Shown piece by piece: positions 1 to 42,859 of a stretch of DNA of 42,859 nt. The stretch's first letter is position 1, and each line of letters opens with the position of its first letter. This stretch comes from an uncultured Lachnospiraceae bacterium (GTDB lineage: Bacteria; Bacillota; Clostridia; Lachnospirales; Lachnospiraceae), in contig CANQUH010000012.1 of assembly GCA_947626965.1 (NCBI GenBank), positions 1-42,859 of the forward strand, in the 5' to 3' direction. Below the pieces are notes generated by a model, which was not told where the DNA came from, ran no database searches, and saw nothing but the letters and a program-made list of their open reading frames with translations. The position numbers and the translations under genes are program-made.

Positions 1-57
1 GTGGAAGTACAGTAATGTATGGAGCTGACTGCTACTAATAGGTCGCAGGCTTGTCCG
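1..57 (+). rRNA. 23S ribosomal RNA, 3' end (partial)
   Basis: The first bases match the conserved 3' terminus of bacterial 23S rRNA: a stretch ending in GCTACTAATAGGTCG, followed by GGCTTGTCC, which normally pairs with the 5' end of the molecule. Only the last 57 or so bases are inside the window; the exact end is set by analogy. The following 100 bases hold no recognisable 5S rRNA gene before the terminator at 167. Confidence 0.93.
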
Positions 58-166
58 AGCGGACGGGTTTGAGAGAGAGGACAGGGAAAGAAAAGGGAAA
101 AAGGACTTGAAAAGTCGTGGAGGATGTAGTAATCTGTATGTGGTTTTGAAGGTATGTGAGAAAAAG

Positions 167-202
167 AACTGTCACTGTGTTGAAGCAGCTGGCAGTTTTT
201 TT
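167..202 (+). terminator. Terminator of the rRNA operon
   Basis: AACTGTCA (167-174) pairs with TGGCAGTT (190-197), one G-U pair, and a run of seven T follows. This closes the rRNA transcript about 110 bases after the 23S end. Confidence 0.75.
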
Positions 203-211
203 GCGTTTGAT

Positions 212-250
212 GCACAGGCCCTTGTAAAGAAACCAGCTGTTTTGCAGCTG
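212..250 (+). repeat. Degenerate left half of repeat R1
   Basis: The stretch GCACAGGCCC, six bases, then AGAAACCAGCTG has the same spacing as the left half of the R1 element on the reverse strand at 26974-27060. After CAGCTG the match fades: here TTTTG and a second CAGCTG follow, forming a small hairpin (234-239 with 245-250) and a T-rich run that may act as a second terminator. The right half of R1 is absent, so this looks like a decayed or truncated copy. Confidence 0.5.
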
Positions 251-283
251 ATTTTGTTTTATCAGAGAATGGAGTGATTGAAT

Positions 284-1048
284 ATGAAAGAAAGACTGCA
301 GTATTCTGAGATTGCGGACAGGATTCGCAGTGCAGAGATGGTATTAATTGGAATTGGAAGCGAATTCAGTCCCGCACTGCCGGAGCTGAAACTTGACAAT
401 GCGGCGCTTCCTTATGAAAAGAGTGAATACTACAGTTCTCTTGGAGACGGCGATGCGGTGATATGCGCTTACAAAAGGCTGCGGGAACTGGTGGGGGCAA
501 AGCCATATTTTGTGGTGACTTTAAACACGGATAATCTGGTTTATCGGGGCGGGTTTGAGAGAGATCTTGTCGTCGCCCCCTGCGGCAGCATGGAAAAAAT
601 GCAGTGTGAGGAACATATTGTGGAGGCGGCTTCTGTGCGGGAAAAAATTCTGGAAGAAATCAGAAAACTGCCTGCGGAAAAGCAGAAGGACAGGGAAAGT
701 ACTGCCCTGATTCTGGAGAAACATGCGGTATGTCCGATTTGCGGAAAGCCTCTGCGGTTCCATATAAAATCAGAAGAGGGGTATCTTGAATCGGGTTATC
801 TTGATCAGTGGCAGAAGTATAACCGCTGGCTTTCCTGCACACTGAACTGGAAGCTGTGTGTCCTGGAACTGGGAGTTGGTTTTGAATATCCGCAGGTAAT
901 CCGCTGGCCATTCGAGAAAATAACATATTTTAATCAGAAGTCGGAGCTGATCCGGGTTCACAGCCGGCTGCCGCAGACAGCTTCAGAGCTGGGAGAGCGT
1001 GGCATTTCAGTTGAATGTTCTCCCGTTGAATTTTGTCTGTCTGTTTGA
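284..1048 (+). CDS. Sirtuin-like (SIR2 family) protein with altered active site
   Basis: A 254-residue protein with features of the Sir2 NAD-dependent deacylase fold. IGIGSEFS (residues 22-29) sits where sirtuins have the GAG..S NAD loop, LNTDNL (80-85) where they have QN.D.L, and cysteines 108, 150 and 153 suggest part of a zinc site. The residue before the GS at 101-102 is Cys100, where active sirtuins have the catalytic His of HGS, so classical deacetylation may be lost or changed. The ATG at 284 is chosen over the TTG at 278 because GGAG (271-274) is nine bases from it. The gene stands alone between the rRNA terminator and a promoter at 1191. The family call is from motifs only, and the true substrate is unknown. 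Confidence 0.7.
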   Translation: MKERLQYSEIADRIRSAEMVLIGIGSEFSPALPELKLDNAALPYEKSEYYSSLGDGDAVICAYKRLRELVGAKPYFVVTLNTDNLVYRGGFERDLVVAPCGSMEKMQCEEHIVEAASVREKILEEIRKLPAEKQKDRESTALILEKHAVCPICGKPLRFHIKSEEGYLESGYLDQWQKYNRWLSCTLNWKLCVLELGVGFEYPQVIRWPFEKITYFNQKSELIRVHSRLPQTASELGERGISVECSPVEFCLSV

Positions 1049-1190
1049 GCGGTCTGCCTGAGCACAAATTACGTTCTGCTTATATGTCTTTCATCACTTT
1101 GTTTTCATGTAAATGAAGAAAACTTATGTATATTTTCTCATACAAGTGACTGAAACAGAAAAAAAGCTGTACGAAAAGACTAAAAAAGTC

Positions 1191-1219
1191 TTGAAAAAAA
1201 ACGGGTTGTTGTGTATGAT
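1191..1219 (+). promoter_or_regulatory. Sigma-A promoter for the phosphoribosyltransferase-like gene
   Basis: TTGAAA (1191-1196) and TATGAT (1214-1219) are separated by 17 bases, near the vegetative consensus. Just downstream lies a perfect inverted repeat, GATAAC-attc-GTTATC (1234-1249), near the expected transcript start. It could be an operator or a small 5' hairpin. The 235-base gap before this gene holds nothing else I can identify apart from AT-rich sequence. Confidence 0.7.
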
Positions 1220-1285
1220 AGACATAAGTTATGGATAACATTCGTTATCTCTAATATTTCGTTAAAATATGTTGGAGGTATTCTT

Positions 1286-1927
1286 ATGGAAAACAGGATG
1301 AAAAAGATTCAGTCACATGCCAACAAAAATGTTACCCTGCGTGTTATTCCCGGACATTTTGCGACGAATCACTCTCATATCAATTACTATGTTGACCTGA
1401 CTATCATGAAATCCAGGAAGAGTGAGGCTGAGGCGGCTGCGCAGACGCTTGCAAGAAACTATTCCCTGAGCACATATGTGGATACAATTATCTGTCTGGA
1501 CGGATGCCAGGTGATCGGAGCTTATCTGGCGGATGCGCTTACGGAGTCCGGTGTTATGTCCATGAACCAGCACCGCACAATGTATGTTGTCACTCCTGAG
1601 ATCGATCCGGGCGGACAGCTGATTTTCCGTGACAATATGCAGTCGATGATTTATGGAAAGCACTGCCTGCTTCTCATCGCTTCCGCAACGACAGGCCGTA
1701 CGATTGAGAGAGCTATGTCCTGTGTGAAGTATTATGGCGGCATTATCGAAGGTATCTCCGCGATTTTCAGCGCGATTCAGAATGTCGGCGGTATGGATAT
1801 CAACTCGATCTTCAGCAGCGAGGATCTCCGCGACTATCAGACATATGAGTTTAATCAGTGTCCGCTGTGCGCAAGAAAGCAGAAGATTGACGCGATTGTA
1901 AACAGCTATGGGTATTCAAGACTGTAG
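1286..1927 (+). CDS. Phosphoribosyltransferase-like protein (orotate PRTase-like)
   Basis: A 213-residue protein resembling the type I phosphoribosyltransferases often annotated as orotate phosphoribosyltransferase in Lachnospiraceae. The likely PRPP loop is LLLIASATTGRTIERAM around residues 128-144: the TTGRT part fits, but the two acidic residues that normally precede it are replaced by Ala-Ser. The C-terminus carries a CPLC pair (192-195). The start is the ATG preceded by GGAGG (1274-1278) with seven bases between; the upstream in-frame codons lie inside the promoter leader. The gene is monocistronic, with its own promoter and a terminator at 2005. Pyrimidine salvage or synthesis is a family inference; the missing acids leave catalysis in doubt. 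Confidence 0.65.
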   Translation: MENRMKKIQSHANKNVTLRVIPGHFATNHSHINYYVDLTIMKSRKSEAEAAAQTLARNYSLSTYVDTIICLDGCQVIGAYLADALTESGVMSMNQHRTMYVVTPEIDPGGQLIFRDNMQSMIYGKHCLLLIASATTGRTIERAMSCVKYYGGIIEGISAIFSAIQNVGGMDINSIFSSEDLRDYQTYEFNQCPLCARKQKIDAIVNSYGYSRL

Positions 1928-2004
1928 TTTCGGGAAACTGCAGCTGTGGGAGTCCATCTGCGGGGAATCCGGATGGATCATGAAATAAAGAGAATCAGAT
2001 TTGG

Positions 2005-2049
2005 AAAGACAGGACAGGGCAGATTTTTCTGTGGGTTCTGTCTTTTTTT
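2005..2049 (+). terminator. Rho-independent terminator
   Basis: AAAGACAG (2005-2012) pairs with CTGTCTTT (2038-2045), with further pairing inside (CAGA with TCTG), and the T run continues to 2048. It ends the phosphoribosyltransferase-like transcript. Confidence 0.85.
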
Positions 2050-2110
2050 GTGCAGACCCAGGAAAAACTGCACCGCGTTAATCTTTTTATGCAATAAAGT
2101 CAGATTTTCC

Positions 2111-2139
2111 TTGTATGAACGCCTGGGTTATGGTAAATT
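2111..2139 (+). promoter_or_regulatory. Probable promoter of hisHF
   Basis: TTGTAT (2111-2116) and TAAATT (2134-2139) with a 17-base spacer. The leader that follows contains GCGGTC (2175-2180) able to pair with GACCGC (2196-2201), a small hairpin upstream of the hisH ribosome site. No histidine-rich leader peptide or T-box core is visible. Confidence 0.45.
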
Positions 2140-2233
2140 AAATAGCATGTAGCAAATATAAAATCAAATGTCCCGCGGTCAGGCTGCAGGGCATGGACCG
2201 CTTTGAAAATAACAGGTGTGAGGAGCTTATGAT

Positions 2234-2854
2234 ATGATTGCAATTATTGACTACGATGCGGGGAATCTGCGGAGCGTGGAAAAGGCGTTTGCCTTTCTCG
2301 GAGAAGAGGCAGCCGTTACCAGGGACGCAGAGGCGATTCTCGGAGCAGATGGGATAGTTCTGCCCGGCGTAGGGGCCTTTGGGGACGCAATGGGAAAACT
2401 GAATCAATACGGATTGACTGAGGTAATCCGGGAAGCTGTCAGGAGGGAAATTCCGTTCCTTGGAATTTGTCTTGGCCTGCAGCTTTTGTTTGAAAAAAGT
2501 GATGAGTCGCCCGGAGTGGAAGGTCTTGGCGTATGCAAAGGGGAAATCCTGCGGATTCCGGACTGCGAGGGGCTGAAAATCCCGCATATGGGATGGAACT
2601 CACTGCAGTATGACCATCCGGGACGTCTTTTCGAAGGAATTCCGGAAGGGTCGTATGTGTATTTTGTACATTCCTATTATCTGAAGGCGGCTGATGAAGC
2701 GATTGTAAAAGCTTCGGCCAGCTACAGCACAAAGATACATGCATCGGTGGAACAGGGGAATGTATTTGCGTGTCAGTTTCATCCGGAAAAGAGCGGGGTG
2801 GTCGGTCTTTCCATATTAAAGAATTTTGTCAAAATTGCGAAGGGAGGATGCTGA
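2234..2854 (+). CDS. hisH: Imidazole glycerol phosphate synthase, glutaminase subunit HisH
   Basis: A class I glutamine amidotransferase of 206 residues, the usual length for HisH. It hydrolyses glutamine and channels ammonia to HisF, which makes imidazole glycerol phosphate and AICAR in histidine synthesis. The nucleophile is Cys79 in GICLGLQ, and the triad is completed by His183 and Glu185 in FHPEKSG; the oxyanion segment is PGVGAFG. The start at 2234 follows GAGGAG with good spacing. The stop is one base before hisF, so the pair is co-translated. No other his gene is in the window. Confidence 0.96.
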
Positions 2855-2855
2855 T

Positions 2856-3617
2856 ATGTTCACAAAGCGAATCATTCCCTGCCTGGATGTTCATGCCGGA
2901 CGTGTTGTGAAAGGTGTCAATTTTGTAAATCTGCGCGATGCGGGCGATCCGGTCGAGATTGCGGCCGCCTATGACAAGGCCGGCGCGGACGAGCTGGTGT
3001 TTCTCGATATCACAGCTTCCTCGGACGCGCGGCAGACTGTTGTGGATATGGTCAGGAGGGTTGCGGAGACAGTTTTTATTCCCTTTACAGTGGGAGGGGG
3101 CATTCGGACTGTCGATGACTTCCGCATGCTGCTGCGCGAAGGGGCGGATAAAATATCCGTTAATTCCGCTGCAATTATGAATCCGTCTCTGATCTCGCAG
3201 GCTGCGGAGAAATTTGGAAGCCAGTGTGTCGTCGTGGCGATTGATGCCAGACGCCGCGAGGACGGCACCGGATGGAATATTTATAAAAACGGAGGCCGTG
3301 TCGATATGGGAATCGACGCAGTGGAATGGGCGGTGAAAGCCGCTTCTCTCGGAGCGGGGGAGATCCTTCTGACCAGCATGGACTGCGATGGAACAAAAGC
3401 AGGATATGATCTTGAACTGACCAGGACGATTGCGGAACATGTGCCGATTCCGGTGATCGCTTCCGGAGGAGCGGGAACGATGGAGCATTTTTATGACGCT
3501 CTCACAGAGGGCAAGGCTGACGCGGCGCTTGCGGCTTCTCTGTTCCACTATAAGGAGCTGGAAATCCGTCAGGTCAAGGAATATCTGAGAGAGCGGGGCG
3601 TGTCTGTCCGGCTGTAA
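2856..3617 (+). CDS. hisF: Imidazole glycerol phosphate synthase, cyclase subunit HisF
   Basis: A TIM-barrel protein of 253 residues that closes the imidazole ring of IGP using ammonia from HisH. Catalytic aspartates are present in IIPCLDV near the N-terminus and in VVAIDARR, and the phosphate-binding loops TVGGGIR and ASGGAG are intact. The ATG at 2856 is chosen because AGGGAGG (2841-2847), inside the end of hisH, is correctly spaced, and because family members begin at this [12 protein letters not shown]; an earlier in-frame codon at 2826 lies within hisH. Uracil-DNA glycosylase follows after 140 bases. Confidence 0.97.
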
Positions 3618-3757
3618 AACAGGGCAGATATGGAGAAATGACAGGGGATCAGCCTGCTGCCGAAATGTGGGATATCCGCGGAACAGAAGATTCAAAAATG
3701 CAGAAAGAAATCTGCATACAGGAAAATCAAAAGAGAATGGAAATGGAGGGAGAAAGT

Positions 3758-4432
3758 ATGCCGCCTATTTCAAATGACTGGCTGGCCCCGCTCAAACCGG
3801 AGTTTGGGAAGCCGTATTACGCGAAGCTGTATAAAACAGTGAATGAGGAGTATCAGACACGGGTGATCTATCCGCCGGCGGACGATATCTTTAACGCATT
3901 TGCGTTTACGCCGCTGGCTCAGGTGAAGGTCGTGATCCTCGGGCAGGACCCGTATCATGAACCGGGACAGGCACATGGACTTTGCTTTTCCGTGAAGCCG
4001 GACGTGGAGATTCCGCCGTCGCTTGTGAATATATACAGAGAGCTGCACGAAGACTGCGGCTGCAAAATCCCGAATAACGGGTATCTGACAAAGTGGGCGA
4101 AGCAGGGAGTTCTGCTTCTGAATACGGTGCTGACGGTGCGCGCACACCAGGCAAACTCACACCGGGGAATCGGCTGGGAAGAATTTACGAATGCCGCGAT
4201 CCGCATTCTCAATGAGCAGGACCGGCCGATCGTATTTATTCTCTGGGGAAAACCGGCGCAGGCCAAAAAATCGATGCTCAACAATCCGAAGCATCTGATT
4301 CTCGAAGCGCCGCATCCAAGCCCTCTGTCGGCGTATCGGGGATTTTTCGGGAGCCGTCCGTTCTCAAGGACGAACAAGTTTCTTGTGCAGAACGGGCTGG
4401 AGCCGATTGATTGGCAGATTGAGGATGTGTGA
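3758..4432 (+). CDS. ung: Uracil-DNA glycosylase, family 1
   Basis: Removes uracil from DNA as the first step of base excision repair. The water-activating motif GQDPYH (residues 62-67, Asp64) and the DNA-intercalating HPSPLS loop near residue 186 are both present, as is LLLNTVLTV. At 224 residues it is the usual length. The ATG at 3758 has GGAGGG eight bases or so upstream; earlier in-frame codons would add about 40 residues with no family match. It is probably the last gene of the hisHF transcript or a separate unit. Confidence 0.97.
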   Translation: MPPISNDWLAPLKPEFGKPYYAKLYKTVNEEYQTRVIYPPADDIFNAFAFTPLAQVKVVILGQDPYHEPGQAHGLCFSVKPDVEIPPSLVNIYRELHEDCGCKIPNNGYLTKWAKQGVLLLNTVLTVRAHQANSHRGIGWEEFTNAAIRILNEQDRPIVFILWGKPAQAKKSMLNNPKHLILEAPHPSPLSAYRGFFGSRPFSRTNKFLVQNGLEPIDWQIEDV

Positions 4433-4785
4433 GGATTTCGGGGCGCTGTGCGCCAGTGGCGAACGTTTAGCGCCGGTTCTGGTGTCAGTGGCACTCGTTC
4501 AGAATCGACCGAAACGGAGTGAAGATCCGCAGCAAAGCGAAGACCACGAAGTGCGAAGAGGTTCGTGGCATCATGGAGGCAAAAGATGCCAGACGGATTG
4601 TTTCGCGCTTCGCACTCCCACAATCCTGCCCAAGATTCGGAAATCATGGGGCCTCTGCCCCACTTTTTCCTCATCTTGGGGCGGGTCATAAAGTCACTCA
4701 CCCACCGACATGCAAGCATGTCGTGGATTCGGACTTTTGACCCTGGCATCATGAAATTACAGAAATTATATGGAGATGAAGACAG
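4433..4785 (+). other. Hairpin-rich non-coding gap
   Basis: 353 bases without a credible gene. It holds a chain of short perfect inverted repeats: GGCGC/GCGCC (4442-4454), CCACGAA/TTCGTGG (about 4543-4569), GGCATC/GATGCC (about 4568-4591), GGGGC/GCCCC (about 4650-4663) followed by ACTTTTTCC, which may be the ung terminator, and CGACATG/CATGTCG (about 4707-4724). GTGCGAAG near 4550 can also pair with CTTCGCAC near 4610. The array ends in the 18-base repeat at 4740. Small frames across it show no protein-like composition. Confidence 0.6.
4740..4757 (+). repeat. 18-base repeat, copy 1
   Basis: ACCCTGGCATCATGAAAT occurs here and again, identical, at 23860-23877. Both copies lie at the end of a hairpin-containing gap on the + strand. 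The preceding TTTGACCCT also occurs in the R2 copy at 42137. Confidence 0.8.
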
Positions 4786-5850
4786 ATGAGTGGACAGGTA
4801 AAAGACTTTCTGAAACGGAAAAATATTATATTATCGGCCAGCCGTTACGGCATTGACGCGCTGGGCGCAATGGCGCAGGGACTATTTGCATCCCTGCTGA
4901 TCGGAACAATTCTGAGCACACTGGGAGAGCAGGCCGGAATCGCTGTTCTTGTGGAGATCGGTCAGTATGCCAAGGATGTAACCGGTCCGGCAATGGCCGT
5001 TGCGATCGGCTATGCGCTTGGGGCGCCGCAGCTGGTGCTGTTTTCTCTGATTGCAGTCGGAAGCGCGGCAAATAAACTTGGCGGCGCAGGCGGACCGCTT
5101 GCAGTTTATGTGGTGGCAATTATCGCCTGTGAGTGTGGAAAAGTTGTTTCAAAAGAGACAAAGATTGATATTATTGTGACGCCGAGTGTGACGATCGCTG
5201 TCGGTGTGCTGTTCTCGATGGCGTTTGCGCCGGCAATCGGCGCTGCTGCAAGTTCCGTCGGAAACGCGATCATGTGGGCGACGGATCTTCAGCCGTTTTT
5301 CATGGGAATCCTGGTTTCAGTGATTGTTGGTATTGCGCTGACGCTTCCGATCAGCAGTGCGGCGATCTGTGCGGCCCTCGGACTGACCGGGCTGGCCGGC
5401 GGAGCTGCTGTTGCGGGCTGTTGCGCGCAGATGATCGGTTTTGCGGTTATGAGCTTTAAAGAAAACAAGTGGGGCGGATTTTTCGCGCAGGGAATCGGAA
5501 CTTCGATGCTGCAGATGGCGAACATTATCCGCAATCCCAAAATCTGGATTCCGCCGACAGTCGCCTCCGCGATCACCGGACCGCTTGCGACCTGTGTATT
5601 CCGGATGCAGATGAACGGAGCCGCGGTTTCTTCGGGTATGGGGACCTGCGGACTTGTGGGGCAGATCGGCGTCTATACCGGATGGGTCAGTGATGTGGCG
5701 AACGGGGCGAAGGCGGCGATCACCGCCTGGGACTGGGCCGGACTGATTCTGATCTGCTTTGTGCTTCCGGCGGTGCTGACGCAGCTGATCGCTCTGCCGC
5801 TGCGTAAAATCGGATGGATTAAGGAGAACGATCTGAAGCTGGATCTGTGA
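4786..5850 (+). CDS. PTS EIIC-like membrane protein (PTS_EIIC_2 family)
   Basis: A 354-residue polytopic membrane protein, very rich in Gly, Ala, Ile and Val, with roughly eight to ten hydrophobic segments. It resembles the PTS EIIC type 2 family that also contains the PfoR-like regulators of clostridia. Family-like stretches include ASRYGIDALGAMAQGLFASLL near the N-terminus, GSAANKLGGAGGP and NGAAVSSGMGTCGLVGQIG near the C-terminus. No EIIA, EIIB or substrate enzymes are next to it, so the substrate is unknown and a role other than sugar PTS transport is possible. The start follows GGAG at ten bases. A strong terminator follows at 5928. Confidence 0.8.
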   Translation: MSGQVKDFLKRKNIILSASRYGIDALGAMAQGLFASLLIGTILSTLGEQAGIAVLVEIGQYAKDVTGPAMAVAIGYALGAPQLVLFSLIAVGSAANKLGGAGGPLAVYVVAIIACECGKVVSKETKIDIIVTPSVTIAVGVLFSMAFAPAIGAAASSVGNAIMWATDLQPFFMGILVSVIVGIALTLPISSAAICAALGLTGLAGGAAVAGCCAQMIGFAVMSFKENKWGGFFAQGIGTSMLQMANIIRNPKIWIPPTVASAITGPLATCVFRMQMNGAAVSSGMGTCGLVGQIGVYTGWVSDVANGAKAAITAWDWAGLILICFVLPAVLTQLIALPLRKIGWIKENDLKLDL

Positions 5851-5927
5851 TGTACGTCCCGGTTACAGTTCACCCTCTCACCGAGTTCAGGGCTTAAGCA
5901 TGTTTACAAAATCCTCTTATTAAATAA

Positions 5928-5975
5928 AACTTCCCGCTGTATTTCTTTGGAAGAGATTTACAGCGGGAAGTTTTT
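5928..5975. terminator. Bidirectional terminator
   Basis: A 14-base perfect stem, AACTTCCCGCTGTA (5928-5941) with TACAGCGGGAAGTT (5959-5972), flanked by T runs on the + strand and, read in reverse, by TTTTATTT. It can stop both the EIIC-like gene and the convergent dehydratase activase gene. Confidence 0.9.
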
Positions 5976-5983
5976 GCATTAAT

Positions 5984-6069
5984 GCGCAGGCCCGTATATG
6001 GAAATCGGCTGCTGACGCAGCCTCCGGGCCGCGCGGCGAGCAAGAGGGAAAACCGCCTCCTACTCGATT
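5984..6069 (+). repeat. Repeat R1, copy A
   Basis: An 86-base element of two hairpins. First: GCGCAGGCCCG (5984-5994) pairs with CGGGCCGCGC (6025-6034), with one bulged A, enclosing a second perfect stem GGCTGC-tgac-GCAGCC. Second: GCAAGAGG (6040-6047) with CCTCCTAC (6056-6063), imperfect here but perfect in copy B. It aligns along its whole length with 36290-36375 and with the reverse strand of 26974-27060. It lies between convergent genes. Confidence 0.88.
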
Positions 6070-6075
6070 GGAAGT

Positions 6076-9000
6076 TTACTGGTCATTTACCGCGGGTTCC
6101 AGAACCGTTTTATCCAGATTTTTCATCGCGGTCGAAAGCATCAGCTTGATGCGGTTGAGCTGATTAACCTCGCTCGCGCCGGGATCGTAGTCGATCGCGA
6201 CGATATTCGAGAGCGGATACTGGCGGCGCAGCTCCTTGATGACGCCTTTGCCGACAACATGATTCGGAAGGCAGGCGAACGGCTGCGTGCATACAATGTT
6301 GTTGACGCCGGAGTGGATCAGCTCAAGCATCTCGCCGGTCAGGAACCAGCCCTCGCCGGTCTGATTGCCCAGGGAGACGATGTCCTTTGCCATGGCGCCT
6401 AGCCGGTCAATGTGGGACGGCGGGTCGAAATGGATGCTTTTTGCAAATTCTTCCGCGGCCGTCTGGCGCAGCTTTTCCAGCACATAGATGCCGAAGTTGG
6501 CGATTGTGGCAGAACTCTTTTTCGTTCCGAGGTAGCTGGACTTAAAGTTCTGGTTGTAGAAACAATAGAGCAGGAAATCCATCAGATCGGGAACAACGGC
6601 CTCCGCGCCTTCTGATTCCAGCAGCTCCACCAGGTGATTGTTTGCGGCGGGGAGGAATTTTACGAGAATCTCCCCGACAATGCCGACGCGCGGTTTTTTC
6701 TCGTCTGTGATCGGAAGGGTGTCAAAATCATGAATGATCTCCCTGCACATCTTCTTGAATTCTCCGTAGGAAGGCTTTCCGGCAACAAATCTGCAGCAAT
6801 GCTCCTCCCATGTATGAAACAGTCTGTCTGCAGAACCGGGTACCTTTTCGTAGGGACGCATCCGGTACAGGCAGCGCATGAAGATGTCTCCGAAGACGAG
6901 AGCAAACATGGCGCGCTTTGCCATCTGGAAACTGAGTGTGAAGCCAGGATTCTTCTCGAGGCCGCTCAGATTCAGGGAGATCACCGGAACCTGTTCCATC
7001 CCCGCTTTGCGGAGCGCACGCCGGATAAAGCCGACATAATTGGAAGCGCGGCAGCCGCCGCCGGTCTGCGTCATGATCACGGCGGTATGGTTGAGATCGT
7101 AATGGCCGGAGAGAAGCGCATCCATAACCTGCCCGATAACGATCAGGGACGGATAGCAGGCGTCATTGTTTACGTATTTCAGACCGACATCGACGGCCTG
7201 ACGGTTGTCATTTGGCAGAACCTCAATCCGATAACCGGAGGCATTCATGGCTGCCTGGAGCACCTTAAAATGAATCGGCGACATCTGCGGGCAGAGAATC
7301 GTGTAGTTTTTGCGCATTTCCTTCGTGAAAAGCACACGTTCGATGTTGGCCGGGCGGATCGTACGTTCGGTTCCTTCGTTCTTTTCCCGCACGCGGATTG
7401 CGGCGATCAGGGAGCGGATGCGGATGCGGGCCGCTCCGAGGTTGTTTACCTCATCAATTTTCAGGCAGGTATAGATCTTGCCCGACTGGTTCAGAATGTC
7501 GCTGACCGCGTCGGTCGTCACCGCGTCCAGTCCGCAGCCGAAGGAATTAAGCTGGATAAGGTCGAGATCATTCCGCGTTTTGACATAATTTGCGGCGCCA
7601 TACAGACGGCTGTGATACATCCACTGATCCATGACGATCAGCGGGCGCTCCACCGGATTGAGCTGGGAGATCGAATCTTCCGTCAGTACAGCGAGTCCAT
7701 AGGAATTAATCAGTTCCGGGATGCCGTGATTAATCTCCGAGTCAATGTGGTATGGCCTGCCGGCAAGCACGATCCCGTGCCTCCCGGTCTCTTCAAGGTA
7801 GCGCAGAGTCTCCTGGCCTTTCTCATACATGGTCTGACGCGTTTGGGCCATTTCCTCCCAGCCGGCTTTTGCGGCCTGCTCAACCTCGTCAGACGGAATA
7901 TCGCTGAAGCATTCTTTCAGGCGCCTGGTCACGGTCTCGAGATTTGTGAACGCGACAAACGGATTCTCAAAGCGTATGTTTTCCGTGCGCAGAGCTTCCA
8001 CATTGTTCTTGATATTCTCCGCGTAGGAGGTGACGATCGGGCAGTTGTAATGGTTCGGCGCGTCGCCGAATTCCGTGCGCTCGTAGGGGATGCACGGATA
8101 GAAAATATATTTGATGCCTTTGCGGATCAGCCACTCGACATGGCCGTGCGCAAGCTTGGCTGGATAACATTCGGACTCGCTCGGGATGGATTCGATTCCG
8201 AGCTCGTAGATTTTCCGCGTGGAGGCCGGAGAGAGGATGACCCGGTATTTCAGTTCAGTAAAGAAACGGAACCAGAACGGGTAATTCTCGTACATGTTCA
8301 GCACGCGCGGGATGCCGACAATGCCGCGGACTGCTTCGTCCTCGGGGAGCGGCTCGTAGGAGAAAAGCAGCTTGTTCTTGAACTCGAACAGGTTCGGAAT
8401 CTGTTCCTTGTTGCGCTCTTTGCCTATGCCGCGCTCACAACGGTTGCCGCTGACAAACTGCCTGCCGCCGGAGAAGCGGTTGATCGTGAGGCGGCACTGG
8501 TTGGTACAGCCTTTGCACTTTGCCATTGTGGTCGTAAACTGCAGCGCGTTGATGCGGTCGATCGAGAGCATTGTACTCTGCGCGCCCTCCTGATAGCGTT
8601 CGCGCGCGATCAGCGCTGCGCCGAAGGCGCCCATGATCCCCGCGATATCTGGGCGGATCGCCTCACAGTTGGCGATCTTCTCAAAGCTTCGCAGAACAGC
8701 GTCGTTGTAGAAGGTGCCTCCCTGCACGACAATATGGCGTCCGAGCTCGGAAGCATCGGACACTTTGATTACTTTGTACAGCGCGTTTTTGATGACAGAG
8801 TAGGCAAGTCCGGCAGAGATATCGGAGACTTCCGCCCCTTCTTTCTGCGCCTGCTTAACTTTTGAATTCATAAATACGGTGCAGCGTGTGCCAAGGTCGA
8901 TCGGGTGCTGCGCGAACAGAGCAGCCTTCGCGAAATCTTCCACGGAATAGTTCAGCGATTTGGCAAAGGTTTCGATGAAGGAACCGCAGCCTGAGGAACA

Positions 9001-10341
9001 CGCCTCATTGAGCTGAACGCTGTCGACCGTATGGTTTTTGATCTTGATGCATTTCATATCCTGTCCGCCGATGTCGAGAATGCAGTCCACATCCGGATCA
9101 AAGAAAGAAGCGGCATAATAATGTGAGACCGTTTCCACTTCGCCTTCGTCGAGCAGAAGGGCTGCCTTGATCAGGGCCTCGCCGTAACCGGTCGAGCAGG
9201 ACCAGACGATTCTGGCCCCCTCCGGGAGGACCTGGTAGATCTCCTGCATGGCACGGATTGTCGTGCGCAGAGGACTTCCGTTGTTGTTGCTGTAAAATGA
9301 GTACAGCAAAGAACCGTCCTCGGCAATGAGGGCAGCTTTTGTCGTTGTGGAGCCGGCGTCTATGCCGAGATAACAGTTCCCCCGGTAGGAGGAGAGATCG
9401 GATGTCCGCACCGTATTGCAGTTCTGACGCGCGAGGAACAGGTCATAGTCCTGCTGCGTCGCAAAAAGCGGTTCCATGCGCGCAACCTCAAATTCCATAT
9501 GGATCGCCGATGAAAGCTTTTTCATCATCCCGCCGAGCGTCGTGGCTGAACTTTCCGGTTTTGCGTTGAGGGCAGAGCCGATCGCCGCGAACAGGTGGGA
9601 ATTTTCCGGCACAATCGCGTGCTCTTCGTCCAGTTTCAGTGTGCGGATAAACGCTTCCCGCAGTTCCGAAAGAAAGTGCAGCGGTCCGCCGAGAAATGCG
9701 ACATGGCCGCGGATTGGCTTGCCGCAGGCAAGGCCGCTGATTGTCTGGTTGACGACTGCCTGAAAAATGGAGGCGGAAAGATCTTCCTTCGTCGCGCCTT
9801 CATTGATCAGAGGCTGGATGTCCGATTTCGCGAACACGCCGCAGCGCGCCGCAATGGAATAAAGCGAGGTATAATGACGGGCATAGTCGTTCAGTCCGGA
9901 TGCGTCCGTCTGCAGAAGGGAAGCCATCTGATCGATAAACGAGCCGGTACCTCCGGCACAGATTCCGTTCATTCGCTGCTCCACGCTTCCGCCTTCAAAA
10001 TAAATGATTTTTGCGTCCTCGCCGCCAAGCTCAATCGCGACATCCGTCTGAGGGGCAAAATGCTGCAGAGAGGATGCCACCGCGATGACCTCCTGTACAA
10101 ATGGGACCTCAAGATGATTGGCGAGAGTCAGACCGCCGGAGCCTGTAATTACAGGGGACACAGGAAGATCCCCGAGGAGCTCCAGCGCTTTGCCGATCAG
10201 TGCTCCGAGTGTTTCCTGGATGTTTGCGTAGTGCCTTTTATAATCGGAGAACAGAAGCTCCTGCTTCGGGCTAAGGACAGCAATCTTAACTGTGGTGGAA
10301 CCGATATCGATTCCAAGTGTATGTACTGATGTTGTCTCCAT
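6076..10341 (-). CDS. Fused 2-hydroxyacyl-CoA dehydratase activase-like ATPase
   Basis: A 1421-residue protein of the BadF/BadG/HgdC activase family. It has two ASKHA ATPase modules ([10 protein letters not shown] at residue 10; [10 protein letters not shown] near 323), each with both cysteines that hold the bridging [4Fe-4S] cluster in HgdC: Cys128 and Cys167, then about Cys447 and Cys486. A cysteine cluster KCKGCTNQC follows near 604, then DUF2229 and dehydratase-subunit-like regions ([16 protein letters not shown]). Such activases drive ATP-dependent electron injection into 2-hydroxyacyl-CoA or benzoyl-CoA reductases; for this long fused form the substrate is unknown. The ATG used has no ribosome site at normal distance: GGAGG (10368-10372) is 26 bases away, and an in-frame ATT at 10359 is eight bases from it. 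It has its own promoter and shares the terminator at 5928. Confidence 0.88.
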
Positions 10342-10406
10342 GTATGTTTGTGCAGAAATAGTCTGCGCCTCCTTTTCAGATCAGGAATATATGAATCTTT
10401 TTTCCT

Positions 10407-10435
10407 AGTATAAAGCATTTGTCGAAAATTTTCAA
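10407..10435 (-). promoter_or_regulatory. Promoter of the dehydratase activase gene
   Basis: On the reverse strand TTGAAA (10435-10430) and TATACT (10412-10407) are exactly 17 bases apart. The leader contains a small hairpin, GCAGA-ctatt-TCTGC, between the ribosome site and the ATG. Together with the tgt promoter at 10658 this accounts for the 375-base divergent gap; the middle, 10510-10600, is a purine-rich A/G run without a gene. Confidence 0.8.
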
Positions 10436-10657
10436 ATGAATTGCATACGGCAGATTTTGCCGGATTTCTTATAATCAGGGCGCGCCGCAGTCAAACAGGA
10501 AATCAGAGAAAAGAATATGTGTCCCTTTTTGCTGAAAAAAAGAAGAAAAAGGAGAAAAGAAAGAGTAAATTTACACAAAAAAAGAAAAACTTTCTCGAAA
10601 ATATTGGAAAACAGGCTGATGTTAAGGAAATGCTCAAAAGTTGATACGGCGTGTCGC

Positions 10658-10686
10658 TTGAAAATCTTTTCTGTTTATGGTAACAT
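10658..10686 (+). promoter_or_regulatory. Promoter of tgt
   Basis: TTGAAA (10658-10663) and TAACAT (10681-10686) with a 17-base spacer, about 25 bases upstream of the tgt start. Confidence 0.65.
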
Positions 10687-10716
10687 GCCTGCAAACAGGA
10701 AGACGGGGAGAATTTT

Positions 10717-11859
10717 ATGTATAAAATTATAAAACGCGACGGCATGGCGAAGCGTGCCGTATTTGAGACGGTTCATGGGACGGTGCAGACGCCGGTGTTT
10801 ATGAATGTCGGAACAGCTGCCGCGATCAAGGGAGCGGTGGCGACGACGGATCTGCATGAGATCGGAACGCAGATTGAGTTGTCAAACACATACCATCTGC
10901 ATGTGCGGCCCGGAGATGAAGTTGTGAAGAAGCTGGGGGGACTGCACCGGTTTATGAACTGGGACAGGCCGATTCTGACGGACTCCGGCGGGTTCCAGGT
11001 GTTTTCTCTTGCGAATCTGCGGAAGATAAAGGAGGAAGGCGTGTATTTCCAGTCCCATGTGGACGGGCGGAAGATTTTTATGGGGCCGGAGCAGAGCATG
11101 CAGATTCAGTCTAATCTTGCTTCGACCATTGCGATGGCTTTTGACGAGTGTCCTTCAAGCGTGGCGGAGCGGGAATATGTTCAGAATTCCGTGGACCGCA
11201 CGGCCCGCTGGCTGGCCCGCTGCAAGGCGGAGATGAACAGGCTGAACAGCCTGGAGGATACAATCAATCCGCATCAGCTTCTGTTCGGGATCAATCAGGG
11301 CGCCATTTATGAAGATATCCGCATTGAGCATGCAAAGCGTATCACGGATATGGACCTGGACGGCTATGCGGTCGGAGGACTGGCGGTCGGAGAGACGCAC
11401 GAGGAGATGTACCGGATTCTGGATGCGGTTGTCCCATATCTGCCGGCCGAAAAGCCGACATATCTGATGGGCGTCGGAACGCCGGTCAATATCCTTGAGG
11501 CGGTGGACCGCGGCGTGGATTTCTTTGACTGTGTGTATCCGAGCAGGAACGGCCGCCACGGTCATGTCTACACATCGACGGGAAAGCTGAATATGTTTAA
11601 CGCAAAATATGAACTGGACGACAGACCGATTGAGGAAGGCTGCGGCTGCCCGGCCTGCCGCAATTACAGCCGCGCCTATATCCGCCATCTTCTGAAGGCG
11701 AAAGAAATGCTTGGCATGCGCCTGTGCGTTCTGCATAACCTGTATTTTTATAATCATCTGATGGAGGAAATCAGGGACGCGATCGACGCGGGATGCTACA
11801 AAGCTTTCAAAAATGAAAAAATTTCCCGATATCTTGGAAATCAGGAAAAAAGTGCTTGA
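10717..11859 (+). CDS. tgt: tRNA-guanine transglycosylase
   Basis: Exchanges guanine at position 34 of GUN-anticodon tRNAs for a queuosine precursor. All signatures are present in 380 residues: the catalytic Asp89 in DSGGFQVFS, the nucleophile Asp271 in DCVYPSRNGRHG, and the zinc site Cys309, Cys311, Cys314 and His340. The ATG at 10717 follows GGGGAG by six bases. yajC follows after 173 bases, an order common in bacteria. The gap between them contains a GGGCAG/CTGCCC hairpin without a T run, so read-through is likely. Confidence 0.98.
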   Translation: MYKIIKRDGMAKRAVFETVHGTVQTPVFMNVGTAAAIKGAVATTDLHEIGTQIELSNTYHLHVRPGDEVVKKLGGLHRFMNWDRPILTDSGGFQVFSLANLRKIKEEGVYFQSHVDGRKIFMGPEQSMQIQSNLASTIAMAFDECPSSVAEREYVQNSVDRTARWLARCKAEMNRLNSLEDTINPHQLLFGINQGAIYEDIRIEHAKRITDMDLDGYAVGGLAVGETHEEMYRILDAVVPYLPAEKPTYLMGVGTPVNILEAVDRGVDFFDCVYPSRNGRHGHVYTSTGKLNMFNAKYELDDRPIEEGCGCPACRNYSRAYIRHLLKAKEMLGMRLCVLHNLYFYNHLMEEIRDAIDAGCYKAFKNEKISRYLGNQEKSA

Positions 11860-12032
11860 TGAAAAGGGGCAGATTGTGTATTATTGTACTTATTGCAGTC
11901 GATATGCCGTTCTGCCTTTGCTTCGGCCGGCGCGGAAATTTGCCCGGGGCAGGTTTCTGCCCTGACAGGCCGGGACTGACAGCAAAGAGAACTGCGTACA
12001 GGGACTGCGCACTATAGAAGGAGGAAACGCAG

Positions 12033-12353
12033 ATGATGATGAATGTAATGGCAGATGGATCCGCGGCAGGCGGCGGGATGCCGCTTATTACGATGGTGAT
12101 TTACATCGTATTTCTTGGCGCCCTGATGTATTTTATTGCAATTCGTCCGCAGAAGAAAGAGCAGAAGAGAATGGCTGCTCTCATCGCGTCCGTAGAGGTC
12201 GGCGATACAATCGTGACGACCAGCGGATTTTACGGCGTGGTGATCGATATCACGGACGAGGACTGCATCGTTGAGTTTGGAAGCAATAAAAACTGCCGTA
12301 TTCCGATGAAAAAGTCGGCCATCGCGGAAGTGGAGAAAGCCGGAGAGGCCTGA
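12033..12353 (+). CDS. yajC: Preprotein translocase subunit YajC
   Basis: A 106-residue accessory subunit of the SecDF-YajC complex. One transmembrane helix (about residues 17-37) is followed by the family motif AIRPQKKEQKR and a small beta-rich cytosolic domain with VGDTIVTTSGFYG. AAGGAGGA precedes the ATG by seven bases. secD and secF do not follow; instead a terminator closes the unit at 12447. Confidence 0.96.
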   Translation: MMMNVMADGSAAGGGMPLITMVIYIVFLGALMYFIAIRPQKKEQKRMAALIASVEVGDTIVTTSGFYGVVIDITDEDCIVEFGSNKNCRIPMKKSAIAEVEKAGEA

Positions 12354-12446
12354 TCTGCGCAGAGCAAAGGGAAAGAAACTGTGCCTGCGGCGGGAAGCTG
12401 ATTGTCCGCGGCAGGGTCTGTTAAAGAAAGAAAAATCAGTGTCAGT

Positions 12447-12480
12447 ACGAATGTGGCGGCCTCTGGCCGCCAGTTTTCGT
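12447..12480 (+). terminator. Terminator after yajC
   Basis: TGGCGGCC (12454-12461) and GGCCGCCA (12465-12472) pair around a three-base loop, with outer ACGAA/TTCGT pairing, followed by GTTTTCGT. The 90 bases between yajC and the stem hold no gene. Confidence 0.75.
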
Positions 12481-12533
12481 ATAGGCTTTTGGAGAAAAAA
12501 GTCGGTTTTATTCAATTTCCTGTAAATTAACAG

Positions 12534-12562
12534 TTGAAAAATAGATTGGAATCCACTATTAT
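12534..12562 (+). promoter_or_regulatory. Promoter of the leuB-serA operon
   Basis: TTGAAA (12534-12539) and TATTAT (12557-12562) with a 17-base spacer. The leader of about 65 bases is too short for a T-box or an attenuator, and neither is visible, so leucine control, if any, must be by another route. Confidence 0.75.
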
Positions 12563-12633
12563 AGTGAGATAAGTTCTTTTTGCGTGAAAGAAGACTTTGT
12601 GCCTGCATTGCGGGCATCACCATGGAGGAAAGG

Positions 12634-13725
12634 ATGAATGTGATGGGATACAGAATAGCTGTCATTCCGGGAGACGGGATCGGACCGGAGATTGTCAGGG
12701 AGGCACGCAAGGTACTTGACGCCGCCGGGAAAAAATATGGATTTGAGCTTGATTATACGGAACTTTTGATGGGAGGGGCTTCGATTGACGTGAACGGAGT
12801 GCCGCTTACGGATGAGACGATCGCGATTGCGAAGGCGAGCGACGCGGTGCTGATGGGATCAATCGGAGGAGATGCGAAGACATCCCCGTGGTATAAGCTT
12901 GCGCCGGAGCTTCGTCCGGAGGCGGGACTTCTGAAGATCAGGAAATCGCTGAATCTGTTTGCAAATCTGCGTCCGGCTTATCTCTATGATGAGCTGAGAG
13001 CGGCCTGCCCGCTTCGGGATGAGATCATCGGGGATGGATTTGACATGATGATCATGCGTGAGCTGACAGGCGGTCTCTATTTTGGAGAGCGCTATACCGA
13101 GGAGAAGGACGGCGTGCGCCGGGCAGTCGATACGCTTGTATATAATGAGGAAGAAATCCGCAGAATCGCGGTCAAGGGTTTTGAGATCGCGAGAAAGCGC
13201 AGACATAAGGTATGCAGTGTCGACAAGGCGAATGTTCTGGATTCTTCGAGGCTGTGGCGTGCCGTTGTCGAGGAAGTGGCGAAAGATTATCCGGATGTGG
13301 AACTGTCCCATATGCTGGTAGACAACTGTGCGATGCAGCTTGTCCGCGACCCGGCGCAGTTTGACGTTATCCTGACGGAGAATATGTTCGGCGATATTCT
13401 CTCTGACGAGGCGAGCATGGTGACAGGTTCGATCGGCATGCTGTCCTCGGCTTCTCTGAACGAGACAAAATTTGGTCTTTACGAGCCGAGCCACGGTTCC
13501 GCGCCGGATATCGCGGGAAAGGACATGGCGAATCCGATCGCTACGATTCTTTCCGCTGCGATGATGCTCCGTTACTCGCTTGATCTCGATGAGGCGGCTG
13601 ACGCGATTGAGGCGGCGGTGAAGCAGGTGCTCAAAGACGGCTACCGCACGGGAGATATCATGTCGGACGGCTGTACGAAGGTCGGCACCGTGCAGATGGG
13701 TACGCTGATTGCGGGGAGAGTCTGA
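12634..13725 (+). CDS. leuB: 3-isopropylmalate dehydrogenase
   Basis: Oxidises and decarboxylates 3-isopropylmalate in leucine synthesis, NAD-dependent. The 363-residue sequence has [10 protein letters not shown] at the N-terminus, the substrate region [13 protein letters not shown] with its YFGE, the metal-binding [15 protein letters not shown] and the cofactor loop [13 protein letters not shown]. The start at 12634 is six bases from GGAGG (12623-12627); an earlier in-frame codon at 12580 would add unmatched residues. It heads a unit with ilvD and ilvB, though leuA, leuC and leuD are not in the window. Confidence 0.96.
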
Positions 13726-13766
13726 AAAATTTCTCAATGTAAGTATACAAAGGAGGCAGATATAAT

Positions 13767-15440
13767 ATGAAAAGTGATGCAGTAAAAAAGGGGATCCAGC
13801 AGGCTCCGCACCGTTCGCTGTTTAACGCGCTCGGTCTCACGGAGGAGGAGATGAGGCGTCCTCTGGTTGGTATTGTGAATTCTTATAATGAAGTGGTTCC
13901 GGGTCATATGAATCTGGATAAGATTACAGAAGCGGTAAAGCTGGGCGTGGCAATGGCCGGCGGCGTGCCGAGAGAGTTTCCGGCGATCGCGGTCTGCGAC
14001 GGAATCGCGATGGGACATGTCGGTATGAAGTATTCTCTTGTGACGCGTGACCTGATTGCGGACTCCACAGAGTGCATGGCGATCGCGCATCAGTTTGACG
14101 CGCTTGTCATGATTCCGAACTGCGACAAGAATGTGCCGGGTCTTCTGATGGCGGCCGCAAGGCTGAATATCCCGACGATCTTCGTGAGCGGCGGCCCGAT
14201 GCTGGCCGGTCATCTCAAGGGAAGAAAGCGCAGTCTTTCCAGCATGTTTGAGGCGGTTGGCGAGAATGTCGCGGGAAAGATGAGCGACGAGGAAGTTATG
14301 GAATATGAGAACAAGGTCTGCCCGACCTGTGGTTCCTGTTCCGGCATGTACACGGCGAACAGCATGAACTGTCTGACCGAGGTACTTGGCATGGGTCTTC
14401 GCGGCAACGGTACGATTCCGGCAGTTTATTCCGAGCGTATCCGCCTTGCGAAAATGGCCGGCATGCAGGTCATGGAGCTTCTGAAGAAGGATATCCGTCC
14501 GCGCGATATCATGACGGAAAAAGCATTCATGAACGCGCTGACCGTGGATATGGCGCTCGGCTGCTCGACAAACAGTATGCTGCATCTTCCGGCAATCGCT
14601 CATGAAGCAGGCGTTGAGCTTAATGTGGATATCGCGAACGAGATCAGCGCGCGCACGCCGAATCTCTGCCATCTGGCGCCGGCCGGTCCGACTTATATGG
14701 AAGATCTCAATGAGGCGGGCGGCGTATACGCGGTTATGAACGAGCTGACAAAGAAGAATCTGCTGAATCTCGACTGCATGACCGTGACAGGAAAGACGGT
14801 CGGCGAGAATATCTCCGGCTGTGCAAATCTGAATCCTGAGGTAATTCGTCCGGTTGAGAATCCGTACAGCGAGACGGGCGGCCTTGCAATCCTCAAGGGA
14901 AATCTTGCCCCGGATTCCGGCGTTGTGAAGCGTTCGGCCGTACTTCCGGAGATGATGGTTCATGAAGGACCGGCGCGTGTCTTCGAGTGCGAGGAGGACG
15001 CGATCGCGGCGATCCTCGGCGGAAAGATCAATCCCGGCGATGTGGTCGTCATCCGTTATGAAGGGCCGAAGGGTGGTCCGGGCATGCGCGAGATGCTGAA
15101 TCCGACTTCCGCGATTGCCGGTATGGGCCTTGGGGACAGCGTAGCGCTGATCACAGACGGACGTTTCAGCGGCGCCTCAAGAGGGGCTTCGATCGGGCAT
15201 GTATCGCCTGAGGCGGCAGTCGGCGGCCCGATCGCGCTTGTGGAAGAAGGGGATCTGATACAGATCGATATCCCGAACTGCAGTCTGAATCTTGCAGTGA
15301 GCGATGAAGTACTTGCCGAGCGCCGTGCAAAATGGCAGCCGCGCGAGCCGAAGATCACCACCGGCTATCTCAGAAGATATGCGGCTCTTGTGACTTCCGG
15401 AAACAGGGGAGCTGTCCTTGAGCTGCCGAAAGATAAATAA
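13767..15440 (+). CDS. ilvD: Dihydroxy-acid dehydratase
   Basis: An iron-sulfur dehydratase that makes the 2-keto acid precursors of valine and isoleucine. It has 557 residues, normal for the family. Cys119 in NCDKNVPG and the CPTCGSCSG motif (Cys185, Cys188, Cys191) include the cluster ligands, and the C-terminal catalytic region has [18 protein letters not shown] precedes the ATG by nine bases. Only 41 bases separate it from leuB and 45 from ilvB, so it is co-transcribed. Confidence 0.97.
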
Positions 15441-15485
15441 GGTTACACTCCGAGTTGGATACAAAGTGCAGGAAGGAGAAAGGCT

Positions 15486-17162
15486 ATGAGATTAAACGGA
15501 TCAGAAATCCTTATCGAGTGTCTGAAGGAACAGGGTGTTGATACTGTCTTCGGATATCCGGGAGGGGCGATTCTGAATATATATGACGAGCTGTACAAGC
15601 ACTCATCCGAGATCAGGCATATTCTGACCTCTCATGAGCAGGGCGCGTCCCACGCGGCTGACGGGTATGCGCGCTCCACAGGCAAGGTGGGCGTCTGCAT
15701 GGCGACCTCCGGCCCCGGGGCCACCAATCTCGTGACAGGCATTGCGACCGCTTACATGGATTCCGTTCCGATCATCGCAATTACCGCGAATGTCGGCGTT
15801 GCGCTTCTTGGAAAGGACAGCTTCCAGGAGGTTGATATCACGGGAATCACAATGCCGATCACAAAGCATAATTTTATCGTGAAGGATGTTGAGAAGCTTG
15901 CGGATACCGTGCGCTGGGCTTTCCAGATCGCGCAGGAAGGCAGGCCGGGTCCTGTCCTGATCGATATCACAAAGGATGTGACGGCCGGATTCGCGGAGTA
16001 CACTCCGCAGAAACCGGAGCCGATCGTGCGCAGCACGGAATATATCCGTGAGGAAGATCTTGACCGGGCGGTCAAGCTGATTAACAGATGCAAAAAACCG
16101 TTTATCTTTGTCGGCGGCGGCGCAGTGATTTCCGGAGCCTCTGAGGAACTGAAGGAATTCGCTGACAAGGTTCATGCCCCGGTTGCGGATTCCCTGATGG
16201 GCAAGGGCGCTTACAACGGAAAGAGTGAGCTGTACTGCGGCATGCTTGGCATGCACGGGACAAAAGCGGCAAATCTCGGCGTGACACAGTGCGATCTGCT
16301 GATCACGGTGGGTTCACGTTTCAGCGACCGTGTGGTTGGGCAGGCAAAAAGCTTTGCGAAGAATGCGAAGATCATCCAGATCGATGTCGACCCGGCGGAG
16401 ATTAACAAGAATGTCGTTGTGGACGCGAGCATCATCGGCGATGTGAAAGAAGTCCTGAAGCGGCTGAATGCAAGGATCGAGGATCACAGACATGACGAGT
16501 GGGATGAGAGCGTAAAAGCGCTGAAAGAGAAATATCCGCTCCGCTATAATAAAGAAGTGCTGACAGGGCCGTATATTGTCGAGGAGCTTTACCGTCAGAC
16601 GAAGGGCGACGCGATCATCGTGACCGATGTCGGCCAGCATCAGATGTGGGCCGCGCAGTATTATAAGTATTCGGCGCCGCGCACGTTATTAAGCTCTGGA
16701 GGCCTGGGCACGATGGGCTATGGTCTGGGAGCCGCAATCGGCGCGAAAGTGGCGAATCCGGACAAGACGGTCATCAATATTGCGGGAGACGGCTGCTTCC
16801 GCATGAATATGAATGAGCTTGCGACGGCCTCCCGCTACAATATTCCGATCATCGAGATTGTCATCAACAATCATGTGCTCGGCATGGTGCGCCAGTGGCA
16901 GACCCTGTTCTACGGAAAGCGCTACGCACAGACGATTCTGAACGACAGCGTGGACTTTGTGAAGGTCGCGGAAGGACTCGGTGTTGAGGGAATCCGCGTC
17001 ACATCGAAGGAAGAGCTTGCTCCGGCGCTTGAGAAGGCGCTTTCGCTCGGCAGACCGGTTTTAATCGAGTGCGTGATCGACGAGGATGACAAGGTGTTTC
17101 CGATGGTTCCGGCAGGGAAACCGATCGCGGATGTTTTTGATCAGGACGATATCAAAGAATAA
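15486..17162 (+). CDS. ilvB: Acetolactate synthase, large subunit
   Basis: Thiamine-diphosphate enzyme that condenses pyruvate to acetolactate for valine and leucine. The 558 residues include the activating Glu51 in SHEQGASHAADGYAR, the central FAD-type domain, and the ThDP motif beginning GDGCFRMN and ending VINN. This is the anabolic, biosynthetic type by length and motifs. The regulatory subunit gene ilvN, which often follows, is not here, nor is ilvC; serC follows directly. Feedback control would need an ilvN encoded elsewhere. Confidence 0.96.
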   Translation: MRLNGSEILIECLKEQGVDTVFGYPGGAILNIYDELYKHSSEIRHILTSHEQGASHAADGYARSTGKVGVCMATSGPGATNLVTGIATAYMDSVPIIAITANVGVALLGKDSFQEVDITGITMPITKHNFIVKDVEKLADTVRWAFQIAQEGRPGPVLIDITKDVTAGFAEYTPQKPEPIVRSTEYIREEDLDRAVKLINRCKKPFIFVGGGAVISGASEELKEFADKVHAPVADSLMGKGAYNGKSELYCGMLGMHGTKAANLGVTQCDLLITVGSRFSDRVVGQAKSFAKNAKIIQIDVDPAEINKNVVVDASIIGDVKEVLKRLNARIEDHRHDEWDESVKALKEKYPLRYNKEVLTGPYIVEELYRQTKGDAIIVTDVGQHQMWAAQYYKYSAPRTLLSSGGLGTMGYGLGAAIGAKVANPDKTVINIAGDGCFRMNMNELATASRYNIPIIEIVINNHVLGMVRQWQTLFYGKRYAQTILNDSVDFVKVAEGLGVEGIRVTSKEELAPALEKALSLGRPVLIECVIDEDDKVFPMVPAGKPIADVFDQDDIKE

Positions 17163-17197
17163 CAGCTTGATATTTTTTTAACAAGGAGGAGATGCCC

Positions 17198-18280
17198 ATG
17201 GGCAGGGTTTATAATTTTTCCGCCGGCCCGGCCGTTTTGCCGGAAGCAGTGCTGCAGGAAGCACAGGCGGAGATGATGGACTACCGCGGATGCGGGATGT
17301 CCGTGATGGAGATGAGCCACCGCTCGTCGATGTTTGACGACATTATTCATGAGACAGAGGCGGATCTCAGGAAGCTGATGAATATTCCGGATAATTACCG
17401 CGTGCTGTTTCTTCAGGGAGGAGCGAGCCTTCAGTTCGCGATGATCCCGATGAATCTGATGAAGAACCGCGTCGCGGATTATATCGTGACGGGACAGTGG
17501 GCAAAGAAGGCGTGGCAGGAAGCGCAGAAGTACGGAAAGGCAAACAAGATTGCCTCCAGCGAGGACAAGACATTTTCCTATATTCCGGACTGCAGCGATC
17601 TGCCGGTCAGCCCGGACGCGGATTATGTCTATATCTGTGAGAACAACACGATCTACGGGACAAAGTACAAAAAGCTGCCGGATACGAAAGGCAAACTGCT
17701 CGTCTCGGACGTATCGTCCTGTTTCCTTTCGGAGCCGGTCAATGTCAGCGATTATGGTATCATCTACGGCGGCGTTCAGAAAAATGTCGGCCCGGCCGGC
17801 ATGGTGATTGCGATTGTGCGGGACGACCTGATCACGGACGATGTGCTTCCGTTCACTCCGACGATGATGAAATACAAGACGCATGCAGACAATGGTTCCA
17901 TGTACAATACGCCGAACTGCTGGTGTATCTATATCTGCGGCAAGGTGTTCAAGTGGATCGAGTCGATGGGCGGCCTTGAAGGAATGAAGGCGCACAATGA
18001 GAAGAAGGCTGCGATTCTCTACGATTATCTGGATCAGAGCAGAATGTTCCACGGGACGGTCGTGAAGGAAGACCGCTCGCTGATGAATGTTCCGTTTGTG
18101 ACAGGAGATAAAGAGCTCGACGCGAAATTTGTGAAGGCGGCGGAAAAAGCCGGTTTCCTGAATCTGAAAGGACACAGGACAGTCGGAGGAATGCGCGCGA
18201 GCATTTACAATGCGATGCCGGTTGAAGGCGTGCAGAAGCTTGTGGAGTTTATGAAAAAATTTGAAGAGGAGAATCTGTAA
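17198..18280 (+). CDS. serC: Phosphoserine aminotransferase
   Basis: PLP enzyme that converts 3-phosphohydroxypyruvate and glutamate to phosphoserine. The 360-residue sequence begins RVYNFSAGPAVLPE, has the HRS substrate motif, and the PLP lysine lies in YGGVQKNVGPAG. The second ATG (17198) is chosen: AAGGAGG ends eight bases before it, but only two before the ATG at 17192. serA starts two bases after the stop, so the two serine enzymes are tightly coupled. Confidence 0.97.
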   Translation: MGRVYNFSAGPAVLPEAVLQEAQAEMMDYRGCGMSVMEMSHRSSMFDDIIHETEADLRKLMNIPDNYRVLFLQGGASLQFAMIPMNLMKNRVADYIVTGQWAKKAWQEAQKYGKANKIASSEDKTFSYIPDCSDLPVSPDADYVYICENNTIYGTKYKKLPDTKGKLLVSDVSSCFLSEPVNVSDYGIIYGGVQKNVGPAGMVIAIVRDDLITDDVLPFTPTMMKYKTHADNGSMYNTPNCWCIYICGKVFKWIESMGGLEGMKAHNEKKAAILYDYLDQSRMFHGTVVKEDRSLMNVPFVTGDKELDAKFVKAAEKAGFLNLKGHRTVGGMRASIYNAMPVEGVQKLVEFMKKFEEENL

Positions 18281-18282
18281 AA

Positions 18283-19440
18283 ATGTATCGATATATGTGT
18301 CTGAATCCGATTGCGGAGATTGGCCTTCGCAACTTTACGGAGGATTACAGCAAGACTGAGTCCATGGATGAGGCGGATGTGATTCTGGTACGCAGCGCCG
18401 TCATGCATGAGATGGAGATTCCCGGAAATGTGCAGGCAATTGCGCGCGCCGGAGCGGGAGTCAACAATATTCCGCTTGAGCGCTGCGCGGAGCAGGGAAT
18501 TGTTGTGTTTAATACGCCGGGAGCAAACGCGAACGGAGTCAAGGAGCTTGTGTTTGCAGGAATGCTGCTTGCGGCCCGCGATATCCTGGGCGGAGCGAAC
18601 TGGACCATGAGCCAGAGCGGAAATGAAAATATTGCGAAAGTGGCCGAGAAGGAGAAAAAGAAATTCGCAGGCCATGAGCTGATGGGAAAGAAGCTTGGCA
18701 TCATCGGACTCGGCGCGATCGGCGTGCAGGTGGCAAACGCGGCGATCGGGTTTGGCATGGATGTCTACGGGTATGATCCGTACATATCGGTTGACGCGGC
18801 CTGGAATCTGTCGCGCGCGATTCATCACATCAACGATGTGGATGAAATCTACCGTACCTGTGATTATATCACAATTCATGTGCCTCTGATGGACGCGACG
18901 CGGAAGATGATTAACGCAGATGCGCTCTCAAAGATGAAAGACGGCGTTGTGATCCTGAATTTTGCGCGGGATCTGCTGGTGGATGAGGAAGCTGTGCTGA
19001 AGGCAGTGGAGGAAGGAAAGGTACACCGCTATGTCAGCGATTTTCCGAATCCGCTGACTGTCGGAAAGAAGGGCGTGATTGTCACGCCGCATCTTGGAGC
19101 ATCGACGGCGGAAGCGGAGGACAACTGTGCCGTGATGGCAGTGAAGCAGCTGAAGGATTTTCTTGAGAATGGAAACATTGTCAATTCCGTGAATTATCCG
19201 AACTGCAATTTAGGAAAATGTCAGACTGCGGCGCGCCTTGCTGTCTTTCATCTGAATATCCGGAGGATGATCAGCCGGTTTACATCGCTTCTTGAGGACA
19301 CAAATATCGTAAATATGAGCAACAAGAGTAAAGGCGAGTACGCATATACAATGTTTGACCTTGACGATGCTGTCGCACCGGAGGTCGTAAAGAAGATCAG
19401 CGCGGTGCCTGGCGTGATCAAGGTGCGCGTTATCAAATAG
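18283..19440 (+). CDS. serA: D-3-phosphoglycerate dehydrogenase
   Basis: First enzyme of serine synthesis, here 385 residues with a C-terminal ACT-like domain (about 315-385) that may sense serine. The NAD loop is GLGAIG, the substrate Arg lies in NFARDLLVDEEA and the catalytic His in TPHLGAST. The Glu of the usual Arg-Glu-His triad is not seen: the segment reads SDFPNP where the E. coli enzyme has VFPTEP. Short ACT-type enzymes of this kind are common in Clostridia, so this is probably a subfamily trait. It overlaps functionally with serC upstream and precedes a DUF1015 gene by 14 bases. Confidence 0.95.
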   Translation: MYRYMCLNPIAEIGLRNFTEDYSKTESMDEADVILVRSAVMHEMEIPGNVQAIARAGAGVNNIPLERCAEQGIVVFNTPGANANGVKELVFAGMLLAARDILGGANWTMSQSGNENIAKVAEKEKKKFAGHELMGKKLGIIGLGAIGVQVANAAIGFGMDVYGYDPYISVDAAWNLSRAIHHINDVDEIYRTCDYITIHVPLMDATRKMINADALSKMKDGVVILNFARDLLVDEEAVLKAVEEGKVHRYVSDFPNPLTVGKKGVIVTPHLGASTAEAEDNCAVMAVKQLKDFLENGNIVNSVNYPNCNLGKCQTAARLAVFHLNIRRMISRFTSLLEDTNIVNMSNKSKGEYAYTMFDLDDAVAPEVVKKISAVPGVIKVRVIK

Positions 19441-19454
19441 AAAATGAGGAGATT

Positions 19455-20693
19455 ATGGCAGATATCAGACCATTTCGGGCAATCCGCCCGACCCCGGAAT
19501 ACGTACAGAGAGTGGCTGCGCTTCCCTATGATGTCTATCATCGGGAGGAAGCGGCCGCCGAGGCGGCAAAGGATCGCCTGTCATTTTTGAATATTGACCG
19601 TCCGGAGACGCAGTTTGAGCCGGGGCATGACATGTATGCCCCGGAGGTCTACCAGAAGGCGAAGGAGATGCTCTGGAGTCAGGTAAGGGACGGGATTTAC
19701 AGGCAGGATGAGACAGCCTGCTACTATCTCTATGAGCTGACGATGGACGGGCGTCCGCAGACCGGTCTTGCGGCCTGTGCGTCCGTGGATGATTATATTG
19801 AAAACAGAATCAAAAAGCATGAGAATACGCGCGCGGAGAAGGAAGAAGACCGTGTGCGCCATGTGGATGTATGCGAAGCACAGACGGGGCCGATTTTTCT
19901 TACCTACCGCGCGCATCCGGTGATCCGGGAGCTGACGGCGCAGGTGAAGCAGTCGACACCGTTGTTTGATTTTGAGTCTTCCGACCGGATCCGGCACAGA
20001 GGATGGAAGATCGATGATCCGGATCAGATCGGCCGGATCCGGCAGGCCTTTGCGGAAATTCAGAGTATTTACATAGCGGACGGCCATCATCGGGCTGCAT
20101 CCGCGGTCCGTGTCGCGAAACTGCGCAGGGAAACACACCCCGGTTATACAGGGGAGGAAGAATTCAACCGTTTTCTGGCAGTCCTGTTTCCGGACGAAGA
20201 ACTGATGATCATGGATTACAACCGTGTCGTCAGGGATCTGAACGGATATACGCCTGCAGAGTTTCTGGAACATGCCGGAAAGAAATTTGAGATTGTCAGG
20301 AAAAATGAAGCCGTGCGGCCGACAGAGAAGGGGACTTACGGCATGTACCTCGACGGGCGCTGGTATCAGCTGACCCTGAAAAAAGAATACTGTGCGGATG
20401 ATCCGGTTGAAGGCCTTGATGTGGCGGCGCTTCAGAGGGAACTGTTCGCTCCTGTGCTTGGGATCAGAGATCCCAAAACGGATGAACGCATTGATTTTGT
20501 CGGGGGAATACGCGGCATGGAAGAACTGGAACGCAGAGTAGACGGGGGATGGGCCGCGGCGTTTTCCGTCTGTCCCGTCTCGATAGCGGAACTGCTGGAT
20601 GTGGCTGACGCAGGACTTCTGATGCCTCCCAAATCCACATGGTTTGAACCGAAGCTGCGAAGCGGACTGTTTATCCACAGTATTCAGGATTAG
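19455..20693 (+). CDS. DUF1015 family protein
   Basis: A 412-residue protein of the DUF1015 family, without an established function that I know of. It begins ADIRPFRAIRP, a family hallmark, and carries IADGHHRAASA (around residues 207-217). The DGHHR segment resembles the nucleotide-binding motif of the ParB/sulfiredoxin superfamily, to which free serine kinases belong. Its place 14 bases after serA, in the same operon as serC, suggests a role in serine or phosphoserine metabolism. That is an inference from context. GAGGAG precedes the ATG with proper spacing. Confidence 0.85.
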   Translation: MADIRPFRAIRPTPEYVQRVAALPYDVYHREEAAAEAAKDRLSFLNIDRPETQFEPGHDMYAPEVYQKAKEMLWSQVRDGIYRQDETACYYLYELTMDGRPQTGLAACASVDDYIENRIKKHENTRAEKEEDRVRHVDVCEAQTGPIFLTYRAHPVIRELTAQVKQSTPLFDFESSDRIRHRGWKIDDPDQIGRIRQAFAEIQSIYIADGHHRAASAVRVAKLRRETHPGYTGEEEFNRFLAVLFPDEELMIMDYNRVVRDLNGYTPAEFLEHAGKKFEIVRKNEAVRPTEKGTYGMYLDGRWYQLTLKKEYCADDPVEGLDVAALQRELFAPVLGIRDPKTDERIDFVGGIRGMEELERRVDGGWAAAFSVCPVSIAELLDVADAGLLMPPKSTWFEPKLRSGLFIHSIQD

Positions 20694-20710
20694 GATTAGA
20701 CAGATTATCC

Positions 20711-20739
20711 TTGTGTTTCACCGGTTAAAATGGTAAACT
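20711..20739 (+). promoter_or_regulatory. Promoter of glgB
   Basis: TTGTGT (20711-20716) and TAAACT (20734-20739) with a 17-base spacer, followed by a leader of about 115 bases. No clear terminator separates it from the DUF1015 gene. Confidence 0.55.
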
Positions 20740-20862
20740 GATAGAACAGACAGGATCAGATGATTTTGATTCTGGATAGTATACCATTGCAATTACGAAC
20801 GGTACGAAAGCGGCATTGCCAGGACCGTCGCTGCGGTACCTGAGATCTGGGAGGGATGCCAT

Positions 20863-23412
20863 ATGGATGAGAAGCTGTATAATTTAATGGACTGGGCAGG
20901 TGTTGAGGCCCTTGTGTATTCCGAAGAAGACCATCCGGAAAATCTTCTGGGAGCGCATCTTACGGATGACGGGGTGCTGATCCAGGTGTTCGTTCCGGAT
21001 GCAAAAGCAGTCTCGGTCAGAATTCTGGAGAATGATGCGAAGCATCCGATGGAGGAAGAAGATGAGGCGGGATATTTTGCCGTGCTTGTTCCAGGCCAGA
21101 AAATTCCTGCCTATACGCTGCTGATCACAAACCGTGAGGACGCAGTGCGGGAAGAGTATGATCCATACTGCTTTGCCCCGCAGATTTCAGAGAAGGATGC
21201 GAAGAAATTCAACGCAGGTATCTGCTATGATGTCTACCGGAAGCTTGGGGCGCATCCGATGACAGTCAACGGTGTTTCGGGCGTGTACTTTGCCGTGTGG
21301 GCTCCGTTTGCAATGCGTGTCAGCGTGGTAGGCGATTTTAATCAGTGGGACGGAAGACGGTATCCGATGCGCAGATTCCAGGATTCCGGCATCTATGAGC
21401 TGTTTATTCCGGGAATCAAGGTCGGGGCGCTGTACAAATTTGAGATCAAGGCGAAGGGCGGACTGACTTATCTGAAGGCAGATCCCTATGCAAACAGCGC
21501 CGAGGTTCGTCCGAATACGGCCTCGGTGGTCGCGGATCTGGATTCTTTCACATGGACGGATCAGGAATGGATGGAAAAGAGAAAAACGGTTGATTTCAGG
21601 GAAGCTCCGATGTTTATCTATGAGATGCATCTGGGATCCTGGAAGAAGCCGGAGGACGGACGTTATTTCTACAATTACCGTGAGCTTGCGCCGATGATCG
21701 CGGAGTACGTGAAGAATATGGGGTATACCCACATCGAGCTGATGCCGGTGATGGAGCACCCGCTGGACGCTTCCTGGGGCTACCAGGTGACCGGCTACTA
21801 TGCGCCGACCTCGCGTTACGGTTCTCCGCAGGATTTTATGTACTTCATGGATTACATGCACAATCAGGGAATCGGCGTGATTCTTGACTGGGTGCCCGCG
21901 CATTTTCCGCGTGACACGCATGGACTTGCCGCCTTTGACGGGACGTATCTGTACGAACATCGTGACCCGCGCCAGGGATCTCATCCGCACTGGGGGACGC
22001 TGATCTACAATTACGGTCGTCCGGAAGTCAGGAATTTTTTGATCGCGAATGCGCTTTACTGGAAGAATGTTTATCATGCGGACGGAATCCGGATGGATGC
22101 TGTCGCTTCCATGCTTTACCTTGACTATGGGAAAAATGACGGCGAGTGGGTTGCCAATATGTACGGCGGTCATGAGAATCTCGAGGCGATTGAGTTTCTG
22201 AAACATTTGAATTCCATCTTTAAAAAGGATGGGGACGGCGCGCTTCTGATTGCCGAGGAGTCGACCGCCTGGCCGAAGATTACGGCTCCTGTTGAGGATG
22301 GCGGCCTTGGATTCGATTTCAAGTGGAATATGGGCTGGATGAATGATTTCCTCGGTTATATGCAGCTTGATCCGATCTTCCGCTCCTACCATCATGGAGA
22401 GCTGACATTCAGCATGATCTACGCGTACAGCGAGAACTTTATCCTGACGCTGTCGCACGACGAGGTTGTACATGGGAAGAGCTCAATGATCGGCAAGATG
22501 CCGGGCAAACGGAAACTGAAATTCGCGAATCTGCGTGCGGCCTGTGGCTATATGATCATGCATCCGGGCAAGAAGCTGCTGTTCATGGGGCAGGATTTTG
22601 CTCAGTTCTCGGAGTGGAACGAAGGCGTGCAGCTTGAGTGGGACATGCTGCAGTATGATGAGCACAGGCAGATGAATACATACATGAAAGCCCTGGCGGA
22701 ATTTTACCGGACTCATCCGGCGCTCTACTGCAGAGACTATGAGACGATTGGTTTTGAGTGGATCAACAGCATGGCGGCCGACGAGAATCTTCTGATTTTC
22801 ATGCGCAGGGGAGCAAAGCAGGAGGATGATCTCCTTGTGGTCTGCAATTTCTCGCCGCTCGTCTATGACAAGCATCCGATCGGAGTGCCGTACAGCGGAA
22901 AATATAAAGAAATTTTCAACAGCGACAGTGAAGAATTCGGCGGCAGCGGCAATGTGAATCCGCGGGCTAAATCCTCGAAGAAGATTGTGTGCGATGACCG
23001 CGAAAATTCGATCACGATCAAGATACCGCCTCTGGGTATTGCTGTTTTCTCCTGCACGAGAGCAGAGGAGAAGACAGCGGCTCCATCTGTCGGCGGAAAG
23101 AAAGCAGATGGGGAGCCTGTCCAGACGGAAGCTCCGAAGAAACGCAGCCGCAGGTCGGCGGCAGAGACAGCGTCTGCAGAGCCTGAGCAGGCAGAAACGC
23201 CGAAGAAACGCGTGCGCGGAGCGGCGGCAGAAACAGCGCCTGCGGAAACTGTTCAGACAGGGACGCCGAAGAAGCAGAGCCGCAGACCTGTATCGGAGAC
23301 GGCGAAAGAAACTTCCGCGGCAGAGGGACCAAAGAAGCGCGGCCGTAAAAAAGTGACGGAAACGCTTGAGAAAGTGGCTGCCCGCGGCAGGAAAAAGAAG
23401 ACGGAGGAATAA
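20863..23412 (+). CDS. glgB: 1,4-alpha-glucan branching enzyme with basic repeat tail
   Basis: Makes alpha-1,6 branches in glycogen. The order is an N1 domain, a CBM48 domain (VWAPFAMRVSVVGDFNQWDG), the GH13 barrel with the nucleophile Asp412 in GIRMDAV, acid Glu465 in AEEST and Asp533 in SHDEVVHGK, and a C-terminal beta domain ending near residue 733. Most GlgB proteins stop there. This one adds about 115 residues rich in Lys, Arg, Ala, Glu and Thr, with three units of 21-22 residues that each begin PKKRSRR, PKKRVRG or PKKQSRR, then PKKRGRKK. The tail looks like histone H1 or AT-hook-type sequence. No other glg gene is adjacent. GGGAGGG precedes the ATG by eight bases. Confidence 0.95.
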   Translation: MDEKLYNLMDWAGVEALVYSEEDHPENLLGAHLTDDGVLIQVFVPDAKAVSVRILENDAKHPMEEEDEAGYFAVLVPGQKIPAYTLLITNREDAVREEYDPYCFAPQISEKDAKKFNAGICYDVYRKLGAHPMTVNGVSGVYFAVWAPFAMRVSVVGDFNQWDGRRYPMRRFQDSGIYELFIPGIKVGALYKFEIKAKGGLTYLKADPYANSAEVRPNTASVVADLDSFTWTDQEWMEKRKTVDFREAPMFIYEMHLGSWKKPEDGRYFYNYRELAPMIAEYVKNMGYTHIELMPVMEHPLDASWGYQVTGYYAPTSRYGSPQDFMYFMDYMHNQGIGVILDWVPAHFPRDTHGLAAFDGTYLYEHRDPRQGSHPHWGTLIYNYGRPEVRNFLIANALYWKNVYHADGIRMDAVASMLYLDYGKNDGEWVANMYGGHENLEAIEFLKHLNSIFKKDGDGALLIAEESTAWPKITAPVEDGGLGFDFKWNMGWMNDFLGYMQLDPIFRSYHHGELTFSMIYAYSENFILTLSHDEVVHGKSSMIGKMPGKRKLKFANLRAACGYMIMHPGKKLLFMGQDFAQFSEWNEGVQLEWDMLQYDEHRQMNTYMKALAEFYRTHPALYCRDYETIGFEWINSMAADENLLIFMRRGAKQEDDLLVVCNFSPLVYDKHPIGVPYSGKYKEIFNSDSEEFGGSGNVNPRAKSSKKIVCDDRENSITIKIPPLGIAVFSCTRAEEKTAAPSVGGKKADGEPVQTEAPKKRSRRSAAETASAEPEQAETPKKRVRGAAAETAPAETVQTGTPKKQSRRPVSETAKETSAAEGPKKRGRKKVTETLEKVAARGRKKKTEE

Positions 23413-23416
23413 GGCA

Positions 23417-23809
23417 GTGGGAGACGACAGACATGAGACAGAAACTGCAGGATCGTCCGGAAGCGCGCATACGCATGTACTTGCAGACGGCACGGTGATA
23501 CAGCATTCCCATACAAACGAACATGCGCATACACACGCACATCCGCACTCTCATGAGCACACGAAAGCGGTGCTGAACCGGCTGTCGCGTGTGATCGGTC
23601 ATCTGCAGTCGATCAAGCGGATGGTGGAAGACGGGCGGGACTGCAGCGAGGTGCTGGTGCAGCTCTCAGCAGTCAAGGCGGCGATCAATAACACCGGAAA
23701 GGTAATTCTGCAGGATCATATCGAACATTGTCTGGTTGATGCGATCGAATCCGGCGACAGAAAAACGATCGAAGAGCTGAATAAAGCGATCGACCGTTTT
23801 ATTAAGTAA
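23417..23809 (+). CDS. CsoR-family metal-sensing repressor with His-rich N-terminus
   Basis: A 130-residue protein. Residues 1-48 carry twelve histidines in an HAHTHAHPHSHEH-type run; the rest is a DUF156 (CsoR/RcnR/FrmR) all-helical domain. The sensor positions are Cys76, His101 and Cys105, the Cys-His-Cys set of copper CsoR and of the nickel sensor InrS, rather than the His set of RcnR. The His-rich arm favours nickel or cobalt, or metal buffering, but copper is not excluded. The start is GTG at 23417, nine bases from GGAGG (23403-23407), which lies inside the end of glgB; no ATG fits. No metal pump gene is adjacent. Confidence 0.88.
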   Translation: MGDDRHETETAGSSGSAHTHVLADGTVIQHSHTNEHAHTHAHPHSHEHTKAVLNRLSRVIGHLQSIKRMVEDGRDCSEVLVQLSAVKAAINNTGKVILQDHIEHCLVDAIESGDRKTIEELNKAIDRFIK

Positions 23810-23830
23810 ACTTTCATGCCCTGCGAGACA

Positions 23831-23855
23831 GGCCCCGCGATATTGCGGGGCCTTT
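23831..23855 (+). terminator. Terminator after the CsoR-family gene
   Basis: GGCCCCGC (23831-23838) pairs with GCGGGGCC (23845-23852), loop of six bases, short T run. Confidence 0.8.
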
Positions 23856-23859
23856 CAGC

Positions 23860-23877
23860 ACCCTGGCATCATGAAAT
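23860..23877 (+). repeat. 18-base repeat, copy 2
   Basis: Identical to 4740-4757. It directly follows the terminator hairpin. The sequences on either side of the two copies differ. Confidence 0.8.
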
Positions 23878-23967
23878 ACGGATCTTATGTGAGGTAAAAA
23901 CTATCTCTGTAATATTAAAAATATTGCAAAATAAAATGAAAAAAATTGTGAATTTTATGTAAAATTG

Positions 23968-23996
23968 TTGAACTATAGTGTTTCTTATAGTATACT
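23968..23996 (+). promoter_or_regulatory. Strong promoter upstream of a short terminated transcript
   Basis: TTGAAC (23968-23973) and TATACT (23991-23996) with a 17-base spacer in an A/T-rich region. Confidence 0.75.
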
Positions 23997-24002
23997 AATT
24001 CT

Positions 24003-24078
24003 AAGCGAAACAGGTGTACACAATTCCGGAGAAAGGTATCAGGCAATACGAGTAACCCCACTGGAAAGTGGGGTTTTA
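24003..24078 (+). ncRNA. Candidate small RNA or attenuated leader
   Basis: The promoter at 23968 would start a transcript near 24003 that meets a terminator at 24054-24078, giving an RNA of about 76 bases with no ribosome site or frame. It contains the palindrome GTGTACAC (24014-24021) and a small GTAT/ATAC stem (24036-24049). It does not match a riboswitch or small RNA class that I recognise. It could be a stand-alone RNA or the attenuator of the HPr-like gene 195 bases downstream. Confidence 0.45.
24054..24078 (+). terminator. Terminator of the short RNA
   Basis: AACCCCACT (24054-24062) pairs with AGTGGGGTT (24067-24075) around GGAA, followed by TTTT. The C4/G4 inverted repeat also resembles operators of CsoR-type repressors in general outline. 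Confidence 0.75.
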
Positions 24079-24111
24079 ATGGGGTGTTTTGCGTATACTG
24101 TATACATAAAT

Positions 24112-24157
24112 CCCTGCTGAGCTCAGCGGGGACCAGCTCCCGCGGCATTTGCCGGAC
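24112..24157 (+). repeat. Repeat R2, copy 1
   Basis: A hairpin GCTGA-gc-TCAGC followed by GGGG, nine bases, then CGCGGCATTTGCCGGAC (24141-24157), which itself forms a CGGC/GCCG mini-stem. The 17-base end is identical to 42145-42161, and the preceding CAGCGGGG is shared too. It lies in the leader of the HPr-like gene. The rest of the gap, 24158-24272, shows no gene. Confidence 0.7.
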
Positions 24158-24272
24158 ATATACAGAGGATGACCGGCTGCCGGCGGAAGCAAGTCAGGAA
24201 AACGGTATTTGCCATGAATCGCGGAAACAGTTAGTGTGGGGAGACTGTAGTCCCCGGAAAAGAGGTGGAGGA

Positions 24273-24548
24273 ATGACCAGCCGGAAACTGAGAGTGATCA
24301 ATGCGACCGGGCTGCATGTGTATCCGGCGCGGAATGTAGCAAACGCGGCAGAAAAATGCTCTTCCCGTGTGACAATCCTCTATGGCAGTCATATCATCAA
24401 TGCGAAAAGCCTGCTCAATATTCTTTCCGCAGGGATCCGGTGCGGAGAAGAAATTGAACTGTGCTGCGAGGGCGAGCGGGAAAAGGAGGATTTGGCGAAA
24501 ATGATCCATGTGATCGGAGAATTGACGGATGAAATTCCGGCCTTATAA
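24273..24548 (+). CDS. HPr-like phosphocarrier protein
   Basis: A 91-residue HPr homologue. His15 in TGLH, the site phosphorylated by enzyme I, and Ser46 in NAKSLL, the site of HPr kinase, are both kept at the classical positions. Arg17, which contacts the phosphoryl group in ordinary HPr, is Tyr17 here (GLHVYPA). This suggests a paralogue such as a regulatory Crh-like or dedicated phosphocarrier rather than the main HPr. No enzyme I gene is adjacent. The ribosome site is the GAGGTG just upstream of the ATG; in-frame codons back to 24084 run through repeat R2 and are not credible. Confidence 0.82.
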   Translation: MTSRKLRVINATGLHVYPARNVANAAEKCSSRVTILYGSHIINAKSLLNILSAGIRCGEEIELCCEGEREKEDLAKMIHVIGELTDEIPAL

Positions 24549-24562
24549 TTTTCCGGAAAAGA

Positions 24563-24604
24563 GCAGGTTGTCAATAAAAAATACTTGACAACCTGCCCCT
24601 TTTC
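24563..24604 (+). terminator. Terminator of the HPr-like gene
   Basis: A 12-base perfect stem, GCAGGTTGTCAA (24563-24574) with TTGACAACCTGC (24585-24596), followed by CCCCTTTTCG. Its right arm is also the -35 element of the next promoter. Confidence 0.85.
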
Positions 24605-24613
24605 GTTTATGAT
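24585..24613 (+). promoter_or_regulatory. Consensus promoter of ylxM-ffh, embedded in a terminator
   Basis: TTGACA (24585-24590), 17 bases, TATGAT (24608-24613). The -35 element lies in the right arm of the terminator stem. The expected start near 24619 is inside the GGAGG of the ylxM ribosome site, which would give a leader of only about 10 bases. Confidence 0.8.
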
Positions 24614-24629
24614 ACCGGAGGTGATGCAC

Positions 24630-24974
24630 ATGGAGCAGGTTTTGCAGAGAACATTGCTGTATGATTTTTATGGCGAGCTGCTTACAGAGCACCAGAGGAA
24701 CGTGTACGAGGAGGTTGTTCTGAATGACATCTCGTACTCGGAGGCTGCGGAGGATCTCGGAATCAGCCGCCAGGGAGTCCATGAGCTGATCAAGCGGTGC
24801 AACAGGATCCTTGAGGATTATGAGGCCAGGCTGCATCTGGTCGAGCGTTTCCTTCTTATCCGGGAAAAAGTGGAGCAGATCCGCGCTTTGTCCCGCGCAG
24901 AAGGAGAACTGGATCGTGCGGCGTTTGCGGACAGTGTGTGTGAGATAGCAGACAGTATTTTAGAGGAGTTATAA
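24630..24974 (+). CDS. ylxM: YlxM-like helix-turn-helix protein
   Basis: A 114-residue protein of the YlxM/p13 family found next to ffh in many Firmicutes; it is thought to act with the signal recognition particle, and has an HTH that fits DNA or RNA binding. The HTH is SYSEAAEDLGISRQGVHEL, about residues 37-55. The ATG at 24630 is eight bases from GGAGG (24617-24621); the ATG at 24624 is too close. The stop is one base before ffh, so translation is coupled. Confidence 0.93.
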   Translation: MEQVLQRTLLYDFYGELLTEHQRNVYEEVVLNDISYSEAAEDLGISRQGVHELIKRCNRILEDYEARLHLVERFLLIREKVEQIRALSRAEGELDRAAFADSVCEIADSILEEL

Positions 24975-24975
24975 A

Positions 24976-26325
24976 ATGGCGTTTGAGAGCTTATCCGAGA
25001 AGCTTCAGAATGTTTTTAAGAATCTGCGGAGCAAGGGAAGGCTGACGGAAGCGGATGTAAAGACCGCTCTGAAGGAAGTCAAGCTGGCGCTGCTTGAAGC
25101 GGATGTCAGCTTCAAGGTTGTGAAGCAGTTTATCAAATCAGTTCAGGAGAAGGCAGTCGGGCAGGATGTCATGAATGGCCTGAATCCCGGGCAGATGGTT
25201 ATCAAGATTGTCAATGATGAGCTGGTCAGCCTGATGGGTTCTGAGATGACGGAGATTGCCCTGAGGCCCGGCGGTGAAGTCACGGTGATCATGATGGCCG
25301 GACTGCAGGGAGCAGGAAAGACGACGACGACGGCAAAGCTCGCCGGCAAGCTGAAGTCAAAGGGCAGAAAGCCTCTGCTGGCAGCCTGTGATGTTTACCG
25401 TCCGGCCGCGATCAGACAGCTCGAGGTCAACGGGGAGAAACAGGGCGTCGAGGTTTTTTCCCTGGGCGATAAGGAAAGTCCTGTGAAGATTGCCCATGAG
25501 GCGGTTGAATATGCGCGCAGAAACAGTCTGAACGTTGTTCTGCTTGATACGGCGGGCCGTCTTCACGTGGATGAGGATATGATGCGGGAACTGCAGGAGA
25601 TCAAGTCGGAGGTCCGGGTTGATCAGACAATACTTGTAGTCGACGCGATGACGGGACAGGATGCGGTAAATGTCGCTTCGGTGTTTCAGGATAAGATTGG
25701 GATTGACGGCGTTATTCTCACAAAGCTTGACGGGGATACGCGCGGAGGAGCGGCTTTGTCGATCCGGGCGACCTGCGGCAAACCGATTCTGTACGCAGGC
25801 ATGGGAGAGAAGCTTTCGGATCTGGAGCAGTTTTATCCGGACCGCATGGCATCGAGAATTCTTGGCATGGGGGATGTGATGTCCCTGATTGAGAAGGCGC
25901 AGGAAGCGATCGATGAGGAAAAAGCCCGCGATATGGAGCAGAAGCTGCGCAAGGCTCAGTTCGGGTTTGACGATTATCTTGAAAGCATGAACCAGATGAA
26001 GAATATGGGAGGCATTTCCAGTATTCTGAGCATGATTCCCGGCTTTGGCGGTTCGCAGATGAAGCAGATTGAAGATTCAATTGACGAAAAAAAGATGGCG
26101 CAGATCGAAGCGATCATTCTTTCCATGACGCCGGCGGAACGCTCCAATCCGGATCTGCTGAATCCTTCGCGCAAGAAGAGGATCGCGGCGGGGGCGGGTG
26201 TTGACCTGTCGGAAGTGAACCGTCTGGTAAAGCAGTTTGAACAGAGCAGAAAAATGATGAAGCAGTACTCCGGTATGTTCGGAGGAAAAGCAGGTAAAAG
26301 AGGTAAGTTTAAACTTCCCTTTTAA
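24976..26325 (+). CDS. ffh: Signal recognition particle protein Ffh
   Basis: SRP54 GTPase that targets nascent membrane and secreted proteins to FtsY and SecYEG. In 449 residues it has the N domain (ALLEADV), the G domain with [16 protein letters not shown] and [12 protein letters not shown], and a Met-rich M domain ([18 protein letters not shown]) for signal sequence and RNA binding. A Gly/Lys tail ends the protein. It sits in the conserved order ylxM-ffh-rpsP-khpA. A GC-rich inverted repeat (26329-26346) follows, without a T run, so it is probably not a full stop. Confidence 0.98.
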
Positions 26326-26381
26326 CGGCGGGGCCCCGGGCCCGCGCTGATATTCATATTCTACCTAAGGAGGTGAAAAAG

Positions 26382-26627
26382 GTGGCAGTAAAGATCAGAC
26401 TGAGAAGAATGGGAAAAAAGAAAAATCCTTTCTATAGAATTGTTGTGGCTGATTCCAGATCTCCGAGAGACGGAAAGTTCATTGAGGAAATCGGTACCTA
26501 CAACCCGAACACGGATCCGAGTGAGTTCAAGATTAATGAAGAACTGGCTAAGAAGTGGCTTGCTAACGGCGCACAGCCGACTGAGACAGTTGGAAAGCTC
26601 TTCAAGGTGGCCGGGATTGAAAAATAG
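26382..26627 (+). CDS. rpsP: 30S ribosomal protein S16
   Basis: An 81-residue S16, normal length, beginning [18 protein letters not shown]. The GTG at 26382 is the start: AAGGAGG (26367-26373) is eight bases away, and the GTG at 26373 overlaps that ribosome site. Homologues start at the same MAVKIRL. It assembles early into the 30S body. Confidence 0.97.
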
Positions 26628-26644
26628 AGCAGAGGTGTGCATAT

Positions 26645-26872
26645 ATGAAAGAATTAGTTGAAATAATTGCAAAGTCTCTGGTCGATAATCCGGATGAAGT
26701 GGAAGTGACAGAAAAACAGAGCGGAAAAGCTCTGGTCCTGGAGCTCAAAGTAGCTCCTTCTGACATGGGAAAAGTAATCGGCAAGCAGGGCAGAATCGCC
26801 AAGGCGATCCGTTCTGTTGTAAAAGCGGCAGCGTCCAGGGATGACCTGAAGGTGATTGTGGATATTCTGTAG
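26645..26872 (+). CDS. khpA: KH-domain RNA-binding protein KhpA
   Basis: A 75-residue single KH domain with the signature GKVIGKQGR (about residues 42-50). In Gram-positive bacteria KhpA with KhpB binds many RNAs and affects cell division and elongation. It lies 17 bases after rpsP, as in most Firmicutes. Confidence 0.95.
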   Translation: MKELVEIIAKSLVDNPDEVEVTEKQSGKALVLELKVAPSDMGKVIGKQGRIAKAIRSVVKAAASRDDLKVIVDIL

Positions 26873-26973
26873 CAGAAAGACAGCATGGCAGTTATGATTT
26901 TTCTGCATGCCGGAGAACAGCGGGCAAAATCCGCGCAGAGTGTTCCGGTTTCGCTGCCGGTTACAGGCAAACA

Positions 26974-27060
26974 GATCGAGCAGGAGGAGGTTTTCCATCC
27001 TGCTTGTCTGCGCGGCCCAGGTGTTGCGTCAGCAGCTGGTTTCCATGCCCGGGCCTGCGC
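26974..27060 (-). repeat. Repeat R1, copy C (reverse strand)
   Basis: Read on the reverse strand from 27060 it begins GCGCAGGCCCG and follows the R1 pattern: GGAAACCAGCTGCTGACGC, then CCTGGGCCGCGC, then a GCAGGA/TCCTGC hairpin, ending CTCGATC. It is 87 bases long, like copies A and B. It is inserted in the otherwise compact rpsP-khpA-rimM-trmD operon, between khpA and rimM. The stretch before it, 26873-26973, holds nothing I recognise. Confidence 0.85.
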
Positions 27061-27066
27061 AAAATA

Positions 27067-27095
27067 ATAAGAAGTACGCACCGCGTACTTCTTAT
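27067..27095 (+). other. Strong hairpin next to R1 copy C
   Basis: ATAAGAAGTACGC (27067-27079) pairs perfectly with GCGTACTTCTTAT (27083-27095), loop of three bases. The following bases are only moderately T-rich, so it may be a weak terminator, a processing site or part of the inserted material. Confidence 0.75.
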
Positions 27096-27147
27096 CGTCT
27101 TATATGGGGAAAATATGAAAGGCGCGGCGCGCGTTTAAGGAGCGGAA

Positions 27148-27657
27148 ATGACAGAAAATTTCAGAGTTGGAGCGATTACCAGCACCCATGGGCTGCAGGG
27201 GGAAGTCAAGGTCTTTCCGACAACCGATGATCCTGCGAAATTTAAAAAACTGAAAAGGGTTTATCTGGAGAGCGGCTCCGGTATGAAGGAGCTTGAGATC
27301 GCAGGAGTGAAATTTTTCAAAAACATGGTAATCCTGAAATTCTGCGGGCACGACAGAATTGAGGATGTCCAGCCCTACAAAGGAAAGGATCTTTATGTTC
27401 CCCGCGAGGATGCGGTAAAACTTGGAAAAGATGAATATTATATAGCAGATCTGATTGGCCTGGCGGTCGTCCTCGAGGACGGAACGCCGCTTGGAACCCT
27501 TGACAACGTTCTTCAGACCGGCGCAAATGACGTCTATGTAGTCCATACCTCCGGGAAGAAGGAGATTCTGATTCCGGCAATCCGCCAGTGTGTGCGGAAG
27601 GTGGATATTGCAGGGGGAATTATGCAGGTACATCTGCTGGAAGGCATGGATGAGTAA
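27148..27657 (+). CDS. rimM: Ribosome maturation factor RimM
   Basis: A 169-residue protein with the N-terminal RimM beta-barrel (VGAITSTHGLQGEVKVFP) and the C-terminal PRC-barrel domain (YYIADLIGLAVV to EILIPAI). It helps mature the 30S head and binds S19. AAGGAG precedes the ATG by five bases. trmD follows 12 bases after the stop. Confidence 0.97.
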   Translation: MTENFRVGAITSTHGLQGEVKVFPTTDDPAKFKKLKRVYLESGSGMKELEIAGVKFFKNMVILKFCGHDRIEDVQPYKGKDLYVPREDAVKLGKDEYYIADLIGLAVVLEDGTPLGTLDNVLQTGANDVYVVHTSGKKEILIPAIRQCVRKVDIAGGIMQVHLLEGMDE

Positions 27658-27669
27658 AGGAGGTCCTGC

Positions 27670-28473
27670 ATGAAGTTTCATGTTTTGACTCTGTTCCCTG
27701 AGATGGTTGAGGCCGCTCTTGGAACCAGCATTACGGGACGTGCCATGGCAAAGGGAATTATCTGTCTCCATACAGTCAATATTCGTGATTTTTCGCTCAG
27801 AGGGGACGGCAGGATCGATGATTATCCGTATGGAGGCGGAGCCGGCATGGTCATGCAGGCGGAACCTGTGATGAGAGCCTGGGAATCGCTTGCCGGAGAG
27901 CTCCCGGCGCAGACGCGCGTGATCTGCCTGAATCCGCAGGGACGGGTGTTTGACCAGAAGATGGCGGAGGAGCTCGCAGGCGGGGAAGAACTGGTTTTTC
28001 TCTGCGGACATTATGAAGGGATCGATGAGAGGGTGCTGGATGAGATCGTTACGGATCATGTCTCGATCGGGGATTATGTTCTGACAGGAGGAGAGCTCCC
28101 GGCGCTTGTCATGATGGACGCGATTGCGCGCATGGTCCCCGGGGTTCTGAGCAATCAGGAATCCGGACAGTCGGAGAGCTTCCAGGGAGGACTTCTGGAA
28201 TATCCGCAGTACAGCCGTCCCGAGGACTGGAGGGGGAAGAAGGTTCCTGCTGTGCTTTTGTCGGGTCATCATGCCAATGTGGACCGCTGGAGGAGGAATC
28301 AGTCGATTCTGCGGACGCTGCGGAACCGGCCGGAGCTTCTGAAAACAGTAACATTTGACAAAAAAGACCGTAAATATCTCCAGGCGCTCATAACCGGTCA
28401 GGCGGAGGATGAGATCACGCAGGAGCAGGCTGTTTTTTTGTCAAAACTTCTTGCAATCACAGAGAAATCATGA
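27670..28473 (+). CDS. trmD: tRNA (guanine-N1)-methyltransferase
   Basis: Methylates G37 next to the anticodon of several tRNAs with S-adenosylmethionine. The SPOUT-knot segments are clear: [25 protein letters not shown] and [15 protein letters not shown]. At 267 residues it is 15-25 longer than usual, with a charged C-terminal extension. AGGAGG precedes the ATG. The last codons carry the promoter for rplS. Confidence 0.98.
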
Positions 28474-28479
28474 TAGAAT
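28451..28479 (+). promoter_or_regulatory. Internal promoter for rplS
   Basis: TTGCAA (28451-28456) and TAGAAT (28474-28479) with a 17-base spacer, overlapping the trmD stop. The 75-base leader that follows could fold and may serve autoregulation by L19, as reported for other Firmicutes, but I cannot confirm a known leader motif here. Confidence 0.55.
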
Positions 28480-28558
28480 AGTCTGCGTTGTGGAAAAGAG
28501 ATGGTCCTCTGTTACAGATTTTGTATTAAGAACATCCAAAAATATAAGGAGGAACACA

Positions 28559-28906
28559 ATGAACGAGATTATCAGAAAAATCGAAGAGGAACAGCTGAAA
28601 GCTGAGGTTCCCGAGTTTCGTGTGGGCGATACGGTAAAGGTATACGCGAAGATCAGAGAGGGAAACCGCGAGAGAATCCAGATATTTGAAGGAATTGTCC
28701 TTAAAAAGCAGGGCGGAGGCGTAAGAGCTACATTTACTGTCCGCAAGAATTCAAACGGTATCGGAGTTGAGAAGACATGGCCGCTTCATTCTCCGTCTGT
28801 GGAACGTGTCGAGGTTGTAAGACATGGTAAAGTAAGACGTGCGAAACTGACCTATCTGAGGGGACGCGTCGGCAAGAGAGCCAAAGTGAAAGAGCTTGTG
28901 AAATAG
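28559..28906 (+). CDS. rplS: 50S ribosomal protein L19
   Basis: A 115-residue L19 with [18 protein letters not shown] and the conserved [13 protein letters not shown] end. It sits at the 30S-50S interface. AAGGAGG (28546-28552) is six bases before the ATG; an in-frame extension to 28409 would overlap trmD and is rejected. A terminator follows at once. Confidence 0.98.
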
Positions 28907-28916
28907 TGAGTGTATC

Positions 28917-28953
28917 CAGGGACAATTACATCATTGTATATTGTCCCTGTTTG
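28917..28953 (+). terminator. Terminator after rplS
   Basis: CAGGGACAAT (28917-28926) pairs with ATTGTCCCTG (28940-28949), followed by TTT. It lies inside a longer frame that reaches into lepB, which shows that frame is not coding at its 5' end. Confidence 0.75.
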
Positions 28954-29062
28954 CGTACGCGGAGAAAAGAGAATGCCGCTCGTCAGGGGAACGGCGGCAG
29001 AGGAAAAGGGGTTTTCTGCCGGAGCCTGTCTTGCCGGCAGAAACGGCGGGATGGAGGCCATT

Positions 29063-29755
29063 ATGAGAAGAAGAAGACTTCCGAAGCAGCGGCAAAACCA
29101 GGGAAGTGCCGGTCAGTACGGGCCGAGTGTTCAGCAGCTGGATCTGCAGTCTGTTCCCGGACCTTCCAGAGCGGGAAGGCGGCAGAGGAGGAGAGAAGAG
29201 CAGCCGGGTCCGAAGCACCGGCTGGCGCTTCTGCAGAAGATTCTGGTATGGACCTTCCAGATTCTGGTTATGATTCTTTTTGCGTATATTGCGGTACTCT
29301 TTTTCGGCCAGTCCAGGACGAATATCGGCCAGTCGATGGAGATGACGCTGCAGGGCGGAGACATTGTTCTCATCAATACTTTTTCCTATCAGATCAGCCG
29401 CCCTGAACGCGGAGATATCATCTCGTTCCGGCCGAACGGCAGCGAGACCGCACATTCCAATATCAAGCGGGTGATTGGCCTGCCGGGGGAGACCGTTCAG
29501 ATCAAAGAGGGAATTGTATACATTGACGGGCAGGTCCTGATGGAGGAAGGAAATTATCCGACGATCACAAATCCTGGGATGGCGGAGAAGGAAGTTCATC
29601 TTGGCAGGAAGGAGTACTTTGTGCTCGGAGATAATCGAAACAACAGCGTGGACAGCAGGTTTGCCGATATCGGAGCGGTGAATATTGACCACATTGAAGG
29701 AAAAGTGTGGATGGTTTTGTCTCCGTCCGAGAACAGGCGGCTGCTGCGCAGCTGA
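29063..29755 (+). CDS. lepB: Type I signal peptidase, copy 1 (divergent)
   Basis: A 230-residue membrane serine protease that removes signal peptides outside the membrane. A 55-residue Arg/Gln/Pro-rich cytosolic arm precedes one helix (about 57-81). The catalytic dyad is Ser91 (GQSMEM) and Lys135 (SNIKRVIG), with GDNRNNSVDSR as the later box. The motif reads SMEMTL, where most enzymes have SM.PTL. The ATG at 29063 follows GGAGG (29053-29057); upstream in-frame codons pass through a terminator. It differs clearly from the two copies after rbgA, so specificity may differ. Confidence 0.93.
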   Translation: MRRRRLPKQRQNQGSAGQYGPSVQQLDLQSVPGPSRAGRRQRRREEQPGPKHRLALLQKILVWTFQILVMILFAYIAVLFFGQSRTNIGQSMEMTLQGGDIVLINTFSYQISRPERGDIISFRPNGSETAHSNIKRVIGLPGETVQIKEGIVYIDGQVLMEEGNYPTITNPGMAEKEVHLGRKEYFVLGDNRNNSVDSRFADIGAVNIDHIEGKVWMVLSPSENRRLLRS

Positions 29756-29777
29756 CCATATAACTGAGAGGTGGCGG

Positions 29778-30677
29778 ATGAATTATCAATGGTATCCTGG
29801 TCATATGACAAAGGCCAGGCGCATGATGCAGGAGGACATCAAACTGATTGACCTTGTGATTGAGCTGGTGGACGCCCGGGTTCCGCTCTCGAGCCGCAAT
29901 CCGGATATCGATGAGCTGGGAAAGGGAAAAGCAAGACTGGTCCTCTTAAATAAAGCAGATCTTGCGGACCGCTCTGCAACGGATAAATGGGAAAGCTATT
30001 TCAGGGACCGCGGCTGTTTTACCGCTGTGGTGGACGCGCGGAGCAGAACAGGGATGCGGGCGGTCAGCAGCGCCATAGATGATGCGTGCCGGGAAAAGAA
30101 AGAGCGGGACCGCAGGCGGGGAATTATAAACAGGCCGGTGCGCGCCATGATTGCAGGCATTCCCAATGTGGGGAAATCCACATTTATCAATACATTTGCC
30201 GGAAAGGCATGTGCGAAAACGGGCAACCGGCCCGGAGTGACAAAGGGAAAGCAGTGGATACGCCTCAACCGCGAGGTGGAGATGCTGGATACTCCGGGAA
30301 TACTCTGGCCTAAATTTGAAGATCAGATGGTCGGACTGAAACTGGCCGTGACCGGCGCGATCCGCGATGAGATACTTCAGCCGGAAGAACTGGCTCTGTG
30401 GCTGATTACTTATCTTCTGACTCAATACCCCGGGGTGATTGCCGGGAGATATCAGATTGATGAGGAAACACTGACGGCGCAGGCGTCCGGACAGAGCCCG
30501 GACAGAGCGGCGGAAACCGCGGATGTGCTGGCGCGTATTGCAAAAGTGCGCGGATGTGTGAAAAAGGGCGGGGAACCGGACGGCCAGAAAGCGGCGCAGC
30601 TTCTGATTGAGGATTTTCGCAGCGGCCGTCTCGGAGCGATTACGCTGGAGATGCCTGTTTTGGAGAAACAGATTTAA
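29778..30677 (+). CDS. rbgA: Ribosome biogenesis GTPase RbgA (YlqF)
   Basis: A circularly permuted GTPase, with the G4 motif NKAD before the G1 motif GIPNVGKST and then DTPGILWP. It acts at a late step of 50S assembly. The 299-residue protein begins NYQWYPGHMTKA, typical for the family. The ATG at 29778 follows GAGAGGTGG. It is flanked by signal peptidase genes on both sides. Confidence 0.96.
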   Translation: MNYQWYPGHMTKARRMMQEDIKLIDLVIELVDARVPLSSRNPDIDELGKGKARLVLLNKADLADRSATDKWESYFRDRGCFTAVVDARSRTGMRAVSSAIDDACREKKERDRRRGIINRPVRAMIAGIPNVGKSTFINTFAGKACAKTGNRPGVTKGKQWIRLNREVEMLDTPGILWPKFEDQMVGLKLAVTGAIRDEILQPEELALWLITYLLTQYPGVIAGRYQIDEETLTAQASGQSPDRAAETADVLARIAKVRGCVKKGGEPDGQKAAQLLIEDFRSGRLGAITLEMPVLEKQI

Positions 30678-30700
30678 TTTTTACAAAGGTGGTGGCTGAC

Positions 30701-31273
30701 ATGAAGGATGACAAAAAAGCAGAAGAAAAGGAAGCGAAGCAGACCAGTATGGCGAGGGAAATTTTGAGCTGGATTGCTTATATAGGTGTTGTTCTGGGAT
30801 TAACGTGGTTTATCCTGCATTTTGTCGGACAGAGAACCATGGTGGACGGACGTTCCATGAATCCGACGCTGAACGACGGGGACAATCTGATTGTTGAAAA
30901 ACTGTCCTATCGTTTCGGAAGTCCGGAACGTTTTGACATCATTGTGTTTCCGTATGATGATTCCAAGTTTTTCATTAAACGTATTATCGGCATGCCGGGT
31001 GAGACCATACAGATTGACCTGGAGGGCAATATCTACATAGACGGAGAGATTCTGGAAGAGAATTATGGTCTTGAGACGATTGAGGATCCGGGGCGTGCGA
31101 TTGAGCCGGTAAAACTTGGAGATGATGAATACTTCGTCATGGGAGATAACCGCAACAACAGTAAAGACAGCCGCAATGAGCTTGTCGGGAATATTAAGAG
31201 GGACAAGATTGTAGGCCGCGCGTGGGTTCGCATCTGGCCTCTGTCCGATATCGGATTTCTGAAGCATCAGTAG
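30701..31273 (+). CDS. lepB: Type I signal peptidase, copy 2
   Basis: 190 residues: a charged 20-residue cytosolic start, one helix (about 21-42), then Ser52 in GRSMNPTL and Lys93 in FIKRIIGMPGE, and the GDNRNNSKDSR box. ATG at 30701 is preferred to the in-frame GTG at 30689 because of distance from the AGGTGG ribosome site. It is very similar to copy 3 from the DGDNLIV segment onwards. Confidence 0.95.
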   Translation: MKDDKKAEEKEAKQTSMAREILSWIAYIGVVLGLTWFILHFVGQRTMVDGRSMNPTLNDGDNLIVEKLSYRFGSPERFDIIVFPYDDSKFFIKRIIGMPGETIQIDLEGNIYIDGEILEENYGLETIEDPGRAIEPVKLGDDEYFVMGDNRNNSKDSRNELVGNIKRDKIVGRAWVRIWPLSDIGFLKHQ

Positions 31274-31301
31274 AAAGGCTGCCGGAAAGTGGTGACCAGC
31301 A

Positions 31302-31856
31302 GTGAAAAGAAAGAAGCCTGCCGTTAAGAGAAGGTCAGTTGTCAGAGAGGTGTGCAGCTGGGTTTTAAATCTTGTTCTTGTGTTTGTCTGTATGTGGCTG
31401 CTTGTCGAATATGTTGGAGAGAGGACGCAGGTCAGCGGGGAATCCATGTATCCGACAATGAGTGACGGGGACAATCTGATCGTCGATAAAATATCGTACC
31501 GGTTTATTGATCCCGGACGTTTTGATATCATCGTGTTTCCGTTCAAGTATCAGGAGGACACTTTTTATATTAAGCGAATTATTGGCCTTCCGGGCGAAAC
31601 TGTGCAGATTCAGGATGATGTGATTTATATCAACGGCAGAAAGCTGAAGGAAGATTACGGGTACGGGGAAATCGGAAACCCGGGGCTGGCTTCGGGACAG
31701 ATCACGCTGGGACGGGACGAATATTTTGTTCTCGGAGATAATCGCAGCAACAGCAGCGACAGCCGGGAACCAAGCGTTGGAAATATATCGCGCAGCGATA
31801 TTGTCGGCAGAGCCTGGTTCCGAATCTGGCCATTATCCGGCTTTGGATTTTTATGA
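31302..31856 (+). CDS. lepB: Type I signal peptidase, copy 3
   Basis: 184 residues with a GTG start. A Lys/Arg-rich start, one helix (about 17-38), Ser48 in GESMYPTM and Lys91 in YIKRIIGLPGE, then GDNRSNSSDSR. Shared segments with copy 2 (DGDNLIV.K.SYRF..P.RFDIIVFP) point to a tandem duplication. The ribosome site is weak (GGTG), so expression may depend on coupling to copy 2, 28 bases upstream. Confidence 0.93.
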   Translation: MKRKKPAVKRRSVVREVCSWVLNLVLVFVCMWLLVEYVGERTQVSGESMYPTMSDGDNLIVDKISYRFIDPGRFDIIVFPFKYQEDTFYIKRIIGLPGETVQIQDDVIYINGRKLKEDYGYGEIGNPGLASGQITLGRDEYFVLGDNRSNSSDSREPSVGNISRSDIVGRAWFRIWPLSGFGFL

Positions 31857-31892
31857 TATCATGATGCTGCAGATCAGACTTCCATTGAGCGG

Positions 31893-31941
31893 CGCACCGC
31901 CTGAAAAGTTTATAATGGACTTTTCTCATGCGGTGCGTTTT
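31893..31941 (+). terminator. Long-stem terminator with TATAAT in its loop
   Basis: CGCACCGC (31893-31900) pairs with GCGGTGCG (31930-31937), and inside it GAAAAGT (31903-31909) pairs with ACTTTTC (31919-31925). TTTT follows. The loop contains TATAAT (31911-31916), a perfect -10 sequence, but no -35 at the right distance is visible. Confidence 0.75.
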
Positions 31942-31985
31942 CTATGTGGTGTCACAGGAAATTGCAGACAACAGAAAGGAATTTT

Positions 31986-32750
31986 ATGAAAAGCATTGCG
32001 GATATCAAATGTGAACTGGAACAGGCAGAGGGAGAGAAACTTCAGGAACTGCTTGAGCTGTACGGAAAAGATACAAGAAGCGGTGTGGCCGCTCTTGTTG
32101 AGAAGTACAGGAAAAAGCAGGAAAAACTGGAAAAAGAGCGGGAAAGGCTTGCGCACATGCGTATCTATGAAGAGAAGTATGAGCATGTGGGGCTGATATG
32201 CGGCGTTGACGAGGCAGGGAGAGGCCCTCTGGCCGGCCCCGTTGTGGCCGGTGCCGTTATCCTGCCTCCCGGCTGTGAGATTTTGTATCTGAATGATTCG
32301 AAAAAGCTTACCGCGAAGAGGCGGGAGGCTTTGTACGAGGAAATATACCAGAAAGCAGTCGCGGTTGGCGTCGGGATTGTCGGACATGAGCGCATTGATG
32401 AGATTAATATCCTGCAGGCAACGTATGAAGCGATGCGGGAGGCGGTCAGTTCTCTGGGAACGGTTCCTCAGATTCTTCTGAATGATGCAGTGACGATTCC
32501 GCATATGACGATTCCTCAGGTACCGATCATAGGCGGTGACGGAAAAAGTCTCTCGATCGCGGCCGCCAGCGTGATTGCAAAAGTGACGAGGGACAGAATT
32601 ATGTGTGAATATGACAGGGAAATGCCGCAGTATGGTTTTGCGTCACATAAAGGCTATGGGTCGGCTGCCCATGTGGAGGCCATCCGCAAGTACGGACCCT
32701 CGCGGATACATAGAATGAGTTTTCTAAAACATATACTGAGGCAGGACTGA
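31986..32750 (+). CDS. rnhB: Ribonuclease HII
   Basis: Cuts RNA in RNA-DNA hybrids, including single ribonucleotides in DNA. The active site is in CGVDEAGRGPLAGPV, with further acidic residues in YLNDSKKL and in the NDAV region. At 254 residues it has the charged, probably coiled-coil N-terminal extension (about 60 residues) common in Firmicutes. The ATG at 31986 follows AAAGGA; the upstream frame runs into the terminator. Confidence 0.96.
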   Translation: MKSIADIKCELEQAEGEKLQELLELYGKDTRSGVAALVEKYRKKQEKLEKERERLAHMRIYEEKYEHVGLICGVDEAGRGPLAGPVVAGAVILPPGCEILYLNDSKKLTAKRREALYEEIYQKAVAVGVGIVGHERIDEINILQATYEAMREAVSSLGTVPQILLNDAVTIPHMTIPQVPIIGGDGKSLSIAAASVIAKVTRDRIMCEYDREMPQYGFASHKGYGSAAHVEAIRKYGPSRIHRMSFLKHILRQD

Positions 32751-32775
32751 TGATTCCTGCCAGGGAGGCGGCTGA

Positions 32776-33135
32776 TTGAACAAAAGACAAACAGGAACAC
32801 AGTATGAGCAGCTCGCGGTTTTGTTTCTTGAAGAAAAGGGATACCGTATTCTGGAGAGGAATTTCCGGTACAGACAGGGAGAGATTGATATTATCGCGCT
32901 TGACGGGGAGTATCTTGTGTTTCTGGAAGTAAAGTACCGAAAAGATGACCGGATGGGGACAGGCGCCGAGGCAGTGGGGCCTGGGAAGCAGCGGCGCATC
33001 ATCCGCTGCGCACAGTACTATCTGATGAGACATCCGGAATATGGACTCGCTCCCTGCAGGTTTGATGTTGTTTCCGTGTGCGGCAGAAAGGTGACGCTGT
33101 ACAGGGATGCGTTTCAGACAGGCATGTCTGTGTGA
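32776..33135 (+). CDS. YraN family (UPF0102) protein
   Basis: A 119-residue protein with a predicted restriction-endonuclease-like fold: GEIDIIALDGEYLVFLEVK carries the D-ELK-type residues. The exact role is unknown; links to DNA uptake or repair have been proposed for the family. TTG start seven bases after GGGAGG. It sits next to rnhB as in many bacteria. Confidence 0.93.
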   Translation: MNKRQTGTQYEQLAVLFLEEKGYRILERNFRYRQGEIDIIALDGEYLVFLEVKYRKDDRMGTGAEAVGPGKQRRIIRCAQYYLMRHPEYGLAPCRFDVVSVCGRKVTLYRDAFQTGMSV

Positions 33136-33232
33136 CTGTTCTGTGAGGGGCTTTCATTCATGGGGATGCCGGTATGTCTGACAGGGGAGTTTGTTGGGAA
33201 ATTTTCGGGCAAAAGTACCAGGGGAGAAAACT

Positions 33233-33718
33233 ATGGTTGCAGCATACGTTTCGAGAGAAAAAATGATCGTTCTTATTGCGGCTTTTTTTGTGATACTCAT
33301 TTTTGTCTGGATCACTGTCCGCATGTTTTCGCGCAGAAAGCGTTATCCCTATCGTGCCCGTCCGATTCTTACAAAAAGAGAATACGGGTTTTATCTGCTT
33401 TTGCGGCAGGAGGCCGAGAGAAGAAATCTTCTGATCTGTCCGAAAGTCGGACTGAAGGATCTGATGGAGGTATCCTCCCGGAAAAATTATATGAAATATT
33501 TTGCGGGGATCTCGCAGAAACATGTGGACTTTGTCATATGTGACAGAAATCTGGAAGTCCTGTTTGCACTTGAACTTGATGACAGGTCTCATGATACGGC
33601 GGAAGCGGGAAAGAGGGATCAGTTCAAGGACAGAGCGTTTCGTGCGGCGAAGATTCCGCTGAAACGTGTCAGAAATTATAATGCGGGAACGGTGCGGGAA
33701 CTGTTCCGCGAAATTTAA
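33233..33718 (+). CDS. Membrane-anchored DUF2726 protein
   Basis: 161 residues: one N-terminal transmembrane helix (about 11-31), a basic stretch, then a DUF2726 domain with HVDFVICDRNLEVLFALELDD, again a nuclease-like (PDDEXK) pattern. Function unknown. The ATG at 33233 follows AGGGGAG; the earlier in-frame codon at 33191 has no ribosome site. Two nuclease-fold genes side by side (with YraN) may hint at shared nucleic acid work, but DUF2726 proteins are widely scattered. Confidence 0.8.
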   Translation: MVAAYVSREKMIVLIAAFFVILIFVWITVRMFSRRKRYPYRARPILTKREYGFYLLLRQEAERRNLLICPKVGLKDLMEVSSRKNYMKYFAGISQKHVDFVICDRNLEVLFALELDDRSHDTAEAGKRDQFKDRAFRAAKIPLKRVRNYNAGTVRELFREI

Positions 33719-33804
33719 TAAAGTGTCTGCAGGTGCGGCGCAGAGAAGAGAGGCGGCGCGGATGACTTGTGCCGCAGGACCGGACGGGAAGGAAGGTTAT
33801 TGCC

Positions 33805-34743
33805 ATGAACCATGGGAATATCAGTGATAATGGTATGCTTTGTGATGATACAGTTTATGATGATATGATCTGCGGTCTGAAGCTGCAGCGTTCAGGGAGC
33901 GGCCGTGTGATCAGGTCGTCTGAAAAGGGCGGGGTGCCGTTTCTGACATTTCCGCTGCTTAGTGAAATACCGGGAATTGTTCACGGTTTCAGTACAAGGC
34001 TCGGTGGCGTGAGCACAGGAGATCTCGCCTCCATGAACCTGAGTTTTTCCCGCGGTGACGATCCGGAACGTGTGCGGGAAAATTACCGCCGGATTGCGGA
34101 CGCGATCGGGTTTTCCGTGGATGATATGGTATTCTCTTATCAGACGCACACAAACCATGTCCGTGTTGTGACAGAAGCTGACCGGGGAAAAGGATATGTG
34201 ACAGACCGGGATTACAAGGATGTGGATGGACTTGTGACGAATGTGCCTGGGCTCGTGCTTGTGACTTTTTACGCGGACTGTGTGCCGTTGTTTTTTGTGG
34301 ATCCTGTGCATGGCGCGATCGGCCTTTCCCATTCAGGATGGAGGGGAACCGTGTCCGATATCGCCGGGGTGACAGTCCGGGCGATGCAGGAGACGTATGG
34401 CAGCGATCCTGCAGAACTGATTGCCGCGATCGGACCTTCGATCTGCCGCTCCTGTTACGAGGTGAGCGAGGATGTGATTGTCCAGGTACGGGAACAGTAT
34501 CCCCACGAAATGTGGCCGCTTCTCTATGACACGAAGACGGACGGCAAATATCAGCTTGATCTCTGGGAAGTGTGCCGCCGGAATATGATGAGAGCCGGGA
34601 TACGTCCGGAACATATTGCTGTGACGGACGTCTGCACCTGCTGTAATCCGGATATCCTTTATTCCCACAGAGCCTCACAGGGAAAAAGGGGAAATCTGGC
34701 GGCGTTTTTGTGCTGCAGCAAGTCCGGCGGAAATTCCCTGTGA
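33805..34743 (+). CDS. pgeF: Purine nucleoside phosphorylase PgeF (YfiH family)
   Basis: A 312-residue protein of the multicopper-laccase-like YfiH family, whose members cleave adenosine and inosine and, in E. coli, edit peptidoglycan intermediates. Zinc ligands are in YQTHTNHV, FYADCVPL and SHSGWRGT. About 40 residues before the domain are extra. The ATG at 33805 follows GAAGGAAGG by seven bases. Confidence 0.92.
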   Translation: MNHGNISDNGMLCDDTVYDDMICGLKLQRSGSGRVIRSSEKGGVPFLTFPLLSEIPGIVHGFSTRLGGVSTGDLASMNLSFSRGDDPERVRENYRRIADAIGFSVDDMVFSYQTHTNHVRVVTEADRGKGYVTDRDYKDVDGLVTNVPGLVLVTFYADCVPLFFVDPVHGAIGLSHSGWRGTVSDIAGVTVRAMQETYGSDPAELIAAIGPSICRSCYEVSEDVIVQVREQYPHEMWPLLYDTKTDGKYQLDLWEVCRRNMMRAGIRPEHIAVTDVCTCCNPDILYSHRASQGKRGNLAAFLCCSKSGGNSL

Positions 34744-34797
34744 AATGGGAAAGCTCCGCGCACAGATGCGCGGAAACATGGGAGAAGGGATGATAAG

Positions 34798-36195
34798 ATG
34801 AACGGACATTTGATTAAAGAGGTTTTGCCGGGCTCGATTGCCGAGGAGCTTGAGGTGGAAGCGGGGGACCGCCTGCTTGCGGTCAATGACGAGGAGATAG
34901 AGGATGTGTTTGACTACCGGTTTCTGGTGAAGGACGACTATCTGACCGTGCTTATTGAAAAGCCGGATGGGGAACAGTGGGAGCTGGAAATAGAAAAAGA
35001 GGATGATGAGGATCTGGGAATTGTCTTTGAAAATGACCTGATGAGCGAATATCATTCCTGCAGAAACCGCTGTATTTTCTGCTTTATCGATCAGATGCCG
35101 CCCGATATGCGGGAGACGCTCTATTTCAAAGACGATGATTCCAGACTGTCGTTTCTCCAGGGAAATTATGTCACGCTGACCAATATGAGTGAGAAGGATA
35201 TTGACCGGATCATACGGTTTCATCTTGCGCCGATCAATATCTCCGTCCATACGACGAATCCGGAACTTCGCTGCAGGATGCTGAACAATCGTTTTGCGGG
35301 GCGGTCGCTCTCGTATCTGAAACGGCTTTATGACCATCAGATCGAGATGAACGGTCAGATTGTGCTCTGCCGCGGAATCAATGACGGGGCGGAGCTTGCG
35401 CGCACGATTGAGGATCTGTCGGCGTATCTGCCGTTTCTGCGGAGCGTATCGGTTGTTCCGGCAGGAATCACAAGATACCGGGAAAATCTGTATCCGCTTG
35501 AACTGTTTACAAAGGAAGAGGCGGAGCAGGTGATCGATTATATTGAATCCCGGCAGAAAGAATTTTATGAACAGTACGGCCTTCATTTTGTTCACGCGAG
35601 CGACGAATTCTATGCGCTGGCAGAGCGGCCGTATCCGGAGGAAGAGCGCTATGACGGCTATGTTCAGCTTGAAAACGGCGTCGGAATGATGCGGCTTCTG
35701 CGGGAAGAATTTACACAGGCGCTGGCAGAGAGAAAAAAAGATCCGCGGTATGAGGAGGAAAGGTGCCTTTGCCGCAGGGCTGTGATTGCCACGGGATATC
35801 TTGCGGAAAGCATGATCAGGGAACTTGCTTCAATGTTTATGGAAGTTTATCCTGGATTTGATGTGCGGGTGACCGGGATCCGGAATGATTTCTTCGGGGA
35901 GACGATCACGGTATCCGGGCTGATCACCGGACAGGATCTGGTCGGACAGGTTGAGAAAATTCCGCGGGACAAGCGAGGGGATGTGCTCCTGATCTCATCA
36001 AACATGCTGCGGATGGGGGAAGACGTATTTCTGGATGATATGACCCTGCAGGAAGCCGGCGAGGCGCTTTCCATGAAGATTGTTCCGGTTGATTCGCGCG
36101 GAGAGGATCTTCTCTGTGCGCTGCTGGAGGAGGATTATCATATGCACAGGGATGACACGGGCTTTGTGTATGTGAAGGCCTACGGAAAATCATAA
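34798..36195 (+). CDS. DUF512 radical SAM protein
   Basis: 465 residues: an N-terminal PDZ-like domain (GSIAEELEVEAGDRLLAVND), then a radical SAM cluster motif CRNRCIFC (about residues 87-94) and a C-terminal DUF512 domain. The reaction is unknown. In related Clostridia the gene usually stands directly before der; here repeat R1 and the reverse-strand prs gene lie between them. A terminator follows at 36246. Confidence 0.92.
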   Translation: MNGHLIKEVLPGSIAEELEVEAGDRLLAVNDEEIEDVFDYRFLVKDDYLTVLIEKPDGEQWELEIEKEDDEDLGIVFENDLMSEYHSCRNRCIFCFIDQMPPDMRETLYFKDDDSRLSFLQGNYVTLTNMSEKDIDRIIRFHLAPINISVHTTNPELRCRMLNNRFAGRSLSYLKRLYDHQIEMNGQIVLCRGINDGAELARTIEDLSAYLPFLRSVSVVPAGITRYRENLYPLELFTKEEAEQVIDYIESRQKEFYEQYGLHFVHASDEFYALAERPYPEEERYDGYVQLENGVGMMRLLREEFTQALAERKKDPRYEEERCLCRRAVIATGYLAESMIRELASMFMEVYPGFDVRVTGIRNDFFGETITVSGLITGQDLVGQVEKIPRDKRGDVLLISSNMLRMGEDVFLDDMTLQEAGEALSMKIVPVDSRGEDLLCALLEEDYHMHRDDTGFVYVKAYGKS

Positions 36196-36245
36196 TCATA
36201 TGTGCCTGTGCGGACGTTTCAGAATTTTGGAAAGACAATTAAACT

Positions 36246-36286
36246 GCGGCTCACTGGCCGGAAATTCTGCCGGATGAGCCGCTTTT
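36246..36286 (+). terminator. Terminator after the DUF512 gene
   Basis: GCGGCTCA (36246-36253) pairs with TGAGCCGC (36275-36282), with inner CCGG/CCGG pairing, followed by TTTT. Confidence 0.85.
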
Positions 36287-36289
36287 GGT

Positions 36290-36375
36290 GCGCAGGCCCA
36301 GGAAGGGAAAACAGCTGCTGACGCAGCACCTGGGCCGCGCAGCGAGCAGGAGGAAAAACCGCCTCCTGCCCGATC
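36290..36375 (+). repeat. Repeat R1, copy B
   Basis: The best-formed copy. GCGCAGGCCCAGG (36290-36302) pairs with CCTGGGCCGCGC with one bulged A, enclosing GCTGC-tgac-GCAGC; then GCAGGAGG (36346-36353) pairs perfectly with CCTCCTGC (36362-36369). Where copy A has a G-C pair after GGCCC, this copy has A-T, so pairing is kept. It lies directly after the terminator, between convergent genes. Confidence 0.9.
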
Positions 36376-36393
36376 ATCATGGGATAAATTCTG

Positions 36394-37572
36394 TCAGGAA
36401 CGTATGGCGTGGTAGGAGGCAAGAAGATCGTTGATTTTCTCCGTCGGGGATTCAATCTTGCTCATCGACACGTCGTGATTCAGACATTCAATGATCATTG
36501 CGAGGAATCTGGACATGTCGGCCTCCGCATAGTAAGGTTTGGCGAGCAGTTCCGGGGAACGGTAATTCAGATTGGTAGTGACAACCTTTGTGATGTAGCC
36601 TTTCTCATAATAGTCGTCAAATTCTTCGAATCCGTCCGTGAACAGCCCGAACGTCGTACAGATAAACACACGTTTTGCCTTGCGTTCTTTCAGCTGGCGT
36701 GCGGTATCAAGCATGCTGCCGCCGGAGGAGATCATGTCGTCGATGATGATGACGTCCTTGCCTTCGACGGAATCTCCGAGGAATTCGTGGGCGACGATCG
36801 GATTTTTGCCGTTGACGATCGTCGTGTAATCGCGCCGCTTGTAGAACATGCCCATGCCAAGTCCGAGGATATTCGCGAAATAGACCGCGCGCTCCATGGC
36901 GCCCTCGTCCGGGCTGATGACGGCGAGATACTGCGGATCGATTCTGAAATCGGGAACCGTATCCACAAGCGCTTTCAGAAACTGATAGGTAGGCATGAAG
37001 GAGTCGAAGCCCTTCAGCGGAATCGCGTTCTGTACACGCGGGTCATGCGCGTCAAATGTGATGATGTTTGAGACGCCCATATCGGAGAGCTCCTGCAGAG
37101 CAATGGAACAGTCGAGGGACTCCCTTTTGTTTTTCTTGTGCTGGCGTCCCTCATAGAGAAACGGCATGACGACATTGATCCGCTTTGCCTTTCCGGTGGC
37201 TGCCGAGATGATGCGTTTCAGATCCTGATAATGATTGTCAGGGGACATGTGGTTTTCGTATCCGCATACTGTGTAGGTCAGGCTGTAATTGCAGACATCA
37301 ACCAGAATATACAGGTCAGTTCCGCGCACGGAGCCGCTGATCTGTCCTTTGCCTTCGCCGGAACCAAACCGCGGGCATCTGCAGCCGAGCAGATAACTGT
37401 CTTCAAGATAACCGGAAACCGCCAGCGGATTTTTCAGGAAGCGGGCAGTATCTTTGCGCATGGCGGCAATGTGGCCGTCCACTGTGACGCCGAGTTCGCG
37501 GCAGCCTTCGAGAACCGCGATTTTCAGAGGGCCGACCGGAAGCGTCTGCTCCAGAGTAAGTATGTCTGACAT
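36394..37572 (-). CDS. prs: Ribose-phosphate pyrophosphokinase (PRPP synthetase)
   Basis: Makes PRPP from ribose 5-phosphate and ATP for nucleotide, histidine and tryptophan synthesis. The PRPP loop is IIIDDMISSGGSM, the ATP region has MPFLYEGRQHKK, and TFDAHDPRVQNA is the catalytic neighbourhood. At 392 residues it is about 75 longer than classical Prs, with an N-terminal extension and inserts, a long form seen in some Lachnospiraceae. GGGAGG precedes the ATG by five to six bases on the reverse strand. It has its own promoter and is convergent with the DUF512 gene. Confidence 0.94.
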   Translation of the reverse strand: MSDILTLEQTLPVGPLKIAVLEGCRELGVTVDGHIAAMRKDTARFLKNPLAVSGYLEDSYLLGCRCPRFGSGEGKGQISGSVRGTDLYILVDVCNYSLTYTVCGYENHMSPDNHYQDLKRIISAATGKAKRINVVMPFLYEGRQHKKNKRESLDCSIALQELSDMGVSNIITFDAHDPRVQNAIPLKGFDSFMPTYQFLKALVDTVPDFRIDPQYLAVISPDEGAMERAVYFANILGLGMGMFYKRRDYTTIVNGKNPIVAHEFLGDSVEGKDVIIIDDMISSGGSMLDTARQLKERKAKRVFICTTFGLFTDGFEEFDDYYEKGYITKVVTTNLNYRSPELLAKPYYAEADMSRFLAMIIECLNHDVSMSKIESPTEKINDLLASYHAIRS

Positions 37573-37660
37573 ATGATCCTCCCTGTGTAAGGTGAATAAA
37601 TAGAAAAGTAATTAGGGTAAATTATTGTAAAAATATTGTAATGCCTGTACATATACTACA

Positions 37661-37689
37661 TTTATAGCATTTCATGGAGGAAGAGTCAA
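37661..37689 (-). promoter_or_regulatory. Promoter of prs
   Basis: On the reverse strand TTGACT (37689-37684) and TATAAA (37666-37661) with a 17-base spacer. It is back to back with the der promoter; the two -35 boxes are about 31 bases apart. Confidence 0.75.
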
Positions 37690-37720
37690 GCGTCAAGCTA
37701 AAAGATCGGAAACCAAAACC

Positions 37721-37749
37721 TTTACAAAGCGGCCGGATTCATGTAAAAT
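37721..37749 (+). promoter_or_regulatory. Promoter of der-plsY-gpsA
   Basis: TTTACA (37721-37726) and TAAAAT (37744-37749) with a 17-base spacer, about 30 bases before der. Confidence 0.75.
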
Positions 37750-37781
37750 CAAACGTAAATCAGAGATGAAGGAGGAGAAAA

Positions 37782-39110
37782 ATGAGCAAACCAATCGTGG
37801 CAATCGTTGGCAGGCCGAACGTGGGAAAGTCCACATTGTTCAACGCGCTGGCAGGTCAGAATATTTCGATCGTGCAGGATACGCCAGGCGTGACGAGAGA
37901 CAGAATTTACGCTGACGTTGAGTGGCTGAATCTCAATTTTACCCTGATCGATACGGGAGGAATCGAGCCGGATACGAGTGATGTCATTCTGTCTCAGATG
38001 AGGGATCAGGCTCAGATTGCGATAGATACAGCGGATGTGATTCTGTTTCTTGTGGACTGCAGGCAGGGGCTGACTGACTCGGACTCAAAAGTGGCGGACA
38101 TGCTGCGCCGCTCGCATAAGCCGGTTGTTCTGGTTGTGAACAAGGTGGACAGCTATCAAAAAATGATAGCGGACGTCTATGAATTTTATAATCTTGGAAT
38201 TGGAGACCCTCATCCGATTTCCGCAAGCAACAAGATTGGGATCGGGGATATGCTTGACGCGGTGGTGGCGCATTTTAATCCTGAGGAAGTGGAGGATTAT
38301 GAGGACGACCGTCCGAGGATCGCGATCGTCGGCAAGCCGAATGTGGGGAAGTCCTCTCTGATCAACAAGCTGATCGGCGAGAACCGGCTGATTGTCTCCG
38401 ATATTGCCGGGACAACGAGGGATGCGGTCGATACCGCCGTAAAATGGAACGGACAGGAGTATGTGTTTATCGATACCGCCGGACTGCGCCGGAAAAGCAA
38501 AATAAAGGAAGAACTGGAGCGGTACAGCATTATCCGGACCGTAACGGCGGTGGAGCGGGCCGATGTCGTCGTCATCATGATCGACGCGGTTGAAGGCGTG
38601 ACGGAGCAGGATGCGAAGATCGCCGGGATCGCGCATGACCGCGGCAAAGGGATTGTGATCGCGGTCAATAAATGGGACGCCATCACAAAGGATGACAAGA
38701 CAGTTTACCGGTATACGGAGCGTATCCGGGAAGTGCTTTCCTATATGCCGTACGCGGAGATCATCTTTATTTCCGCAGAGACCGGACAGCGGCTTCCCAA
38801 ACTGTTTGAGACGATCGACATGGTCATTACAAACCAGTCCATGAGGATCGCGACCGGCGTTCTCAATGAGATCATGGCAGAGGCCACAGCCATGCAGCAG
38901 CCTCCTTCCGATAAGGGAAAACGGCTGAAACTGTACTATATCACACAGGTTGCGGTGAAACCGCCGACTTTTGTGATTTTTGTGAATGACAGAAGCCTGA
39001 TGCATTTTTCCTATACGCGGTATCTGGAGAACAAGATCCGCGATACATTCGGGTTCAAGGGGACGTCGCTGAAATTTATCATTCGTGAACGCAAAGATAA
39101 GGAGAATTAA
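37782..39110 (+). CDS. der: Ribosome biogenesis GTPase Der (EngA)
   Basis: Double GTPase for 50S assembly, 442 residues. The first G domain has GRPNVGKST and VNKVD, the second [19 protein letters not shown] and VNKWD; a KH-like domain ends the protein (PPTFVIFVN). GGAGG precedes the ATG. plsY starts two bases after the stop. Confidence 0.98.
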
Positions 39111-39112
39111 GT

Positions 39113-39763
39113 ATGGTACGGTTGATTTGTCTGGCTGTTGGGTATGTGTTTGGACTGTTTCAGACCGGTTATCTGTATGGCCGTCTTCACGGGATTGATA
39201 TCCGCGATCACGGGAGCGGCAATGCCGGCACGACAAATATGCTCAGGACCCTTGGGACCGGAGCCGGGATTCTGACTTTTTTCGGCGATGGATTCAAGTG
39301 TGCCTTCGCCGTCTGGACGGTGCAGCTTTTGTTCCGGAAATCTTACGGGGACATGCTTCCGCTTTTGTCTCTTTATGCGGGAGCCGGCGCCATACTTGGG
39401 CATAATTATCCGTTTTATCTGGGATTTCGGGGCGGCAAGGGAATTGCCGCGACCGGGGGGCTCCTTCTGGCGCTGAACCTGGTCATGACGCTGCTTGGAA
39501 TTGTCACATTCGCGTCGGCGTTTCTTCTGACGCATTACGTTTCGCTCGGTTCCCTGCTTGTCTGTACCGGTTTTCTGATTGAGGTTGTCGTTTTCGGACA
39601 GATGGGTGTCTGGGGGATGACGCAGCCGCGTCTGTATGAGATGTATGCGCTGGCCGCGGCCCTGACAATTCTTGCATTCTGGAAGCATCGCGAAAATATT
39701 GGCCGACTGCTTCACGGGTGCGAGCGGAAAACCTACTTATTTAAAGAAAATAAAAAGGACTGA
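39113..39763 (+). CDS. plsY: Glycerol-3-phosphate acyltransferase PlsY
   Basis: Membrane enzyme that moves acyl from acyl-phosphate to glycerol 3-phosphate, the first step of phospholipid synthesis. The three family motifs are present: GSGNAGTTN, GHNYPFYLGFRGGKG and WKHREN. 216 residues with several hydrophobic helices. gpsA, which supplies glycerol 3-phosphate, follows after 52 bases, so substrate supply and use are encoded together. Confidence 0.97.
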   Translation: MVRLICLAVGYVFGLFQTGYLYGRLHGIDIRDHGSGNAGTTNMLRTLGTGAGILTFFGDGFKCAFAVWTVQLLFRKSYGDMLPLLSLYAGAGAILGHNYPFYLGFRGGKGIAATGGLLLALNLVMTLLGIVTFASAFLLTHYVSLGSLLVCTGFLIEVVVFGQMGVWGMTQPRLYEMYALAAALTILAFWKHRENIGRLLHGCERKTYLFKENKKD

Positions 39764-39815
39764 AAGCCGGGCCGGACAAAAAGTCAGAAAAATTTTTTAC
39801 AGGAGGCATCATTGT

Positions 39816-40853
39816 ATGGCAGAAATCGGTGTGATCGGCGCGGGAAGCTGGGGAACGGCGCTTGCGCTTTTGCTGCATGAAAACGGGCATAAAGTGACTC
39901 TGTGGTCGCACAGGGAATCTGAAGCGGAACAGATCCGCACGACAAGGCGTCACGAATCAAAGCTGGAGGGAATCCGGATTCCGGAAACGATGGAGATTAC
40001 CGCATCTCTGGAGAAAGCGACAGAGGGAAAGGAAGTCTGTGTCGTCGTTGTTCCGTCTGTCTGTGTGCGGGAGACGGCAGAGAAGATGAAGCCGTACGTC
40101 CGGCCCGGCATGTTTCTGGTAAGCGCCGCGAAGGGAATAGAGGAGTCCACTCTGTTCACAATGAGCGGGATCCTGGAAGAAGTTCTGCCCCAGGCAGTCT
40201 GCGCGGTGCTCTCAGGTCCAAGCCATGCGGAGGAGGTTGCGCGGGGACTGCCTACTACCTGTGTCATCGGCGCCCGTCAGGAAAAAGACGCGCGGTATCT
40301 CCAGAAACTGTTTATGAGTCCCTGTTTTCGCGTATACATCAGTCCGGATCTGGTGGGGATCGAGCTTGGCGGCGCACTGAAAAACGTGATTGCGCTGGCT
40401 GCCGGGATTGCGGACGGAATGGGGTATGGAGATAATGCGAAAGCTGCGCTGATCACGCGCGGAATGGTTGAAATCTCGAGACTTGGAACCAGGCTTGGCG
40501 GCCATCAGGAGACTTTTTCGGGGCTTACCGGCATGGGAGATCTGATCGTTACCTGCGCAAGCATGCACAGCCGGAACCGCCGGGCAGGCATTCTTCTTGG
40601 AAAAGGCTATACGATGGAGGAGGCCATGAAAGAAGTGAATATGGTCGTCGAGGGCGTTTATTCGGCCAGAGCAGCGGTAAAGCTGGCGAAAACATGCGGC
40701 ATTGAGCTTCCGATTATCGAGCAGGTGAATCAGGTGCTGTTTGAGGGGAAGAATCCGCATCAGGCCGTATCGGAACTGATGCTGCGCGACTCAAAAATCG
40801 AGAATTCCCTTCTGCCCTGGGACTTTGCCGGAGCGGAGGGAAAGCAGGGCTGA
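39816..40853 (+). CDS. gpsA: Glycerol-3-phosphate dehydrogenase [NAD(P)+]
   Basis: Reduces dihydroxyacetone phosphate to sn-glycerol 3-phosphate for lipids. 345 residues with the nucleotide loop GVIGAGSWGTALA, the catalytic Lys in GGALKNVIALAAGIADG and the conserved SGPSHAEE segment. AGGAGG (39801-39806) is nine bases before the ATG; the frame upstream overlaps plsY. Confidence 0.98.
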   Translation: MAEIGVIGAGSWGTALALLLHENGHKVTLWSHRESEAEQIRTTRRHESKLEGIRIPETMEITASLEKATEGKEVCVVVVPSVCVRETAEKMKPYVRPGMFLVSAAKGIEESTLFTMSGILEEVLPQAVCAVLSGPSHAEEVARGLPTTCVIGARQEKDARYLQKLFMSPCFRVYISPDLVGIELGGALKNVIALAAGIADGMGYGDNAKAALITRGMVEISRLGTRLGGHQETFSGLTGMGDLIVTCASMHSRNRRAGILLGKGYTMEEAMKEVNMVVEGVYSARAAVKLAKTCGIELPIIEQVNQVLFEGKNPHQAVSELMLRDSKIENSLLPWDFAGAEGKQG

Positions 40854-40936
40854 GATACAGCCTTTAACAGAAAATTTATGTTTAAAATTGATTGTAGAAT
40901 TTTTAACGAAATTTCGGCGCTAAAAAACTGCTAAAG

Positions 40937-40979
40937 AAATCCATGGTAAATTTTCATAATAGTTTGCCGTGGATTTTTT
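40937..40979 (+). terminator. Terminator after gpsA
   Basis: A 14-base stem with two G-U pairs between AAATCCATGGTAAA (40937-40950) and TTTGCCGTGGATTT (40963-40976), followed by more T. The 80 bases between gpsA and it are AT-rich without a gene. Confidence 0.85.
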
Positions 40980-41020
40980 CTGTTTTTAAAAAAAGTTCTA
41001 AAAAAAGTACATATTGGTGG

Positions 41021-41049
41021 TTGTGGGAATAAACAAGTTGTGCTATAAT
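41021..41049 (+). promoter_or_regulatory. Promoter of the His-rich metal cassette
   Basis: TTGTGG (41021-41026) and a perfect TATAAT (41044-41049) with a 17-base spacer. Confidence 0.75.
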
Positions 41050-41058
41050 GGCACCAAA

Positions 41059-41085
41059 TGTGAAAGTGGATTTTACAGTGTGAAA
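41059..41085 (+). promoter_or_regulatory. Direct repeat, possible operator
   Basis: TGTGAAA occurs at 41059-41065 and again at 41079-41085, 20 bases apart, about two helical turns, just after the likely transcript start. A regulator bound here could block the cassette promoter. Which protein would bind is unknown. Confidence 0.35.
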
Positions 41086-41122
41086 TTCTTAACAAACTTT
41101 TATTCATGAAAGGACGACGATT

Positions 41123-41563
41123 ATGCATTTGGTTCACGATGAAAACGGCAATCCATGTCCGCATTCCCATGAGCATACCCATACACATCAGCATACGTAT
41201 GAGCACTCTCATCCCCACAGCCATGAACATGGTCACGAGGATGAGCATGACCATACTCACGAGCAGGACGGCTGCGCTCAGGCTTCCTGCGACAGCGGAT
41301 GTGCAGGATGCGGGGCACATGAACACGGCCACAGCCACGCGCATGCTCCTGAGGCGGAGGCGTCAGGACAGGACAAGATGGCAGCCCTGCTTGATTACAT
41401 GTGGAAGCACAATGAACATCATGCGGCGGAGCTTGACCAGGTGGCGGATAAGCTGAGAGCGGCCGGAAAAGCCGAGGCGGCAGAGCAGATCAAGAAAGCG
41501 GTGGATGAATTCCAGAAGGGAAATCTCTATCTCAGCCTTGCTTTGTCCATGGTGAAAAACTGA
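41123..41563 (+). CDS. Histidine-rich metal-binding protein
   Basis: 146 residues in two parts. Residues 1-76 hold 22 histidines, mostly as alternating HxH, and five cysteines (12, 51, 56, 60, 63) in a CDSGCAGC-type cluster. Residues about 84-146 form a helical, His-poor domain (LLDYMWKHNEHHAAELDQ onward), which may be a partner-binding unit. No signal peptide is seen, so it should be cytosolic. Such composition fits binding or storage of nickel, cobalt or zinc; nickel is favoured because cooT and cooC follow. AAAGGA lies nine bases before the ATG. I do not know a characterised homologue with both parts. Confidence 0.8.
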   Translation: MHLVHDENGNPCPHSHEHTHTHQHTYEHSHPHSHEHGHEDEHDHTHEQDGCAQASCDSGCAGCGAHEHGHSHAHAPEAEASGQDKMAALLDYMWKHNEHHAAELDQVADKLRAAGKAEAAEQIKKAVDEFQKGNLYLSLALSMVKN

Positions 41564-41661
41564 AATAAATCATAATATATTTTTTGAGGAAACATTTGCG
41601 GTCCGTTCTTCGCGGCTTTGAAAATCAGCGGAAACGGGATCAGCCAGGGAGGTGCAGGTTT

Positions 41662-41844
41662 ATGTGTCTGGCAACAGCTTACAGGACTTCGGAGCCTGAC
41701 AGCGTGATTCTTGAGTATGTCAGCAAGATTGAGGTTCAAGACGGAAAGATTATCCTGACGGATGTGCTCGGGGATCAGAAGACGATCGAAGGTACGCTTG
41801 CGATGGCGGACCTTACCGGCGGAGTAGTCAGGATTAACTGCTGA
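41662..41844 (+). CDS. cooT: CooT-like nickel-binding protein
   Basis: A 60-residue protein beginning Met-Cys-Leu-Ala. CooT of Rhodospirillum rubrum is of similar size, starts MCMA, and binds one nickel per dimer through Cys2; it helps mature carbon monoxide dehydrogenase. The small all-beta pattern (SKIEVQDGKIILTDVLGDQ) also fits. The ATG at 41662 is nine bases from GGGAGG (41647-41652); a longer in-frame start at 41584 lacks a ribosome site. It lies 98 bases after the His-rich gene with no terminator between them, so co-transcription is likely. Confidence 0.78.
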   Translation: MCLATAYRTSEPDSVILEYVSKIEVQDGKIILTDVLGDQKTIEGTLAMADLTGGVVRINC

Positions 41845-41942
41845 CCGGGAATGCACAGAGATCCGGAGAGAGGATGTCTGCCGAAGTGAGGAAGATCCGG
41901 ATTCCGGTGCAGGATCCGCGGGCGGGTCCTGAATGATTTGCA

Positions 41943-41979
41943 TATAACGGGAGGGCTGCCTGATAGCCTTTCTGTTATA
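41943..41979 (+). other. Long hairpin after cooT
   Basis: TATAACGGGAGGGCT (41943-41957) pairs with AGCCTTTCTGTTATA (41965-41979) over 15 positions with three G-U pairs. G-U pairs on one side suggest an RNA role. No T run follows, so this may be a processing or stability element in the cooT-cooC transcript. The stretch 41980-42080 holds no gene. Confidence 0.6.
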
Positions 41980-42080
41980 GAAAGACGGCGGATGGCCGCA
42001 GCCGCAGGCAGGGGAGCTGCCGACGGTGCCAGCTGTAAATGTCTGCTGTCATAGATTTATGTAACCAGTACAGTCGGGAC

Positions 42081-42161
42081 CCCCGCTGCCAACAGCGGGG
42101 CATCAGACTTGTAACGCTGCTTTGGCAGCGGGGTATTTGACCCTCGCGGCATTTGCCGGAC
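42081..42161 (+). repeat. Repeat R2, copy 2
   Basis: A perfect hairpin CCCCGCTG-ccaa-CAGCGGGG (42081-42100), a second one CGCTGC-tttg-GCAGCG (42115-42130) followed by GGG, then TTTGACCCT and CGCGGCATTTGCCGGAC (42145-42161). The last 17 bases and the CAGCGGGG before them match R2 copy 1 in the HPr-like leader. Confidence 0.7.
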
Positions 42162-42183
42162 GCGCGCAGGCGCGTGATGGCTT

Positions 42184-42236
42184 ACTGTCCGCGGAAATCA
42201 GCGCCGGACGGAAATTCTGGGCGTCCGGCAGACAGT
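42184..42236 (+). promoter_or_regulatory. Structured cooC leader adjoining the ribosome site
   Basis: ACTGTC (42184-42189) pairs with GACAGT (42231-42236), enclosing the eight-base stem GCCGGACG/CGTCCGGC (42203-42229). The ribosome site AGGAGGG (42238-42244) begins one base after the outer stem. A further ACGCGC/GCGCGT hairpin lies just upstream (42160-42175). The layout suits control of ribosome access, but I recognise no known riboswitch. Confidence 0.5.
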
Positions 42237-42251
42237 CAGGAGGGCCGTTTT

Positions 42252-42859
42252 ATGGCACATATTATTGCAATAGCAGGAAAGGGTGGAGTGGGCAAGACGA
42301 CGCTCGGCGGCATGCTGATCCAGAGCATGTGCGAGATGGGAAAACACCCGATCCTGGCAGTGGATGCCGATGCGAATTCAAATCTGAATGAAGTGCTCGG
42401 CGTCGAGGTTGAGATGACACTCGGAGATGTCCGGGAGGAAATCGCAAGAGATGAGAACAGGGTCGCTTCGGAGAAGAAGATTCCGGCCGGCATGGCGAAG
42501 GCGGATTACGCGGAGATCATGTTTCAGCGCTGCCTGATCGAGGACGATGATTTTGATCTTCTCGTGATGGGCAGGACGCAGGGCAAGGGATGCTACTGCT
42601 ACGTAAACGGTCTGCTTCAGTCGCAGCTTCAGAAGCTCGTACCGAACTATAAGTATATGGTCGTGGACAATGAAGCCGGCATGGAGCATATCAGCCGCGG
42701 GATCCTTCCGAAAGTGGACACGATCATTCTGGTGAGCGACTGTTCGCGCCGCGGAGTCCAGGCGGCAGGAAGAATCGCGGAACTGGTGGACGAGTGCAAT
42801 ATGACACCGAAGACGATGGGGCTGATCGTTAACCGCGCTCCGAACGGGGAGTTGAACGA
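42252..42859 (+). CDS. cooC: CooC/AcsF-type nickel-insertion ATPase (partial, 3' end outside)
   Basis: The first 202 codons of a MinD-type ATPase. The P-loop is GKGGVGKTT (residues 9-17 region), followed by LAVDADANSNLNEVLG and the CxC pair Cys114/Cys116 in GKGCYCYVNG, which binds metal at the dimer interface in CooC. VVDNEAGMEHISRG is a family hallmark. It uses ATP to load nickel into carbon monoxide dehydrogenase or acetyl-CoA synthase. AGGAGG is eight bases before the ATG. The reading frame is open to the window edge. CooC and the paralogous AcsF cannot be told apart from this part. Confidence 0.93.
   Translation, partial: MAHIIAIAGKGGVGKTTLGGMLIQSMCEMGKHPILAVDADANSNLNEVLGVEVEMTLGDVREEIARDENRVASEKKIPAGMAKADYAEIMFQRCLIEDDDFDLLVMGRTQGKGCYCYVNGLLQSQLQKLVPNYKYMVVDNEAGMEHISRGILPKVDTIILVSDCSRRGVQAAGRIAELVDECNMTPKTMGLIVNRAPNGELN

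What the first reader, a model, noticed from the sequence alone, without database searches (positions are those of the whole stretch)
41021..42859. A nickel-delivery cassette with an undescribed His-rich component
A two-part protein with 22 histidines and five cysteines in its first 76 residues, a 60-residue CooT-like protein with Cys2, and CooC lie in a row behind one clear promoter. CooC and CooT are known maturation factors of carbon monoxide dehydrogenase. The His-rich protein with its separate helical end is not, to my knowledge, part of the described set and may be the nickel store or donor that hands metal to CooT or CooC.
Basis: partly seen in the sequence, partly recalled or inferred. 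Interest (0 to 1): 0.72.

Follow-up and report, generated by a model that had tools for sequence, protein, structure and literature searches.

The report
Candidate nickel helper for acetyl-CoA synthase
A gut bacterium carries a small histidine-rich protein whose helical half, in the genomes examined, nearly always sits beside the nickel protein CooT and tracks the enzyme acetyl-CoA synthase, so it is probably a CooJ-like nickel carrier; similar proteins in other acetate-making bacteria are already known.

Summary
Window 41123-41563 encodes 146 aa: a His/Cys-rich tract, then a confidently predicted helical hairpin. CooT (Pfam E 3e-17) and a CooC-like ATPase follow. The window ends where the contig ends, but a close relative (L127, hairpin 97% identical) continues into CODH, and the organism's own genome keeps the 3' end of AcsB on another contig. 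In 79 of 80 named-record loci CooT is the next recognised gene; the 80th contig ends there. New here: the hairpin follows acetyl-CoA synthase rather than CODH. Of 63 family genomes with CODH, 36 of 37 with the hairpin have AcsB, against 0 of 26 without it. Seven of 11 hairpin genomes lacking CODH carry a small ACS-like protein on the same contig. Related hairpins carry HWxxHxxxH, the CooJ motif (recalled); the window has YMxxHxxxH. Best reading: a CooJ-like nickel donor with reversed domain order. Nickel binding is untested.

The parts
40992..41011 (+). conserved A-rich block AAAGTTCTAAAAAAAGTACA upstream of the promoter, function unknown
   Evidence: alignment of 25 upstream regions
41021..41049 (+). 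promoter: weak -35 TTGTGG (41021-41026), 17 bases, -10 TATAAT (41044-41049) extended by TGC (41041-41043)
   Evidence: sequence; TGnTATAAT in 24 of 25 aligned regions; not listed by the consensus scan
41078..41095 (+). Rex-like operator GTGTGAAATTCTTAACAA, downstream of the -10
   Evidence: best Rex-like site in the window, 13 of 14; consensus quoted in PMC8457756 (passage); a PF06971 gene, the Rex DNA-binding domain as recalled, is in the genome
41123..41563 (+). gene of the two-part His-rich protein, 146 aa plus stop
41123..41365 (+). His/Cys-rich N-terminal tract, residues 1-81, low-confidence in the model, with nearly invariant DENGN near the start and C60/C63
41366..41557 (+). helical hairpin, residues 82-113 and 117-145
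   Evidence: AlphaFold2 model
41408..41431 (+). HNEHHAAE: H96, N97, H100 and E103, candidate metal site on the first helix
   Evidence: invariant in the chosen alignments A2 (29 rows) and A4 (54 rows); E103 is not kept in the HW-type relatives
41662..41844 (+). cooT, 60 aa, Cys2 present
   Evidence: PF10133 E 3.4e-17
42081..42200 (.). dispersed repeat in the cooT-cooC gap, not part of the system
   Evidence: parts of it are 79-88% similar to stretches on five other contigs of the genome
42252..42859 (+). cooC-like MinD-type ATPase, cut by the contig end
   Evidence: 78-89% identical to the cooC ahead of CODH in the 13 genus loci where the script called it

Best explanation
The protein is a CooJ-like nickel carrier or buffer with its domains in reverse order. 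The disordered N-terminal His/Cys tract gathers several Ni(II) ions; the C-terminal helical hairpin, probably a dimer, holds a more specific site at H96, H100 and E103 and docks on CooT. Nickel then passes through CooT and a CooC-type ATPase to the CODH/ACS enzyme, most likely to the acetyl-CoA synthase side. The operon appears to be under Rex (NADH/NAD+) control. Shown here: gene, conservation, hairpin prediction, adjacency to cooT, co-occurrence with ACS, operator-like sequence. Inferred: nickel binding, dimer, docking, direction of transfer and target.
For: CooT is the next recognised gene in 79 of 80 loci, the last being cut by the contig end; in a second, wider and partly overlapping set CooT lies within 700 nt downstream of 76 of 81 copies and upstream of 1. 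AcsA is recognised downstream in 72 of 80; the AcsA and AcsB used as references pass their NCBIfam models. With CODH present, the hairpin goes with AcsB: 36 of 37 against 0 of 26 (Fisher 7.6e-17). G264, without a CODH hit, keeps hairpin, CooT, CooC and acs genes together. A second copy away from cooT (L116) directly follows a transporter operon whose permease passes a nickel transporter model (NF045474). Hairpin relatives in Acetoanaerobium and other families carry HWxxHxxxH and match the window domain. Deleting a His-rich gene beside cooT in C. autoethanogenum slowed growth in rich medium and lowered AcsB and CooS1 (PMC10230548).
Against: No metal binding has been measured on this protein; His tracts bind zinc too. 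The C. autoethanogenum protein was not compared by sequence here; in that work batch growth on minimal medium was normal in both mutants, the His-rich mutant made over five times more acetate per cell mass in rich medium, AcsD and AcsE went up, and the nickel-supplement test, run on the cooT mutant alone, showed no effect. The hairpin is a common fold with no informative match. Twenty of 81 copies have neither AcsA nor AcsB in the stretch read, including four of the HW type whose genomes were not searched for ACS (L226-L229). Outside the family it is rare: 5 of 398 phylum genomes with profile A1, 14 of 398 with A5, the window's genome counted in both. Co-occurrence is not corrected for ancestry, and ACS and its own CODH nearly always occur together.
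Confidence: 0.68

Rival explanations
1. One reading: a nickel store dedicated to the C-cluster of CODH, with ACS only a passenger in the same operon.
For: In R. rubrum cooC, cooT and cooJ mutants grow on CO only with added nickel (PMC6006190, passages); that CODH has no ACS (recalled). AcsA follows CooC and precedes AcsB in the loci mapped.
Against: 0 of 26 family genomes with CODH but no AcsB have the hairpin; G264 has hairpin, CooT, CooC and acs genes but no CODH hit; 7 of 11 hairpin genomes without CODH have a small ACS-like protein on the same contig.
Confidence: 0.2
2. A general nickel or zinc sink: the tract protects the cell from excess metal, and its place in the operon reflects the metal load of making CODH/ACS, with no transfer to CooT.
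For: Total His varies from 3 to 51 among relatives, as expected of a buffer; one copy follows a nickel uptake operon; in C. autoethanogenum batch growth defects appear in rich medium only.
Against: The helical domain, not the tract, is what is conserved, down to copies with almost no tract (L222-L229), and those stay next to cooT. That points to a partner rather than a sink. In minimal-medium chemostats the C. autoethanogenum mutant still made less acetate and ethanol.
Confidence: 0.2
3. An assembly or docking factor: the hairpin mainly holds CooT or ACS in place, and its conserved His are structural.
For: Hairpin and CooT remain paired where the His tract is nearly absent and where no CODH is near.
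Against: The shared residues of the first helix are His, Asn and His, and copies of this family with AcsA in the stretch read have 7 to 45 His.
Confidence: 0.15

Closest known systems
CooJ of Rhodospirillum rubrum (cooCTJ)
   Same: small His-rich protein with a separate helical part (the latter recalled), encoded with CooC and CooT beside a nickel CODH
   Different: His tract is C-terminal in CooJ (PMC6006190) and N-terminal here; the CooJ motif H(W/F)X2HX3H (recalled from the abstract of Alfano 2019, not held) reads YMxxHxxxH here; linked to ACS here, while R. rubrum CODH has no ACS (recalled)
Hp of Clostridium autoethanogenum (CAETHG_1604 / LABRINI_07945)
   Same: His-rich protein encoded next to CooT (Nbp) and the CODH/ACS gene cluster; the paper says homologs accompany Wood-Ljungdahl genes in several acetogens (PMC10230548)
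   Different: lies downstream of the C1 cluster there; sequence not compared here, so homology is not shown
His-rich protein of Acetoanaerobium noterae (L207:6641-6988)
   Same: N-terminal His tract, C-terminal hairpin of the same family, in a cluster with AcsB, AcsV and CooT
   Different: carries the full HWxxHxxxH motif; a DUF3842 gene lies between it and CooT
His-tract nickel proteins HypB, UreE, SlyD, Hpn
   Same: His-rich tract used to hold nickel (table in PMC8704837, passage)
   Different: no match to any of their families; none is built on this hairpin as far as I know

Membership tests
CooJ | His-rich tract | tested here: met
   22 His before the hairpin, but at the N-terminus instead of the C-terminus
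CooJ | conserved H(W/F)X2HX3H motif in the helical part (definition recalled, Alfano 2019) | tested here: not met
   window has YMxxHxxxH; homologous hairpins in other families meet it
CooJ | encoded with CooC and CooT beside a nickel CODH | tested here: met
   (CODH seen in relatives, not in the window's own assembly)
CooJ | sequence homology to R. rubrum CooJ | tested here: inconclusive
   no CooJ sequence at hand; profiles A1 and A6 list no CooJ among PDB chains, but the window's CooT likewise found no CooT there, so the search is blunt
CooJ | coiled-coil homodimer with nickel at the interface (recalled) | not testable with these tools
   single-chain model only shows a helical hairpin; fold comparisons uninformative
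CooJ | Ni(II) binding | not testable with these tools
   bench measurement needed
CooT (PF10133), second gene | match over the curated cut-off | tested here: met
   62.9 bits against a cut-off of 27
CooC, third gene | MinD/ParA-type ATPase encoded next to CODH | tested here: met
   PF13614 and PF01656 over cut-off; relatives 78-89% identical lie before AcsA; no CooC-specific model was among the matches

The most novel reading that the evidence does not exclude
The hairpin protein and CooT form the nickel-loading pair of acetyl-CoA synthase-type enzymes as a class, not of CODH. The pair follows ACS with or without CODH, and also a small uncharacterised ACS-like protein (about 230-265 aa, with three Cys aligned to Cys of AcsB) encoded with 2-hydroxyglutaryl-CoA dehydratase-type subunits, their ATP-driven activase and a CooC-like ATPase. 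That small protein would then be an unknown nickel enzyme or subunit in Lachnospiraceae that lack CODH.
Probability: 0.3. Interest if true: 0.75.

Novelty: new variant of a known kind. Interest (0 to 1): 0.55.

Why it matters
How nickel reaches the two-nickel site of acetyl-CoA synthase is poorly understood beyond the ATPase AcsF (recalled). A conserved partner of CooT that tracks ACS rather than CODH names a testable nickel donor for the central enzyme of acetogenesis in gut Lachnospiraceae and perhaps in gas-fermenting acetogens, and gives a sequence handle (a hairpin with HNxxHxxE, no Pfam or NCBIfam match) for a protein that has no family model. The same handle points to a small ACS-like protein in CODH-free genomes.

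Tried and rejected

Not in print, as far as searched: the listings of searches showed no paper on the link of this hairpin to ACS or on the small ACS-like protein; only passages or sections of 12 of the listed papers were read. Supplements could not be read, so the 68 potential CooJ of PMC13056359 may include these very proteins.

Full report
WHAT IS THERE. The window is a whole contig of an unnamed draft genome (413 contigs, 89% complete). Its closest named-record relatives are Lachnospiraceae; its genus seems to include a record titled Parablautia sp. (matching contig length). At 41123-41563 lies a 146-residue protein: a tract with 22 His, 5 Cys in the whole protein, then a helical C-terminal part. 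CooT (41662-41844) matches its Pfam family at E 3.4e-17, and a MinD-type ATPase begins at 42252 and runs off the contig. The protein is found in 43 of 47 genomes of the genus, its own included. Against the closest relative compared, differences are mostly silent in both halves (12 to 5 and 12 to 2); against more distant ones the tract changes faster than the hairpin.

DOWNSTREAM. The contig stops there. In genus relatives the order is der, plsY, gpsA, His-rich gene, cooT, (metF in some), cooC, acsA, a second cooC-like gene, acsB; the AcsA and AcsB taken as references pass NCBIfam models (614 bits against 478; 1062 against 800). Of these 80 loci, 79 have CooT as the next recognised gene downstream, and the 80th contig ends one base after the gene; 72 have AcsA downstream, and the other 8 end within 2.2 kb. 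Only eleven reference genes were looked for, so an unrecognised small gene could lie between. L127, whose hairpin is 97% identical, continues into acsA. In the window's own genome no CODH was found, but the last 67 residues of AcsB are at the start of another contig (93% identical), followed by what look by eye like acsD, acsC and acsE. The CODH/ACS core is therefore most likely lost in an assembly gap.

PROMOTER AND CONTROL. TGCTATAAT at 41041-41049 is an extended -10; TGnTATAAT is kept in 24 of 25 aligned upstream regions, one having TGTTATGAT; some rows look like one organism twice. The -35 TTGTGG is weak and the consensus scan missed it. At 41078-41095 lies GTGTGAAATTCTTAACAA, 13 of 14 positions of a Rex-like site and the best in the window; 46 of 78 upstream regions reach 12 or more, against 1.5% of 1560 shuffles. 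The consensus TTGTTAANNNNTTAACAA is quoted in PMC8457756 (passage). A gene with PF06971, which I recall as the Rex DNA-binding domain, is in the genome. A further conserved block at 40992-41011 is unexplained.

THE HELICAL DOMAIN. AlphaFold2 on 54 aligned sequences gives a hairpin, residues 82-113 and 117-145, with high confidence, and little confidence for the tract. Across 29 chosen diverse copies the invariant residues include H12, N13, H16 and E19 of the domain, which are H96, N97, H100 and E103 of the protein, invariant in 54 aligned proteins too. Two further copies lack them. No Pfam or NCBIfam family covers it. A profile from two relatives of another type, with HWxxHxxxH, matched 14 of 398 phylum genomes, among them the window protein in its own genome at E 3.4e-5; with profile A1 the same sample gave 5 of 398. 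A comparison of profile A1 with A6, which holds nine HW rows and two bridging rows, gives 97.7% probability, E 1.7e-12. In the HW type the two His and the Asn are kept, the Glu is not. The HW type is seen in Acetoanaerobium noterae, in a cluster with AcsB, AcsV, CooT and DUF3842, and in unnamed families where the His tract is almost absent. HWxxHxxxH is the motif that I recall for CooJ. So the hairpin is the constant part and the tract is the variable part.

WHAT IT FOLLOWS. In a sample of 299 genomes, nearly all from different genera of the family, 48 have the hairpin and 63 a long CODH match (60 over the curated cut-off of 478 bits, three below it at 466, 465 and 389); 37 have both (Fisher 9e-21). 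AcsB was then sought in the 74 genomes with either one: it is in 36 of the 37 with both, in 0 of the 26 with CODH alone, and in 2 of the 11 with the hairpin alone (Fisher for the CODH genomes 7.6e-17). In the one miss, G246, the contig ends right behind the second cooC, where acsB would follow. Of the 11 without CODH, one is the window's own genome (AcsB fragment), one (G264) has a full AcsB and by eye a full acs cluster with CooC, CooT and hairpin, seven have the small ACS-like protein described below, and two are weak hits inside long frames (E 2.5e-4 and 9e-4). The genomes are related, so the p-values overstate the independence of the evidence. Nearness to ACS is less strict than nearness to CooT: in the wider set of 81 copies, 61 have AcsA or AcsB in the stretch read and 20 do not. 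Four of the 20 are HW-type copies (L226-L229) whose genomes were not searched for ACS.

SMALL ACS-LIKE PROTEIN. In CODH-free genomes the pair hairpin-CooT lies near a CooC-like ATPase, an activase of the BadF type and HGD-D proteins (family matches in L233 and L235, the activase also in L236; the rest by eye), and a 230-265 residue protein. One of these (L233) matches the ACS beta family PF03598 above its cut-off (29.5 against 24 bits), while its homolog in L235 had no Pfam match at 1e-5. In an alignment of three of them with AcsB, a C-terminal CxxCxxxxxC falls on CxxCxxxxxxxxC of AcsB (that these are A-cluster ligands is recalled, and most of the rest aligns loosely). A search with the L235 protein found it in 23 of 299 genomes; 8 of these have the hairpin, 15 do not. 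Among genomes without CODH, 7 of the 11 with the hairpin have it, against 11 of 225 without (Fisher 1.2e-6). In the 7 it is on the same contig as the hairpin gene, about 14 kb away in one and 6.6 kb in another. So the small protein does not require the hairpin, and the link is a lead. PMC7000372 (passages) reports a Lachnospiraceae acetogen with CO dehydrogenase activity but no canonical CODH/ACS genes; whether it has this protein was not tested.

EXCEPTIONS THAT HELP. In the wider, partly overlapping set of 81 copies, CooT is within 700 nt downstream in 76 (one with another hairpin gene between), upstream in 1, and not recorded in 4: one of these has CooT in an overlapping frame (L235), one is cut by a contig end (L241), and two stand apart (L116, L118). 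L116 starts 19 nt behind an ABC transporter operon whose permease passes the NCBIfam nickel transporter model NF045474 (324 bits against 300); the other three subunits have NikA, NikD and OppF models as best match, all below their cut-offs. In L120 a metal-sensitive repressor (PF02583) with its own His tract precedes the pair. Both point to nickel or cobalt; L118 showed nothing of the kind.

WHAT IS KNOWN. CooJ is a His-rich nickel protein, 16 His in its C-terminal domain, four nickel per monomer at 4.3 uM; cooC, cooT and cooJ mutants of R. rubrum need added nickel (PMC6006190, passages). PMC13056359 (passages and section 6) assigned 68 potential CooJ from context and iterated search, in 12% of clade E and under 5% of clade F operons; its tables could not be opened. 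PMC10230548 (abstract, passages, parts 1-2 of 3 of the results) deleted a His-rich gene and cooT beside the C1 cluster of C. autoethanogenum. For the His-rich gene: growth rate 37% lower on syngas and 21% lower on fructose in rich medium, no change in minimal batch culture, acetate yield over five times higher in rich medium, CO uptake 8% lower and less acetate and ethanol in minimal chemostats, AcsB and CooS1 down 1.5-fold each, AcsD and AcsE up 1.5-fold. A survey of gut CODH genomes reports cooS-cooC-acsB as the conserved order for most such genera, and its main text holds no mention of CooT, CooJ or histidine (PMC11338639, passages).

MECHANISM. Most likely the tract collects nickel, the hairpin carries a specific site and contacts CooT, and CooT with a CooC-type ATPase passes nickel to ACS and perhaps its CODH. 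Gene order and co-occurrence are shown; binding, contact, direction and target are inferred. It works like CooJ; it is not filed as CooJ because the defining motif is incomplete and homology to R. rubrum CooJ could not be tested.

Noticed in passing
L233, L234, L235, L236, L237, L247, L248: Seven CODH-free genomes with the hairpin carry a small ACS-like protein (230-265 aa), in those examined near HGD-D subunits, a BadF-type activase and a CooC-like ATPase; the small protein alone is in 23 of 299 family genomes.
   Followed up: partly
L116:3823-8189: A second copy of the hairpin protein directly follows a Nik-type nickel ABC transporter operon; another gene on the same strand starts 80 nt later.
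   Followed up: partly
L121: An acs cluster (AcsV, B, E, C, D by eye) with CooC, CooT and hairpin but no CODH, next to what looks by eye like a NikM/CbiM-type ECF transporter.
   Followed up: partly
L120:6579-8405: Three His- or Cys-rich genes in a row before CooT; the first is a metal-sensitive repressor (PF02583) with an N-terminal His tract, the other two are hairpin proteins.
   Followed up: no
L035:9648-10340: In many loci of this genus a 230-residue protein between the second cooC and acsB matches only the C-terminal third of CODH (TIGR01702 positions 417-621).
   Followed up: no
window 42081-42200: Dispersed repeat in the cooT-cooC gap; parts are 79-88% similar to stretches on five other contigs of the genome.
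   Followed up: no
window 40992-41011: Block AAAGTTCTAAAAAAAGTACA strongly conserved upstream of the promoter across the genus.
   Followed up: no
L009:3395-4165 and L010: A second CooC-like gene in the window's genome, with no CODH hit in that genome, present on two contigs at nearly the same offset, which suggests mixed strains in the assembly.
   Followed up: no
L207: The Acetoanaerobium noterae record of 2.6 Mb labelled a plasmid carries acs genes and looks like a chromosome.
   Followed up: no
L126, L207, L222-L230: DUF3842 is encoded with CooT and the HW-type hairpin protein in these loci of other families (PF12953 match for L207, the rest by similarity to it).
   Followed up: no
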